41,011 bases of DNA, taken from assembly GCA_016198165.1 (NCBI GenBank), contig JACQJF010000052.1, positions 1 to 41,011 on the forward strand, given 5' to 3'. The notes beneath the pieces were generated by a model, which had not been told where the DNA came from, ran no database searches, and saw nothing but the letters and a program-made list of their open reading frames with translations. Shown here piece by piece: positions 1-41,011 of the stretch. The DNA comes from Candidatus Iainarchaeum sp. (lineage in GTDB: Archaea > Iainarchaeota > Iainarchaeia > Iainarchaeales > GW2011-AR10). Positions within the stretch are counted from its first letter, which is position 1, and every line of letters starts with the position of its first letter. The position numbers and the translations under genes were made by a program.

Positions 1-7
1 ATGGTTT

Positions 8-355
8 ATGGATAAGATTTTTATCGCGATTCTGGGTGTCGGAAAGGGCACCTGGGGTCATGTGGCAAGGATTATTTCCGACCAGGAATTTGACAAGAGG
101 CTCCTTATTTCCACTGAATGGGTGAAAGAAAATTTTGCACCCCCCAAGGAATGCGAGTGGATTCTGATTAACAACCGCGCAGGCTTTGACGTCATAAAGG
201 ATGAAATAAAGTCCAAGTTGCCAAAGGGCGAGCTTGTGGTTTCAATTGTTTCTGGTTCCGGTAAGGAGCACATGGCGCTCATTGCGGCTTTCAGGGAAAT
301 CGGCGTTGACTACAAGCTTGTCACCCTGACTGGTGACGGCGTCAAATACTACTAG
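8..355 (+). CDS. small Rossmann-like protein of unknown function, possibly CARF-like
   Basis: This is a 115-residue protein. The N-terminus (KIFIAILGVGKGTWGH) reads as a first beta strand plus a glycine-rich loop. The C-terminal half (ELVVSIVSGSGKEHMALIAAF, then DYKLVTLTGDGV) has the strand, SGSGK turn and helix rhythm seen in CARF/Csx-like nucleotide-sensing folds, where a comparable turn contacts the ligand. No signal peptide or membrane helix is visible. The ATG at position 1 meets a stop after four codons, so the ATG at 8 is used. The downstream nuclease-like gene follows closely or overlaps, which suggests co-translation. A CARF assignment is inference from motif feel only; another small Rossmann fold is equally possible. 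Confidence 0.6.
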   Translation: MDKIFIAILGVGKGTWGHVARIISDQEFDKRLLISTEWVKENFAPPKECEWILINNRAGFDVIKDEIKSKLPKGELVVSIVSGSGKEHMALIAAFREIGVDYKLVTLTGDGVKYY

Positions 356-383
356 CCAGAAAAAAAAGGGGGGCTGTTTTTTT

Positions 384-752
384 TTGGCAGACCTGGTTCT
401 CCTCGTCCTGCTCTCCCTGGCAATACTGCTTGGAGCCGCGGCTTTTTTTCTCCTGCGTAAAATTTCTGTGCTTGAACAAAGGATTTCTGACTTGTTGTTT
501 GACAGGTCGAGTTCTGCCGTGCGCTTTGGAAAAATGTCAGAGCAATTAATGCCGTTTTCCGGCAAGACTCCATTTTCCCCCGGGAATTTTCGCTTCATTG
601 GCGCGCCCATTGACGGCATTGCCTTTGAAGACGACTGGATTGTTTTTTGCGAGTTCAAGTCCGGTGGCGCGGTTCTTTCCGAGCGCCAGAAAAAAATCAG
701 GAAACTTGTGGAGGAAAAAAAAGTGCGCTGGGAAGAAATCCGGCTTTCTTAG
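384..752 (+). CDS. membrane-anchored Holliday junction resolvase-related nuclease
   Basis: One N-terminal membrane helix (DLVLLVLLSLAILLGAAAFFL) is followed by a short coiled segment and a cytosolic domain. That domain contains FGKMSEQLMPF, GAPIDGIAF and CEFKSGGAVLSERQKKIR. The D..ExK spacing (PIDG, then EFK) matches the PD-(D/E)xK core of the archaeal family annotated as Holliday junction resolvase-related (Endonuc_Holl). Family members are small one-helix proteins like this; their substrate is not established. The frame is open from GTG 333, which would overlap the upstream gene, but a run of six G at 368-373 lies about ten bases before TTG 384, so I place the start there. The stop overlaps the convergent pelota gene by four bases. 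Confidence 0.75.
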   Translation: MADLVLLVLLSLAILLGAAAFFLLRKISVLEQRISDLLFDRSSSAVRFGKMSEQLMPFSGKTPFSPGNFRFIGAPIDGIAFEDDWIVFCEFKSGGAVLSERQKKIRKLVEEKKVRWEEIRLS

Positions 753-1792
753 TATTTCATCCTGTAGCGCAGAAGGCAACTGGTTCCGCCAAGGCCGCTT
801 AGTTTTTTCCCTGCTTCGGTCTTTGAAGAGATTATGTGTATTTTTCCGCCGCTTTGTTCAACCATTGCAAGGAGTTCTTCTGCGTGCTTCCTGTTTTTGA
901 GGAGATAATCATCGCTTAATAGAAAATGTTCGGCGGCTCCTGTCCGGATTGCTTTTCCGCATTCCTCAGGAGTTACAACCGCAAGCCCGCTTCCGCGCCC
1001 CAGCTCTTCAAGTACTTTTTCCAGGAGCCTTGTTTCTTTCGCCAATTGTGACTGCGTGATTATTTCCTCTATCGCGCCGCTTTTTATGAGCTCGTTTAAG
1101 CCTGTTACCCCGACTGAGTCTGTGTGCAGGTAAAATGCGGGGAGTTTTATTCTTTTGTCCTCGAGGAATTTTTTGAAGTTGTCTTTTGTAAAGCCGGGGC
1201 CTGCAAAGATGGCTTTTTGCGGTGCTTCCTCGACGGCTTTTTTTGCTATTGTTTCAAAGAAAACGTCTTTTTTTTCCTGGGTGAAAAACATTTTCCCGCT
1301 TTTCTGCGACCTGATTCTTGCCTTTGTCTCAAAGCCTTTTTCTGCAAGCAGGGCGATTTCCGCTTCCTCGTCGTCAAGCACTATGATGAGTGTCTTGCCT
1401 CTTCCTGATGCCTGTTTGGCTTCTTTTAGGCGTTCAACCTGGTGGTTTTTGAGGGCTTTTTTCTTCACTTTGACTTCTTTTCCGGGGAAAATGTCAAGGG
1501 CGTGGTGTGCCTTCATTTCCACGAGCTCGGGGGGCTTTCCGCCAACTATTACCCCGAGTATACGCAGGTGGCCGCTTGACTCGTGGAACTCTATCCTTTC
1601 AGCCTCGATTTCGTAGTAAACGTTTTCCTTGGTGACTTCCATGCCTTCCTCTCTGGGCTTTATTTTCCGCTCTGTTTTTGCGCATACCGTGTCCATGGGC
1701 TCGATGATTCTTTCAAGGTGCCACAGGTCGTCAAGGTTGTCCGGCACGACTTCAAAAAAACCGTTTTTTGTGTCAATCTTTAAAATGCGCAT
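749..1792 (-). CDS. pelA: pelota, mRNA surveillance / ribosome rescue factor
   Basis: At 347 residues this has the usual length and the three eRF1-like domains of archaeal Pelota (aPelota/Dom34). Domain 1 is roughly 1-130 (starts MRILKIDTKNGFFEVVP, with the LDDLWHLERII signature), domain 2 roughly 135-235 (LIIVLDDEEAEIALL) and domain 3 roughly 240-340 (ending GLGGTSCLLRYRMKY). It lacks the GGQ peptide-release loop of aRF1, as expected. Known role: it binds aEF1A-GTP, enters the A site of stalled ribosomes and, with ABCE1, splits them. It is transcribed away from asnB across a 109-bp AT-rich divergent region. A stand-alone NFACT-R gene at 34188 may act in the same quality-control pathway. Confidence 0.95.
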   Translation of the reverse strand: MRILKIDTKNGFFEVVPDNLDDLWHLERIIEPMDTVCAKTERKIKPREEGMEVTKENVYYEIEAERIEFHESSGHLRILGVIVGGKPPELVEMKAHHALDIFPGKEVKVKKKALKNHQVERLKEAKQASGRGKTLIIVLDDEEAEIALLAEKGFETKARIRSQKSGKMFFTQEKKDVFFETIAKKAVEEAPQKAIFAGPGFTKDNFKKFLEDKRIKLPAFYLHTDSVGVTGLNELIKSGAIEEIITQSQLAKETRLLEKVLEELGRGSGLAVVTPEECGKAIRTGAAEHFLLSDDYLLKNRKHAEELLAMVEQSGGKIHIISSKTEAGKKLSGLGGTSCLLRYRMKY

Positions 1793-1901
1793 AAAACCAC
1801 TGCATTAAAGCCAGTGCCCCGAAAAAGAGTTAAAATATGGCGCAATGCAAAACCATTTTTTCTTCTTTTTTTAACCTTTTTTCTATGGAATACTTGTTTG
1901 C
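1793..1901. promoter_or_regulatory. divergent promoter region between pelA and asnB
   Basis: This 109-bp AT-rich gap separates two divergently transcribed genes. On the minus strand a TATA-like stretch (CATATTTTAAC, about 1829-1838) lies some 40 nt before the pelA start. On the plus strand TTTTTTTAACC (about 1867-1877) lies 25-35 nt before the asnB ATG, which fits a nearly leaderless transcript. Motif matches are by eye, so confidence is low. Confidence 0.35.
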
Positions 1902-3326
1902 ATGTGCTCGATTGCCGGTGCGGTAGCCAGGGGTGGCAAGGACGTTTTTCCCGTTCTTGTGGAACTGCTTTCATTCATGCCCCACAGGGGCCCTGACGGC
2001 TTCGGGGTCGCGGTGAATGGCCAGGCCGTGCACGCAAAAACCATTGCCGGGCTAGCCGGGGAGAAACCTTTGCCGGGCCATCTTGGAATCGGGCATTCCC
2101 TGCTTTCAATTACAGGGCATGGAAAACAGCCGTTTTCATCCTGTGATGGCAAGGCTTTTTTATGCCACAACGGCCAGATATACAACCACGAGGAAATCAG
2201 CAGTGGCCTTTCGGGGAAACATTCTTTTGTCTCGACGTCCGATTCTGAAGCGATTCTTCATTTCCTCGAGGAGCACGGCTTTGACTTTGAGGAATTCTTT
2301 TCTGTTTCGCGTGGAGTGTTTTCCTGTGCCGTTGCCCTGCAGGATACACTTGTTGCTTTTCGTGACATCATCGGGGAGAAGCCCCTTTGGTTTGGATGGA
2401 CGGGTGATTTTTTTGTTTTTGCTTCCGAGCCGCAGGCGCTGAAAAGAATCGGGGTAGCGTTCCCGCGCCCTCTTGAACCTGGGTTTTGCCTGACTGTTTC
2501 AAAAAAAGGGTTTCGGGTGAAAAAAGTTTTTTCGATTGCGGATTTTTTGAAAACCGTGCCAAAAAAACACTCTTTTGATTCCCTTTTCGGGTCGTTTCAG
2601 GAAAGCGTTCAATTGCAGACGCGCACTGTAAAAAAGGCGGGCGTTCTTTTTTCGGGCGGGATAGATTCGAGTGTGATTGCAAAAGCGGTTTCTGAAAGCG
2701 TGAAAGAAGCCTGCCTTTTCACGTGTGGGGTTGAAGGCAGCCATGATCTTTCGGTTGCAGACAACACGGCTCAAGCGTTTGGCCTGAAACTTGTTGCAAA
2801 AGTTGTTGCAAAGGACGAAGTCCCGCAAATGGCGTTGAGTGCAGCAAGTTCTTTGTTTTTTTTTGACAAAATGCAGCTTGGAATCGGTCTGCCGTTGTTT
2901 GGGGCATGTCAGGAGGCTTCCAAAAAAGGTTTTCGCGTGGTTTTTTCTGGCCAGGGAAGCGACGAGGTTTTCTGCGGTTACTCATACTACATGAAAGCCC
3001 TGCGTGAGACTGGTTTTGCGGGGGTTGAAAAAAAAATCCGGGAATCCCTTGAACAAATGTGGTTTCACGACCTTTTGCGCGATGATGCGTTGTCGATGGC
3101 GAATTCCGTTGAACTGCGCCTGCCTTTTTTGGAGATGGAATTTTTGAGGCAGGCACTCGCTGTCCCTGTGTCAGAAAAAATAAAGTCCGCAAGTGACAAT
3201 CTTAGAAAGCACCCTGTGCGAAAAATCGGTGAAAAGCTTGGGCTTTCAGAAGAACTTGTTTTCAGGCCAAAGAAAGCAATGCAGTATGGTTCCGGTTTTG
3301 CAAGAGAGCTTGAAAAACTATTTTAG
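1902..3326 (+). CDS. asnB: asparagine synthetase (glutamine-hydrolysing)
   Basis: The 474-residue protein begins MCSIAGAV, so after Met removal Cys2 is the nucleophile of an N-terminal class II glutamine amidotransferase domain (about 2-200; HRGPDG at 28-33, HNGQIYNH near 89-96). The C-terminal synthetase domain holds the ATP-pyrophosphatase PP-loop SGGIDSS at 251-257, GQGSDEVFCGY, and the ELRLPFLEMEFL segment typical of AsnB. The expected reaction is aspartate + glutamine + ATP to asparagine + glutamate + AMP + PPi. The protein is shorter than the usual 550-620-residue AsnB, with a shortened tail, like compact archaeal versions. A paralogue modifying another carboxylate cannot be excluded. 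It ends two bases before the convergent pilin-like operon. Confidence 0.85.
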   Translation: MCSIAGAVARGGKDVFPVLVELLSFMPHRGPDGFGVAVNGQAVHAKTIAGLAGEKPLPGHLGIGHSLLSITGHGKQPFSSCDGKAFLCHNGQIYNHEEISSGLSGKHSFVSTSDSEAILHFLEEHGFDFEEFFSVSRGVFSCAVALQDTLVAFRDIIGEKPLWFGWTGDFFVFASEPQALKRIGVAFPRPLEPGFCLTVSKKGFRVKKVFSIADFLKTVPKKHSFDSLFGSFQESVQLQTRTVKKAGVLFSGGIDSSVIAKAVSESVKEACLFTCGVEGSHDLSVADNTAQAFGLKLVAKVVAKDEVPQMALSAASSLFFFDKMQLGIGLPLFGACQEASKKGFRVVFSGQGSDEVFCGYSYYMKALRETGFAGVEKKIRESLEQMWFHDLLRDDALSMANSVELRLPFLEMEFLRQALAVPVSEKIKSASDNLRKHPVRKIGEKLGLSEELVFRPKKAMQYGSGFARELEKLF

Positions 3327-3328
3327 TT

Positions 3329-3877
3329 TCACTGTGTGAACTCGGTTTCCGAGTCGAGGTCTCTTATGGTTACAGTGCACGGATTACTGTTAATGGTGTC
3401 AAGCCGCAGTTTGTTGAAGTCGTAGTTTTTTGTTATCTCTACAAAAATCCTTTCTTCCGGCATTCCGGTTTTGCATTTTACTTCTATGGCTGCATTGTAT
3501 TGTTCAAGGCCGGTGTTTGGAGGTTCTGGCGGTACAAGGCTTGAGTCAACAAGAGTCGCATTGCAATCCTGGTTTTCCGGCTGGTTGTTTATTGTAGTTA
3601 AATATGTTCCTGTTTGTGAGTCTAGCGTGCCTTTGATGGAAAGTGCATCGCAATTCCCTCCACTTGTTTGCTCAAGCGCGTGGTCTGCAAAGGCTTCCGT
3701 TACTGCCTGGTCTGCGAGGTAGCGCATGACGAGTTTTTTCTGGTCGGTTTTTTCAATGAAAGAGTAGACCGCGCTTTTTTCGCCTTCAAACCCAAGTGGC
3801 CCGAACAGGGAAAAAGCCGCGACCAGGGCGGTGATTGCAATCAGGGCTACTGCCGAGTTGGTCATTCCTTTTTCCAT
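3329..3877 (-). CDS. pilin-like secreted protein, fourth gene of pilin quartet 1
   Basis: 182 residues with a short charged start (MEKGMTNS) and a hydrophobic helix (AVALIAITALVAAFSLFGPL), then an extracellular-type domain rich in Thr, Asn and four cysteines. This is the architecture of a minor pilin or pseudopilin, although a canonical class III GQ site is not obvious (the charged KG is followed by MTNS). The start overlaps the preceding gene by 16 bp and is preceded by a GGGTGA Shine-Dalgarno, indicating translational coupling. Its N-terminus resembles that of the first gene of the second quartet (27020-27562). Function is unknown; a filament-tip or assembly-initiation component is inference. 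Confidence 0.75.
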   Translation of the reverse strand: MEKGMTNSAVALIAITALVAAFSLFGPLGFEGEKSAVYSFIEKTDQKKLVMRYLADQAVTEAFADHALEQTSGGNCDALSIKGTLDSQTGTYLTTINNQPENQDCNATLVDSSLVPPEPPNTGLEQYNAAIEVKCKTGMPEERIFVEITKNYDFNKLRLDTINSNPCTVTIRDLDSETEFTQ

Positions 3878-4197
3878 TCAATCACCCTGCAGTATTCTTT
3901 TGGCGAGTTAAAGTCGGACTGGCCGCTGCCCGGTTGGAGGTTGAATATCCTGTGTCTTGTGCACTCGTAAAACTCTTGGCCATTGAGGCTTCCCGGTTCG
4001 TCAAGCCCCAGGCCCACCCCGTCCTTGGCCGTGTAAAAACCAATGATTGCCCCGTCGTTTGTCTCGGGCCCGGTTTTTTTTGCAAAATCAGGGGTATTTC
4101 CAGCTTCGATGTAGTGGAACGACAAGAGGCTCAGGACAAAGAACACTGCAAGCATCCCGTACGTGGCGTCAACCGAAAAAATTATCCCCTTTTTCAT
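3862..4197 (-). CDS. pilin-like membrane protein, third gene of pilin quartet 1
   Basis: 111 residues. The start MKKGIIFSVDATYGML has two lysines and a glycine followed by a hydrophobic helix with an aspartate near +5, a variant class III pilin signal. The ectodomain has two cysteines (ECTRHRIF and EYCRVIEW). I chose the ATG at 4197 because GGAGG lies eight bases upstream. A longer reading from 4212 would overlap the preceding gene by 13 bp. The gene sits between two other pilin-like genes with almost no spacing, so the products probably assemble together. Confidence 0.75.
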   Translation of the reverse strand: MKKGIIFSVDATYGMLAVFFVLSLLSFHYIEAGNTPDFAKKTGPETNDGAIIGFYTAKDGVGLGLDEPGSLNGQEFYECTRHRIFNLQPGSGQSDFNSPKEYCRVIEWKKE

Positions 4198-4199
4198 GC

Positions 4200-4715
4200 C
4201 TATTGCCTCCAAACGGCTATTGTGAGATTGGCGTCAGCCAACGGGCAGTTCACGCTGTTCACGCATTTTTCCAGCGCCAGTTTGTTTACATCCGGAGCGC
4301 CGTTTTTTACGAGTATTTTTCTTGTCATGGAATAATAGTTTTCCACGTCATCGGGGGTTTCATCCAGACAACCTGTGCCTGTGAAAATTCCAGCAGGCAT
4401 TATAGCGCATCCAAACCAGGCGGGTATTCCAAGCTTTTCTTTTGTCAGCCTTCCTGGTTCACTTGGTATGCAGTTTGGGAGAACGCCGATGTCTTTTGTG
4501 TCTGCATTGTTTGTGAGTATGCATGCAATGTCGGGGCTTGCAAGCGCAAGCCTTGTGGCTCCCTGTGCAATCGATTTCAGCTCGTTTTCCAGTTGTGCCT
4601 CTTTTGCGTTCACTGCCTGCAGTTCAAAGAAATTGAGGAGTAACCCGATTGCAAGCATTATGAGTATGAGTGAAATCACGTAGTCAAGCGAAACTATCTG
4701 CCCCCGCGTTTTCAT
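4200..4715 (-). CDS. class III signal peptide pilin-like protein, second gene of quartet 1
   Basis: 171 residues. The start MKTRGQIVSLDYVISL matches the archaeal class III prepilin signal (basic residues, G before Q, acidic residue, then helix LILIMLAIGLLLNFF). Cleavage is expected between G and Q by the FlaK-like peptidase encoded at 9799. The mature part is predicted extracellular with several cysteines (DIACILT, LPNCIPS, GCAIMP, TGCLDE, KCVNSVNC). The upstream gene ends five bases before this start. Probably a minor pilin; the partner filament is unknown. Confidence 0.8.
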   Translation of the reverse strand: MKTRGQIVSLDYVISLILIMLAIGLLLNFFELQAVNAKEAQLENELKSIAQGATRLALASPDIACILTNNADTKDIGVLPNCIPSEPGRLTKEKLGIPAWFGCAIMPAGIFTGTGCLDETPDDVENYYSMTRKILVKNGAPDVNKLALEKCVNSVNCPLADANLTIAVWRQ

Positions 4716-4720
4716 TTTTT

Positions 4721-5167
4721 TCAGCTTCCTGTTTTCCTGATTGCCAAGAGGGAGCCACAGCCTGTATTCAGGTCGTGGCTGCCTGCGTATGGAATGGTTT
4801 CACTTATTGTTTCGGTTTCACCAAGGCGCGGGTAGTGGTTTTGGTCAATGGTCAGGCTAATCAGGCCTTCCACTGGGTCTACTTCGATGTCACAGCTTGC
4901 CAGTGCGCGTGAGCCATTTTTCTGTGCGGATGAAAGGCTCATGAGCGGGATGGCGTAGTTTATGGTGTAATTGTTGTCTTTTTCCAGTGTATGCGCGTAT
5001 TTGAATGCAAGCCCCAGGTCGTTTATTACCCGCTTTGCCTGGAGCCTTACCGCGGTTTTTTCCTGGTTGAGTGAAAAATTGTCGCCAAAGCCCTGGAGCA
5101 CCTGTATTAGTATGAGCGTCATCACGAGTGCTATCAAGAGGTCAAGGCTGAGTTGTCCTTTGTTCAT
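4721..5167 (-). CDS. class III signal peptide pilin-like protein, first gene of quartet 1
   Basis: 148 residues beginning MNKGQLSLDLLIALVM, a clear class III prepilin signal with Asp instead of the usual Glu in the +5 region. A helix (LIALVMTLILIQVLQGF) follows, then a beta-rich ectodomain with a possible C-terminal disulfide (ASCDIEV, TGCGSLL). It lies 32 bp after the gpmI stop. A TATA-like AACCTTAAATAATT on the minus strand near 5183-5197 could give the quartet its own leaderless promoter in addition to read-through from the operon. Confidence 0.8.
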   Translation of the reverse strand: MNKGQLSLDLLIALVMTLILIQVLQGFGDNFSLNQEKTAVRLQAKRVINDLGLAFKYAHTLEKDNNYTINYAIPLMSLSSAQKNGSRALASCDIEVDPVEGLISLTIDQNHYPRLGETETISETIPYAGSHDLNTGCGSLLAIRKTGS

Positions 5168-5199
5168 CCCAAGGATAATGTTTCTGGAATTATTTAAGG

Positions 5200-6750
5200 T
5201 TAGCGGATTTTTTCAACCAGCGTCATTCCTGTCATTTCCATTGGCTTTTCAAGCCCGAAGAGTTCTATTATTGTAGGCGCAATGTCTGATAATGCCCCGT
5301 GTTTTCGGAGCCGTGCTTTCTGCAGTCCGGTGTCTTCTGACGCGAGTATGAAGGGCACGGGGTTTGTGGAATGGCTTGGGATTTTTTCTCCGAGAGGCGA
5401 GATTTTTTCCTCGGCATTCCCGTGGTCAGATGTAACAATGACAGTGTAATCGTTTTCAAAAGCGGTTTTACAGACTTTTTCCAGGCAAGCGTCGACCACT
5501 TCAATTGCTTTCACGATTGCCGGAATGTTCGCTGAATGCCCCACGAGGTCCGGGTTTGCATAGTTGATTGCCACAAAGTCAAATTTTTTCGCGGCAAGCT
5601 GTCCGCATGCCTTTTCAGTTATCTCGTGCGCGGACATTTCTGGCGCCATGTCGTAGCTTGGCACTTTTTTTGAAGGCACGAGTATTCTTTCCTCGTTTTT
5701 GTTCGGCGTTTCCGCCTGGGAATTGAAAAAATACGTGACGTGTGCGTATTTTTCCGTTTCCGCAACCCGCAGCTGCCTCATGCCTGCCCTGGAAATTATT
5801 TCGCCAAGGTTGTTTTTTACTTTGCCGGGGTTGAAGACGGGCGCGCATTTTTTTTCCGGTATCGTTTCATCTGTCTGGACGAAAGAGTAAAATGCCACGG
5901 CGGGCCGTTTCTTTCTCTCAAAGTACGGGAACTCATCCTGTGTAAAGCACTTGATTAACTGCCTCACTCTGTCTGTCCGCGTGTTGAAAAAAACAACTGC
6001 GTCGTTGTCATTGATTGTTGCAACGGGTTTTGCGTTTTCCAAAATAACGGTGGGTTGGATATAATAGTCTGTCTGGTCGTTGCGCGCATAGGCTTTTTCA
6101 ATGGCTTCGAAAACATTGCCCGCTGTAAATCCTTTTCCTTGCGTGAGAAGTTCGAATGCTTTGTGTGTCCGGTCAAAATTGTTGTCGCGGTCCATTGAGT
6201 AAAATCTGCCGACAAGCGTGGCTATTTTCCCGGTTCCAAGTTCTGCTGTCTTTTTTTCTATCTGTTCTGCGTATTTTTTCGCGGTTTTTTCGCCTACGTC
6301 GCGGCCGTCGGCGAAAAAATGTATGAAGACTTTTTTCACTTTTTCCTGTTTTGCCATTTCGAGTAGTGCAAGCAAGTGGCTTATCGTGGAGTGCACCTGG
6401 CCGTCCGAGCACAGGCCCATCAGGTGCAGTGCCGCGCCTGGGCTTTTTGCGTTTTCCATTGCGTTTAGAAGGGCCTTGTTTTTGTAGAACTCGCGGTTTT
6501 TTATCTGTGCGTCAATCAGTGCAAGCGGTTGCCAGACGGTTCTCCCGGCTCCCATGTGCAGGTGCCCTACTTCGCTTGTCCCCATTGCGCCTTGGGGCAG
6601 GCCGACTGCGTTCCCGCTTGCCTCAAGTTCCGTGTGCGGGAATTTTCGGAGAAGCGAATCGTAAAAAGGGGTTTTGGCACGCGAAATGCAGTTGCCAAGG
6701 CCAGGTGGCGCGATTCCAAACCCGTCGATTATTATCAGGGCTATCCTCAT
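5200..6750 (-). CDS. gpmI: 2,3-bisphosphoglycerate-independent phosphoglycerate mutase
   Basis: 516 residues, the normal size for the bacterial-type iPGM. MRIALIIIDGFG supplies the first metal-binding Asp (D9), and GTSEVGHLHMGAGR contains the phosphorylated Ser59. Later motifs include HFFADGRDVGEKTA, FYSMDRDNNF and TSDHGNAEE, with IPSHSTNPVPFIL near the end. Together they give the two-metal phosphatase and phosphotransferase domains. It interconverts 3- and 2-phosphoglycerate in the cytoplasm. An in-frame upstream TTG at 6807 exists, but homology begins at the ATG at 6750. Many archaea use a shorter ApgM-type enzyme instead, so the long form is worth noting. It is in one run with the JAMM, TctA-like and OB-fold genes upstream and pilin-like genes downstream. 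Confidence 0.95.
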   Translation of the reverse strand: MRIALIIIDGFGIAPPGLGNCISRAKTPFYDSLLRKFPHTELEASGNAVGLPQGAMGTSEVGHLHMGAGRTVWQPLALIDAQIKNREFYKNKALLNAMENAKSPGAALHLMGLCSDGQVHSTISHLLALLEMAKQEKVKKVFIHFFADGRDVGEKTAKKYAEQIEKKTAELGTGKIATLVGRFYSMDRDNNFDRTHKAFELLTQGKGFTAGNVFEAIEKAYARNDQTDYYIQPTVILENAKPVATINDNDAVVFFNTRTDRVRQLIKCFTQDEFPYFERKKRPAVAFYSFVQTDETIPEKKCAPVFNPGKVKNNLGEIISRAGMRQLRVAETEKYAHVTYFFNSQAETPNKNEERILVPSKKVPSYDMAPEMSAHEITEKACGQLAAKKFDFVAINYANPDLVGHSANIPAIVKAIEVVDACLEKVCKTAFENDYTVIVTSDHGNAEEKISPLGEKIPSHSTNPVPFILASEDTGLQKARLRKHGALSDIAPTIIELFGLEKPMEMTGMTLVEKIR

Positions 6751-6766
6751 GCAGAGATGGGGGTTG

Positions 6767-7132
6767 TTAAACTGTTTTAATTTTAACTTCCCTTCCAGTT
6801 TGGTCAAAAGCCCTTATTGACGTGGTTGAAAAGGGCCTGCATGCAATCAGGTGGAGTGTGCCTGTTTTTTGGAATGTGCGCACGTCCTGGCTGGATGGCC
6901 TGTTTGAGAATGATGGGTGTGAGTGGCAGGTGCCGATGATTGGCTCGCTTAGCGGGAGCATGTGGAGGTAAATCTGTGAAAATGTCTCCCCGAAAACCGC
7001 GGGGACGACGACGAGTTCTTCGACGGCCATGTTTTTTTCATTGCCTGCAAGCAGGCCGATGAATTCGTGCGGGAAAGTGTTTTTTGAGGCTTCGAGGAAT
7101 GCTTCGATGACTTCGTTTTTGACTGAGAACAT
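6767..7132 (-). CDS. JAMM/MPN+ metalloprotease
   Basis: 121 residues forming one MPN domain. The zinc site is complete: Glu23 (HEFIGLL), His70 and His72 in GTCHSHPSFSNRPSSQD, Ser81 and Asp83, the E..HxHPx(7)SxxD pattern of JAMM deubiquitinase-like proteases. Archaeal members can cleave isopeptide-linked small modifier proteins or act in sulfur-carrier processing. No ubiquitin-like protein is encoded nearby, so the substrate is unknown. It sits 16 bp before gpmI and 18 bp after the TctA-like gene. Confidence 0.88.
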   Translation of the reverse strand: MFSVKNEVIEAFLEASKNTFPHEFIGLLAGNEKNMAVEELVVVPAVFGETFSQIYLHMLPLSEPIIGTCHSHPSFSNRPSSQDVRTFQKTGTLHLIACRPFSTTSIRAFDQTGREVKIKTV

Positions 7133-7150
7133 TTGCAGTATTTTTTTTGT

Positions 7151-8341
7151 TCAGTGGTTTACATAAAACAATATCGTTGGGAGTATGAGGAATGCCATGC
7201 AGCAGCTCCGGTTGACTTTGCTTGAAACCGCTAAAAGCCCGATGCAGGTTGCAGTCAGGAGCGCGATTAACCCGAGTGGGCCGGCAAGCAGGAGAATCAG
7301 TGCGAGTATGAATGCAAGCGTTGCCCTGGTCAGGAGGGCGTAGTCTGTTTTTTCGAATTTTTTCACGGCGTGGCCTGCGATTATTTCGGTTGCAAGGCCC
7401 GCTAGTCCGCCTGCCGTGACTGCGGCTGCCATTGCAAAGAAGAGTGTTTCGCTTGTGAGCGGGAGTGCCTGTTTTACAAACACTGCCGTGCCTGTGCGCG
7501 TTTTGCCTATGAAGTAAAGCGCTGCAATGCTTGTCACATAGTTTGCTGTCGTGATTCCGCCTGTTAAAAGGAGGTAGCGGGTGCGGCTTGGCTTTGCCGA
7601 GAACTCGCTTGAGGCAAGGATTGCCTCGTTTGGCCCGATGGCGGGCAGGAACACCGTGAAGCAGGAAGCGATGCTTGACAAGAACCCGGCTTTGAGTGCT
7701 TTTCCCGAGTGGATTTTTTTTGCCGCGTAATTTTGTTTTGGGAGGGCGCTTTTCTGTGAAAGGGCAATGAGGAGCATGGGCATAGTGAAAAAACCGGTTA
7801 CGAGTACGAAGAGGTTGCTTTGGAAAAGCGAGTTGTTCAAAAGCGCTGCACCGCTCAGGCCTGCAAGGGCGACAACAAGGAGTGTGAGCAGTTTTTTCTC
7901 CAGGGTTTTCTCCCTCGCTATCATGAAAACGAGGATTCCTGCAAGGGCAACCGGCGTGAGTGGGGCAAAGTCATTGAAAGTTTTTTCAAGCAGTTTTCCC
8001 ATGAACGGTGTCAGTGCAACTGAAAACAACAATGCGGAAAGGCCGCCTGCTATTGTCAGCCTGATTGCGTGCAGAGCCATGCCTTTTTTTGCAAAAAAAT
8101 GCCCGGGTAGCACTGCGAGGGCCTTGTCCTCGCTTGGGATTCCAAGGAGCGTGGCTGGGATAAAGTTGACAAAAGAGTGTGTGATGCTTAAAGCAATGAC
8201 TCCGAAGGCGAAATCTGCCTGGGTTTGTGCGGGAAGCGTGAAAAACAGTGCAAGCAGCGTGTTCACGTGCAGTCCCGGGACAAGGCCTGTCACGAGGCCT
8301 GCTCCGACCCCCAAAAGAACCACGAGGATTGTTTCACTCAA
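7151..8341 (-). CDS. TctA/DUF112-family polytopic membrane permease
   Basis: 396 residues with about ten to twelve hydrophobic helices. GLVTGLVPGLHVNTLLALFF and a second FIPATLLGIPSEDKALAVLPG segment are the signature sequences of the archaeal branch of the tripartite tricarboxylate transporter large subunit (TctA). A second G-rich motif (FLPAIGPNEAIL) suggests the usual two-repeat structure. No TctB or periplasmic TctC gene lies nearby, which is normal for the archaeal branch; the substrate is unknown. Its start overlaps the OB-fold gene by eight bases, so the two are translationally coupled. Confidence 0.8.
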   Translation of the reverse strand: MSETILVVLLGVGAGLVTGLVPGLHVNTLLALFFTLPAQTQADFAFGVIALSITHSFVNFIPATLLGIPSEDKALAVLPGHFFAKKGMALHAIRLTIAGGLSALLFSVALTPFMGKLLEKTFNDFAPLTPVALAGILVFMIAREKTLEKKLLTLLVVALAGLSGAALLNNSLFQSNLFVLVTGFFTMPMLLIALSQKSALPKQNYAAKKIHSGKALKAGFLSSIASCFTVFLPAIGPNEAILASSEFSAKPSRTRYLLLTGGITTANYVTSIAALYFIGKTRTGTAVFVKQALPLTSETLFFAMAAAVTAGGLAGLATEIIAGHAVKKFEKTDYALLTRATLAFILALILLLAGPLGLIALLTATCIGLLAVSSKVNRSCCMAFLILPTILFYVNH

Positions 8342-8699
8342 TTTTTTCCACTTCTTGCGCGATTATTTCCTGCTCGTTCTCGTATTTTTGCGCCCTTCCA
8401 ATTACGCGCACAAAGCCTATGGTGCCTGTTGCCTTGAGGTCCTCTTTTTCCGGGTTGAATTTCACGATTTTTATGCTTCCTGTGTGGTCTGTAAGCGTGA
8501 AAAAAAGGGTGTTTTTTGACACAAAGGCATTGGTTGCTTTGCCTTCAAGCAGGGCTTTTTTGTTCTCGGAAAGCTCGGAAGCCCCGGTGGCAGTTGTTTT
8601 TACAGGCTGGCTCTGCAGGTCCGCCAGAAAAAGGCCTGCCATCCCGATTAAAGAAACCACCGCGAGTGCGGCCCTGAGGTGGGAAGGTGAAATGTGCAT
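8334..8699 (-). CDS. membrane-anchored OB-fold protein, first gene of the operon
   Basis: 121 residues. One N-terminal helix (LRAALAVVSLIGMAGLFLADL) is followed by a small beta-barrel-like domain. The segment NAFVSKNTLFFTLTDHTGSIKIVKF followed by KATGTIGFVRVIGRAQKYENEQEII resembles the nucleic-acid-type OB fold seen in exported archaeal proteins. Being outside the membrane, it may bind something other than nucleic acid. The ATG is 37 nt from the palindrome at 8737-8752 and about 30 nt from a TATA-like box, consistent with a leaderless mRNA. It is the probable first gene of a 5.4-kb operon running to 3329. Confidence 0.7.
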   Translation of the reverse strand: MHISPSHLRAALAVVSLIGMAGLFLADLQSQPVKTTATGASELSENKKALLEGKATNAFVSKNTLFFTLTDHTGSIKIVKFNPEKEDLKATGTIGFVRVIGRAQKYENEQEIIAQEVEKIE

Positions 8700-8736
8700 T
8701 CAGAAGAAAATGGTGCAGAAAAACAAATAAAAAATA
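8700..8736 (-). promoter_or_regulatory. promoter of the OB-fold/permease/JAMM/gpmI/pilin operon
   Basis: On the minus strand ATATTTTTTATTTG (about 8722-8735) lies directly downstream of the palindrome and about 30 nt before the ATG at 8699. Archaeal transcription starts about 25 nt after the TATA centre, which predicts an essentially leaderless transcript. Geometry is nearly the same at 25267-25300 and 27563-27596. Confidence 0.5.
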
Positions 8737-8752
8737 TTCGTCAATTGACGAA
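8737..8752. promoter_or_regulatory. perfect 16-bp palindrome, candidate operator (copy 1)
   Basis: TTCGTCAATTGACGAA is its own reverse complement. The identical sequence is at 25251-25266 and a 14/16 copy is at 27597-27612. Here it lies 37 nt upstream of the start at 8699, beside the TATA-like box. An exact 16-mer recurring twice in 41 kb at the same promoter position is not expected by chance. The cognate regulator is unknown; an Lrp/AsnC or winged-helix factor is inference. Confidence 0.7.
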
Positions 8753-8786
8753 AATAATGTTAATGTTTCTTTTGCCGGTTTGTTGC

Positions 8787-8884
8787 GGACGCAAGTTTGG
8801 CTTTAAGCCAAACAGCGGTGTGAACGGACGCAAGGGCTGTTGAGCGAAGCGAAACGCCCGCGGTGTGAACGGACGCATACCGTT
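8787..8884. repeat. short direct-repeat and hairpin cluster downstream of a pilin gene
   Basis: The 18-mer GCGGTGTGAACGGACGCA occurs at 8815-8832 and 8860-8877, and its last seven bases (GGACGCA) occur again at 8787-8793, giving spacings of 39 and 45 nt. Between the units are hairpins: GTTTGGCTTTAAGCCAAAC (8795-8813, nine paired bases on each side). TGAACGG and CCGTTCA flank ACGCATA next to the pilin stop. It lies in the 3' region of the minus-strand pilin gene 8884-9234. Only two full repeats and unequal spacers argue against CRISPR. A terminator or mRNA-stability structure, or a mobile repeat remnant, is possible. Confidence 0.6.
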
Positions 8885-9234
8885 CATGGGCACGTGTCTG
8901 GCAGAGTGCCGTTCATGGTAAGTTCAACGTTTAGCCCTGAGGCCTGTTCTGCCTGGGTTTCCATGTTTTCCAGTTCCTGCCCCAGGTCCAGCCCTTGTGG
9001 GAGTGTCTGGAGGTTTATGTTCATTGTAGCCCCGCATACAAGATATTCGAGTTTTTCCGTCATTGCGTTTTGGTTCAAATCGGAGGCTTTTTCGTAGAAG
9101 CTTTCTTTGACGGTTGCAAGCGCGACAGTGGTTTTTGAAAGGCTTGAAAATTCCCCTGCAATGAAAATGGTTAGTATGAACACTACGGGGAGCGCCAGGA
9201 GGAATTCAATGCTTGACTGGCCTTTTGTCATCAT
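8884..9234 (-). CDS. class III signal peptide pilin-like protein
   Basis: 116 residues. MMTKGQSSIEFLLALPVV is a textbook class III prepilin signal with Glu at +5, followed by a helix (VVFILTIFIAGEFSSL). The mature part is helical and then short, with two cysteines (LVCGATM, PDTCP) and no long beta-rich head, which suggests a structural or minor pilin. It is the last gene of the pilus locus; a repeat and hairpin cluster follows its stop. Confidence 0.82.
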   Translation of the reverse strand: MMTKGQSSIEFLLALPVVFILTIFIAGEFSSLSKTTVALATVKESFYEKASDLNQNAMTEKLEYLVCGATMNINLQTLPQGLDLGQELENMETQAEQASGLNVELTMNGTLPDTCP

Positions 9235-9275
9235 GCGGCAATCAACTTTCCATAGAGCAATTTTTTTTTCCCAGT

Positions 9276-9794
9276 TTATGTTTCTATGTTTCCGGTAATC
9301 GTGACTTCGGCGTCGTTTTTTTCCACTTTCACGCCGGTGATTTTGCCCTTTTCATCCCCCCAGATGGGGAAGCTTCCGAGCGTGCACGTGAAATTAAAGC
9401 CGCTTACCGTGTTGAAATCCTTTGAGCACTCGGTTCCTTCAGGCATCTCATTTCCGCCGTCGCGCTCATCACACGCATAAACGGGTATTCCGAGGGAAAG
9501 GTTGTAGTCAAAAGATATTGTCGCTGGCATGCCGACCGAGGTGATATTGCAGTCTATAAATGTCCGCGCGGGGACGTAGACCCTGATTGTCTGTCGTGTT
9601 TTCTCGCCGCTTAGCGCCACTTCGTTTGCGGTGCTGAGGATTTTTTCCGCTGCAAGCCTTGCCTGGCTGATGCCTGCTATTTCTTTTGCCGTCTTTGCTG
9701 ACAGGTCGACGTTTGGGAGGATTATGACGGTGATGTATAAAAGCATGAGGCTGATTATCAGCAGGTATTCTATGGAGATTTGTCCTTTCCGCAT
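9276..9794 (-). CDS. class III signal peptide pilin-like protein
   Basis: 172 residues from the ATG at 9794: MRKGQISIEYLLIISLML is a canonical class III signal (KG before Q, Glu at +5). The ectodomain is larger than that of the neighbouring pilins, with cysteines at FIDCNIT, VYACDER, ECSKDFN and NFTCTLG that could form two disulfides, and several N-x-T/S sequons. An in-frame upstream extension to 9872 exists but would run inside the peptidase gene; the ATG at 9794 is four bases after that gene's stop. Probably a minor or adhesive pilin coupled to the peptidase gene. Confidence 0.82.
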   Translation of the reverse strand: MRKGQISIEYLLIISLMLLYITVIILPNVDLSAKTAKEIAGISQARLAAEKILSTANEVALSGEKTRQTIRVYVPARTFIDCNITSVGMPATISFDYNLSLGIPVYACDERDGGNEMPEGTECSKDFNTVSGFNFTCTLGSFPIWGDEKGKITGVKVEKNDAEVTITGNIET

Positions 9795-9798
9795 TTTT

Positions 9799-10908
9799 TC
9801 AGAACACCACGTTAAGCACAATATCGCCGGTTGCCTGCAGTATGATGTATGCTGCAAGTATTGCGGGCACAAAAGGCGTGCTTTCCTTTATCCTGATTTC
9901 TTTTTCGATAAGCCCCATTGAGGCAAGTTTCTGCAGTTCATTTATCTGTTCAAGCGTCAGGCCGTCTGCCTGTGAGCTTGAAACGATTGTCCTTGCGCTT
10001 GGAGCCAGCATTTCTTTTAGGGCCTCTACATTATTTTCCTTTACGTGCTTTAAAATGCTTTTGATTGAAAGTTTTTGTTCTGTGACCCGGCCGTTTTTTT
10101 CCACGAGCGTGACTGCGGTAATCATGCCTTCCTCAAGCTCATTTACCATGATTTTTTCCCCAAGGCGGGTTCTTGCAAAAAAAAGAAGCTTCACGATTGA
10201 AACAAGTGCTGTTCCGAGCGTGAAAATGAATCCTGCCTCCACAAGCACCGAGTTGTCAAGCAGGAACCCTGTTGCGAAAAGGGCAAGGGAAATTGGCTTG
10301 GAGGTTTTTTTGGCGAAAAAAAACAGGCAAAGCATTGCGGCAATGGCTGCCCAAAAAGGCAGGCCGAGGTTTCTTGCAATCGTGTCTGTTCCTGCTGCGG
10401 CCAGGGCAAAGAAAAAGGACGTAGTGGCTGTTTTTGCGAGTGTTTTTTTCAGCTCGCCTATGGCCTGCGTGTCTTTGGCGGTTTTTTTGAGTGCAATTAG
10501 GGTCCCGAGGGGGAGCATGGCGTAGACGCTGTAAATGAAAAGCGACAGTGAAAAGATTGGCAGGGCCGTGGTTGAAAACAGTTCCCCCTGCAACCCAAGG
10601 AGGTTTCCAATGGCCCTGTGGTTGACGGGGTTGAGGGCTGCAATGCCCGTGAAGAGTTTCACGTCCCCGCCTGCCCAGAAGCCGAGTTTCCAGAGCGCAA
10701 GTGAGCCTGCAAAAGTCGCAGCTGCCGCAAGGAAAGAGTTAATCGCGTACGAACTGTCCCCTGTAGAAACCGAGTAAAACGCGCTTACACCCAACCCAAT
10801 TATTATCATGCCATAGGAAACCCAGTCCGAGACGATTCTTTCCCGCAGGTCAGTGTAGGTTGCAATCAGCAAGCCGGCAAGTGTTATAGTGAAGAGTAAA
10901 AGTTCCAT
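9799..10908 (-). CDS. archaeal prepilin/preflagellin peptidase (A24, FlaK-like)
   Basis: 369 residues, a polytopic membrane aspartic protease. The two catalytic aspartates are in TDLRERIVSDW (D20) and GGDVKLF (D82), the hallmark of type IV prepilin peptidases. The protein has an N-terminal A24 domain, a middle membrane region, and a C-terminal cytosolic part (EALKEMLAPSARTI, then LEQINELQKLASMGLI) ending in a helix. That matches archaeal A24 peptidases with a type II C-terminal domain. It should cut the class III signals of the pilin-like proteins listed here. No other signal peptidase for them is visible in the window. Confidence 0.9.
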   Translation of the reverse strand: MELLLFTITLAGLLIATYTDLRERIVSDWVSYGMIIIGLGVSAFYSVSTGDSSYAINSFLAAAATFAGSLALWKLGFWAGGDVKLFTGIAALNPVNHRAIGNLLGLQGELFSTTALPIFSLSLFIYSVYAMLPLGTLIALKKTAKDTQAIGELKKTLAKTATTSFFFALAAAGTDTIARNLGLPFWAAIAAMLCLFFFAKKTSKPISLALFATGFLLDNSVLVEAGFIFTLGTALVSIVKLLFFARTRLGEKIMVNELEEGMITAVTLVEKNGRVTEQKLSIKSILKHVKENNVEALKEMLAPSARTIVSSSQADGLTLEQINELQKLASMGLIEKEIRIKESTPFVPAILAAYIILQATGDIVLNVVF

Positions 10909-11064
10909 AATTTTTCAACTTATTTATTCTTTGGCCGCAAGCTTTTAATTCATGAACGGAGAGCGGGAACTGTTTTTTCCCTGGCCAGACGTTTCAAAAA
11001 TCAGTTGTTCAATCCTTTTGCCCCTGGAAAGAAATCACGCGTTAAAAATGCTATGCGTAATTTA

Positions 11065-11352
11065 TTAATCTGCGTTTGGGGGTGTGCAAAGTGATTGTGC
11101 TTCCACTTCGCATGCGTTTGTAGTTATGGGCCAGACACAATCACATGACGTTGAACCGACAACTACTTCGGAGTTCCCGCACGCCGCTTGGGTCTTGAAG
11201 CCGGCGCATAATGCTTTGATTGCGTTGTATTCTGTCTGTTTTCCGCTTGCAGAGCCGACACTTGTTATTATCGTTATTACAATGACTGCGACGAGTATTG
11301 CTCCGCCGATAAGCAAGAGGTACTCAAGTGCTCCTTGTCCTTTTTTGTTCAA
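11065..11352 (-). CDS. class III signal pilin with six-cysteine head (paralogue of 11713-11994)
   Basis: 95 residues from a TTG start, with GAGG a few bases upstream. MNKKGQGALEYLLLIGG is the standard class III signal and IGGAILVAVIVITIITSV the helix. After a conserved KQTEYNAI segment the small head has six cysteines (LCAG, AACG, SCDC, NACE, SLCT) around VGSTSCDCVW, suggesting up to three disulfides. The gene at 11713-11994 shares the same framework. A TATA-like GGTTTTTATACC on the minus strand (about 11391-11402) precedes it. Likely a major pilin of the filament. Confidence 0.88.
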   Translation of the reverse strand: MNKKGQGALEYLLLIGGAILVAVIVITIITSVGSASGKQTEYNAIKALCAGFKTQAACGNSEVVVGSTSCDCVWPITTNACEVEAQSLCTPPNAD

Positions 11353-11389
11353 AATTCAACGCCTCTTTTCTTGTAGTATAATGGACAAT

Positions 11390-11403
11390 TGTGGTATAAA
11401 AAC
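11390..11403 (-). promoter_or_regulatory. TATA-like promoter of the pilin gene 11065-11352
   Basis: On the minus strand GTTTTTATACC lies about 40 nt before the TTG start at 11352, leaving room for transcription start near 11370 and a short leader containing GAGG. Visual match only. Confidence 0.4.
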
Positions 11404-11452
11404 CTGCCTGATTTACCTTACAGTTTTTTTTAGTTGCTCCCAAAGATTGGTG

Positions 11453-11620
11453 TCAGGTCATTATCGCTTCTATTGTGGATGCCCTGTTGTCGAGTATTTT
11501 TGTTTTCACTACAAGTGTGATATTGACAACCTGCAGAGCGACTATGATTACAGCCGCGATTAATATGAGCACGAATGAAAGGGTCAATAGGTATTCAAAT
11601 GAAACTTGTCCGCGCGGCAT
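11453..11620 (-). CDS. very small class III signal pilin (55 residues)
   Basis: This frame of only 55 codons starts with ATG at 11620 and stops with TGA at 11453-11455. It reads MPRGQVSFEYLLTLSF, then VLILIAAVIIVALQVV, ending in a short polar tail (KTKILDNRASTIEAIMT). The class III signal is complete: basic residue, G before Q, and Glu at +5. GGTG lies eight A residues before the start codon. After cleavage the mature protein would be about 51 residues, nearly all helix with no head domain, resembling a bare filament core like the smallest Flp-type pilins. Easily missed by length filters. Confidence 0.85.
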   Translation of the reverse strand: MPRGQVSFEYLLTLSFVLILIAAVIIVALQVVNITLVVKTKILDNRASTIEAIMT

Positions 11621-11712
11621 TTTTTTTCACCAAAAAAAGAAAAAAAGAAAAGGAAGAAATTTTTTCCAAGGGTTTTTTTCTTCCAATATTTCGCTATGAA
11701 TAAATTTTTTTA

Positions 11713-11994
11713 TTAGTCGCCTGCTACACAACTTGCTTGTGGTGTTTCCACGGCGCAAGAAGTGGTCCATATGCAGTCACAAGATGTACTCCCAACTAGT
11801 ACTTCTGCGGCTGTGCAGTTTGCTTGGGTTGCTTTTGAAGCGCATATTCCGCTGATTGCGTTGTATTCTGTCTGTTTTCCGCTTGAGCCTCCCACCTGTG
11901 ATAGTATTGTTATTACTACGACTGCGACTAGGATTGCCCCTCCTATCAGGAGGAGGTATTCTAGTGCTCCTTGTCCTTTTTTGTTCAAATTCAA
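11713..11994 (-). CDS. class III signal pilin with six-cysteine head (paralogue of 11065-11352)
   Basis: 93 residues from a TTG start with GGGAGG just upstream. MNLNKKGQGALEYLLLIGG is followed by the helix AILVAVVVITILSQV. The KQTEYNAI segment and VGSTSCDCIW in the head are shared with the paralogue at 11065-11352, and again there are six cysteines in matching order. Divergence is concentrated in the head, as expected for surface-exposed pilin. The two genes flank the 55-residue pilin, so the locus could build filaments of mixed composition. Confidence 0.88.
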   Translation of the reverse strand: MNLNKKGQGALEYLLLIGGAILVAVVVITILSQVGGSSGKQTEYNAISGICASKATQANCTAAEVLVGSTSCDCIWTTSCAVETPQASCVAGD

Positions 11995-12021
11995 AACCTC
12001 CCTTTTTCACCTTTTTTTTTG

Positions 12022-12047
12022 AAGCTTATTTTTTAACCGATAAGCTT
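12022..12047. promoter_or_regulatory. inverted repeat around the TATA-like box of pilin 11713-11994
   Basis: AAGCTTAT (12022-12029) and ATAAGCTT (12040-12047) form an 8-bp inverted repeat around the minus-strand sequence CGGTTAAAAA. It lies about 30-50 nt before the pilin start at 11994. A site covering the TATA box would fit a repressor operator. Possible coincidence in AT-rich DNA. Confidence 0.35.
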
Positions 12048-12092
12048 GAATTGATGATAAACATGGTTTTTCAAACTATTATTTAAGTCTTT

Positions 12093-12341
12093 TCATTCGC
12101 CGACTTTTTCGGTTGTCTGCTCTATGCCTGTCCTGACTTCCCCTTGCTGGGTGTTGAAGATGTTTTTAAGCGTGATGCCGACAATCATTGCAAGGACAAC
12201 CGCGCCACCGATTAGCAAGAGGGTTTCGACGCTTGCCTGGGCTCTTTTTCCAAGCGGGCCCTTGCGCGAGCCCGCGGCGCGTACATGCCCTGTTTTCAAC
12301 AGGGCGGTAGTATTGTTTTCCATGCCGTCACCAAATTTCAT
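12093..12341 (-). CDS. class III signal pilin-like protein with long basic leader
   Basis: 82 residues. The class III signal (GKRAQASVETLLLIGGAVV, A before Q and Glu at +5) comes only after a leader of about 30 residues (ENNTTALLKTGHVRAAGSRK). The helix GGAVVLAMIVGITLKNIF is followed by a short polar tail. The ATG at 12341 overlaps the TadC stop as ATGA; a second ATG at 12323 has GGTGA six bases upstream. The leader codons coincide with a copy of the two-hairpin element (12260-12312), so the long basic leader seems to come from an inserted repeat. Confidence 0.8.
   Translation of the reverse strand: MKFGDGMENNTTALLKTGHVRAAGSRKGPLGKRAQASVETLLLIGGAVVLAMIVGITLKNIFNTQQGEVRTGIEQTTEKVGE
12260..12312 (-). 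repeat. two-hairpin element, copy A (inside pilin gene 12093-12341)
   Basis: Read on the minus strand: ACTACC, then stem 1 GCCCTGTT-GAA-AACAGGGC (12305-12287), linker ATGTACGCGCCGC, then stem 2 GGGCTC/GGGCCC around a loop containing CGCA. The linker and CGCA loop are shared with the copies at 16262, 16383 and 21673, while stem 1 bases differ and still pair. It falls within the 5' coding part of a pilin gene. Confidence 0.65.
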
Positions 12342-13285
12342 GCCCCGCCTACAAGTGCCTTTGAAAGGACGCTTGAAGCCGTGTAGGACAGGATTGCAAT
12401 AAACAGTATGATTGGGAAGTATATAATGGTTTTGGAGAGCCTTCCTTCCCTCATGAGCGCCATCATTGCGCTTGCGGCTATTACCTGTGCAACCATGTAA
12501 AACTGCACCCCCAGGTTAATCGTCTCGGCGGCCTTTTGTGCGGCAAGTTTTTCCTCCGGCTTTCCAATGGATGCCGCGGCGTTGATGAGGACGTTGCTTA
12601 TCGTGCCTACGAAACCGAAAATCATTGGAGCCACCACCCCGCCGGCTGCGGTCATGAAAATCACTTGGAGCAGTGTCCTTGTTTTCCTTTCCCTGCCAAT
12701 CTTGTGGGTTTCCCGGACATCGTCGCTGATTTCATCGAGTATTTCCGCAAGCCCCGCCCCTGCCTTGATGGAGTCGATTATTATGGTCACGGTCCTGTTT
12801 ATTATGCGGGAGTCAACGTTGTCCGAAAGGGTCGTCAGGGCGTTTGAAAAATTCTCTCCCTCTTCGAGTTTTCTCAGTATCTCGATGAGTTCTTTTTTGA
12901 GCGGCCCGTACTCGGAGTATGCCACTTCGCGCAGGGCAAACTCGATTGTCCCGCCGCTCTTGAGCGTGTCAGACATCTGCTTTAGGGCATCCGGTAGGTT
13001 TTCCTCTATGCTGTCTACCCTTTGCACTGCTTTTATGTAAGGGTATCCAAGCAGCAGGTCAAGGATGACGATTGTCGTCCCAAAGCCGATGAGCAAAAAC
13101 CCGGGGAGGTAAAAATAGAACATGGCTCCCGCAACCGCGGCTAAAGCCAGGCTTAGCGCTATCCAGATGACCGCGTCTATTTCCAGTTCTATCTGGTCAA
13201 ACATTCTCTGGTACTTTTTCAACGCCCCAATCCGGTTCAAGAACGGGGCCCTGTATGCGAGGTTTAGTGACATTTTTTTTTTCAC
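12338..13285 (-). CDS. TadC-like pilus platform membrane protein (T2SSF family)
   Basis: 315 residues with membrane helices at about 40-85 and again near the C-terminus. The central cytosolic part (LPDALKQMSDTLKSGGTIEFALREV, with EGENFSNALTTLSDNV) carries the G-rich helical repeat of GspF/TadC proteins. Four bases overlap both the TadB-like gene upstream and the pilin downstream. It should form the inner-membrane platform with the TadB-like protein and connect to the TadA-like ATPase. TadC versus FlaJ naming cannot be settled by eye. Confidence 0.85.
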   Translation of the reverse strand: MKKKMSLNLAYRAPFLNRIGALKKYQRMFDQIELEIDAVIWIALSLALAAVAGAMFYFYLPGFLLIGFGTTIVILDLLLGYPYIKAVQRVDSIEENLPDALKQMSDTLKSGGTIEFALREVAYSEYGPLKKELIEILRKLEEGENFSNALTTLSDNVDSRIINRTVTIIIDSIKAGAGLAEILDEISDDVRETHKIGRERKTRTLLQVIFMTAAGGVVAPMIFGFVGTISNVLINAAASIGKPEEKLAAQKAAETINLGVQFYMVAQVIAASAMMALMREGRLSKTIIYFPIILFIAILSYTASSVLSKALVGGA

Positions 13286-14418
13286 ACGCTTGGCTGTATT
13301 GATTTTATGTAATAAATGAGAAACCCTAGGATTCCCGGGAATATCATGGTATATAATGCAAGGATTATTGATGGCGGCATGCTGACACTTGCAATCGGCA
13401 GTCCAAGCGGCGCGTTGAGGATTGTCCCGATTATTGCAATGAATACGGGGATGACGATGGCGCCGAAAATGAATATTACCCCGAAAAAGTTCATTTTTTC
13501 GGCAAAGTCACGGATGCTCAGCTGCAAGTCAAATGACACGTCTTCTGCTATTTCGTTCATGACGTTTGAAAGCTTTCCGCCGGTCTTTAGGGCCCTGATG
13601 ATGTGGAACAAGGCGTTTCGCAGTGACTTTGACTGTGTGCGCAGGGCAAAGTGGCGCAGTGCCTCTTCAGTCCCGGTGCCCTCCTCGATTTCGTTGATTG
13701 TCCTTGCGAACTCCACTGACAACAACCCATAGTTGCTTGAGGCGATTGTTTCAAGTGTCTTGTAGAGGCTTATGCCGGCTCGAAGCTCGGTTGACATGTG
13801 GCGAAGCGCAAACGGGAGTTCCCTGCTTATTTCTTTCCCGCGTTTTTGTGCAATGCTTTTCGGAATCATTAGCACCATTATCAGCGTGAGGAAAAACATT
13901 CCAATGCCTATCGCAAAAGCCAGTGCGATGTCGAATTTGAGTGCAATGCTTGCCACAATTCCAATTGCCGTGGAAACAACAAACGCGAGGCCTGCAATCG
14001 TTACCGAGAGCGCAAGGTACTGCCTTGCGGAATAGTTTACGTTTGCACTGTACAGGTAAAACGCGAGTTCCTTTGAAATGGGGAACCTTTTAACCCCGCT
14101 GATTAATGGTTCAAGGAGGAGCCGTGTTGACAAAAAAATCCTTCCAAGCGTGCTTACAAGCGGGGATTTTATCTCTATGAGCTCTTCAACCGGTTGTGTC
14201 GAGACTTTGACGCTTTCTGTTCCGCTGACCATTCCGCGCAGTTCGTAAATGCTTTCTTTTGCCGGCTCCTGGGCTCTTCCTTCTTCGCGGTATTTTTTCT
14301 TCATTTCGGAGACAATCTTGTCCACTGTTTTTGGGTCAATCCTTAACTGTTCCTCCTGCTGTTCTTTTTTCTGTTTTTTTGATTCCTCGATTTTTTTCCT
14401 GATGTCTTCAAAATTCAT
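13282..14418 (-). CDS. TadB-like pilus platform membrane protein (T2SSF family)
   Basis: 378 residues from the ATG at 14418. The N-terminal 70 residues are highly charged and coiled (IRKKIEESKKQKKEQQEEQL). Membrane helices (around LSVTIAGLAFVVSTAIGIVA, ALAFAIGIGMFFLTLIMVL and near the C-terminus) flank a T2SSF domain (LPFALRHMSTELRAGISLYKTLE). GGCTG and a run of A precede the ATG; a longer in-frame start at 14451 would overlap tadA by 26 bp. It pairs with the TadC-like gene, as is usual for archaeal Tad-type loci. Confidence 0.85.
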   Translation of the reverse strand: MNFEDIRKKIEESKKQKKEQQEEQLRIDPKTVDKIVSEMKKKYREEGRAQEPAKESIYELRGMVSGTESVKVSTQPVEELIEIKSPLVSTLGRIFLSTRLLLEPLISGVKRFPISKELAFYLYSANVNYSARQYLALSVTIAGLAFVVSTAIGIVASIALKFDIALAFAIGIGMFFLTLIMVLMIPKSIAQKRGKEISRELPFALRHMSTELRAGISLYKTLETIASSNYGLLSVEFARTINEIEEGTGTEEALRHFALRTQSKSLRNALFHIIRALKTGGKLSNVMNEIAEDVSFDLQLSIRDFAEKMNFFGVIFIFGAIVIPVFIAIIGTILNAPLGLPIASVSMPPSIILALYTMIFPGILGFLIYYIKSIQPSV

Positions 14419-14425
14419 TTTTTTT

Positions 14426-16132
14426 TCAGCCTGTTGGTTTTTCCTTGTCAATAAAATCGAGGCACATTTGTGTCACCTTGTCCATTGCGTGCGTTTCGTT
14501 GTCTATAAGTTCCTTGAGGAATTTTTCCCTTTTCTTTATTTCTTTTTCCACGCTGTCAACCGTTTTTCCGGAAAATATCGCAACCGCCTTGAGGTACTCT
14601 GAAGAGTTTTTTGTCCTTGAAATCGAGTCGCTTGCAGGGTCATACTGGAATATGGCCACTGTCTTGGTTTTCCCTTCAAGGCTTCCGGCGACTTCGGCTA
14701 TTTCCGTTACCCTGCGTATTGTCCCTTTTTTCTTGTCATGCAGCCTGTGTTCAACGAGGATGAAATCAAGCCCGCTGAGCATGACTTCTGGCACGTTCAT
14801 GGGCGGTGAAACCACTCTCACCACGGTTTCTCTTGGGGAGTTGGCGTGTATGGTGCCAAGGCAACCGGAATGACCCGTGTTAATTGCCGTGAAAAACGTG
14901 AAGGCCTCTGCGTGCCGTATTTCCCCGACGATTATCCTATCGGGCCTCATCCTCAGAGAGTTTTTTGTGAGAATGTCAAGTGTTATTTCCCCCTTGCCTT
15001 CAAGCCCGGGTGGTTTTCCCTCAAGCCTTATCCAGTGTTTTAACGGCAGGTTGAGTTCAGCGGTGTCTTCAATGCTTATTATCCTCTCATAGGGCGGGAT
15101 GAATGCAGCCAGGGCATTGAGGCTTGTGGTTTTTCCACTCCCCGTGCCCCCTGAAATCAGTATGTTTGCGGGTTTTACATTGAGTCCTTCCACGCAGAGC
15201 CACAGGAATGCCCCGACTTCCGTGTTTATAGTGTTTGAGGTTATGAGGTCAATTATGCTGTAGGGGTCTTTGCGGAATTTCCTGATTGTGAGTGTCGAGC
15301 CGTCAACTGACGCGGGTTCAACGGTCGCGTTCACCCGGCTCCCGTCAGCCAGCCGCGCGTCAAGCATTGGGGAGCTTATGTCCACGCGCCTTCCCACGAG
15401 CCTGGCAATCCTATTGACGAGGTCTATTATTTCCTGGTCCGAGTAGAACTCGATGTTTGTGGTCATCATTTCGTATTGCCTGTGGAAAATGTAAACAGGT
15501 TTTTTCGGGCCGATTACCATTATTTCCTCTATTTTGTCGTCGTTTACAAGCGGGTCTATCAGGCCGTATCCGACCATTTCGCGGACCACGGATTCCGCGT
15601 AAAATTCCCACCTGTGCTGGGGTATTCCAAGTTGTGGAGAGTTTTGTAGTATTTCGATTACTTTTTGGTAGTAGACGTTCCGCCTTTCCTGCTGGTCGCG
15701 TATCTTGAAAGGCGCAATTGTAATGAGGCGCGTGGCGGCTTCCTTTATAGTGTTGATTATCGCTTTTTCCGCGGCGGTGGGCCTTGGGACAGGGGTCGTG
15801 TATTCGGGGATGAATTCGCCCTGTACCGTGTATATTTTTGCGTTTCCATAGGACGTGACCAGTTTTTTCTTCCGGTTGTCCTTTTCCTGCTCCCGTGCCT
15901 CTTCAACCTGGCCCTGGGTTAGTGTTTCTGCGGCACCTGTCTTTTGTGCAGGTTTTGGCTCTTCAGCCTTTTTGAAGATTTTTTGCTCTTTTTCGCCTTT
16001 TTTTTCCTTGGAAAAAATTTCAGGGATTTTTTCTTCTTCCGGTTCCACTGGTTTGGGTTCGCCTGCTTCCTGTTCTGCAAGCCTTTTTTTCTTTTTTATC
16101 TTTTCAATCATTTCATCCATGTAATTAGGCAT
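14426..16132 (-). CDS. TadA/VirB11-type secretion ATPase of the pilus
   Basis: 568 residues from the ATG at 16132 (another in-frame ATG is at 16120). A charged, low-complexity N-terminus (about 1-95) precedes the T2SSE domain. Visible motifs are Walker A GGTGSGKT at 328-335, an Asp box/Walker B region (RPDRIIVGEIRHAEAF) and the His box region (GHSGCLGTIHANSPRE). Family role: a cytoplasmic hexameric ATPase that powers pilin extraction and polymerisation. It starts the operon tadA-tadB-tadC-pilin. An 18-bp palindrome (16137-16154) covers the predicted transcription start, and an ATG at 16156 inside that palindrome is rejected as start. Confidence 0.92.
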   Translation of the reverse strand: MPNYMDEMIEKIKKKKRLAEQEAGEPKPVEPEEEKIPEIFSKEKKGEKEQKIFKKAEEPKPAQKTGAAETLTQGQVEEAREQEKDNRKKKLVTSYGNAKIYTVQGEFIPEYTTPVPRPTAAEKAIINTIKEAATRLITIAPFKIRDQQERRNVYYQKVIEILQNSPQLGIPQHRWEFYAESVVREMVGYGLIDPLVNDDKIEEIMVIGPKKPVYIFHRQYEMMTTNIEFYSDQEIIDLVNRIARLVGRRVDISSPMLDARLADGSRVNATVEPASVDGSTLTIRKFRKDPYSIIDLITSNTINTEVGAFLWLCVEGLNVKPANILISGGTGSGKTTSLNALAAFIPPYERIISIEDTAELNLPLKHWIRLEGKPPGLEGKGEITLDILTKNSLRMRPDRIIVGEIRHAEAFTFFTAINTGHSGCLGTIHANSPRETVVRVVSPPMNVPEVMLSGLDFILVEHRLHDKKKGTIRRVTEIAEVAGSLEGKTKTVAIFQYDPASDSISRTKNSSEYLKAVAIFSGKTVDSVEKEIKKREKFLKELIDNETHAMDKVTQMCLDFIDKEKPTG

Positions 16133-16136
16133 AAAC

Positions 16137-16175
16137 GCGTCTAAGATTAGACGCAATTATGATATTTAATAATAG
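16137..16175 (-). promoter_or_regulatory. tadA promoter with an 18-bp palindrome at the start site
   Basis: On the minus strand ATTATTAAATATCA (about 16160-16173) is a TATA-like box. Some 25 nt further lies GCGTCTAATCTTAGACGC (16137-16154), an inverted repeat with 8-bp arms and a 2-bp centre. The tadA ATG (16132) follows after four bases. A palindrome between TATA and start codon is where an archaeal repressor would act; it could also form a 5' hairpin in the mRNA. Confidence 0.5.
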
Positions 16176-16312
16176 CGGGGCCCGTGCAGGGCTCGTACCC
16201 TGCCGGGCACAAGCGACGCGTGCGGCCTAGCGGCCCTACTTGCCTTGCGGCAAAATCGCCTTTGCGTGGGCCCGCGGCGCGTATGTGTCTCCTCTTCGGG
16301 GAGACTGTAATA
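16176..16312 (-). ncRNA. candidate structured RNA upstream of tadA
   Basis: On the minus strand this begins with two-hairpin element copy B and continues through GCGGGCCC (about 16265-16275) to GGGCCCCGC (about 16174-16183). These two ends can pair with one bulge, enclosing several short hairpins, including GCC-GCAA-GGC with a GNRA tetraloop and GCAGGG-TACGAG-CCCTGC. About 70% GC in an otherwise moderate-GC genome. No known family is recognised. It precedes tadA, so it could be a leader or an independent small RNA. Confidence 0.4.
16262..16312 (-). repeat. two-hairpin element, copy B
   Basis: Minus strand: ATTACA, stem 1 GTCTCC/GGAGAC (16305-16287), linker ACATACGCGCCGC, then GGGCCCACGCA. 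The 17 bases of linker and flank match copy A except at two positions. Stem 1 has quite different bases that still pair; stem 2 is weak here (GCC/GGC). It is the most diverged copy. Confidence 0.6.
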
Positions 16313-16382
16313 CATTTCTATTGAACCGCCGCCAAGTAGATGAGTAAATTTTTTTTATAGTAATCCAAAATTATATACTCTA

Positions 16383-16438
16383 TTACCGCCCCATTGAAAA
16401 TGGGGCACATATGCGGCGCGTGTGCCCCGCAGGGTATA
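16383..16438 (+). repeat. two-hairpin element, copy C
   Basis: Plus strand: ATTACC, stem 1 GCCCCATT-GAA-AATGGGGC (16388-16406), linker ACATATGCGGCGCG, stem 2 TGTGCCC-CGCA-GGGTATA (16421-16438, with two G-T pairs). Stem 1 length and loop equal those of copy A with different bases, and the linker and CGCA loop equal those of copy D. It lies just beyond the thrS stop, antisense to thrS. A TATA-like TTATATA is about 10 nt upstream. Confidence 0.65.
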
Positions 16439-16457
16439 AACTCCAGCAAGGGTTTTT

Positions 16458-18353
16458 TTATTGGCCGTTGAATTGTTCCAGGAAATCCTGCAACTTGACG
16501 TTAAAACTGACCTGGGCGAATCTGTCGCGCACTGCAATCGTCCCATTTTTCTCCTCTTTTTCGCCAAGGGTAAGGATGAATGGCGTTTTTTGGAGTTGTG
16601 CGTTGCGGACCTTGTATGCAACGGTTTCGTTTGACAGGTCAAGTTCCGTCCTGATGCCTGCTTTGGAGAGCTGTGCGTGGATTTTTCTTGCATAATCCGC
16701 GTGCTTTTCGCTCACGGGAAAAAGAACTGCCTGTACGGGGGCAAGCCAAGTGGGGAAGCTTCCGCCGAAGTGCTCCACGAGGATTCCAATGAATCTTTCA
16801 AGCGAGCCATAAATCGCCCTGTGCACGATGACCGGGGTTTCTTTTTTGTCCTCGGAATTGATGAAGTAAATCCCGAATTTTTCGGGCATTGAAAAATCCA
16901 CCTGGATTGTGCCGACCTGCCAGTTCCTCCTCAAAGAATCCGTTATGTGGAAGTCTATTTTGGGGCCGTAGAATGCGCCGTCGCCGCTGTTTACCTTGTA
17001 ATTGATTTTTTTTTCCTTGAGCGCGTCTTCAAGGGCGCGTGTCGCGTTCTCCCAGATTTCCTTTGACCCCATTGCCTTTTCCGGGCGCGTGGACAACTCC
17101 ACTCTGTACTCGAACCCGAATTTGTTGTAGATTGTCGTGGTGAGGTCAATCACGTCGACCAGTTCTTTGCGCAGCTGCCCGTGGCTTGCGAAAATGTGTG
17201 CGTCATCCTGTGTGAATTTCCTGACCCTGAACAGGCCGTTGAGGACTCCTGACAGTTCGTGGCGGTGGACGGTTCCAAACTCCGCAATCCTTAGTGGCAA
17301 TTCCCGGTATGACCTTCTTTTTTCCCCGAAGATGAGTATGTGCCCGGGGCAGTTCATCGGCTTGACCGCAAAGTCTTCCTCGTCTATTTCGACAAAGTAC
17401 ATGTTTTCCTTGTAGTGTTCAAAGTGCCCTGATTGTTCCCACAGTTTTTTCTTCATTATCATGGGCGTGATTACTTCAAGGTAGTTTCTTTTTTCTTGTT
17501 CCCTGCGCAAAAACTCCATTAGCTTGTTGTAAATCACCGTTCCCTTCGGGTGGAAAAATACCGTGCCTGGTGCTTCCTCGTGCATTGAGAACAGGTCAAG
17601 TTCTTTTCCGAGTTTGAGGTGAGAGTTTTCAGCGGCCTTTTTCTGCATCTCCAAATACTCGTCGAGCATTTTTTTTTCAGGGAACGCTATGCCGTAGATT
17701 CTCTGAAGCGACTTGTTTTTCTGGTCCCCCCGCCAGTAGGCCCCGGATGTCTTGAGTATTTTCACTGCCTTTATCTTCCCGGTTTCGCTCACGTGGCCGC
17801 CCTTGCACAGGTCGGCGAATTTTCCAGTGAAGTAAACAGTCAGTGTTTTTCCCGCTCCTGTGAATTCTTCTATTAGCTCTTTTTTGTACGGGTTTTTTTC
17901 AAACAGCCTGATTGCGTCTTTTTTTTCGAGTTTTTTCCCGTGCACTTTTTCCTTGCGCGAGATTATTTCAATCATTTTTTTCTCTATTTTTTCAAGATCC
18001 TCTTTCGTGAACGGGTGTGAAACGTCAAAGTCGAAGTAGAAACCTTCGTCTATTGGTGGCCCGATTGCGGGCAATGCGTCTGGAAATACTTCCTGCACTG
18101 CTTCGTTGAGCACGTGTGCGGCCGTGTGCCAGAGGGCTTTTTTTCCCTCAGCGTCATTCCACGTTAGGATGCGGAAATTTCCGGATTCTTCAAGCGGTGC
18201 GTCAAGCTCGATTGTCCGTTCGCCCAGTTTTACCGCCAGTGCGTCGCGTGCGAGCCGCTCGCCGATGCTTGCTGCAACTTCAAGCCCCGTCGCCCCTTTG
18301 CGGAACTCTTTTTTCTTCCCGTCGGGAAAAACGAGGGTTATCTTATCAAACAT
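16458..18353 (-). CDS. thrS: threonyl-tRNA synthetase, bacterial-type domain order
   Basis: 631 residues from the ATG at 18353. A TGS domain (1-63, MFDKITLVFPDGKKKEF) is followed by the SAD editing domain with HTAAH (His76, His80) and CKGGH near 180, then the class II catalytic core (FRVRKFTQDDAHIF; zinc-site MNCPGH; motif 3 GSLERFIGILVEHFGG) and the anticodon domain (TWLAPVQAVLFPVSEKH to the end). Many archaea instead have an N-terminal DTD-like editing domain, so this looks like the bacterial/eukaryotic architecture, probably acquired laterally. It charges tRNA-Thr and clears mischarged Ser. An upstream TTG-type extension to 18383 is not supported. Confidence 0.96.
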   Translation of the reverse strand: MFDKITLVFPDGKKKEFRKGATGLEVAASIGERLARDALAVKLGERTIELDAPLEESGNFRILTWNDAEGKKALWHTAAHVLNEAVQEVFPDALPAIGPPIDEGFYFDFDVSHPFTKEDLEKIEKKMIEIISRKEKVHGKKLEKKDAIRLFEKNPYKKELIEEFTGAGKTLTVYFTGKFADLCKGGHVSETGKIKAVKILKTSGAYWRGDQKNKSLQRIYGIAFPEKKMLDEYLEMQKKAAENSHLKLGKELDLFSMHEEAPGTVFFHPKGTVIYNKLMEFLRREQEKRNYLEVITPMIMKKKLWEQSGHFEHYKENMYFVEIDEEDFAVKPMNCPGHILIFGEKRRSYRELPLRIAEFGTVHRHELSGVLNGLFRVRKFTQDDAHIFASHGQLRKELVDVIDLTTTIYNKFGFEYRVELSTRPEKAMGSKEIWENATRALEDALKEKKINYKVNSGDGAFYGPKIDFHITDSLRRNWQVGTIQVDFSMPEKFGIYFINSEDKKETPVIVHRAIYGSLERFIGILVEHFGGSFPTWLAPVQAVLFPVSEKHADYARKIHAQLSKAGIRTELDLSNETVAYKVRNAQLQKTPFILTLGEKEEKNGTIAVRDRFAQVSFNVKLQDFLEQFNGQ

Positions 18354-18412
18354 GGGAAATCCACAAAGATTATAACAAACCAAAAAAATAATTCGGCAAA
18401 TTTTTCATGGTT

Positions 18413-18465
18413 CCTTGCAAATGCTTTTGCATTTGCGAGGCCTCGCAAAGCTTCGCTTTGCAAGG
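18413..18465. promoter_or_regulatory. pair of hairpins with an alternative fold upstream of thrS
   Basis: CCTTGCAAATGC-TTTT-GCATTTGCGAGG (18413-18440) and CCTCGCAAAGC-TTC-GCTTTGCAAGG (18441-18465) are adjacent hairpins. They can instead form an outer stem CCTTGCAAA/TTTGCAAGG with a perfect 18-bp inner palindrome TTTGCGAGGCCTCGCAAA (18432-18449). Two mutually exclusive folds is a feature of regulatory leaders. It lies 60-110 nt before thrS on the minus strand and 144-196 nt before the gene at 18609. Confidence 0.5.
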
Positions 18466-18472
18466 TGTTATC

Positions 18473-18517
18473 TGTCAAACCATGCTAATATGCCTAAAAT
18501 ATTTTCATGGTTTGACA
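18473..18517. promoter_or_regulatory. 12-bp inverted repeat TGTCAAACCATG/CATGGTTTGACA
   Basis: The two perfect 12-bp arms (18473-18484 and 18506-18517) are separated by 21 AT-rich bases. Downstream, GTATAAAAACC (18535-18545) is a TATA-like box for the plus-strand gene at 18609. The TGTCAA/TTGACA ends recall the pair around the TATA box at 35591-35614. Possible operator; a transposon end is less likely since no transposase is present. Confidence 0.5.
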
Positions 18518-18608
18518 TATTTTAAGCAAAAAAGCGTATAAAAACCATGCCTTTTTTTCCCTTTTCCAAAGGCAAAGTTAATAACTCGGCTTGAAGTTAT
18601 TTTTTCTT

Positions 18609-19259
18609 ATGCGCTGGAGAGCACACCCTGTTTTTGCATCGCGTTTACCCCACTTAAAGCCATTCTCTAAAATAGGAAATCATCGTGTTTGGCGCGTGGA
18701 AGATATAGGGCAGCAACTTAGCAAGCTTTTGGAAACGGAGAAAATAACCCCTGAGCAGGCAAGCAGGGTATTCACTTATGTTATAAACACTGCCAATGAC
18801 CCTTCAAAGCCTCTGCCCAAAGGAACTATTGAGTTAAGGCGTAAATACCCTTTTCTTCAGCCCCACCAGCCGGAAAACGTGGTCAGAGTGGAACGCGGGG
18901 TTTTTTCACGGATTCCTGCCCGCAGGGAAAGGGCTTTTAGGCGTTACAGGATTTACGCCAATGCAGGAAAATACATAAGTAAACATTTTGGCCAAGTGCT
19001 CAATCCAGTTCAAAGACGCGAGCTTAAAGATATCTTCATGGGTTGGTTCAGGCTGCGTTTTTCCAACACAGGCAGAATCCCTGATGCGGCAACTTCAGAA
19101 GAGTTTCTTGGGCATTTTGCGGATTTTTTGCAAAGACAGCGTAAAGTGGGAAACCGGGCTGATTTTCAAGCCAGCGTGAATTTCGCCGTAACCATGTTTG
19201 AGCGCGCACTAACAAGCAGGGCTCGCAGACCCCCATCGAGAAAGCCTCCTGTTCGTTAA
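18609..19259 (+). CDS. unrecognised basic protein
   Basis: 216 residues from the ATG at 18609 (a TTG at 18591 would add six). I do not recognise a family. It is strongly basic, with no signal peptide or long membrane helix. The mid part is helical (RRERAFRRYRIYANAGKYI, then RELKDIFMGWFRLRF), and the C-terminus is an arginine/proline-rich tail (SRARRPPSRKPPVR) that could contact nucleic acid. A TATA-like box lies about 65-75 nt upstream. It precedes nreA by 36 bp on the same strand but seems an accessory gene. Nucleic-acid binding is inference from charge only. Confidence 0.6.
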   Translation: MRWRAHPVFASRLPHLKPFSKIGNHRVWRVEDIGQQLSKLLETEKITPEQASRVFTYVINTANDPSKPLPKGTIELRRKYPFLQPHQPENVVRVERGVFSRIPARRERAFRRYRIYANAGKYISKHFGQVLNPVQRRELKDIFMGWFRLRFSNTGRIPDAATSEEFLGHFADFLQRQRKVGNRADFQASVNFAVTMFERALTSRARRPPSRKPPVR

Positions 19260-19295
19260 AAACTCTTTTACCATTTTTCCATCCCTCATTTTTTC

Positions 19296-20543
19296 ATGCA
19301 AAAGATTTCACCACAGCTTTGCGTGCGCTGCAAGGGCCGCCTCTGGTGCGGCCTGTCGGCATGCCCCATTATGGAAAAATTCGAGTCACAGAAACAGTCG
19401 CTTGCACTGGTCAAGGGCACGAGGTTTGAGGGTTCGAACCCGCCTGGTTTTCTCGTCACGCACAAAAATTACCCCAACATCCAGGCAGGCCCTGTATCAC
19501 TGCCTGGGGTGGAAAAGGACTCGTCTTTTTTCGATGACCCCACAAAATGGTTCGGCATGTCAGCGCGCGAAATCATTTCCATGCGCGCACGCTTGTTGTC
19601 TTCAAGTGTGCCTGTCAAGGCAAGTGATGCATCCAACCCAAAGCGCGGGCTTTTGGAAATGCAGGAAGTCGTGCTTTCAAGAACCCCCGTGTCTGCAGAG
19701 TTTGAGTTGAAAGAAAAGCCAAAACATGTCCTGTCTTTTAGTGACACTGTTGCCCCGGTTGGCGCGCGTGCGCGCCTTGAAAAAATGTCCCTTTCAGGCT
19801 CGCCGAGGCTCCCGAAGAAGGCGGAGTATTTCTGGAGTGACTCCGACGCAAAAGCCATTGAAGCCCTGGAAGGCCTGTTCCAATCTGGCATGCCCGTGCA
19901 TTACCTGTACAAGGCGCTCAGTTCCGGCGCATTCGGGGTTAAAAAAAACCGCAAGCTTGTCCCAACGCGCTGGTCAATTACGAGCGTGGATTCCCGGTTG
20001 TCAGGGTTTTTAGTGGACAAAAAAATCAAGTCATTTAGGGAACTTGGGCCAGTAGAAGTTTACGCAGAATCTTTTTTGGGAAACCATTTTTTTGTCGTGC
20101 TTGTCCCGCGTGAGTGGGGTTTTGAAATGCTTGAATCCTGGCTTCCTGGCGCAGGCTGGGCGGCTTTTGCTGAAAAAAAAGAATTCCATGTCCTGTGCGA
20201 CCACGAGGGTTATGACGGGCGCAGGGATTACGCGTCAAACATTACCGGGGCCTATTACGCCGCGCGCCTGCCGGTTGCAGAGCATCTCGTGCGCAAAAAG
20301 CGCCAGGCATCGGTTTTCGTTTTCCGTGAAATAGATGAAACATACAACATCGGCCTTGGGGTGTGGGTCATCCGCGAGACAATGAAAAAGGCGCTTGAAA
20401 AAAAGCCACAGGTTTTTTCTTCGCTGAATGAGGCTTTTTCTTTTGTCTCCCCGCGTTTGCAGGTGCCTTTTGCTTTGTATGAGAAAACGAGCAGTCTCAT
20501 GGGGCGCGTGAGGTTCCAGTCCAGACTATCGGATTTTTCTTGA
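19296..20543 (+). CDS. nreA: NreA-family DNA repair protein
   Basis: 415 residues. The N-terminus has a zinc-finger-like set Cys9, Cys12, Cys18, Cys23 (LCVRCKGRLWCGLSACP). The next segment (GSNPPGFLVTHKNYPNIQAGP) and the C-terminal part (GNHFFVVLVPREWGFEMLESW; IDETYNIGLGVWVIRETMKKAL) match the Nre_N and Nre_C halves (DUF650/DUF651). The very C-terminus, QSRLSDFS, is close to a PCNA-interacting QxxLxxFF box with one aromatic missing. NreA proteins are archaeal and linked with DNA-damage response through PCNA. The gene converges on rfcS, whose product loads PCNA. Confidence 0.9.
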   Translation: MQKISPQLCVRCKGRLWCGLSACPIMEKFESQKQSLALVKGTRFEGSNPPGFLVTHKNYPNIQAGPVSLPGVEKDSSFFDDPTKWFGMSAREIISMRARLLSSSVPVKASDASNPKRGLLEMQEVVLSRTPVSAEFELKEKPKHVLSFSDTVAPVGARARLEKMSLSGSPRLPKKAEYFWSDSDAKAIEALEGLFQSGMPVHYLYKALSSGAFGVKKNRKLVPTRWSITSVDSRLSGFLVDKKIKSFRELGPVEVYAESFLGNHFFVVLVPREWGFEMLESWLPGAGWAAFAEKKEFHVLCDHEGYDGRRDYASNITGAYYAARLPVAEHLVRKKRQASVFVFREIDETYNIGLGVWVIRETMKKALEKKPQVFSSLNEAFSFVSPRLQVPFALYEKTSSLMGRVRFQSRLSDFS

Positions 20544-20557
20544 ACGCGGGGCAAAAT

Positions 20558-21529
20558 TTATTCGTGCTGTTTTTTGTGCTTTGCAAACTGTGCAAGCATT
20601 GCCTCAAGCTGTATTCTTTCGCTTGCGCCCTCTACAAGCCTGAAATCGTATTCGCCGATGATGTCTGCAAGGTCTGCCTTGAGTTTGAGCGGGATTACGG
20701 TGTCATCTGAGTTCATCATTTCCCTGTAGAGCTGCCCGATTACGTCTTCCCCGCTCATGCCGTAAGCGTAGAGCAAATAATCGAGTTTGTCGCGTGCTTC
20801 GAGGAATTTTCCCGAAAGCGCAAGCGTAATCATTTCCTTTATTTCCGCGGGGTTTGCGCGGCTTGAAATGGAAAAAACTTCCTTGTCCGAGATTTTTTTG
20901 TCCGCGCTTGAGGCCGCCTGGAGGACGTTGATTGCTTTTCTCATGTCTCCTTCCGAGACGTAGACAATTGCGTCAAGCGCGCTTTTTTCAAGCTCCACTT
21001 TTTCGCTTTCCGCCACTTCCAAGATTTTTTTTTCAACGTCTTTTGAAGGCAGGCTCTTGAAGCGGAAAACGACACAGCGTGACTGTATGGGTTCAATTAG
21101 CTTTGATGAAAAATTGCATGACAAAATGAAGCGGCATGTTTTCGAGTATTTTTCCATGGTTCTCCTGAGTGCCTGCTGTGCGTCCTGCGTCAAGGCGTCC
21201 GACTCGTCGAGGAAAATTATCTTGAAGGAAGAGTCGAATGCAAGCGTGCGCGCGAAGTCCTTGATTGTCCCGCGAACGACATCGATGCCTCTTGCATCAC
21301 TCGCATTCAACTCTAAAAAATTCTGTTCAAAGCTTTTTGGGAACAGTTCTTTTGCCAGGGCGATTGCCGCTGAGGTTTTCCCTATTCCTGCGCGGCCTGC
21401 AAAGAGCATGTTCGGAACCGACCGGTTTTTTGCGTATTCCTCGAGTTTTTTCGTTATTTCCCCGTGGCCAACCACTTCTTTGAGTGTTTTTGGCCTGTAT
21501 TTTTCAATCCATGGAAGCCCTTCGTTCAT
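20558..21529 (-). CDS. rfcS: replication factor C small subunit
   Basis: 323 residues from the ATG at 21529, with AGG and seven T before it (an in-frame TTG at 21532 is possible). The AAA+ clamp-loader signature is complete: PWIEKYRPKTLKEVVG, Walker A GRAGIGKT at 45-52, the NASDARGIDVVR segment, Walker B with DESD (108-111, instead of DEAD), sensor 1 FILSCNFSSKLI and the arginine finger SRC at 150-152. Domains II-III and a helical collar follow to the end. With RfcL (not in this window) it opens PCNA at primer ends. Confidence 0.96.
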   Translation of the reverse strand: MNEGLPWIEKYRPKTLKEVVGHGEITKKLEEYAKNRSVPNMLFAGRAGIGKTSAAIALAKELFPKSFEQNFLELNASDARGIDVVRGTIKDFARTLAFDSSFKIIFLDESDALTQDAQQALRRTMEKYSKTCRFILSCNFSSKLIEPIQSRCVVFRFKSLPSKDVEKKILEVAESEKVELEKSALDAIVYVSEGDMRKAINVLQAASSADKKISDKEVFSISSRANPAEIKEMITLALSGKFLEARDKLDYLLYAYGMSGEDVIGQLYREMMNSDDTVIPLKLKADLADIIGEYDFRLVEGASERIQLEAMLAQFAKHKKQHE

Positions 21530-21672
21530 CAAAAAAACCTTTTTTTTCTTTGAAATCTTTGAAATATTTTCTTCCCGTGAAGGTGTTTTAAAAGCATAAG
21601 GGGGCCTCTTTCTTGTAGCTTTTAATTATTAATGTTACAAAAAGTAGTGTGTTTTCATGTTAACCCAAAATA

Positions 21673-21728
21673 TTACCGTCCCTTCGCAGGAAGGGGCACA
21701 TATGCGGCGTAAACCTGCGCACAGGTTT
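21673..21728 (+). repeat. two-hairpin element, copy D, directly before the gene at 21734
   Basis: Plus strand: ATTACC, stem 1 GTCCCTTC-GCAG-GAAGGGGC (21678-21697, one G-T pair), linker ACATATGCGGCGT, stem 2 AAACCTG-CGCA-CAGGTTT (21711-21728, seven perfect pairs). Stem 2 ends five bases before the ATG, and its 3' strand contains CAGG, the only Shine-Dalgarno-like sequence for that gene. A folded RNA would hide it, so this copy may control translation. Confidence 0.65.
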
Positions 21729-21733
21729 TTTTC

Positions 21734-22306
21734 ATGAACCGGGATAACGCGTTAAAGATTGGCTTTGTTTTCATTGTCAGTTACGTTTTTTTGTTCGTGC
21801 TTTCATCGCTTAGCGACCTGACCGGTTTTCGGAAATGGGGTTTGACAACGGATATTTTCCGCCTTGACTACATGTATGCCCTCCTGCCTGTCGCAGGCTT
21901 TTTCTTCATGTTTTTCCTTGTTGACTGGATTGAGTCTTTTTTTGAAACAAGGTTCACGCGCACGCCGTGGTTTGGGGTGTTTGTCCTCGTGATGGGCATT
22001 GTGGCTTTCTACATTGCGTCTTTCTGGTTTTTCTGCAACGTTTTCGGGTTTTCGACAAATGAGGCGTGCGGTCAGCAGGGTGCAAAGAACACTCTTGAGT
22101 ACCTGTCTGCAAATGCTGATACCAGAAACGTAATCATCGGCTTTTTGTCAGGCTTGCCGGGGGTAGGGCCTTTTTTCGGGTCTTTTCTGGGCACGAATTT
22201 TTTCAGGCTTTTTCTGGAGAGCGCCTTTGTTCTTTTCCTGCTTTCGGCAGTTTTCGGCTGGGCGGCAAGACTTATTTACTTTAAGCTTGAAGGGGCAAAG
22301 GCTTAA
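21734..22306 (+). CDS. polytopic membrane protein, unknown function
   Basis: 190 residues with about five hydrophobic segments, among them IGFVFIVSYVFLFVLSSL, YALLPVAGFFFMFFLVDWI, FGVFVLVMGIVAFYIASFWF and LFLESAFVLFLLSAVFGW. A loop with NEACGQQGAKNTLEY lies between helices. No family is recognised. The start is preceded by the two-hairpin element whose second stem contains the ribosome-binding sequence. It is followed by a hairpin terminator-like sequence and another membrane protein on the same strand. Confidence 0.7.
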   Translation: MNRDNALKIGFVFIVSYVFLFVLSSLSDLTGFRKWGLTTDIFRLDYMYALLPVAGFFFMFFLVDWIESFFETRFTRTPWFGVFVLVMGIVAFYIASFWFFCNVFGFSTNEACGQQGAKNTLEYLSANADTRNVIIGFLSGLPGVGPFFGSFLGTNFFRLFLESAFVLFLLSAVFGWAARLIYFKLEGAKA

Positions 22307-22308
22307 AC

Positions 22309-22336
22309 CACTCCCCGTTATTGCGGGGGTTTTTTA
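22309..22336 (+). terminator. hairpin plus T run after the gene at 21734-22306
   Basis: CCCCG-TTATTG-CGGGG followed by GTTTTTT lies three to thirty bases past the stop. It resembles an intrinsic terminator, and the T run also fits archaeal poly-T termination. It overlaps the earliest possible start (TTG 22321) of the next gene, favouring the later start at 22375. Confidence 0.45.
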
Positions 22337-22374
22337 AAAGTTTTCGAGGAATTGTTTTTTTTGGGGTTAAGGGG

Positions 22375-23112
22375 GTGTCGTTTATTTTCAGGACTGCGTT
22401 GAAGCTTTATTTTTCAAACATTTCAAGCGTGCTTGGGTTTGGGCTTCTCCTGGTTTTCGTGCTTTTTTTTCTCGGCATGCAGGGGGTTTTTACTTCAAGC
22501 GGCTCGATTTTTTTCACTTATGCTGTCCCGGCTGCCGGGTATCTCGAATCCCTGATTTTTGGCCTCGTGTTTCTTGGGTTTATTTTCGCATACTCGGTTT
22601 TCACAATCACGGTTGTGTTTGCGGTGCGCTCACAGCTGAGCCGGGTAAAACTCCACTATTATTTTTCCGAGAAAATAAGGCGGTTTGCAGTCAAGTATTT
22701 CGTTTTTCTGGCCTTGTTTTCGCTTGCATCATTTTTCCTTTCCGTTCTTTTGGGGTTTGCAGGGTTCAAGGCACTGGGTTTTCTTCTTTCAGCCGCCGTA
22801 GTGTTCTTCCTCATGTTTTTGCCCCAGGCGATAGTTGTTGACGAGGAAAGCATGCAGTCATCACTGCAGAACGCATTTGAGTTTTCATTGAAGCACAAAA
22901 AAACGACGTTCCTGGTTTTTTTGTCAGCCCTGTTGGCTGTTTTTGCCCTCTCGGTTTTGGAGTTTGCCCTCAACGTGTTTTTGCTTCCGGGTGAGTTTTT
23001 GTCGCTTCTTGTGGTTTCATTTTTTCTTGTCCCGTTTATCGAGGTTGTCAAGACTATTTACTACATGGAAAAAATGGGCCTCGTGAAAAACGTTTCACTG
23101 AAACTGCAGTGA
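22375..23112 (+). CDS. six-helix membrane protein, DUF7847/DUF4013-like
   Basis: 245 residues from GTG 22375 (TTG 22321 would give 263 but lies inside a terminator-like hairpin). Helices alternate with short loops: SSVLGFGLLLVFVLFFLG, LESLIFGLVFLGFIFAY, YFVFLALFSLASFFLSVLL, ALGFLLSAAVVFFLMFLPQ, TFLVFLSALLAVFALSVLE and FLSLLVVSFFLVPFIEVV. The VVDEESMQSSLQNAFEFSLKH segment resembles archaeal six-helix proteins related to the GlpQ membrane-domain family. Function unknown. It ends six bases before the convergent ATP-cone gene. Confidence 0.65.
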   Translation: MSFIFRTALKLYFSNISSVLGFGLLLVFVLFFLGMQGVFTSSGSIFFTYAVPAAGYLESLIFGLVFLGFIFAYSVFTITVVFAVRSQLSRVKLHYYFSEKIRRFAVKYFVFLALFSLASFFLSVLLGFAGFKALGFLLSAAVVFFLMFLPQAIVVDEESMQSSLQNAFEFSLKHKKTTFLVFLSALLAVFALSVLEFALNVFLLPGEFLSLLVVSFFLVPFIEVVKTIYYMEKMGLVKNVSLKLQ

Positions 23113-23118
23113 GTTTTG

Positions 23119-24630
23119 TCACTCTCTTTTTTCAATGGTGCAGGCAAGCGCGTTTTTTGAGAACAATGACTCCATTTCGTCCGCGTCCATGGCGTGAAAG
23201 TTTTTCTGCAGGCCATTTTTGAGCAGCCCCATGTTTTCCTCAATCCCTGTTTGCCAGTCGCTTTCAATGAAAATTCCTGTGCCGCTTTTAAGCGCTTTTT
23301 TCGCCTCCGCGGAAATAACTGAAATTTTTTCCGCGAAATTTTCCGGTTTTTGGGCCCTCACAATTATCGCGTTGTCGCATTCGGGTGTTGAAATTCTTTT
23401 TTCTTTCTCCGAGAATGCCTCCTGCAGGGCTTTGAGCGCCGCCAGCATATCTTCTTTCGGGCTCCCTGCTTTTTTGTCGAAAAACTTTTCCTGGAAAAGC
23501 TCTGCTGCCATGCCAAGCGTGCTGGTGCTACCGTGGATTTGCTCCGTGAACAGGAATTTTTTCTGCTTTTGGCAGTTGAGGAAAATCATGGAGTGTGTTT
23601 TCTCGAAAAGTTTAAGCTTGTACCTTGAATCGATTGCCGCTGCCAGGGCAAAATGCCTGCTTTTTCCTGCCTGGAACGCTTTTGCGAAATGTTTTGCGAA
23701 CTCGACTGCTTTTTCTTTTTGCCTTTGCGGCATTTCCGTTTCCTCGCCGGGGGACATGTTGAGCGTGACTGCCGGAGTGAAATGACCGGTGTTATGCATG
23801 TACGACTGGTTGAGCTGTTCAAGCGCGAACACTGCGGTTGCTTTTGTTTCAGCCGCGCTTTTTTTTTCAAGTGGTTTTGCAAAAAACTCGTTTAATCCCC
23901 TGAGGGCCGGTTGGATTGTAGTATTTTTTGCCTGTGTGAAAAAAATTCCCTGCAGTTCGAGGAAAGAGAAAGGATGGTTTTTTTGCGCGCAGGGAAGCAA
24001 GAAGGACGCGGCGAAAGGTTTTGTCGAGTAATCGTGGATGCCGTGGAGAAATATTTTCTGCTTGAAGTGAAGCTCTTTTGCTTTTTGTGGCACTGCCGCA
24101 AGCCAGTTGTACTGCCTTGAAATCTCGTTTTCGGGCACTGCTTCTTTTGCAGTAATTTTTTTTTCGGCGTCAAAAACGGGGAGCCCGAGCCTTGAGTACC
24201 GGTAGTATGTTTTTGTCTGCCCGAATTCAAGTAGTTTTTCTGCAGCCATGTCCCGTATAAGTGAAGTGGTGAAATATCGTGTTCCGAGCGTTTTGAGTTT
24301 TTCCTCGACTTCGGAGCTTATTTTTTCCGCCAGCTGCCTATTGAGCCGTGTTTCATTCACAAGCGACTTGGTTATGTTTCCCCTGTTGAATGGCTCAAGC
24401 TTTTCTTTTGAAGTGAAAACCCTCATTTTGCGGAACGAATAGAAGACTTTTGCCGCGTCAGGGTTTATTTTTTTCAGCTGTTCGAAAGCGTTTTTGAGGG
24501 TCTGTTTTTTGTCAAGCTCCAGGCCCTTTAGCTGCTGGATTATCTTGAGTATTTCCCATTTCGTGGCTCCGGCTTCCTGGAACTCTTTTGCGATTTTTTC
24601 AATGAACGGGTTGACAAGTTTTTCAGGCAT
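23119..24630 (-). CDS. ATP-cone protein, NrdD-like without glycyl radical site
   Basis: 503 residues. Residues about 68-160 form an ATP-cone (KLEPFNRGNITKSLVNET, then RYFTTSLIRDMAAEKLLEFG) followed by YRYSRLGLPVFD, the same junction seen in archaeal anaerobic ribonucleotide reductases. HGIHDYSTKPFAASF vaguely recalls the NrdD segment with an HD pair. The C-terminal glycyl-radical loop and the conserved catalytic cysteines are not visible (the end is NALACTIEKRE), and the length is below NrdD size (about 600-750). So this is probably not an active reductase; a nucleotide-sensing or regulatory paralogue is inference. It is divergent from the Lrp gene. Confidence 0.7.
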   Translation of the reverse strand: MPEKLVNPFIEKIAKEFQEAGATKWEILKIIQQLKGLELDKKQTLKNAFEQLKKINPDAAKVFYSFRKMRVFTSKEKLEPFNRGNITKSLVNETRLNRQLAEKISSEVEEKLKTLGTRYFTTSLIRDMAAEKLLEFGQTKTYYRYSRLGLPVFDAEKKITAKEAVPENEISRQYNWLAAVPQKAKELHFKQKIFLHGIHDYSTKPFAASFLLPCAQKNHPFSFLELQGIFFTQAKNTTIQPALRGLNEFFAKPLEKKSAAETKATAVFALEQLNQSYMHNTGHFTPAVTLNMSPGEETEMPQRQKEKAVEFAKHFAKAFQAGKSRHFALAAAIDSRYKLKLFEKTHSMIFLNCQKQKKFLFTEQIHGSTSTLGMAAELFQEKFFDKKAGSPKEDMLAALKALQEAFSEKEKRISTPECDNAIIVRAQKPENFAEKISVISAEAKKALKSGTGIFIESDWQTGIEENMGLLKNGLQKNFHAMDADEMESLFSKNALACTIEKRE

Positions 24631-24684
24631 CCATTGATTTGTTGGAAAACTTAATTAAAAACATGACACGCAAAAAACCCGCTT

Positions 24685-24710
24685 AAGTTTGCAAACTTTT
24701 TATTAATTGT
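24685..24710. promoter_or_regulatory. palindrome and TATA-like box before the Lrp gene
   Basis: AAGTTTGCAAACTT (24685-24698) is a perfect 14-bp palindrome followed directly by TTTTATTAATTG, a TATA-like box. The Lrp start at 24757 is 58 nt away. Lrp/AsnC proteins usually repress their own promoter through palindromic sites, so autoregulation is plausible. The palindrome also lies upstream of the divergent ATP-cone gene. Confidence 0.5.
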
Positions 24711-24741
24711 TTGTTCAATTAGTTAATCATTTGGTTTTTGT

Positions 24742-24756
24742 GGGGGGGATTTTTTT
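24742..24756 (+). promoter_or_regulatory. Shine-Dalgarno with homopolymer spacer before a TTG start
   Basis: GGGGGGG followed by A and a run of T leads into TTG 24757. It decides the unusual TTG start of the Lrp gene. Comparable layouts precede 384, 21529, 21734 and 38326 (T spacers) and 11620 and 34107 (A spacers). Confidence 0.55.
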
Positions 24757-25233
24757 TTGCCTGTGTCTGAGCTTGACAAGATTGACCTGCGTATTCTTCA
24801 GAGCCTTCTTTATGACGGCAGGATTTCTTTCAGTGCCATTGCAAAGGAGGTCGGCCTGACTGACGTTGCTATCAAGAAGCGTTTTGAACGCCTCAAGCGC
24901 AAGGGCGTTATAGCGTCAATTTCGGCAAACCTTGACCTCAAGACGCTTGGGTATGAGAACCCTATTTTTGTCCAGATTCGTTCAGAGATTTCAAAAAACA
25001 AGAATCTGGTCAAGAGGCTTCGGGAGTTTGACTCGATTGTGGAGCTTTACCAGGTTCTTGGGGAATACAACCTGCTTGCAAAACTCGTGGTCCCAAACCT
25101 TGAAATGGCTGAAAAATTCATCGAGTCGCTTGGAACACTTGACGGCGTTTTGGACATAAAGGCATCGGTAATCCTTTCTGAACTGAAAAAAACCAATTCC
25201 CTGCCGATTTTTTCGCTCCAAAAAAAACTCTGA
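24757..25233 (+). CDS. Lrp/AsnC-family transcriptional regulator
   Basis: 158 residues from a TTG start. The N-terminal winged helix-turn-helix (LDKIDLRILQSLLYDGRISF, then IAKEVGLTDVAIKKRFERLKRKGVI) is canonical for Lrp/AsnC, and a RAM ligand-binding domain follows (NPIFVQIRSEISKN, VLGEYNLLAKLVVPNLEMAEKF, LDGVLDIKASVILSEL). It probably binds an amino acid or related effector and forms an octamer. The next genes on the strand are two pilin-like genes headed by the TTCGTCAATTGACGAA palindrome only 18 bp after its stop, which makes it a first candidate for the protein that binds it. Confidence 0.92.
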   Translation: MPVSELDKIDLRILQSLLYDGRISFSAIAKEVGLTDVAIKKRFERLKRKGVIASISANLDLKTLGYENPIFVQIRSEISKNKNLVKRLREFDSIVELYQVLGEYNLLAKLVVPNLEMAEKFIESLGTLDGVLDIKASVILSELKKTNSLPIFSLQKKL

Positions 25234-25250
25234 AAAACCCCACAAGCCTA

Positions 25251-25266
25251 TTCGTCAATTGACGAA
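25251..25266. promoter_or_regulatory. perfect 16-bp palindrome, candidate operator (copy 2)
   Basis: TTCGTCAATTGACGAA, identical to 8737-8752. It begins 18 bp after the Lrp stop and ends 34 nt before the ATG at 25301. CTTTTTATTTTC (about 25270-25281) follows it as a TATA-like box, predicting a leaderless transcript for the pilin pair. Confidence 0.7.
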
Positions 25267-25300
25267 AAGCTTTTTATTTTCTTTGGCTCACCGTTTTTTC

Positions 25301-25480
25301 ATGGTTTCTAGGTTTCATTCAAGGGCACAGGTTTCAGTGGAACTCATAATAATTTTTGCCGCGGTGGTCGCAGTTGCCCTGCTCCTCATAACACAACTCC
25401 AGAAGACAACCAAGGAGGGTTCTGAAGTCATTGAGGACAAGGCAGAAGACATTTTTGACCAGATAAGTGACATAAAGTGA
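25301..25480 (+). CDS. small class III signal pilin-like protein
   Basis: 59 residues from the ATG at 25301: MVSRFHSRAQVSVELIII, with A before Q and Glu at +5, then a helix (IIFAAVVAVALLLITQ) and a short acidic tail (EVIEDKAEDIFDQISDIK). The mature product is mostly helix with no head, like a minimal Flp-type pilin. The upstream in-frame extension to 25259 would run through the operator palindrome and TATA box, so it is not used. GTGA overlap joins it to the next gene. Confidence 0.82.
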   Translation: MVSRFHSRAQVSVELIIIFAAVVAVALLLITQLQKTTKEGSEVIEDKAEDIFDQISDIK

Positions 25481-25899
25481 GTGCAGGGAAAGCCCAGTCA
25501 AGCATTGAGTTTCTAATGCTTCTTGCAGCGTCCACGGCAGTCCTGCTTGTCCTCGTCGGGGCCTCCAAGTCAGTGTTTTTTTCCGGGCTTTTTGCACTTG
25601 ACATCCAGACAGCGCAGGGTTTTCTTTCCGAGCTGAACGCAAAATCCGACATGCTCTCTTTTTTCGGCGAAGGCTCAATCCTTCAGGCAAAGGCGAGTTT
25701 TTTCGGTTCCGCGAGGATTTTTTCAGAAGATGGTTTTGTCCTCATCGAGGTAAAAAGCCCGGTTCTTGTGCAGTCAAAACTTCTTTCGCAAAAAACTTCA
25801 ACCGATGTAAACGCTTTTGTCCCTGAAACAAGCGGGCCTGTCAGGGTTGAACTGGTGCGCACAGGGACGGGAGTTTTAATCAAAGACGGTGACCCTTAG
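25477..25899 (+). CDS. class III signal pilin-like protein with beta-rich head
   Basis: 140 residues from GTG 25477, overlapping the previous stop (GTGA). MSAGKAQSSIEFLMLLAAS has A before Q and Glu at +5. A helix (FLMLLAASTAVLLVLVGAS) is followed by a domain of short strands without cysteine. It probably assembles with the 59-residue protein encoded just before it. Its 3' end overlaps the convergent gene 25876-26226 by 24 bp, so the two transcripts are antisense to each other at their ends. Confidence 0.8.
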   Translation: MSAGKAQSSIEFLMLLAASTAVLLVLVGASKSVFFSGLFALDIQTAQGFLSELNAKSDMLSFFGEGSILQAKASFFGSARIFSEDGFVLIEVKSPVLVQSKLLSQKTSTDVNAFVPETSGPVRVELVRTGTGVLIKDGDP

Positions 25900-26226
25900 C
25901 CTGACTGGTTTGAGGTTTTCGTCAAGGAAAAAAGTTTCGGAAGAAAACGCCTTTGCCCCGTGGGGGTTTCCTACGGGAATTTTTTCCTCTCCCGCAATTA
26001 TCTCGCCGTTTTTTTCGCCAAAAGCCAGCCTGAAATCTTTTCTCAACTCTTCTGGTGAAACAATCTTTTCTGCCTGCCACACTGCCAATAGGTCGTGGGT
26101 TTTCTGTGCAATTGCAAGGCTTGTGAAATTGTTCATTTCAGGTGCCTCAAGCGTGGAAAGAAAAACAACGATGACGATGAACCCGAGAATGCAGTCAAAA
26201 AGCGCATAATGGCCGTGCCTATCCAC
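25876..26226 (-). CDS. pilin-like membrane protein, fourth gene of quartet 2
   Basis: 116 residues from GTG 26226, preceded by GAGGTGA. The start MDRHGHYALFDCILGF has a basic stretch and an acidic residue before a helix (ILGFIVIVVFLSTLEA), a degenerate prepilin-like layout. The remainder is soluble-looking (QKTHDLLAVWQAEKIV, and a beta-rich end). Start and preceding stop overlap by eight bases. It is assigned to the filament set by position and architecture rather than by a clear signal. Confidence 0.7.
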   Translation of the reverse strand: MDRHGHYALFDCILGFIVIVVFLSTLEAPEMNNFTSLAIAQKTHDLLAVWQAEKIVSPEELRKDFRLAFGEKNGEIIAGEEKIPVGNPHGAKAFSSETFFLDENLKPVRLRVTVFD

Positions 26227-26686
26227 AGGCAGTCACCTCAAGGAGAATTTTCTCATTTTTTTCCAAGTCTACGATGAATCTCTGTGCGGCAAGGCATTCT
26301 GCAAAACTTGTTTTGCCGTAATCAAAGATTGTTTCCTTTTCCCCGTTTTCATGCACCGCCTCTACTTTTTTCACGGTAACTCCTGCGATTTGCGCGTGTT
26401 CCCTGCCTGCATTTCTGAGTGCCTCAAGTGAAATGACGTTTGCCCTCACGCGCCCAAGGAGGGGGTCAAAGACTGCCGCGCCCAGAAAAGGGTTTTCCGT
26501 GTTGTGGTTTTTCACCATTGCGTCTGCAAGGAAGATTGTTTTTCTCCAAAACTCGGCGTTTTTTTCGTTTGCAAGCGTTTTTCCAGCCAGGCTGCTTACC
26601 GAATGAATCATTGCCATGGCTATGAACAGCATGCCGATTAATGCAAAAGCTCCCTGGAAAGAAAAAAGCCCTCCTTTATCCCGCAT
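26219..26686 (-). CDS. pilin-like membrane protein, third gene of quartet 2
   Basis: 155 residues from the ATG at 26686, chosen because GGAGG lies seven bases upstream; an in-frame start at 26704 is less good. MRDKGGLFSFQGAFALIG is a charged start with GG and a helix (AFALIGMLFIAMAMIHSV). Then come a long helix (NAEFWRKTIFLADAMVKNH) and a strand-rich domain with two cysteines (FAECLAA, VTACG). It resembles the spine-plus-head plan of minor pseudopilins. Overlaps both neighbours. Confidence 0.72.
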   Translation of the reverse strand: MRDKGGLFSFQGAFALIGMLFIAMAMIHSVSSLAGKTLANEKNAEFWRKTIFLADAMVKNHNTENPFLGAAVFDPLLGRVRANVISLEALRNAGREHAQIAGVTVKKVEAVHENGEKETIFDYGKTSFAECLAAQRFIVDLEKNEKILLEVTACG

Positions 26687-27023
26687 AGTGTGCCTCCACT
26701 TCAACTTCGATTACAACGCCGTTTTCGTTTGTAGAGATTTTTTTTGCAGGCGCGATTGTCATGGAATTTTTGGCAAAACCGTTTTTTGCCGCCCATATTT
26801 TTTCATCTGCCGCGTGGCATTCTGTTTCAAGCTCCGCGAATTTTCCCCCGCTGTTTGCATAAAACGAGTCGATGAGTGCTGCGCATTTTTCCGCCTCCAC
26901 CTTTGCCCCAAACGCGTAGAACGCGCCTTGGGTTTTTTCATGCAGTGTCGTGGCCGCCTCAAGCCCGAATCCTGTTACAAGGAGCACGATTATTGCCGAC
27001 ATTGTAAAGTCAATGGTGTTCAT
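26676..27023 (-). CDS. pilin-like membrane protein, second gene of quartet 2
   Basis: 115 residues from the ATG at 27023, which overlaps the preceding stop as ATGA. MNTIDFTMSAIIVLLVTGF has one acidic residue before the helix. A helical stretch (EKTQGAFYAFGAKVEAEKCAAL) and a beta-rich end (ENGVVIEVEVEAHYAG) follow. Longer in-frame reading to 27149 lies inside the upstream gene. Minor pilin identity is inferred from context. Confidence 0.72.
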   Translation of the reverse strand: MNTIDFTMSAIIVLLVTGFGLEAATTLHEKTQGAFYAFGAKVEAEKCAALIDSFYANSGGKFAELETECHAADEKIWAAKNGFAKNSMTIAPAKKISTNENGVVIEVEVEAHYAG

Positions 27024-27562
27024 TTGAGGGCCACTACCGCTGCCATTGAATAGCCGATGGGAAGCATGAATTCGGTTGAATAATTCGGCCCGCTTATCCG
27101 TGCCTTGAAATGCGTGTCCCGCAGAATTCCTCCTGTGAAAAAAAACCATGCAGTGGTGATTCCTTCTTCGCTTATGACAAGGACTGAAGAGGATTCTCCC
27201 AGGATAGTGTCCGAGATTTTTTCTTTTGCCCCATGTTTTTCAATGAAAAATTCCGCTTTTATGCTGCCTGAGTCAAACAGGCCCTGTTCAGAAAGCCAAA
27301 TGATTTTTTCCACTGTTTTTTTCTTTATTTCTTGCGCGTCAAGGTTGTTGTTTTTGATTTCGTTTTCAAGCGCGGTTTTCACCGTGTCGTCGAAAATGTT
27401 TTCCATCTGGGTTCTTGTGAAAGTGACTTTCTCCATTTCAAGTGCCTGTGTCAGGACAGTGTCTGCTTGTTTTTCCGCGTTAAAGCGCGTGTTTTGAAGC
27501 GAGATTGTCGCAGCCAGTGCCGCAAGGGCAATTACTGCAAAGGAAAACCCGCGCCGGTTCAT
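27020..27562 (-). CDS. pilin-like membrane protein, first gene of quartet 2
   Basis: 180 residues from the ATG at 27562. MNRRGFSFAVIALAALAAT has two arginines and a glycine directly before the hydrophobic helix, as in class III signals but without Q at +1. The rest contains a long helix (ALEMEKVTFTRTQMENIFDD) and strands (AWFFFTGGIL). The start is 34 nt from the third copy of the palindrome and predicted leaderless, the same geometry as copies 1 and 2. It heads four overlapping genes of pilin-like plan. Confidence 0.75.
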   Translation of the reverse strand: MNRRGFSFAVIALAALAATISLQNTRFNAEKQADTVLTQALEMEKVTFTRTQMENIFDDTVKTALENEIKNNNLDAQEIKKKTVEKIIWLSEQGLFDSGSIKAEFFIEKHGAKEKISDTILGESSSVLVISEEGITTAWFFFTGGILRDTHFKARISGPNYSTEFMLPIGYSMAAVVALK

Positions 27563-27584
27563 CCATGGACTAATGCCTGAAAAC

Positions 27585-27612
27585 AAACTTAAATATTTCG
27601 TCAATCGCCGAA
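27585..27612 (-). promoter_or_regulatory. third palindrome copy and TATA-like box before quartet 2
   Basis: TTCGTCAATCGCCGAA (27597-27612) matches the 16-bp palindrome at 14 positions; one half-site is intact. On the minus strand AATATTTAAG follows directly, and the ATG at 27562 lies 34 nt from the palindrome. It is also 64 nt upstream of the divergent M50 protease start at 27676 and could act on both. Confidence 0.6.
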
Positions 27613-27675
27613 AACCGTTTTGTTGTGGTTTTTTATTGTTTTTGCCTTTTTAATGTGTTTTACTGGTGTTTTTTG

Positions 27676-28272
27676 GTGGACAGGGAAAAAAGGGACCTCA
27701 TTGTAAGCTGGCTGACGGTGAGTTTTGCTTTCGCCTGGGCAGGGCCCCAGATTTTTTTTTCAAGCAGGATTTTTGGGGATTTTTTGTTCAATTTTTTTGT
27801 CGTGCTCATAGCCGTTGGCTTTGGTTTTATACTTCATGAGCTTGCGCACAAGTACGTCTCTCTCCATTACGGGGTTCATGCGGAGTTCCGTGCCTGGAAT
27901 TTCGGGCTGGTCCTGGCGGTTTTGTTTGCTTTTCTCACAAACGGGGTGTTCACTTTCGCGGCTCCCGGTGCGGTTTACATTCTTGGCGAGGTTTCAAGGA
28001 AACAGAACGGGATAATCTCACTTGCCGGCCCGCTTACAAACATTGTCATCGGCCTTGCTTTTTCCGCAGTGGCTTTTTTGTTTGCGGGAAGCATTGTGTC
28101 GGAAATAGCTGGGTATGTTGCGTACATAAATTTTTTCCTTGCGGCTTTCAACCTGCTTCCGATTCCCCCGCTTGACGGCTCGAAAGTCATTAACTGGAAT
28201 GCTTTGGTGTGGGCGGTCTTTTTCATCCCGCTTGCGCTCTTCATTTTCCTGCCGGGCTTTTTCGGGTTTTAG
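27676..28272 (+). CDS. M50 (site-2-type) membrane metalloprotease
   Basis: 198 residues from GTG 27676, which is preceded by GGTG and a T run; an in-frame GTG at 27625 would add a cysteine-rich stretch. Zinc motif HELAH (His54, Glu55, His58) lies in the first membrane helices and the third ligand is in [12 protein letters not shown] (Asp167). The protein is a minimal core of about six helices, without PDZ or CBS domains. Site-2 proteases cut membrane-spanning substrates; here anchored regulators or pilin-like membrane proteins could be targets, but that is speculation. The stop overlaps the cdc48 stop by four bases. Confidence 0.88.
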
Positions 28273-31200
28273 CGCACGTAGCTTAGCCTGATTGTGGAGT
28301 AGTTTTTGCGGAACTGGTCGTAGGCGTTCATTACGTCCATGGAAATTGATGGCGGGATTTTTTCAAGGGCGGTGTCGATGTCGCTTTTGGTTACTTCAAG
28401 TGTTTTTCCCCTGTTTTTCTCGATTGCAATGAGGGCGGCTTCGCGTATAACTCCCTGCAGGTCGGCGCCGCTGTAGCCTTCGGTCTTTCTTGCGATTTCC
28501 TCAAGCCTGACGTCTTTCCCAAGGGGGGTTTTTTTCGTGTGCACTTTGAGTATTGAAAGCCTTGCTTTTTCATCAGGGGCCCCGATCATTATTATCTTGT
28601 CTATCCTTCCGGGCCTCAGCAGGCCGGGGTCAATGAGGTCAGGCCTGTTTGTCGCGGCAATGAAGACAACGTCCTTTAGTTCCTCGATTCCATCGAGCTC
28701 CGTGAGCAACTGGTTTACGACCCGCTCGTTTGTGCCCGAGTCGAATGCCTGGCCGCGCATGCTTGCCATTGCGTCAATCTCGTCGAAGAAAATTATTGTC
28801 GGGCTTACTTGGCGCGCGCGGTGAAAAACCTTGCGGATTCCCCGTTCGCTGTTGTGTGCAAAAATGCCGCCAAAACCTGCTATAAAATTCTGGCAGGGTT
28901 CAACTGAAACATCAAAAACATTGTCCGTATACTCAACAGGCACTATTTTTTTCACCAAGTCCCAATAAATATCTGATTCGCATAGTTTCCAGAGTTCGGA
29001 GTATTGTTGTTTTTGGCTATCCACCATAACTAGCGCTTCGCGCACTTTTCGGAGGCTGACTGTTTGATTGTTTGCATAACTGACAAATGCCTCTCTCAGA
29101 AGATTTTTGATTTTTTCATTAACCGGAATTGCATTGCCTCTTTTCCATTGTACTTCCATTATGTAGTTCTGGAGCGCGTTGTTACGGTGAGAGTCTATAA
29201 ATCCGGCAGCTTGGAATTTTTTCAGGTTTTCAACTCCAAAAATCTGTACCCTAAAGCTTATGCTGCCGGTCCATTCTTTTTTAGTTCTGCAAAAGGCAAC
29301 AATCCCTTGTTTTAGCAACAGATAAAGCAAATCATTGGCCAAAGTTTTGCTGGTTGTAGAAGATTCTACCATTGCGCTATGGCCATTAAATCTGAAGGTT
29401 CCATCCCCACTAAAATAACCCCTCAAGAATGCATTTGTTTGAACATTATTGGAAGTGAACAGCAACCCGGGTATTTTTTTATTAAATGCCCCTGATTTCA
29501 AACCCATTTCTACAAATACATCATGCAACGTTGTACTGTTAATTACAATAGAGTATTCATATTGTGATGCTTGCAATCCTAAGTGTGCAATAGCTTTCAA
29601 TAAGCGGGTGCGGATTTCCTGATCTGCGGCTGTAAACCTCAGCATTTCGTTATTGAATTCACCTTCAGCAATCCATAACCCCGTCATTTCCCAGAAGAAT
29701 TCATCTAACGGCAACAACGCGGGCAAAGAGTGTCTTGCACCTTTACGGGAAATTCTGGCAATGGGCCACTGGGGGGCAAGTTCTGCTGATTTAAGTAATA
29801 GCAAAAAGCTGGCAAGTGAAACCGGCAATTTTTTATCAACTATCTCATACAAAAACTTGGTTTTTTTGTGCAATAATTTGGCAGCCACTGTATATCCTGT
29901 TTTTTTAATGGACTCCACTATTTGTGGGCTTTCAATGAAATACTTTTCTTTTTTTGAAAACAGTTCGGGCAAATTTAAAAACTGGTTTTCAATTGAAACA
30001 TTTGGTAGCTTTGCCGGTATCGCAATAACGCTTTTTCCATTTACTAATTGATCCGGCGTGACAGATTCAATCTCGTTTTCAACCAAGGAAAATACTGAGT
30101 GCTTGTCTGTTACCCTGAGTTTTCTGCCTGTTCTTGTGGTGATCTCAAGCATTTTTCCGTTTAGCGGATGACTAATATAGTCTACGATTTTTGAAAAAAG
30201 AACCCTCCCATCGTTGTCAAACGTAACCACTTGCAGGGGAAGCTTTTCTTCCACGATTTTACCAATTTTTTCCCTGAATATTTTTTTCCCGTCAAAAACA
30301 AGCAATTCTTCCTCATAAGGGAGGCTTTCGCCGACCCAAAGACTTATTAACTGCGGGCCTTTTACCGAAATGAAGTTTGCCTCGCTTTCGGTTGCAACCG
30401 CTTTTGCAAGGAGTGTTTTTCCAGTTCCGGGCGGGCCGTACAACAGTATCCCGCTTGGTGCCTTGATTCCGAGTTTTTTGAAGTCATCAGGCCTTTTCAG
30501 TGGCCATTCAACTGCCTGCCTTAATTCGTTTTTCACGTTTTCAAGCCCGCCGATGTCGTTCCACTGGATGTTTGGTATCTCAATTGTGACTTCGCGCAGG
30601 GCGCTTGGCTGTACATCGCGCAGTGCATCGAGGAAGTCCTGTTTGTTGACTTCAAGGCTTTCAAGGACCTCTGCAGGAATCGTTTCTTCCTCAAGATTGA
30701 TTTTTGGCAGGTACCTGCGCAGTGCTTTCATCGCGGCTTCCTTTGCCAAAGCCTCGAGGTCCGCGCCTACAAAACCATGCGTTATTTTTGCAAAGTTGTC
30801 CAGGTCTACATCCTCTGCAAGTGGCATTCCGCGCGTGTGAATCTGGAGTATTTTTTTCCTGCCCTCTTTTGAAGGAACCCCGATTTCTATTTCGCGGTCA
30901 AACCTGCCGGGCCTTCTTAGTGCCTCGTCTAAGCTGTTGACCCTGTTAGTAGCCGCGATAACAATGACATTTCCGCGCGACTCCATGCCATCCATTGCAG
31001 CGAGAATCTGTGCAACAACGCGCCGCTCGACTTCCCCGATTACTTCTTCGCGCTTTGGGGCAATCGAGTCTATTTCGTCAAAGAAAACAATGCTTGGAGA
31101 GTTTTTTTCCGCTTCCTTGAACACGTCCCGGATTCTTTCCTCGGCTTCCCCGACAAATTTTGAGTTATGCATTACAAGCAATGAATGCCCTGCTAAAAAG

Positions 31201-33371
31201 TTTGAGTAAGGCTCGACACTCAGGTCGAACAATTCTTTATTCCCTTCCTGTTTTATATTTTCAATTTTTGTCCAACTGACTTGCGCTTTTGCAAGTTTTT
31301 GAAGGCGTGCATCAGGCATGAACTGCGTTATTTCTTCCAGTTTTCTTTGTGTCAGGTAATCCCTGCCGGAAATATACCTTTCTGTCGGGCCTTCTGGAAG
31401 GTTTTTGCCGTAAAAATAATTATTTTTTTGCTTTACTTGCTTTAAAAGCGGGGAAATGTTTGGTATTCTTAAGTCATCTCCAGTTTTTTTTCTCCCGGCG
31501 TACCATTTCTTTATAATTGAAAATTTTTCTGTGTTCGACTTTGCCTGTTCTGCAAATATTTCGCGTGAGCGGTTCCCGACAACTACAAGTGCAAGCATGT
31601 CGGAAAATTCTGTCTTCCAAGGGACAATTTTAGTTATAATCCCTAATTTCCTGCAAAGTATTGACAAATCCTCAAGGACATTTCTTGTAATTGAATAGAA
31701 CCGGATGGTCGGGTACCCGCCAGTCCCTTTGCTTGTAGTGCCATCGCCCTCCAAAAAACCGGTCAAAAACTCCATTGTTTCTTTTTTTGTCAATCCGAAA
31801 ATCCATTCCGGCAGTGAATAATTGCCTTTTTTCCCAATTGGCGGGAATTGAAGGGTTTTTTCGAAAAAGTGTTTTAATGCAACAGAGTAACAAAAAACTT
31901 TTTCTTTTTTTATTTTAGGCGTTATTCCAAAGAGTTTTTTTGCAAGATTTGCAAACTCTTGCTTCAGTATTTCATCCCTGTTTGCAAATTGGAGGCCATC
32001 CTGCTGCAGGTTTCCTTCTGAATACATGAGCCCCAAAATCCTCAGAAGTTCTGGCGAACTTTTATTTGGAAGGACAGTAAACTCGTGTTCTTTTATTTTT
32101 CTTCTTTTGGAAGCAATTTTTATCCCGGTTATTTCTTTTTGCTTTCCTTTAAACTCTCCAAGCTTCATTACCCCTTTTTTTGTCCTAATCCACGTGCCTG
32201 CGTCAAAATTTTTCAAATAATTGAATTTCCTGGTTTTTCCTTCAGGAAGCGTTTTGGCTATTGCAATCAGGTCTTTTCTTGAGAGTTCCTTTGCAGTTTT
32301 CCACACGATGCTCCCAAATGAGTCCATGCAGGCAAAAGGATGGTTTTCCGAGCAGACAATTTCTTCCTCAAGCCCTGTTTTTATGCGGAAAGTTTTTGCC
32401 TTTAACCTGGTTATGTGAGTGATTTTTCCCTGCTTTATTTTCAGGTTTTTATCAAGGGAAAAAACAGTTCCAGGTTTTTTTAATTCAATTATTTTCATTT
32501 TTCCATCTTTAATTGTTTTTCCGGTTTTTTCAGCCTCCAAAAAGAGTTCCTTAACCGCTTTTCCTCCGTGCGGGTTGGTGAGAATCCTTGTACCGCCGCC
32601 AACACACATAACTGCCGGGCTGTTGACTGCAATAAAGTGTGCCTGTGTCTCGTTTGCAACCGCTTTTGCAAGGAGTGTTTTTCCCGTTCCCGGGGGCCCG
32701 TGCAGCAAAACCCCCTTGGGTGCGTTTATGCCAAGTTTCGTGAAAATTTCCGGGTGGCGCAGTGGAAGCTCTATCATTTCCCTGATTTTCTGCACCTGTT
32801 CTTCCAGGCCCCCGATGTCCTCGTAGGAAATTTTTTGGAGCTGGTCAACCTCGTCCTTCACCGGCTCTTCGCGGAGGATGAATTGCGTGAAATCAGTGAT
32901 TTTGACGATGCCTTTTGGCGCGGTTTCAACGACCTTGTAGACAAAGCCCGAGCCAAACACGCTTATCCAGACGTTGTCTCCTTTTGCAAGCGGGCGGCCG
33001 ATGAAATTTTTTTTGAGTATCCTGTCATAGCCTGACGCTATTATCCTGACTTCCTGTGTCGGGGCAAGGACGACTCTTTTTGCTTCAGCGTAAATTGCGC
33101 GCCTGATTGTGACTTTTTCCCCAAGGCCGGTTCCAGCGTTGTGGCGTATGAGGTTGTCCATCCTGATTATTGCCTTTCCCTCGTCTTCCGCGCGCGCGGG
33201 CCAGATGACTGCCGCGGTTTTTTTCGTGCCCTCGATTTCAACGATGTCCCCCGAAGTAACGCCAAGTTCTTCTTTGGTTCTCTTGTCAAGGGTTATTATG
33301 TTTCTTCCAACGTGGCTTGGGTCTGGCTCCTCGACGCGCAGCACGACTTCTTTTTTTTTCTGGCCAAGCAT
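28269..33371 (-). CDS. cdc48: CDC48/VAT-type double AAA+ ATPase interrupted by two inteins
   Basis: 1700 residues translated, of which 481 and 492 are inteins, leaving a 727-residue host protein of normal length. N domain (about 1-180), D1 with GPPGTGKT (225-232) and Walker [10 protein letters not shown] (761-769), and D2 with GPPGTGKT (979-986) and IIFFDEIDA (1526-1534) are all intact, as are the RPGRFD/RPGRID segments. After splicing the joints read [18 protein letters not shown] and SLWVGE-SERGIR, exactly the family sequence. It unfolds substrate proteins with ATP in the cytoplasm and probably feeds the proteasome. Its mRNA must be translated whole and the product spliced twice. Confidence 0.96.
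28851..30326 (-). mobile_element. intein 2 in the D2 domain of CDC48
   Basis: Residues 1016-1507 (492 aa). It begins with Ser1 ([13 protein letters not shown]), has block B with TDKH (RVTDKHSVF), and ends FAHN followed by Ser. Two LAGLIDADG-type motifs are present: [12 protein letters not shown] and [12 protein letters not shown], so a homing endonuclease is encoded. The insertion is within GES of the second pore-loop region (SLWVGE / SERGIR). The stretch looks more AT-rich than the flanking host coding sequence, as expected for a mobile insert. Splicing residues look complete, so it is probably active. Confidence 0.92.
31164..32606 (-). mobile_element. intein 1 in the D1 domain of CDC48
   Basis: Residues 256-736 (481 aa). 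It starts with Cys1 ([11 protein letters not shown]), block B reads CSENHPF, and it ends LLVMHN before Ser737. LAGLIDADG-type motifs are [13 protein letters not shown] and [12 protein letters not shown]. It separates AVNSPAVM from [10 protein letters not shown], just before pore loop 1 of D1. Block B has Ser where Thr is usual in TxxH, a tolerated change. With the second intein it places mobile endonucleases at both pore loops of one essential enzyme. Confidence 0.92.
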
Positions 33372-33477
33372 AGGTGAAAAACCCTTTAATTGAACTCTTG
33401 GTCCAGTAAGATTAATAATCTGAACCGCTGGAAATAATCAGGAAAAATAAAAAGTAGAAAAAGAAGGGGAAAAAAAG

Positions 33478-33518
33478 GAAAAAAATTTGGCCCGGTTTTT
33501 TTTTCAACCCAGGCCAAA
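33478..33518 (-). terminator. hairpin plus T run after the Yip1 gene
   Basis: On the minus strand TTTGGCC (33518-33512) pairs with GGCCAAA (33492-33486), with inner GTT/AAC pairs, followed by seven T and then a further T-rich stretch. It lies about 32-72 nt past the Yip1 stop (33550) and before the cdc48 start (33371), so it would isolate the two units. Confidence 0.55.
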
Positions 33519-33549
33519 CGCGCCTGTGGGAGTAGTATTTCCAAGCAGG

Positions 33550-34107
33550 CTAAATACTTGTTGCCCCTATTAGCACAATTGCGATTATGACCAGCACCAC
33601 TACTATTATCGGCGGAATCAAAATCGTTGCTATTGATTTTCCAGTTGAGAGTTCCTGTGATTCCCTGACTGCAATAACCTCAAGCCACAGCAGGTAGAGC
33701 ATTACAAGTATTCCTACGTAGGGTATCCAGCTGATGAGCGAGAAAACCACCAATGGAAGTGAAACCAAATACAAAAGCGCTGTAAAGTTTCCCTTTCCGC
33801 CTAAAATCTTGGAAGCAACAAAAATAACTGTTGTCCAAATTATACCGATTACTATTGTTGCAACTGGCATTACTATGCTAATTCCAGCTATGTCGCTCAA
33901 TGGAAGTGGAAGAGTTGATGGCTGGTAACCATAAATAGAAAAAAACTGGTTTGGGAAAAGCGCAAAAATCAAGTAACTAATAAGCGCGGACATAAATCCC
34001 GCGATGAAAAAGTTAATACTTCCTTTTCCAGCAGTTGCGTTTGCCTTTTCCGCAGCAAAAGTTTCGCTTGGTTTAATGAAAGCATCAATCCATACTTTAA
34101 ACGTCAT
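33550..34107 (-). CDS. Yip1-domain membrane protein
   Basis: 185 residues with five membrane helices. The N-terminus WIDAFIKPSETFAAEKANA is the typical entry of archaeal Yip1 proteins, and GGKGNFTALLYLVSLPLVVFS is the best-kept core region. Helices include INFFIAGFMSALISYLIFAL, GISIVMPVATIVIGIIW and PPIIVVVLVIIAIVLIG. Eukaryotic relatives act in vesicle transport; the archaeal role is unknown. GGGGTG and a run of A precede the ATG. Confidence 0.85.
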   Translation of the reverse strand: MTFKVWIDAFIKPSETFAAEKANATAGKGSINFFIAGFMSALISYLIFALFPNQFFSIYGYQPSTLPLPLSDIAGISIVMPVATIVIGIIWTTVIFVASKILGGKGNFTALLYLVSLPLVVFSLISWIPYVGILVMLYLLWLEVIAVRESQELSTGKSIATILIPPIIVVVLVIIAIVLIGATSI

Positions 34108-34187
34108 TTTTTTTTACACCCCGAAAAAAAGCGCCCAAAAAGAACGCCATTTCTATTTCAGATAATCGGAACTGTTATATAATCCTT

Positions 34188-34982
34188 TCATTTTGCGAGT
34201 TCTATGTTGACTTCCCCTGGGGGGAGTGCCTGGATGATTTCGTCAAGTGACAAGCGTGCGCCTTTTTTTTCAAAGAATTTCCTGATTTTTTTCGCGGCAT
34301 CGGTTTTTTTCTCGCTTCCGGGAAGGACTCGGAAAAAGTTTTCCGCATTTTTTTTCACCGCGCTTTCCGGGCCGGAAACAATCCCGCTTTTTTCGTCCAC
34401 GCCAACAGCGAATTCGAGCGGGGTTTTTCGGAACCATTCGCGTTTTCCGTAAACCATGAACGCCCCCGTGCCTATTGATTCGCCGCTTGGGGCTTGTTTT
34501 GTGACCTGTTCATACTCGGCAGAGTACACGTCTGCGCTTGCAAGTTTTTCCCGCCATGCCTTGCACATAACGGCTGCAAACTGCGCAGCCTCCCTGGCAG
34601 TCTGTCCAGGGATTTTTTTCCCGCCTGTTTTGACTATCACATGGGCTGAACCTGCGATTTCTGCATGGAAAAAAACGTCGCCTTTTTCAAAATGCTTTTT
34701 GAGCAGTTGCTCGTTTGATTTTGCGTCGCGCCCCGCAAGGACCAGAATGCCGTCGCTTGAATAGAACCACCTGAATTTTTCAAACCATTTTTTTTCCTTT
34801 TTTTTCTCAATGGTTTTTGCCCCCGGCAGGGTTTGCCCGGCATGCGCTGATTCAATCCGTTCATTCATTTTCAGTATTGCGGTTTTGAGGCCGCCCAGTT
34901 TTTTCCTGGCTTTTTTCGCTTTTTCAAAATACATTGCCGCGTTTTCCTGTGCCGTCCTGTCAAACCTGAGTGTGACTTTCAT
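34188..34982 (-). CDS. stand-alone NFACT-R domain protein (RqcH/NEMF C-terminal half)
   Basis: 264 residues. A coiled-coil start (YFEKAKKARKKLGGLKTAI, then MNERIESA) is followed by the NFACT-R domain: EKFRWFYSSDGILVLAGRDAKSNEQLLKKH, FFHAEIAGSAHVIVKT, and SAEYEQVTKQAPSGESIGTGAF. These are hallmark sequences of RqcH/Rqc2/NEMF. Archaeal RqcH is usually about 650 residues with an N-terminal NFACT-N domain. The upstream DNA encodes a different, complete gene, so this is not a frameshift. Full RqcH binds 50S-peptidyl-tRNA for nascent-chain tailing; what the half protein does alone is unknown. ATGA overlap with the regulator upstream. Confidence 0.88.
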   Translation of the reverse strand: MKVTLRFDRTAQENAAMYFEKAKKARKKLGGLKTAILKMNERIESAHAGQTLPGAKTIEKKKEKKWFEKFRWFYSSDGILVLAGRDAKSNEQLLKKHFEKGDVFFHAEIAGSAHVIVKTGGKKIPGQTAREAAQFAAVMCKAWREKLASADVYSAEYEQVTKQAPSGESIGTGAFMVYGKREWFRKTPLEFAVGVDEKSGIVSGPESAVKKNAENFFRVLPGSEKKTDAAKKIRKFFEKKGARLSLDEIIQALPPGEVNIELAK

Positions 34983-35521
34983 TTCCTGTCAATTCCCTTG
35001 TGTTTCCTTATTATCCTTATGAGCGCCTCGGTCCTCGAGGCTGCCTTGTAGAACGGCTCTGTTTCAAAGATTATCTGCCTGTCCTTTATTGCGTCAAAAA
35101 CACCTGGAATGCTTTCGTAGTATTTTTTTGTAATGTCCTTGTGGTATGATTCGACGTCCCTGTAAATGTGGTGGGACAAAAAATTCCAATTGTGTGGGCC
35201 GATTATGCCTGAAAGCCTGTAGAGGTTCTCATCTTTTTTCGCAGTTTCCACTATTTTCTGGAAAACAGGCCTGTTTGATATGTCAATCTGCCACAAAACC
35301 ACGGCTTCAAGCCTGTAGTCGAATTTTTTGAAGTCGATTTTCGGGCCAAAACCCGTAAGCACTCCCTCTTTTTTAAGAAAATCAAGCGATGACTTTATTG
35401 TTGCCTTGTGGTAGCCGGTGCGTTTTTGTATCTGGCGTATGTTTGGCGAAACAGTGTTTTCCGAAAGCAGGGCCTCGAAAATGTTCAGCCTTATCTCGTC
35501 ATCAATCCGCATGATTGCCAC
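34979..35521 (-). CDS. Lrp/AsnC-like transcriptional regulator
   Basis: 180 residues from GTG 35521 (ATG 35512 also possible). The winged helix (IRLNIFEALLSENTVSPNIR, QIQKRTGYHKATIKSSLDFLKKEGVLTGFG) is followed by a RAM-like ligand domain (VVLWQIDISNRPVFQKIV, GPHNWNFLSHHIYRDVESYH) and a C-terminal extension (EPFYKAASRTEALIRIIRKH) longer than in ordinary Lrp. The NFACT-R gene follows with a four-base overlap, an unusual pairing of a transcription factor with a translation quality-control domain. A TATA consensus TTTATATA is upstream. Confidence 0.8.
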   Translation of the reverse strand: MAIMRIDDEIRLNIFEALLSENTVSPNIRQIQKRTGYHKATIKSSLDFLKKEGVLTGFGPKIDFKKFDYRLEAVVLWQIDISNRPVFQKIVETAKKDENLYRLSGIIGPHNWNFLSHHIYRDVESYHKDITKKYYESIPGVFDAIKDRQIIFETEPFYKAASRTEALIRIIRKHKGIDRK

Positions 35522-35590
35522 AACAAACCACCGCTATATTTTTGGTACACTTTGATTAAAAAAAGTATCCTAAAAAGTCCATGCAATGCT

Positions 35591-35614
35591 TGTCAATGTA
35601 TATAAACTTTGACA
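35591..35614 (-). promoter_or_regulatory. strong TATA box flanked by TGTCAA/TTGACA
   Basis: On the minus strand AGTTTATATACA (35597-35608) contains the exact archaeal TATA consensus TTTATATA, with CAAAG directly upstream as a possible BRE. The box is flanked by TGTCAA (35591-35596) and TTGACA (35609-35614), a perfect 6-bp inverted pair. It should drive the regulator and NFACT-R genes with a 5' leader of about 50 nt. The flanking pair may be an autoregulatory operator. Confidence 0.55.
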
Positions 35615-35679
35615 CAAGAGATATTTTTGATAGTAAAATTGGGGGGATCCAATCCTAAATAAAACTGACATCACATCAC

Positions 35680-35747
35680 TTGGAACAGGGTTAGGCTCAC
35701 CAAGCTTATTGGTTTTCATCCAAGAACCCTGTTCCAAACTTTTTTTT
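35680..35747. terminator. 13-bp inverted repeat with T run after topA
   Basis: TTGGAACAGGGTT (35680-35692) and AACCCTGTTCCAA (35725-35737) are perfect 13-bp arms around a 32-nt loop that itself can pair (ACCAA/TTGGT). A run of T follows on the plus strand (35740-35747). The topA stop is at 35747. It may be the topA 3' structure on the minus strand or, because the T run is on the plus strand, the end of a plus-strand transcript. No plus-strand gene lies upstream. Confidence 0.55.
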
Positions 35748-37804
35748 CAAGCGGCTTTTGCTTCCTTTGTTTTTTCCTTCTTTTTCCCCCACTCCGCCTT
35801 GCTTGGGCAGTTCATTTCAATGCACATCTCGTAACGGAAGCGCGGGCCGATTACTTTTATCATGGGTTTTTTGCATTGCTCGCATTTTTTGTCAAGCGGG
35901 ATTATTTTGCCTTTCTGCGGCAGGGGGTAAGTGTTTTTGCAGGCCGGGTAATTGTTGCACGCAAGGAACCATTTGCCGTTCCTGCTTTTGAGTTTGCGCA
36001 GCTTCCCAGTTTGGCATTTGTCGCAGTCCCCAAGGATTGAGTCTGCCTGGAGCGCTTTTCGCAATTCTGAGCCGATGTCGTTCTTTTTTTCGAGCAGTTC
36101 GTCAAGTATCCTGCCGAGTTTTTGCGTGGAATCGTTCACTACTTCCTGTTTTGCTTTTTTCCCGGAGGCAACCTCATCCATTTCCGCTTCGAGGTCCGCG
36201 GTCATTTTCGGCTCCGTAACCGTGCGCGCGTATTTTGAAAGCGAATCAATTACAGCAAAGGCGATTTTATTTGGCTCGATTGCCTTGAGGCCGGAAATGT
36301 AGTGGCGTGAATAGAGTTTCTGTATAATTTCATGGCGCGTAGCTTTCGTGCCAAGTCCAATGTCATCCATGAGCTTTATGAGTGAGGACTGCGAGTACCT
36401 TGCAGGCGGCTGGGTTTCTTTTTCAAGCATTTCGATTTTTTTCACGTTCACGATGTCGCCTTGTTTCAGTTCTGGGAGGATTGTTTCGCTTATTTTCGAG
36501 TAGGGGTAGAATTCTTTCCACCCTTCCCTTATGATTGTCTGGCCGTGCGCCACAAACGGCTCCCCGTTCACGATGATGGTCACCGTAATGTTTTCCGTCT
36601 CGGCGTCCTCTGACAATACGGCAAGGAACCTTCTTGTGACAAGCTCGTAGACTTTCCACTGCTTGTCGCTCAGGCTCTCTTTTTTTGCCGGCTCTGACGG
36701 GTAAATCGGCGGGTGGTCCTTTGTCTCCTTTGGGCCCCTTGAGGGCACGAGTTCTTTTTTTGCAAGAATCTTTCCTGCCAAAGGCGCGAATTCTTTTACC
36801 TGGCTGATTTTTTTCAGTATGTCGGCAAGGTCGATTGTTTTGGGAAAAACCGTGTTATCCGTTCTCGGGTAGGAGATGAGCCCCTGCTGGTAAAGGGACT
36901 CTGCGACATTCATCGCGTCCCCCGCTGTCAGCCCAAGGACGGTTGCGGCCCGCAGGAACTCCGTTGTATTAAATGGGGTTGGGCGCGCGAGGTTTTTTTT
37001 CTTTTTCACTATTTTTTCGACTGTGCCCTTGTTGTCTTTTTTTGCCAGGGTTTCCTCGGCTTTTTTTTTGTCCCAGAATTTTCCTTCCCTGTGCTCTCCG
37101 ATGAATTCTTTTTTGTCTTTTTCAAAAAGCGCGTTTATTACCCAGTATTTCTCTATTCTGAATGCGAGGCGCTCCTTTTCCTTGTTGACTATAAGTGCAA
37201 GTACGGGCGTCTGCACGCGTCCGGCTGAAAGGAATTCCTTTCCAAGTTGCCCAGAGACAAGCGAGAGGTATCTTGTGAGCACGGCTCCCCAGGCTAGGTC
37301 GATTTCCCTTCGTGAATCGGCGGAGTCGGCAAAATTGTAGTCCAGTTTTGAAAGCTCGTCAAATGCAGTTGTCACGTCTTTTTCCGTCAGTGCTGAAAAA
37401 TATGCCCTGTGTATTTTTATTTTCGGGTTTGTTTCCTGTATGAATCGCAGGGCTTCGACGCCGATGCTTTCGCCTTCCCGGTCTGCGTCGGTTGCAATGA
37501 TTACTTCGGAGCCGGTTTTTCCGGCTTCGCGCAGGGAACTTATTATTTTTTTTTCCTTTTCAATGTACTCGATGGGTGCGTGGACGAGTTTTCGCAGGTC
37601 GGTTCCAAGCCAGTAACTGTAGCTCTTTGGAAAATCGATGTCGACTATGTGGCCCCGCAGGGGGACGACGGTGAATTTTTCGCCCTTTTTTTCAAACTCG
37701 AAAACAGGGTTTTCCTGCAGTGCCCCCTGTGAGTATTTTCCGGCTGACAAAATGCCTGCTATCCTGTTGCCTGCAATGGCTTTTTCCGTGACGATTATTT
37801 TCAT
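35747..37804 (-). CDS. topA: DNA topoisomerase I (type IA)
   Basis: 685 residues. The TOPRIM domain includes DADREGE (106-112). The active-site tyrosine is Tyr312 in GLISYPRTDN, and RVQTPVLALIV and GLGTKATRHEII are other family sequences. The C-terminus has two zinc-finger-like modules (CDKCQTGKLRKL with CNNYPAC; CEQCKKPMIKV with CIEMNCP) and a lysine-rich tail. It relaxes negative supercoils through a 5'-phosphotyrosine link. A TATA-like CTTTTAAAAAAC (about 37828-37839, minus strand) suggests a leaderless mRNA. Confidence 0.96.
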   Translation of the reverse strand: MKIIVTEKAIAGNRIAGILSAGKYSQGALQENPVFEFEKKGEKFTVVPLRGHIVDIDFPKSYSYWLGTDLRKLVHAPIEYIEKEKKIISSLREAGKTGSEVIIATDADREGESIGVEALRFIQETNPKIKIHRAYFSALTEKDVTTAFDELSKLDYNFADSADSRREIDLAWGAVLTRYLSLVSGQLGKEFLSAGRVQTPVLALIVNKEKERLAFRIEKYWVINALFEKDKKEFIGEHREGKFWDKKKAEETLAKKDNKGTVEKIVKKKKNLARPTPFNTTEFLRAATVLGLTAGDAMNVAESLYQQGLISYPRTDNTVFPKTIDLADILKKISQVKEFAPLAGKILAKKELVPSRGPKETKDHPPIYPSEPAKKESLSDKQWKVYELVTRRFLAVLSEDAETENITVTIIVNGEPFVAHGQTIIREGWKEFYPYSKISETILPELKQGDIVNVKKIEMLEKETQPPARYSQSSLIKLMDDIGLGTKATRHEIIQKLYSRHYISGLKAIEPNKIAFAVIDSLSKYARTVTEPKMTADLEAEMDEVASGKKAKQEVVNDSTQKLGRILDELLEKKNDIGSELRKALQADSILGDCDKCQTGKLRKLKSRNGKWFLACNNYPACKNTYPLPQKGKIIPLDKKCEQCKKPMIKVIGPRFRYEMCIEMNCPSKAEWGKKKEKTKEAKAA

Positions 37805-37835
37805 TCAAACGAATTTCTTTGGCAATGTTTTTTAA

Positions 37836-37856
37836 AAGCCGGGTGCAAAAACCCGT
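37836..37856 (-). terminator. small hairpin and T stretch after the gene 37873-38208
   Basis: On the minus strand CGGGT-TTTTGC-ACCCG is followed by GCTTTT, about 17-37 nt past the stop of the small membrane protein. The downstream T-rich part is also the topA TATA region. Weak evidence. Confidence 0.3.
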
Positions 37857-37872
37857 CTGATGCAGGAGCGGC

Positions 37873-38208
37873 TCAGATGATGAAAATGAGTATGAGGCCG
37901 AGGAAAAGTATGACTGCAATGTCGCGGTTGTAGTAGGCAATGACGGCTGCCACGAGGGGCGCGAGGAGAATCGGGTTTGTTTCTGATGGCGGGATTTTCA
38001 GGACTATCACCGTGAAAACCACGCCTATGAAAATGAGTATGAACAGGAATGCGACAAAACCGGCTATTTTGTCTGTGAGGTAATCGTTTATTTTCTGGAA
38101 CACGGAATCCATTTGTGAGGAGATGAAGTTGTTTGGGCTGCTTGGGGCCGGAGTGCTTGCATGGGCTTCCGAATGGGCGGGCGGTGCATGGCTATGGTCG
38201 TCAGTCAT
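37873..38208 (-). CDS. small membrane protein with histidine-rich N-terminus
   Basis: 111 residues. The start is rich in His, Ala, Ser and Pro (DDHSHAPPAHSEAHAS), then an amphipathic stretch (DSVFQKINDYLTDKI) and three hydrophobic segments (FVAFLFILIFIGVVFTVIVL, ILLAPLVAAVIAYY, IAVILFLGLILIFII). GGAG lies seven bases before the ATG. No family is recognised; metal binding by the His-rich part is speculation. It is divergent from the membrane protein gene at 38326. Confidence 0.65.
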   Translation of the reverse strand: MTDDHSHAPPAHSEAHASTPAPSSPNNFISSQMDSVFQKINDYLTDKIAGFVAFLFILIFIGVVFTVIVLKIPPSETNPILLAPLVAAVIAYYNRDIAVILFLGLILIFII

Positions 38209-38325
38209 ACATGATTTTCTCCTGATTTAAGCTTTTTAAACATATTACCAGGTATTCACAGGAAGATATTAATATTTAGTCATTTAATTATCTTCAAGGA
38301 GTTTGTCTTTGCCAGGGTTTTTTTT
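38209..38325. promoter_or_regulatory. divergent promoter region with 7-bp inverted repeat
   Basis: AT-rich gap. For the minus strand, ATGTTTAAAAAGC (about 38227-38240) is a TATA-like box with GGAG near the start. For the plus strand CAGGG plus eight T precede the ATG at 38326. GAAGATA and TATCTTC (about 38262-38296) form an inverted pair around the AT-rich core. Low confidence. Confidence 0.35.
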
Positions 38326-39183
38326 ATGGCTGATTTTTCCGGTTTTTCCGATTATTTTTCAAATACCCTGGTTAAGGGCGTGCTTGCAGGCGAGCCTACC
38401 TCGATAGTCATAGTGGGTGTCCTGGTCCTGATTCTCTTGGCGGTTTTTTTCAAGCTAAGCCAGCTCGTGTACGCCCTGGTGAAGCGTTTTTTCCTTTTCC
38501 TTGTCGTATTGCTTTCCCTTTACTTTTTTGCAGTTAATTTCCAGGACAAGATTTTTTCAGAGTCCCCTGACATGTTTATCCTTGCTGTCGGCATACTCGG
38601 GCTTCTCATAGGGCTTGTGGCTTTCGTGATTTCGGTTTTTTCTTTCCACTCAAGCTATTCATCCTTTAAGGCAAGGTCAGGTGAGGACAGCGATACTGAA
38701 ATAACCTTGCCAAAGAAAAAAAGCGTTGTTGTAGAGCCGTCCGCGCCGGTTGTCAAGCCGACACAGATACAGCAGCCTGATTTTTTTTCGCAGCAGTTTT
38801 TGAGCCGCCAGGCTTTTTCCGAGAGCATGGCAAGCGACCGCAGCCTTTTGGCAGTCCTGAGTTATGCGATTATCGCCCAGTTTGGGGTGTTTTCAGGGGT
38901 AACCGTTTCAGCTCCGAGCTTTGAAGTAGGGCTGGCGTTTTTCATCGCTTTTTTCATCGGGGCGTTCATTTTCATAAAAACCTCTTACCACAGTTATGCC
39001 CGGGGAATCACGCACCTTGTTCTTGCCTCTGTTTTCGGTTTTGGCCTGTCTATAGTCCTTGGCCATTACTGGGGCACAATCCCCTTTGAAGTCCTTTTAT
39101 CCACAGGTTACTTCACTTCGCATGCCCTTGTCGCCTTTGTCACGGGAATAGCGGTTTCCCTCCTCATGGGTTCAAAGCATTAA
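38326..39183 (+). CDS. polytopic membrane protein, unknown function
   Basis: 285 residues. Three N-terminal helices (SIVIVGVLVLILLAVFF, FFLFLVVLLSLYFFAV, MFILAVGILGLLIGLVAFV) are followed by a polar linker of about 60 residues (SGEDSDTEITLPKKK to QQFLSRQAF), then four C-terminal helices (LLAVLSYAIIAQFGVF, VGLAFFIAFFIGAFIFI, LVLASVFGFGLSIVLG, LVAFVTGIAVSLLMG). Not recognised. The charged linker could be a cytosolic interaction loop. It is the last gene with the usual look of this genome before the accessory right end. Confidence 0.7.
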   Translation: MADFSGFSDYFSNTLVKGVLAGEPTSIVIVGVLVLILLAVFFKLSQLVYALVKRFFLFLVVLLSLYFFAVNFQDKIFSESPDMFILAVGILGLLIGLVAFVISVFSFHSSYSSFKARSGEDSDTEITLPKKKSVVVEPSAPVVKPTQIQQPDFFSQQFLSRQAFSESMASDRSLLAVLSYAIIAQFGVFSGVTVSAPSFEVGLAFFIAFFIGAFIFIKTSYHSYARGITHLVLASVFGFGLSIVLGHYWGTIPFEVLLSTGYFTSHALVAFVTGIAVSLLMGSKH

Positions 39184-39360
39184 ACTGGCGTTTCCATTTT
39201 TTCACCCTGTTTGTTATGGGGGCAATATACTTACAAGTTGGAAATTCTTACTGCAAAAATCTACATTAAACTCCTTTTGGACAATAAACCCGCAAAGCCC
39301 TGCTAGCGAAATGATTTTCTACTCGGAAAGCATAGAATTTACACCGATAAGGTAAGTTTT

Positions 39361-40086
39361 ATGCCTTGGCCATTTAGAAGAAAAAAACAAACGCCCAATT
39401 TCGTTTCCCGGACCAAAGGCACAACGGTGAGATTACGTCGGGCGCCTCGTAGTCCTTTTCAGGGCAGATTAAGAAAAAAACTGATTGCAAGTGCCGTGGG
39501 CGCGGCCATGGGTGCTTGGAGCGGAGCAGGCATTTCACGCGACATCATGTCCAAACAAATGGATACAGTCCGTGCAAAGGAAAACGCTGCATTAATGGGG
39601 GAGCTTGCTGCAGAAGACAAATATGTTTTGGCCCTTAAAGGCAGGAACAAGATGGAAATTGAAGAAGCACAAAAAGAGCTAGATCGGGCCAAGATGGCTT
39701 GGGAAAAAGAGTTGGCAAAAGTTTGGCAGACTGAAAGAATTGCTCGTAAAGCCCATGCTGATCGGCTGGGTAGAGTAACGACTGCGGGCGCTGTTTTTGG
39801 GGGCCTGCTTGGTTATTCAGCCGCCCAGTTTGTGCAAAGAAGAAAACAACGGAAATACCAGCGCAAGTTTCGGGGCATTGTGGTTTCGCCGCAGATGTAC
39901 GATTCAACGGAAATTGAGGATGCAATACGCTCCTTTCAACGGGCTCGGGGAATCAAAAGCCGATTGGAAGCAACACGGTATCTTCAAACCCTCATAAACG
40001 AATCACCCAATACTTATATTTCAAGAGCAAGGGAACAAAGAAAGTCGTTTTTCGTTGACAATGACGGAAACCTAATTTTTGATTGA
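39361..40086 (+). CDS. unrecognised basic protein: coiled coil between two glycine-rich helices
   Basis: 241 residues. A basic start (MPWPFRRKKQTPNF, many Arg) is followed by a small-residue helix (AVGAAMGAWSGAG), a charged coiled coil (about 70-125, EEAQKELDRAKMAWEKEL), a second Gly/Ala helix (TTAGAVFGGLLGYSAAQFV), and a basic soluble C-terminus (RSFQRARGIKSRLEATRYLQ). The two GxxxG-type helices could form a hairpin in the membrane with the coiled coil on one side. AAGGTAAG precedes the ATG. No homologue recognised; context suggests an accessory gene. Confidence 0.6.
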   Translation: MPWPFRRKKQTPNFVSRTKGTTVRLRRAPRSPFQGRLRKKLIASAVGAAMGAWSGAGISRDIMSKQMDTVRAKENAALMGELAAEDKYVLALKGRNKMEIEEAQKELDRAKMAWEKELAKVWQTERIARKAHADRLGRVTTAGAVFGGLLGYSAAQFVQRRKQRKYQRKFRGIVVSPQMYDSTEIEDAIRSFQRARGIKSRLEATRYLQTLINESPNTYISRAREQRKSFFVDNDGNLIFD

Positions 40087-40449
40087 TGGCTCAAAAAATA
40101 AAAACTGACTTCCCCAACTGAACCGTGAGAAAAAGCTCATGTGCTCGGCCCGGAAAACTCGTGTGGCAAGCCAGTTGCATTTTTTTGCCACTCTTTTTAG
40201 GTTCCGGTAAAACGTTAATCTTTCTCGATTCGCACTCCATTAGCTGTTTTAAGCGGTGGGAATCGAAAATTGATTCCATACAATCACTCCTTATTCCAGA
40301 ATTTATAAGGGGCGAGGAAAGGCTATTAACTTTTCACTGATTAGCCCCGGAGGGGTTCGAACTCTCGTCCCTAAGTGCCTGATTTGACATAAAAACCTTT
40401 TTAAATTTACACATAATACACATAATATATTGCAAAGAGGTGGTTTTTG
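40087..40449. other. gene-free region with terminator-like hairpin, tRNA fragment and tandem repeat
   Basis: No reading frame here is convincing. GTGGCAA (40163-40169) and TTGCCAC (40185-40191) followed by TCTTTTT could end the gene 39361-40086. A tRNA 3' fragment lies at 40342-40366 (minus). ACACATAAT is repeated in tandem at 40409-40426, just before the toxin-antitoxin genes, and could be an operator for the antitoxin. Confidence 0.5.
40342..40380 (-). pseudogene. truncated tRNA 3' end (T arm and acceptor strand)
   Basis: On the minus strand: GAGAG-TTCGAAC-CCCTC forms a T arm with a canonical loop and one A-C mismatch, followed by CGGGGCT and A as the 3' acceptor strand and discriminator. 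The matching 5' acceptor AGCCCCG and D arm are absent within 100 nt upstream, so it is not a whole tRNA. Such fragments remain at integration sites of elements that use tRNA 3' ends. Together with the adjacent VapBC pair it hints at an old insertion boundary. Confidence 0.6.
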
Positions 40450-40665
40450 ATGGTTAACATTACTTTATCTGTTTCATCGGAAATGAAAAAGGAAATGGGG
40501 CAATTTCCTGAAATTAACTGGAGTGAAATAGCAAGGGCGGCTATCAAGGAAAGACTTGAAATGCTTGTAAAATTCAAAAAATTCACAGAACAAAGCACTA
40601 TGACAGAACAAGAAGCAGTTACGCTTGGCAGGCAATTAAAACAAAGAGTAGTGGCAAGAAGGTAA
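40450..40665 (+). CDS. VapB-like antitoxin
   Basis: 71 residues from the ATG at 40450, with GAGGTGG seven bases upstream. The N-terminus MVNITLSVSSEMKKEMGQF then NWSEIARAAIKERLEML is the ribbon-helix-helix-type pattern of archaeal VapB proteins (beta strand, helix, WSE-I-R turn, helix). The C-terminal part (MTEQEAVTLGRQLKQRV) would wrap the toxin. The toxin gene begins four bases after the stop. It probably represses its own promoter, perhaps through the 9-bp tandem repeat upstream. Confidence 0.82.
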   Translation: MVNITLSVSSEMKKEMGQFPEINWSEIARAAIKERLEMLVKFKKFTEQSTMTEQEAVTLGRQLKQRVVARR

Positions 40666-40669
40666 ATTT

Positions 40670-41011
40670 GTGGAACTTGTTTTGGACTCAAACATCCTGT
40701 TTGCAGCACTCATAAAGGACGGCAAAACAACAGAACTCCTTTTAGACCCGAGGCTAAAACTTTATCTGCCAGAATTTGTTTTACAGGAATTCGCAAAATA
40801 TGAAAAAGAGCTTTTACAAAAAACCCACAGAACAAAAGAAGAGTTTTACGAAATATATGCAATTTTGCAAAAAATAATCAAAATAATACCCAGAGAGGAA
40901 TTCAGAAACAAAATCAAAGTAGCCGCAAAAATTTGCCCAGACAAAGGAGACATTGACTATTTTGCACTTGCATTCAAATTGAATAGTCCACTCTGGAGCA
41001 ATGACAAAAAA
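40670..41011 (+). CDS. PIN-domain toxin, VapC-like (cut by window end)
   Basis: 114 residues are visible, still open at the window end, from GTG 40670. The PIN acidic residues are in place: Asp6 (VLDSNILFAAL), Glu40 (LPEFVLQEFAKY), Asp94 and Asp96 (CPDKGDIDYFALAF) and the SNDKK segment near the end. VapC-type toxins are Mg-dependent ribonucleases, many of which cut tRNA or rRNA. Only about 10-25 residues should be missing. The spacing to VapB (four bases) is typical. Confidence 0.85.
   Translation, partial: MELVLDSNILFAALIKDGKTTELLLDPRLKLYLPEFVLQEFAKYEKELLQKTHRTKEEFYEIYAILQKIIKIIPREEFRNKIKVAAKICPDKGDIDYFALAFKLNSPLWSNDKK

Follow-up and report, generated by a model that had tools for sequence, protein, structure and literature searches.

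A GC-rich intergenic island in an Iainarchaeum genome as a probable copy of a small mobile element with a covarying, pseudoknotted fold

The GC-rich island between tadA and thrS in the 41,011-nt stretch of Candidatus Iainarchaeum DNA analysed here (the window) is probably, at odds that we put at about 80%, a copy of a non-autonomous mobile element with linked hairpins recognised as DNA by a trans-acting enzyme. The island is one of about 90 copies. The element is a repeat of roughly 70 bases and apparently new, as no description of it came up in the open-access literature on archaeal interspersed repeats, MITEs, tRNA introns and DPANN.

In the proposed mechanism, the enzyme supplied in trans would recognise the fold as extruded or single-stranded DNA hairpins, and this recognition would keep the fold under constraint. 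The element inserts mostly into intergenic DNA and in either orientation, with 16–44 bp of the target duplicated, and selection would retain the gene-sparing positions.

The island and its copies

The gap between the tadA-like ATPase gene and thrS spans 16157-16457. There, an earlier note made from the sequence alone had placed an island of about 70% GC and proposed a non-coding RNA read from the minus strand. The island is real, as positions 16178-16298 have a GC content of 69.4% versus 46.7% for the window, and just 0.02% of the 121-nt windows reach this level. All three hairpins named in that note, GCC-GCAA-GGC, GGCC-GCTA-GGCC and GCAGGG-TACGAG-CCCTGC, are found and formed in the minus-strand MFE structure. 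The outer helix GCGGGCCC/GGGCCCCGC drawn around them can pair but is absent from that structure.

Both strands beat shuffled sequences when folded as RNA (z = -2.9 for minus and -2.2 for plus), and so do the two strands folded as DNA (z = -4.0 and -4.5). The consensus fold, however, makes plus the conserved strand of the block. Rfam yields no match at the gathering score and only noise at a relaxed E-value, so a known RNA family is rejected. A tRNA gene is likewise rejected, ARAGORN predicting none within the window, and a unique non-coding RNA gene is ruled out by the copy number.

The block is the long form of one copy, B, whose core is matched at 16256-16315 by R2 (see Table 1 for R1, the covariance model built from 19 short copies). 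Its modules align with those of locus L011 and are found singly or jointly in other copies. The repeated element suspected earlier has a genuine and inverted second copy, A, which starts at the thrS stop codon and has an AT-rich tail at its other end. A and B form an inverted pair, tail-to-tail. Copies nest and also pair, which produces the multi-hairpin island.

Copy A is 95–96% identical over 112 nt to the copies at contigs C47 and C30, and copy B is 89% identical over 108 nt to one at C54, with further matches elsewhere in its own genome. In total, R1 finds four good copies in the window.

Table 1. Genes and element copies in the window
Feature	Positions	Strand	Remarks
tadA-like ATPase ORF	14426-16156	minus	ATG likely at 16132
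thrS	16458-18383	minus	
Copy B, whole long form (the block)	16179-16323	plus	extra nested hairpin modules 5′ of core
Copy B, conserved core (P1 3′ part, pseudoknot strand, P2, P3)	16258-16315	plus	R1 48.3 bits, E 7.4e-11
Copy A	16349-16460	minus	core 16378-16434; R1 51.5 bits
Copy A, outer P1 hairpin (AAACCC-TTGCTG-GAGTTT)	16438-16455	minus	partial R1 match and copy alignment
Short-form copy	12256-12315	plus	R1 72.2 bits, E 5.1e-17; antisense to 5′ part of small pilin-like ORF
Short-form copy	21668-21728	minus	R1 63.4 bits, E 9.4e-15
Possible degenerate copy, weak	8792-8838	minus	R1 9.1 bits, E 0.91, not significant

At the DNA level, the minus strand of 16130-16460 was compared with 35 related genomes. 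The matching places number 27 in its own genome, 21 in another member of the family and 8 in the one congener, with nothing elsewhere. R1 at E <= 1 gives 87 matches in the own genome and 41, 26 and 98 in three relatives of the family. These counts are lower bounds, because many full copies in genome G002 have truncated half-copies (CTCCGTTTAC..GTGCCATCTTCGATGGCAC) arrayed in tandem after them (L144-L152). Elsewhere, the P1 region of several copies is interrupted by a further hairpin module (GGCAAAAGAAA..TTTCACTTTGCC-like; L024, L014, L019 and L032).

Across the phylum (87 genomes, E <= 0.001), the element occurs in 21 of the 75 genomes of its own order and in none of the 12 outside it, mostly as one to a few copies in the bearers beyond the family. 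Phage records, plasmid records and two viral-contig pattern scans gave no match to the element.

The surroundings have features of their own. A perfect palindrome with 8-bp arms, GCGTCTAA-GA-TTAGACGC at 16137-16154, had been noticed by tadA and indeed lies there, with the TATA-like ATTTAATA on one side and the probable tadA start codon (ATG, 16132) on the other, a position like that an operator would take. The ThrRS (16461-18356, minus) is of bacterial type, its identity to bacterial and Heimdallarchaeum ThrRS reaching 48%, and this suggests a past gene transfer. Other genes adjoin thrS downstream in G002 and G003, and G001 yielded no full thrS. The source genome has a pilus ATPase and membrane genes, both of the archaeal type, together with aIF5A and anticodon-loop tRNA introns, which mark the organism as archaeal.

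Fold and pairing

The 60-nt core consists of hairpin P1, a pseudoknot strand and then P3 atop the short stem P2. The P1 loop pairs with the 4–5-nt strand directly downstream of P1 to make the pseudoknot. This P2–P3 arm has a conserved asymmetric internal loop, P3 being long with a mostly 3-nt loop, and an AT-rich tail of about 5–30 nt follows the core.

This fold was first inferred from 19 short copies and then scored on 83, where 92.3% of the cells are paired and 20 of the 22 pairs have two-sided changes, in 449 cells. The covariation is 0.646 versus 0.217 in shuffled and 0.09–0.155 in slid controls. The copies are related, so the independent events are fewer than the cells, and the slid control preserves this relatedness. 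The pseudoknot is swapped wholesale between subfamilies, as TGCG/CGCA, GGAT/ATCC, TGGC/GCCA, AGGT/ACCT, AGCT/AGCT, TTCCG/CGGAA and TTTCG/CGAAA.

A structured non-coding element with its pairing conserved in relatives is therefore strongly supported by the alignments. Loss of that pairing would have spoken against the candidate RNA of the earlier note, and the pairing is kept and strongly covarying. What stands of the candidate is the structured non-coding element; a dedicated RNA gene does not, given a multicopy mobile repeat with few G-U pairs.

The 83-copy alignment has G-U in 33 and A-C in 58 of 1826 cells. G-U is as depleted as A-C mismatches and not favoured over them. At the same loci, G-U makes up 52 of 586 tRNA pairs (8.9%) versus 33 of 1686 in the element (2%; p ~2e-12), where the tRNA figure includes only the pairs accepted by ARAGORN and so carries no A-C information.

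G-U pairs should be tolerated in an RNA under selection on one strand, so their scarcity indirectly favours pairing that would be constrained at the level of DNA hairpins and not of RNA, by selection or by palindrome-correcting mutation. Such mutation could partly account for the G-U deficit. The pseudoknot also covaries, which speaks against mutation as the cause of the whole pattern.

The element might instead be a structured non-coding RNA family, or a set of cis-acting RNA motifs, transcribed from many loci, with the fold selected as RNA. Strong covariation of the helices and the pseudoknot fits this, and the copies in tRNA introns are transcribed in pre-tRNA and all oriented as the tRNA. 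However, the G-U tolerance expected of an RNA family is missing, the orientation to protein genes is near random, Rfam is silent, and target duplications and empty sites are evidence of insertion. We hold this reading very unlikely and prefer the mobile element with DNA hairpins.

Insertion and its sites

When the flanks of 121 copies were compared, seven had direct repeats scoring 16–37, whereas 361 mismatched flank pairs scored 13 at most. The repeats are 16–44 bp long, and the P1 end abuts the repeat in six of the seven. For most of the 121 copies, A and B of the window among them, no target duplication is detectable; ATAAAAAAA, which flanks A on both sides, is at the chance level. At L139, L141, L143, L167 and L172, it is a gene's 3′ end that is duplicated. 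L052 and L154, from two species, share a duplicated site that lies upstream of an aIF5A-like gene.

Orthologous empty sites are few, numbering two. G070 lacks the element and has the gene end once, where its congener G072 is occupied; likewise, G017 lacks it and has a pheS-like gene end once, where its congener G064 is occupied. Moreover, L155 has an inverted tail-to-tail pair like A and B between two imperfect direct repeats of 21 bp. Flanking direct repeats and empty orthologs with a single target together show that the element inserts and duplicates 16–44 bp of its target.

As to placement, 113 of the 121 copies are outside the called ORFs and near random in orientation to protein genes, the ORF calling being crude. 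On the near-random orientation, a cis-regulatory element of single orientation is rejected. The other eight are within called ORFs, some of them doubtful.

In the window, the N-terminal ~22 residues of the pilin-like ORF 12093-12341 (minus; KRAQASVETLLLIGG...) are encoded by the antisense element copy 12256-12315. L022 is a similar case with an adjoining paralog that lacks the element. The own-genome locus L159 has a TruD-like ORF near whose N-terminus (~1465-1524) the element lies antisense and in frame, recalling Rickettsia palindromic elements.

A common bidirectional terminator, or another intergenic spacer signal, multiplied through functional selection without mobility, would suit the many copies starting at stop codons. 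It would also suit copy A, whose antisense strand closes with a GCAA-loop hairpin and then T7. Against it, copies are found also in tRNA introns, in ORFs and upstream of genes, targets are duplicated, and a terminator scan was negative at the block. Such a signal is highly improbable, and insertion of a mobile element is again preferred.

The tRNA genes are a frequent neighbour, with 31 of the 121 copies inside one or within 120 nt of it. At least eight copies are in tRNA introns at the anticodon loop, all oriented as the tRNA and mostly with P1 beginning a few nt from the 5′ exon end; longer forms of the element occur in the introns of L026 and L032. Other copies start no more than 3 nt away from a tRNA gene: about nine do so at its 3′ end, on the tRNA's own strand, and five at its 5′ end, on the strand opposite and with P1 toward the tRNA. 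The P1 end is thus shown to border tRNA genes on either side at 0–3 nt and, in introns, to lie close to the 5′ splice point.

Of the 19 element clusters in G002, a complete genome, 12 are within 100 nt of a tRNA versus 1% expected (p ~6e-20, or ~4e-9 assuming that insertion is limited to 12% of the genome), a bias somewhat inflated as four tRNAs of the list came via element loci.

Like the archaeal BHB tRNA introns, the element occurs after the anticodon, where at least eight copies make up most of an intron, none of these being copies of the window. Unlike them, most copies are outside introns and so cannot rely on splicing. A study of direct repeats at the borders of introns, among them archaeal ones, regards introns generally as insertions, without the present element (PMC11782384).

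The mobilising enzyme, related systems and meaning

RVT_1 has no match in G000-G003 and G018, two of which are more than 90% complete, and Cas1 was not found in eight genomes. Y1_Tnp is absent from G001, G002 and G003; of the four family genomes, G000, G001 and G003 are incomplete, at only 60–73%. G000 has an IS200-type Y1 transposase fragment of 67 aa, the C-terminal half of the domain (contig C46, L056 1450-1653, minus), with no element copies nearby. At the sampled loci of the own genome, no gene recurs beside the copies that could be a carried transposase or part of a parent transposon.

A retroelement driven by a host reverse transcriptase was rejected on the RVT_1 result in the five genomes, and Cas1-type integration on that in the eight. 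IS200/RAYT was rejected with the fragment as its sole trace. Long and variable duplications without a reverse transcriptase, Cas1 or an intact Y1 transposase point to a mobilising enzyme yet to be identified.

Variable duplications and a 3′ tail resemble target-primed reverse transcription. They keep in consideration a SINE-like route, in which the RNA is copied into nicked targets and the fold serves as a tag for the reverse transcriptase. Eukaryotic SINEs are similarly short, non-coding and structured, with variable duplications and an AT-rich 3′ tail, and the core here is RNA-like. Unlike SINEs, the element is archaeal, no cellular reverse transcriptase is found in the five genomes, and the low G-U speaks against selection at the RNA level. 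We consider this route unlikely.

REP/BIME elements with RAYT are among the nearest described kinds, and high-copy intergenic hairpins in inverted pairs, such as A/B and L155, are as in BIMEs (PMC2817692). These bacterial repeats are also short DNA hairpins with compensatory changes, and pairing of the DNA type suits their movement by an IS200/IS605-like Y1 transposase. Unlike them, the element has a pseudoknotted hairpin pair, duplications of 16–44 bp and sites at tRNA ends and in tRNA introns, and no intact or cognate repeat-flanked Y1 gene was found. Y1 transposases of the IS200/IS605 type are not known to produce long target duplications. This kind of mobility is rather improbable, and a DNA-hairpin element served by another enzyme is preferred.

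The MITEs of prokaryotes, to which Rickettsia palindromic elements and the nesting pneumococcal repeats belong, are also among the nearest kinds, and the Rickettsia elements are often within ORFs (PMC10969869). Like the bacterial and archaeal MITEs, the element is small, non-autonomous, multicopy and mostly intergenic and duplicates its target. Unlike their short, fixed duplications, its own are long and variable, and no terminal inverted repeats are found on the ends read (L139, L141, L052 and copy A).

It shares with Rickettsia palindromic elements and the pneumococcal BOX, RUP and SPRITE a small structured form, nesting and a few in-frame ORF copies. Unlike them, it is archaeal and mainly intergenic, with only 8 of 121 copies in ORFs, and its fold is unrelated.

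More tentatively, and with the odds against it, the element may represent a new archaeal mobile class whose enzyme, of a type still to be characterised, would recognise the pseudoknotted hairpin pair and duplicate 16–44 bp of target, with precise insertion at tRNA processing boundaries. If so, archaeal tRNA introns would be arising from it even today.

One family is found both at duplicated intergenic targets and near tRNA splice points, so intron gain can be tested via close genomes. The finding also calls for caution, as structured GC-rich islands in such genomes may be repeats and not RNA genes. It bears on the origin of archaeal tRNA introns and on the spread of small repeats in tiny uncultivated archaea.
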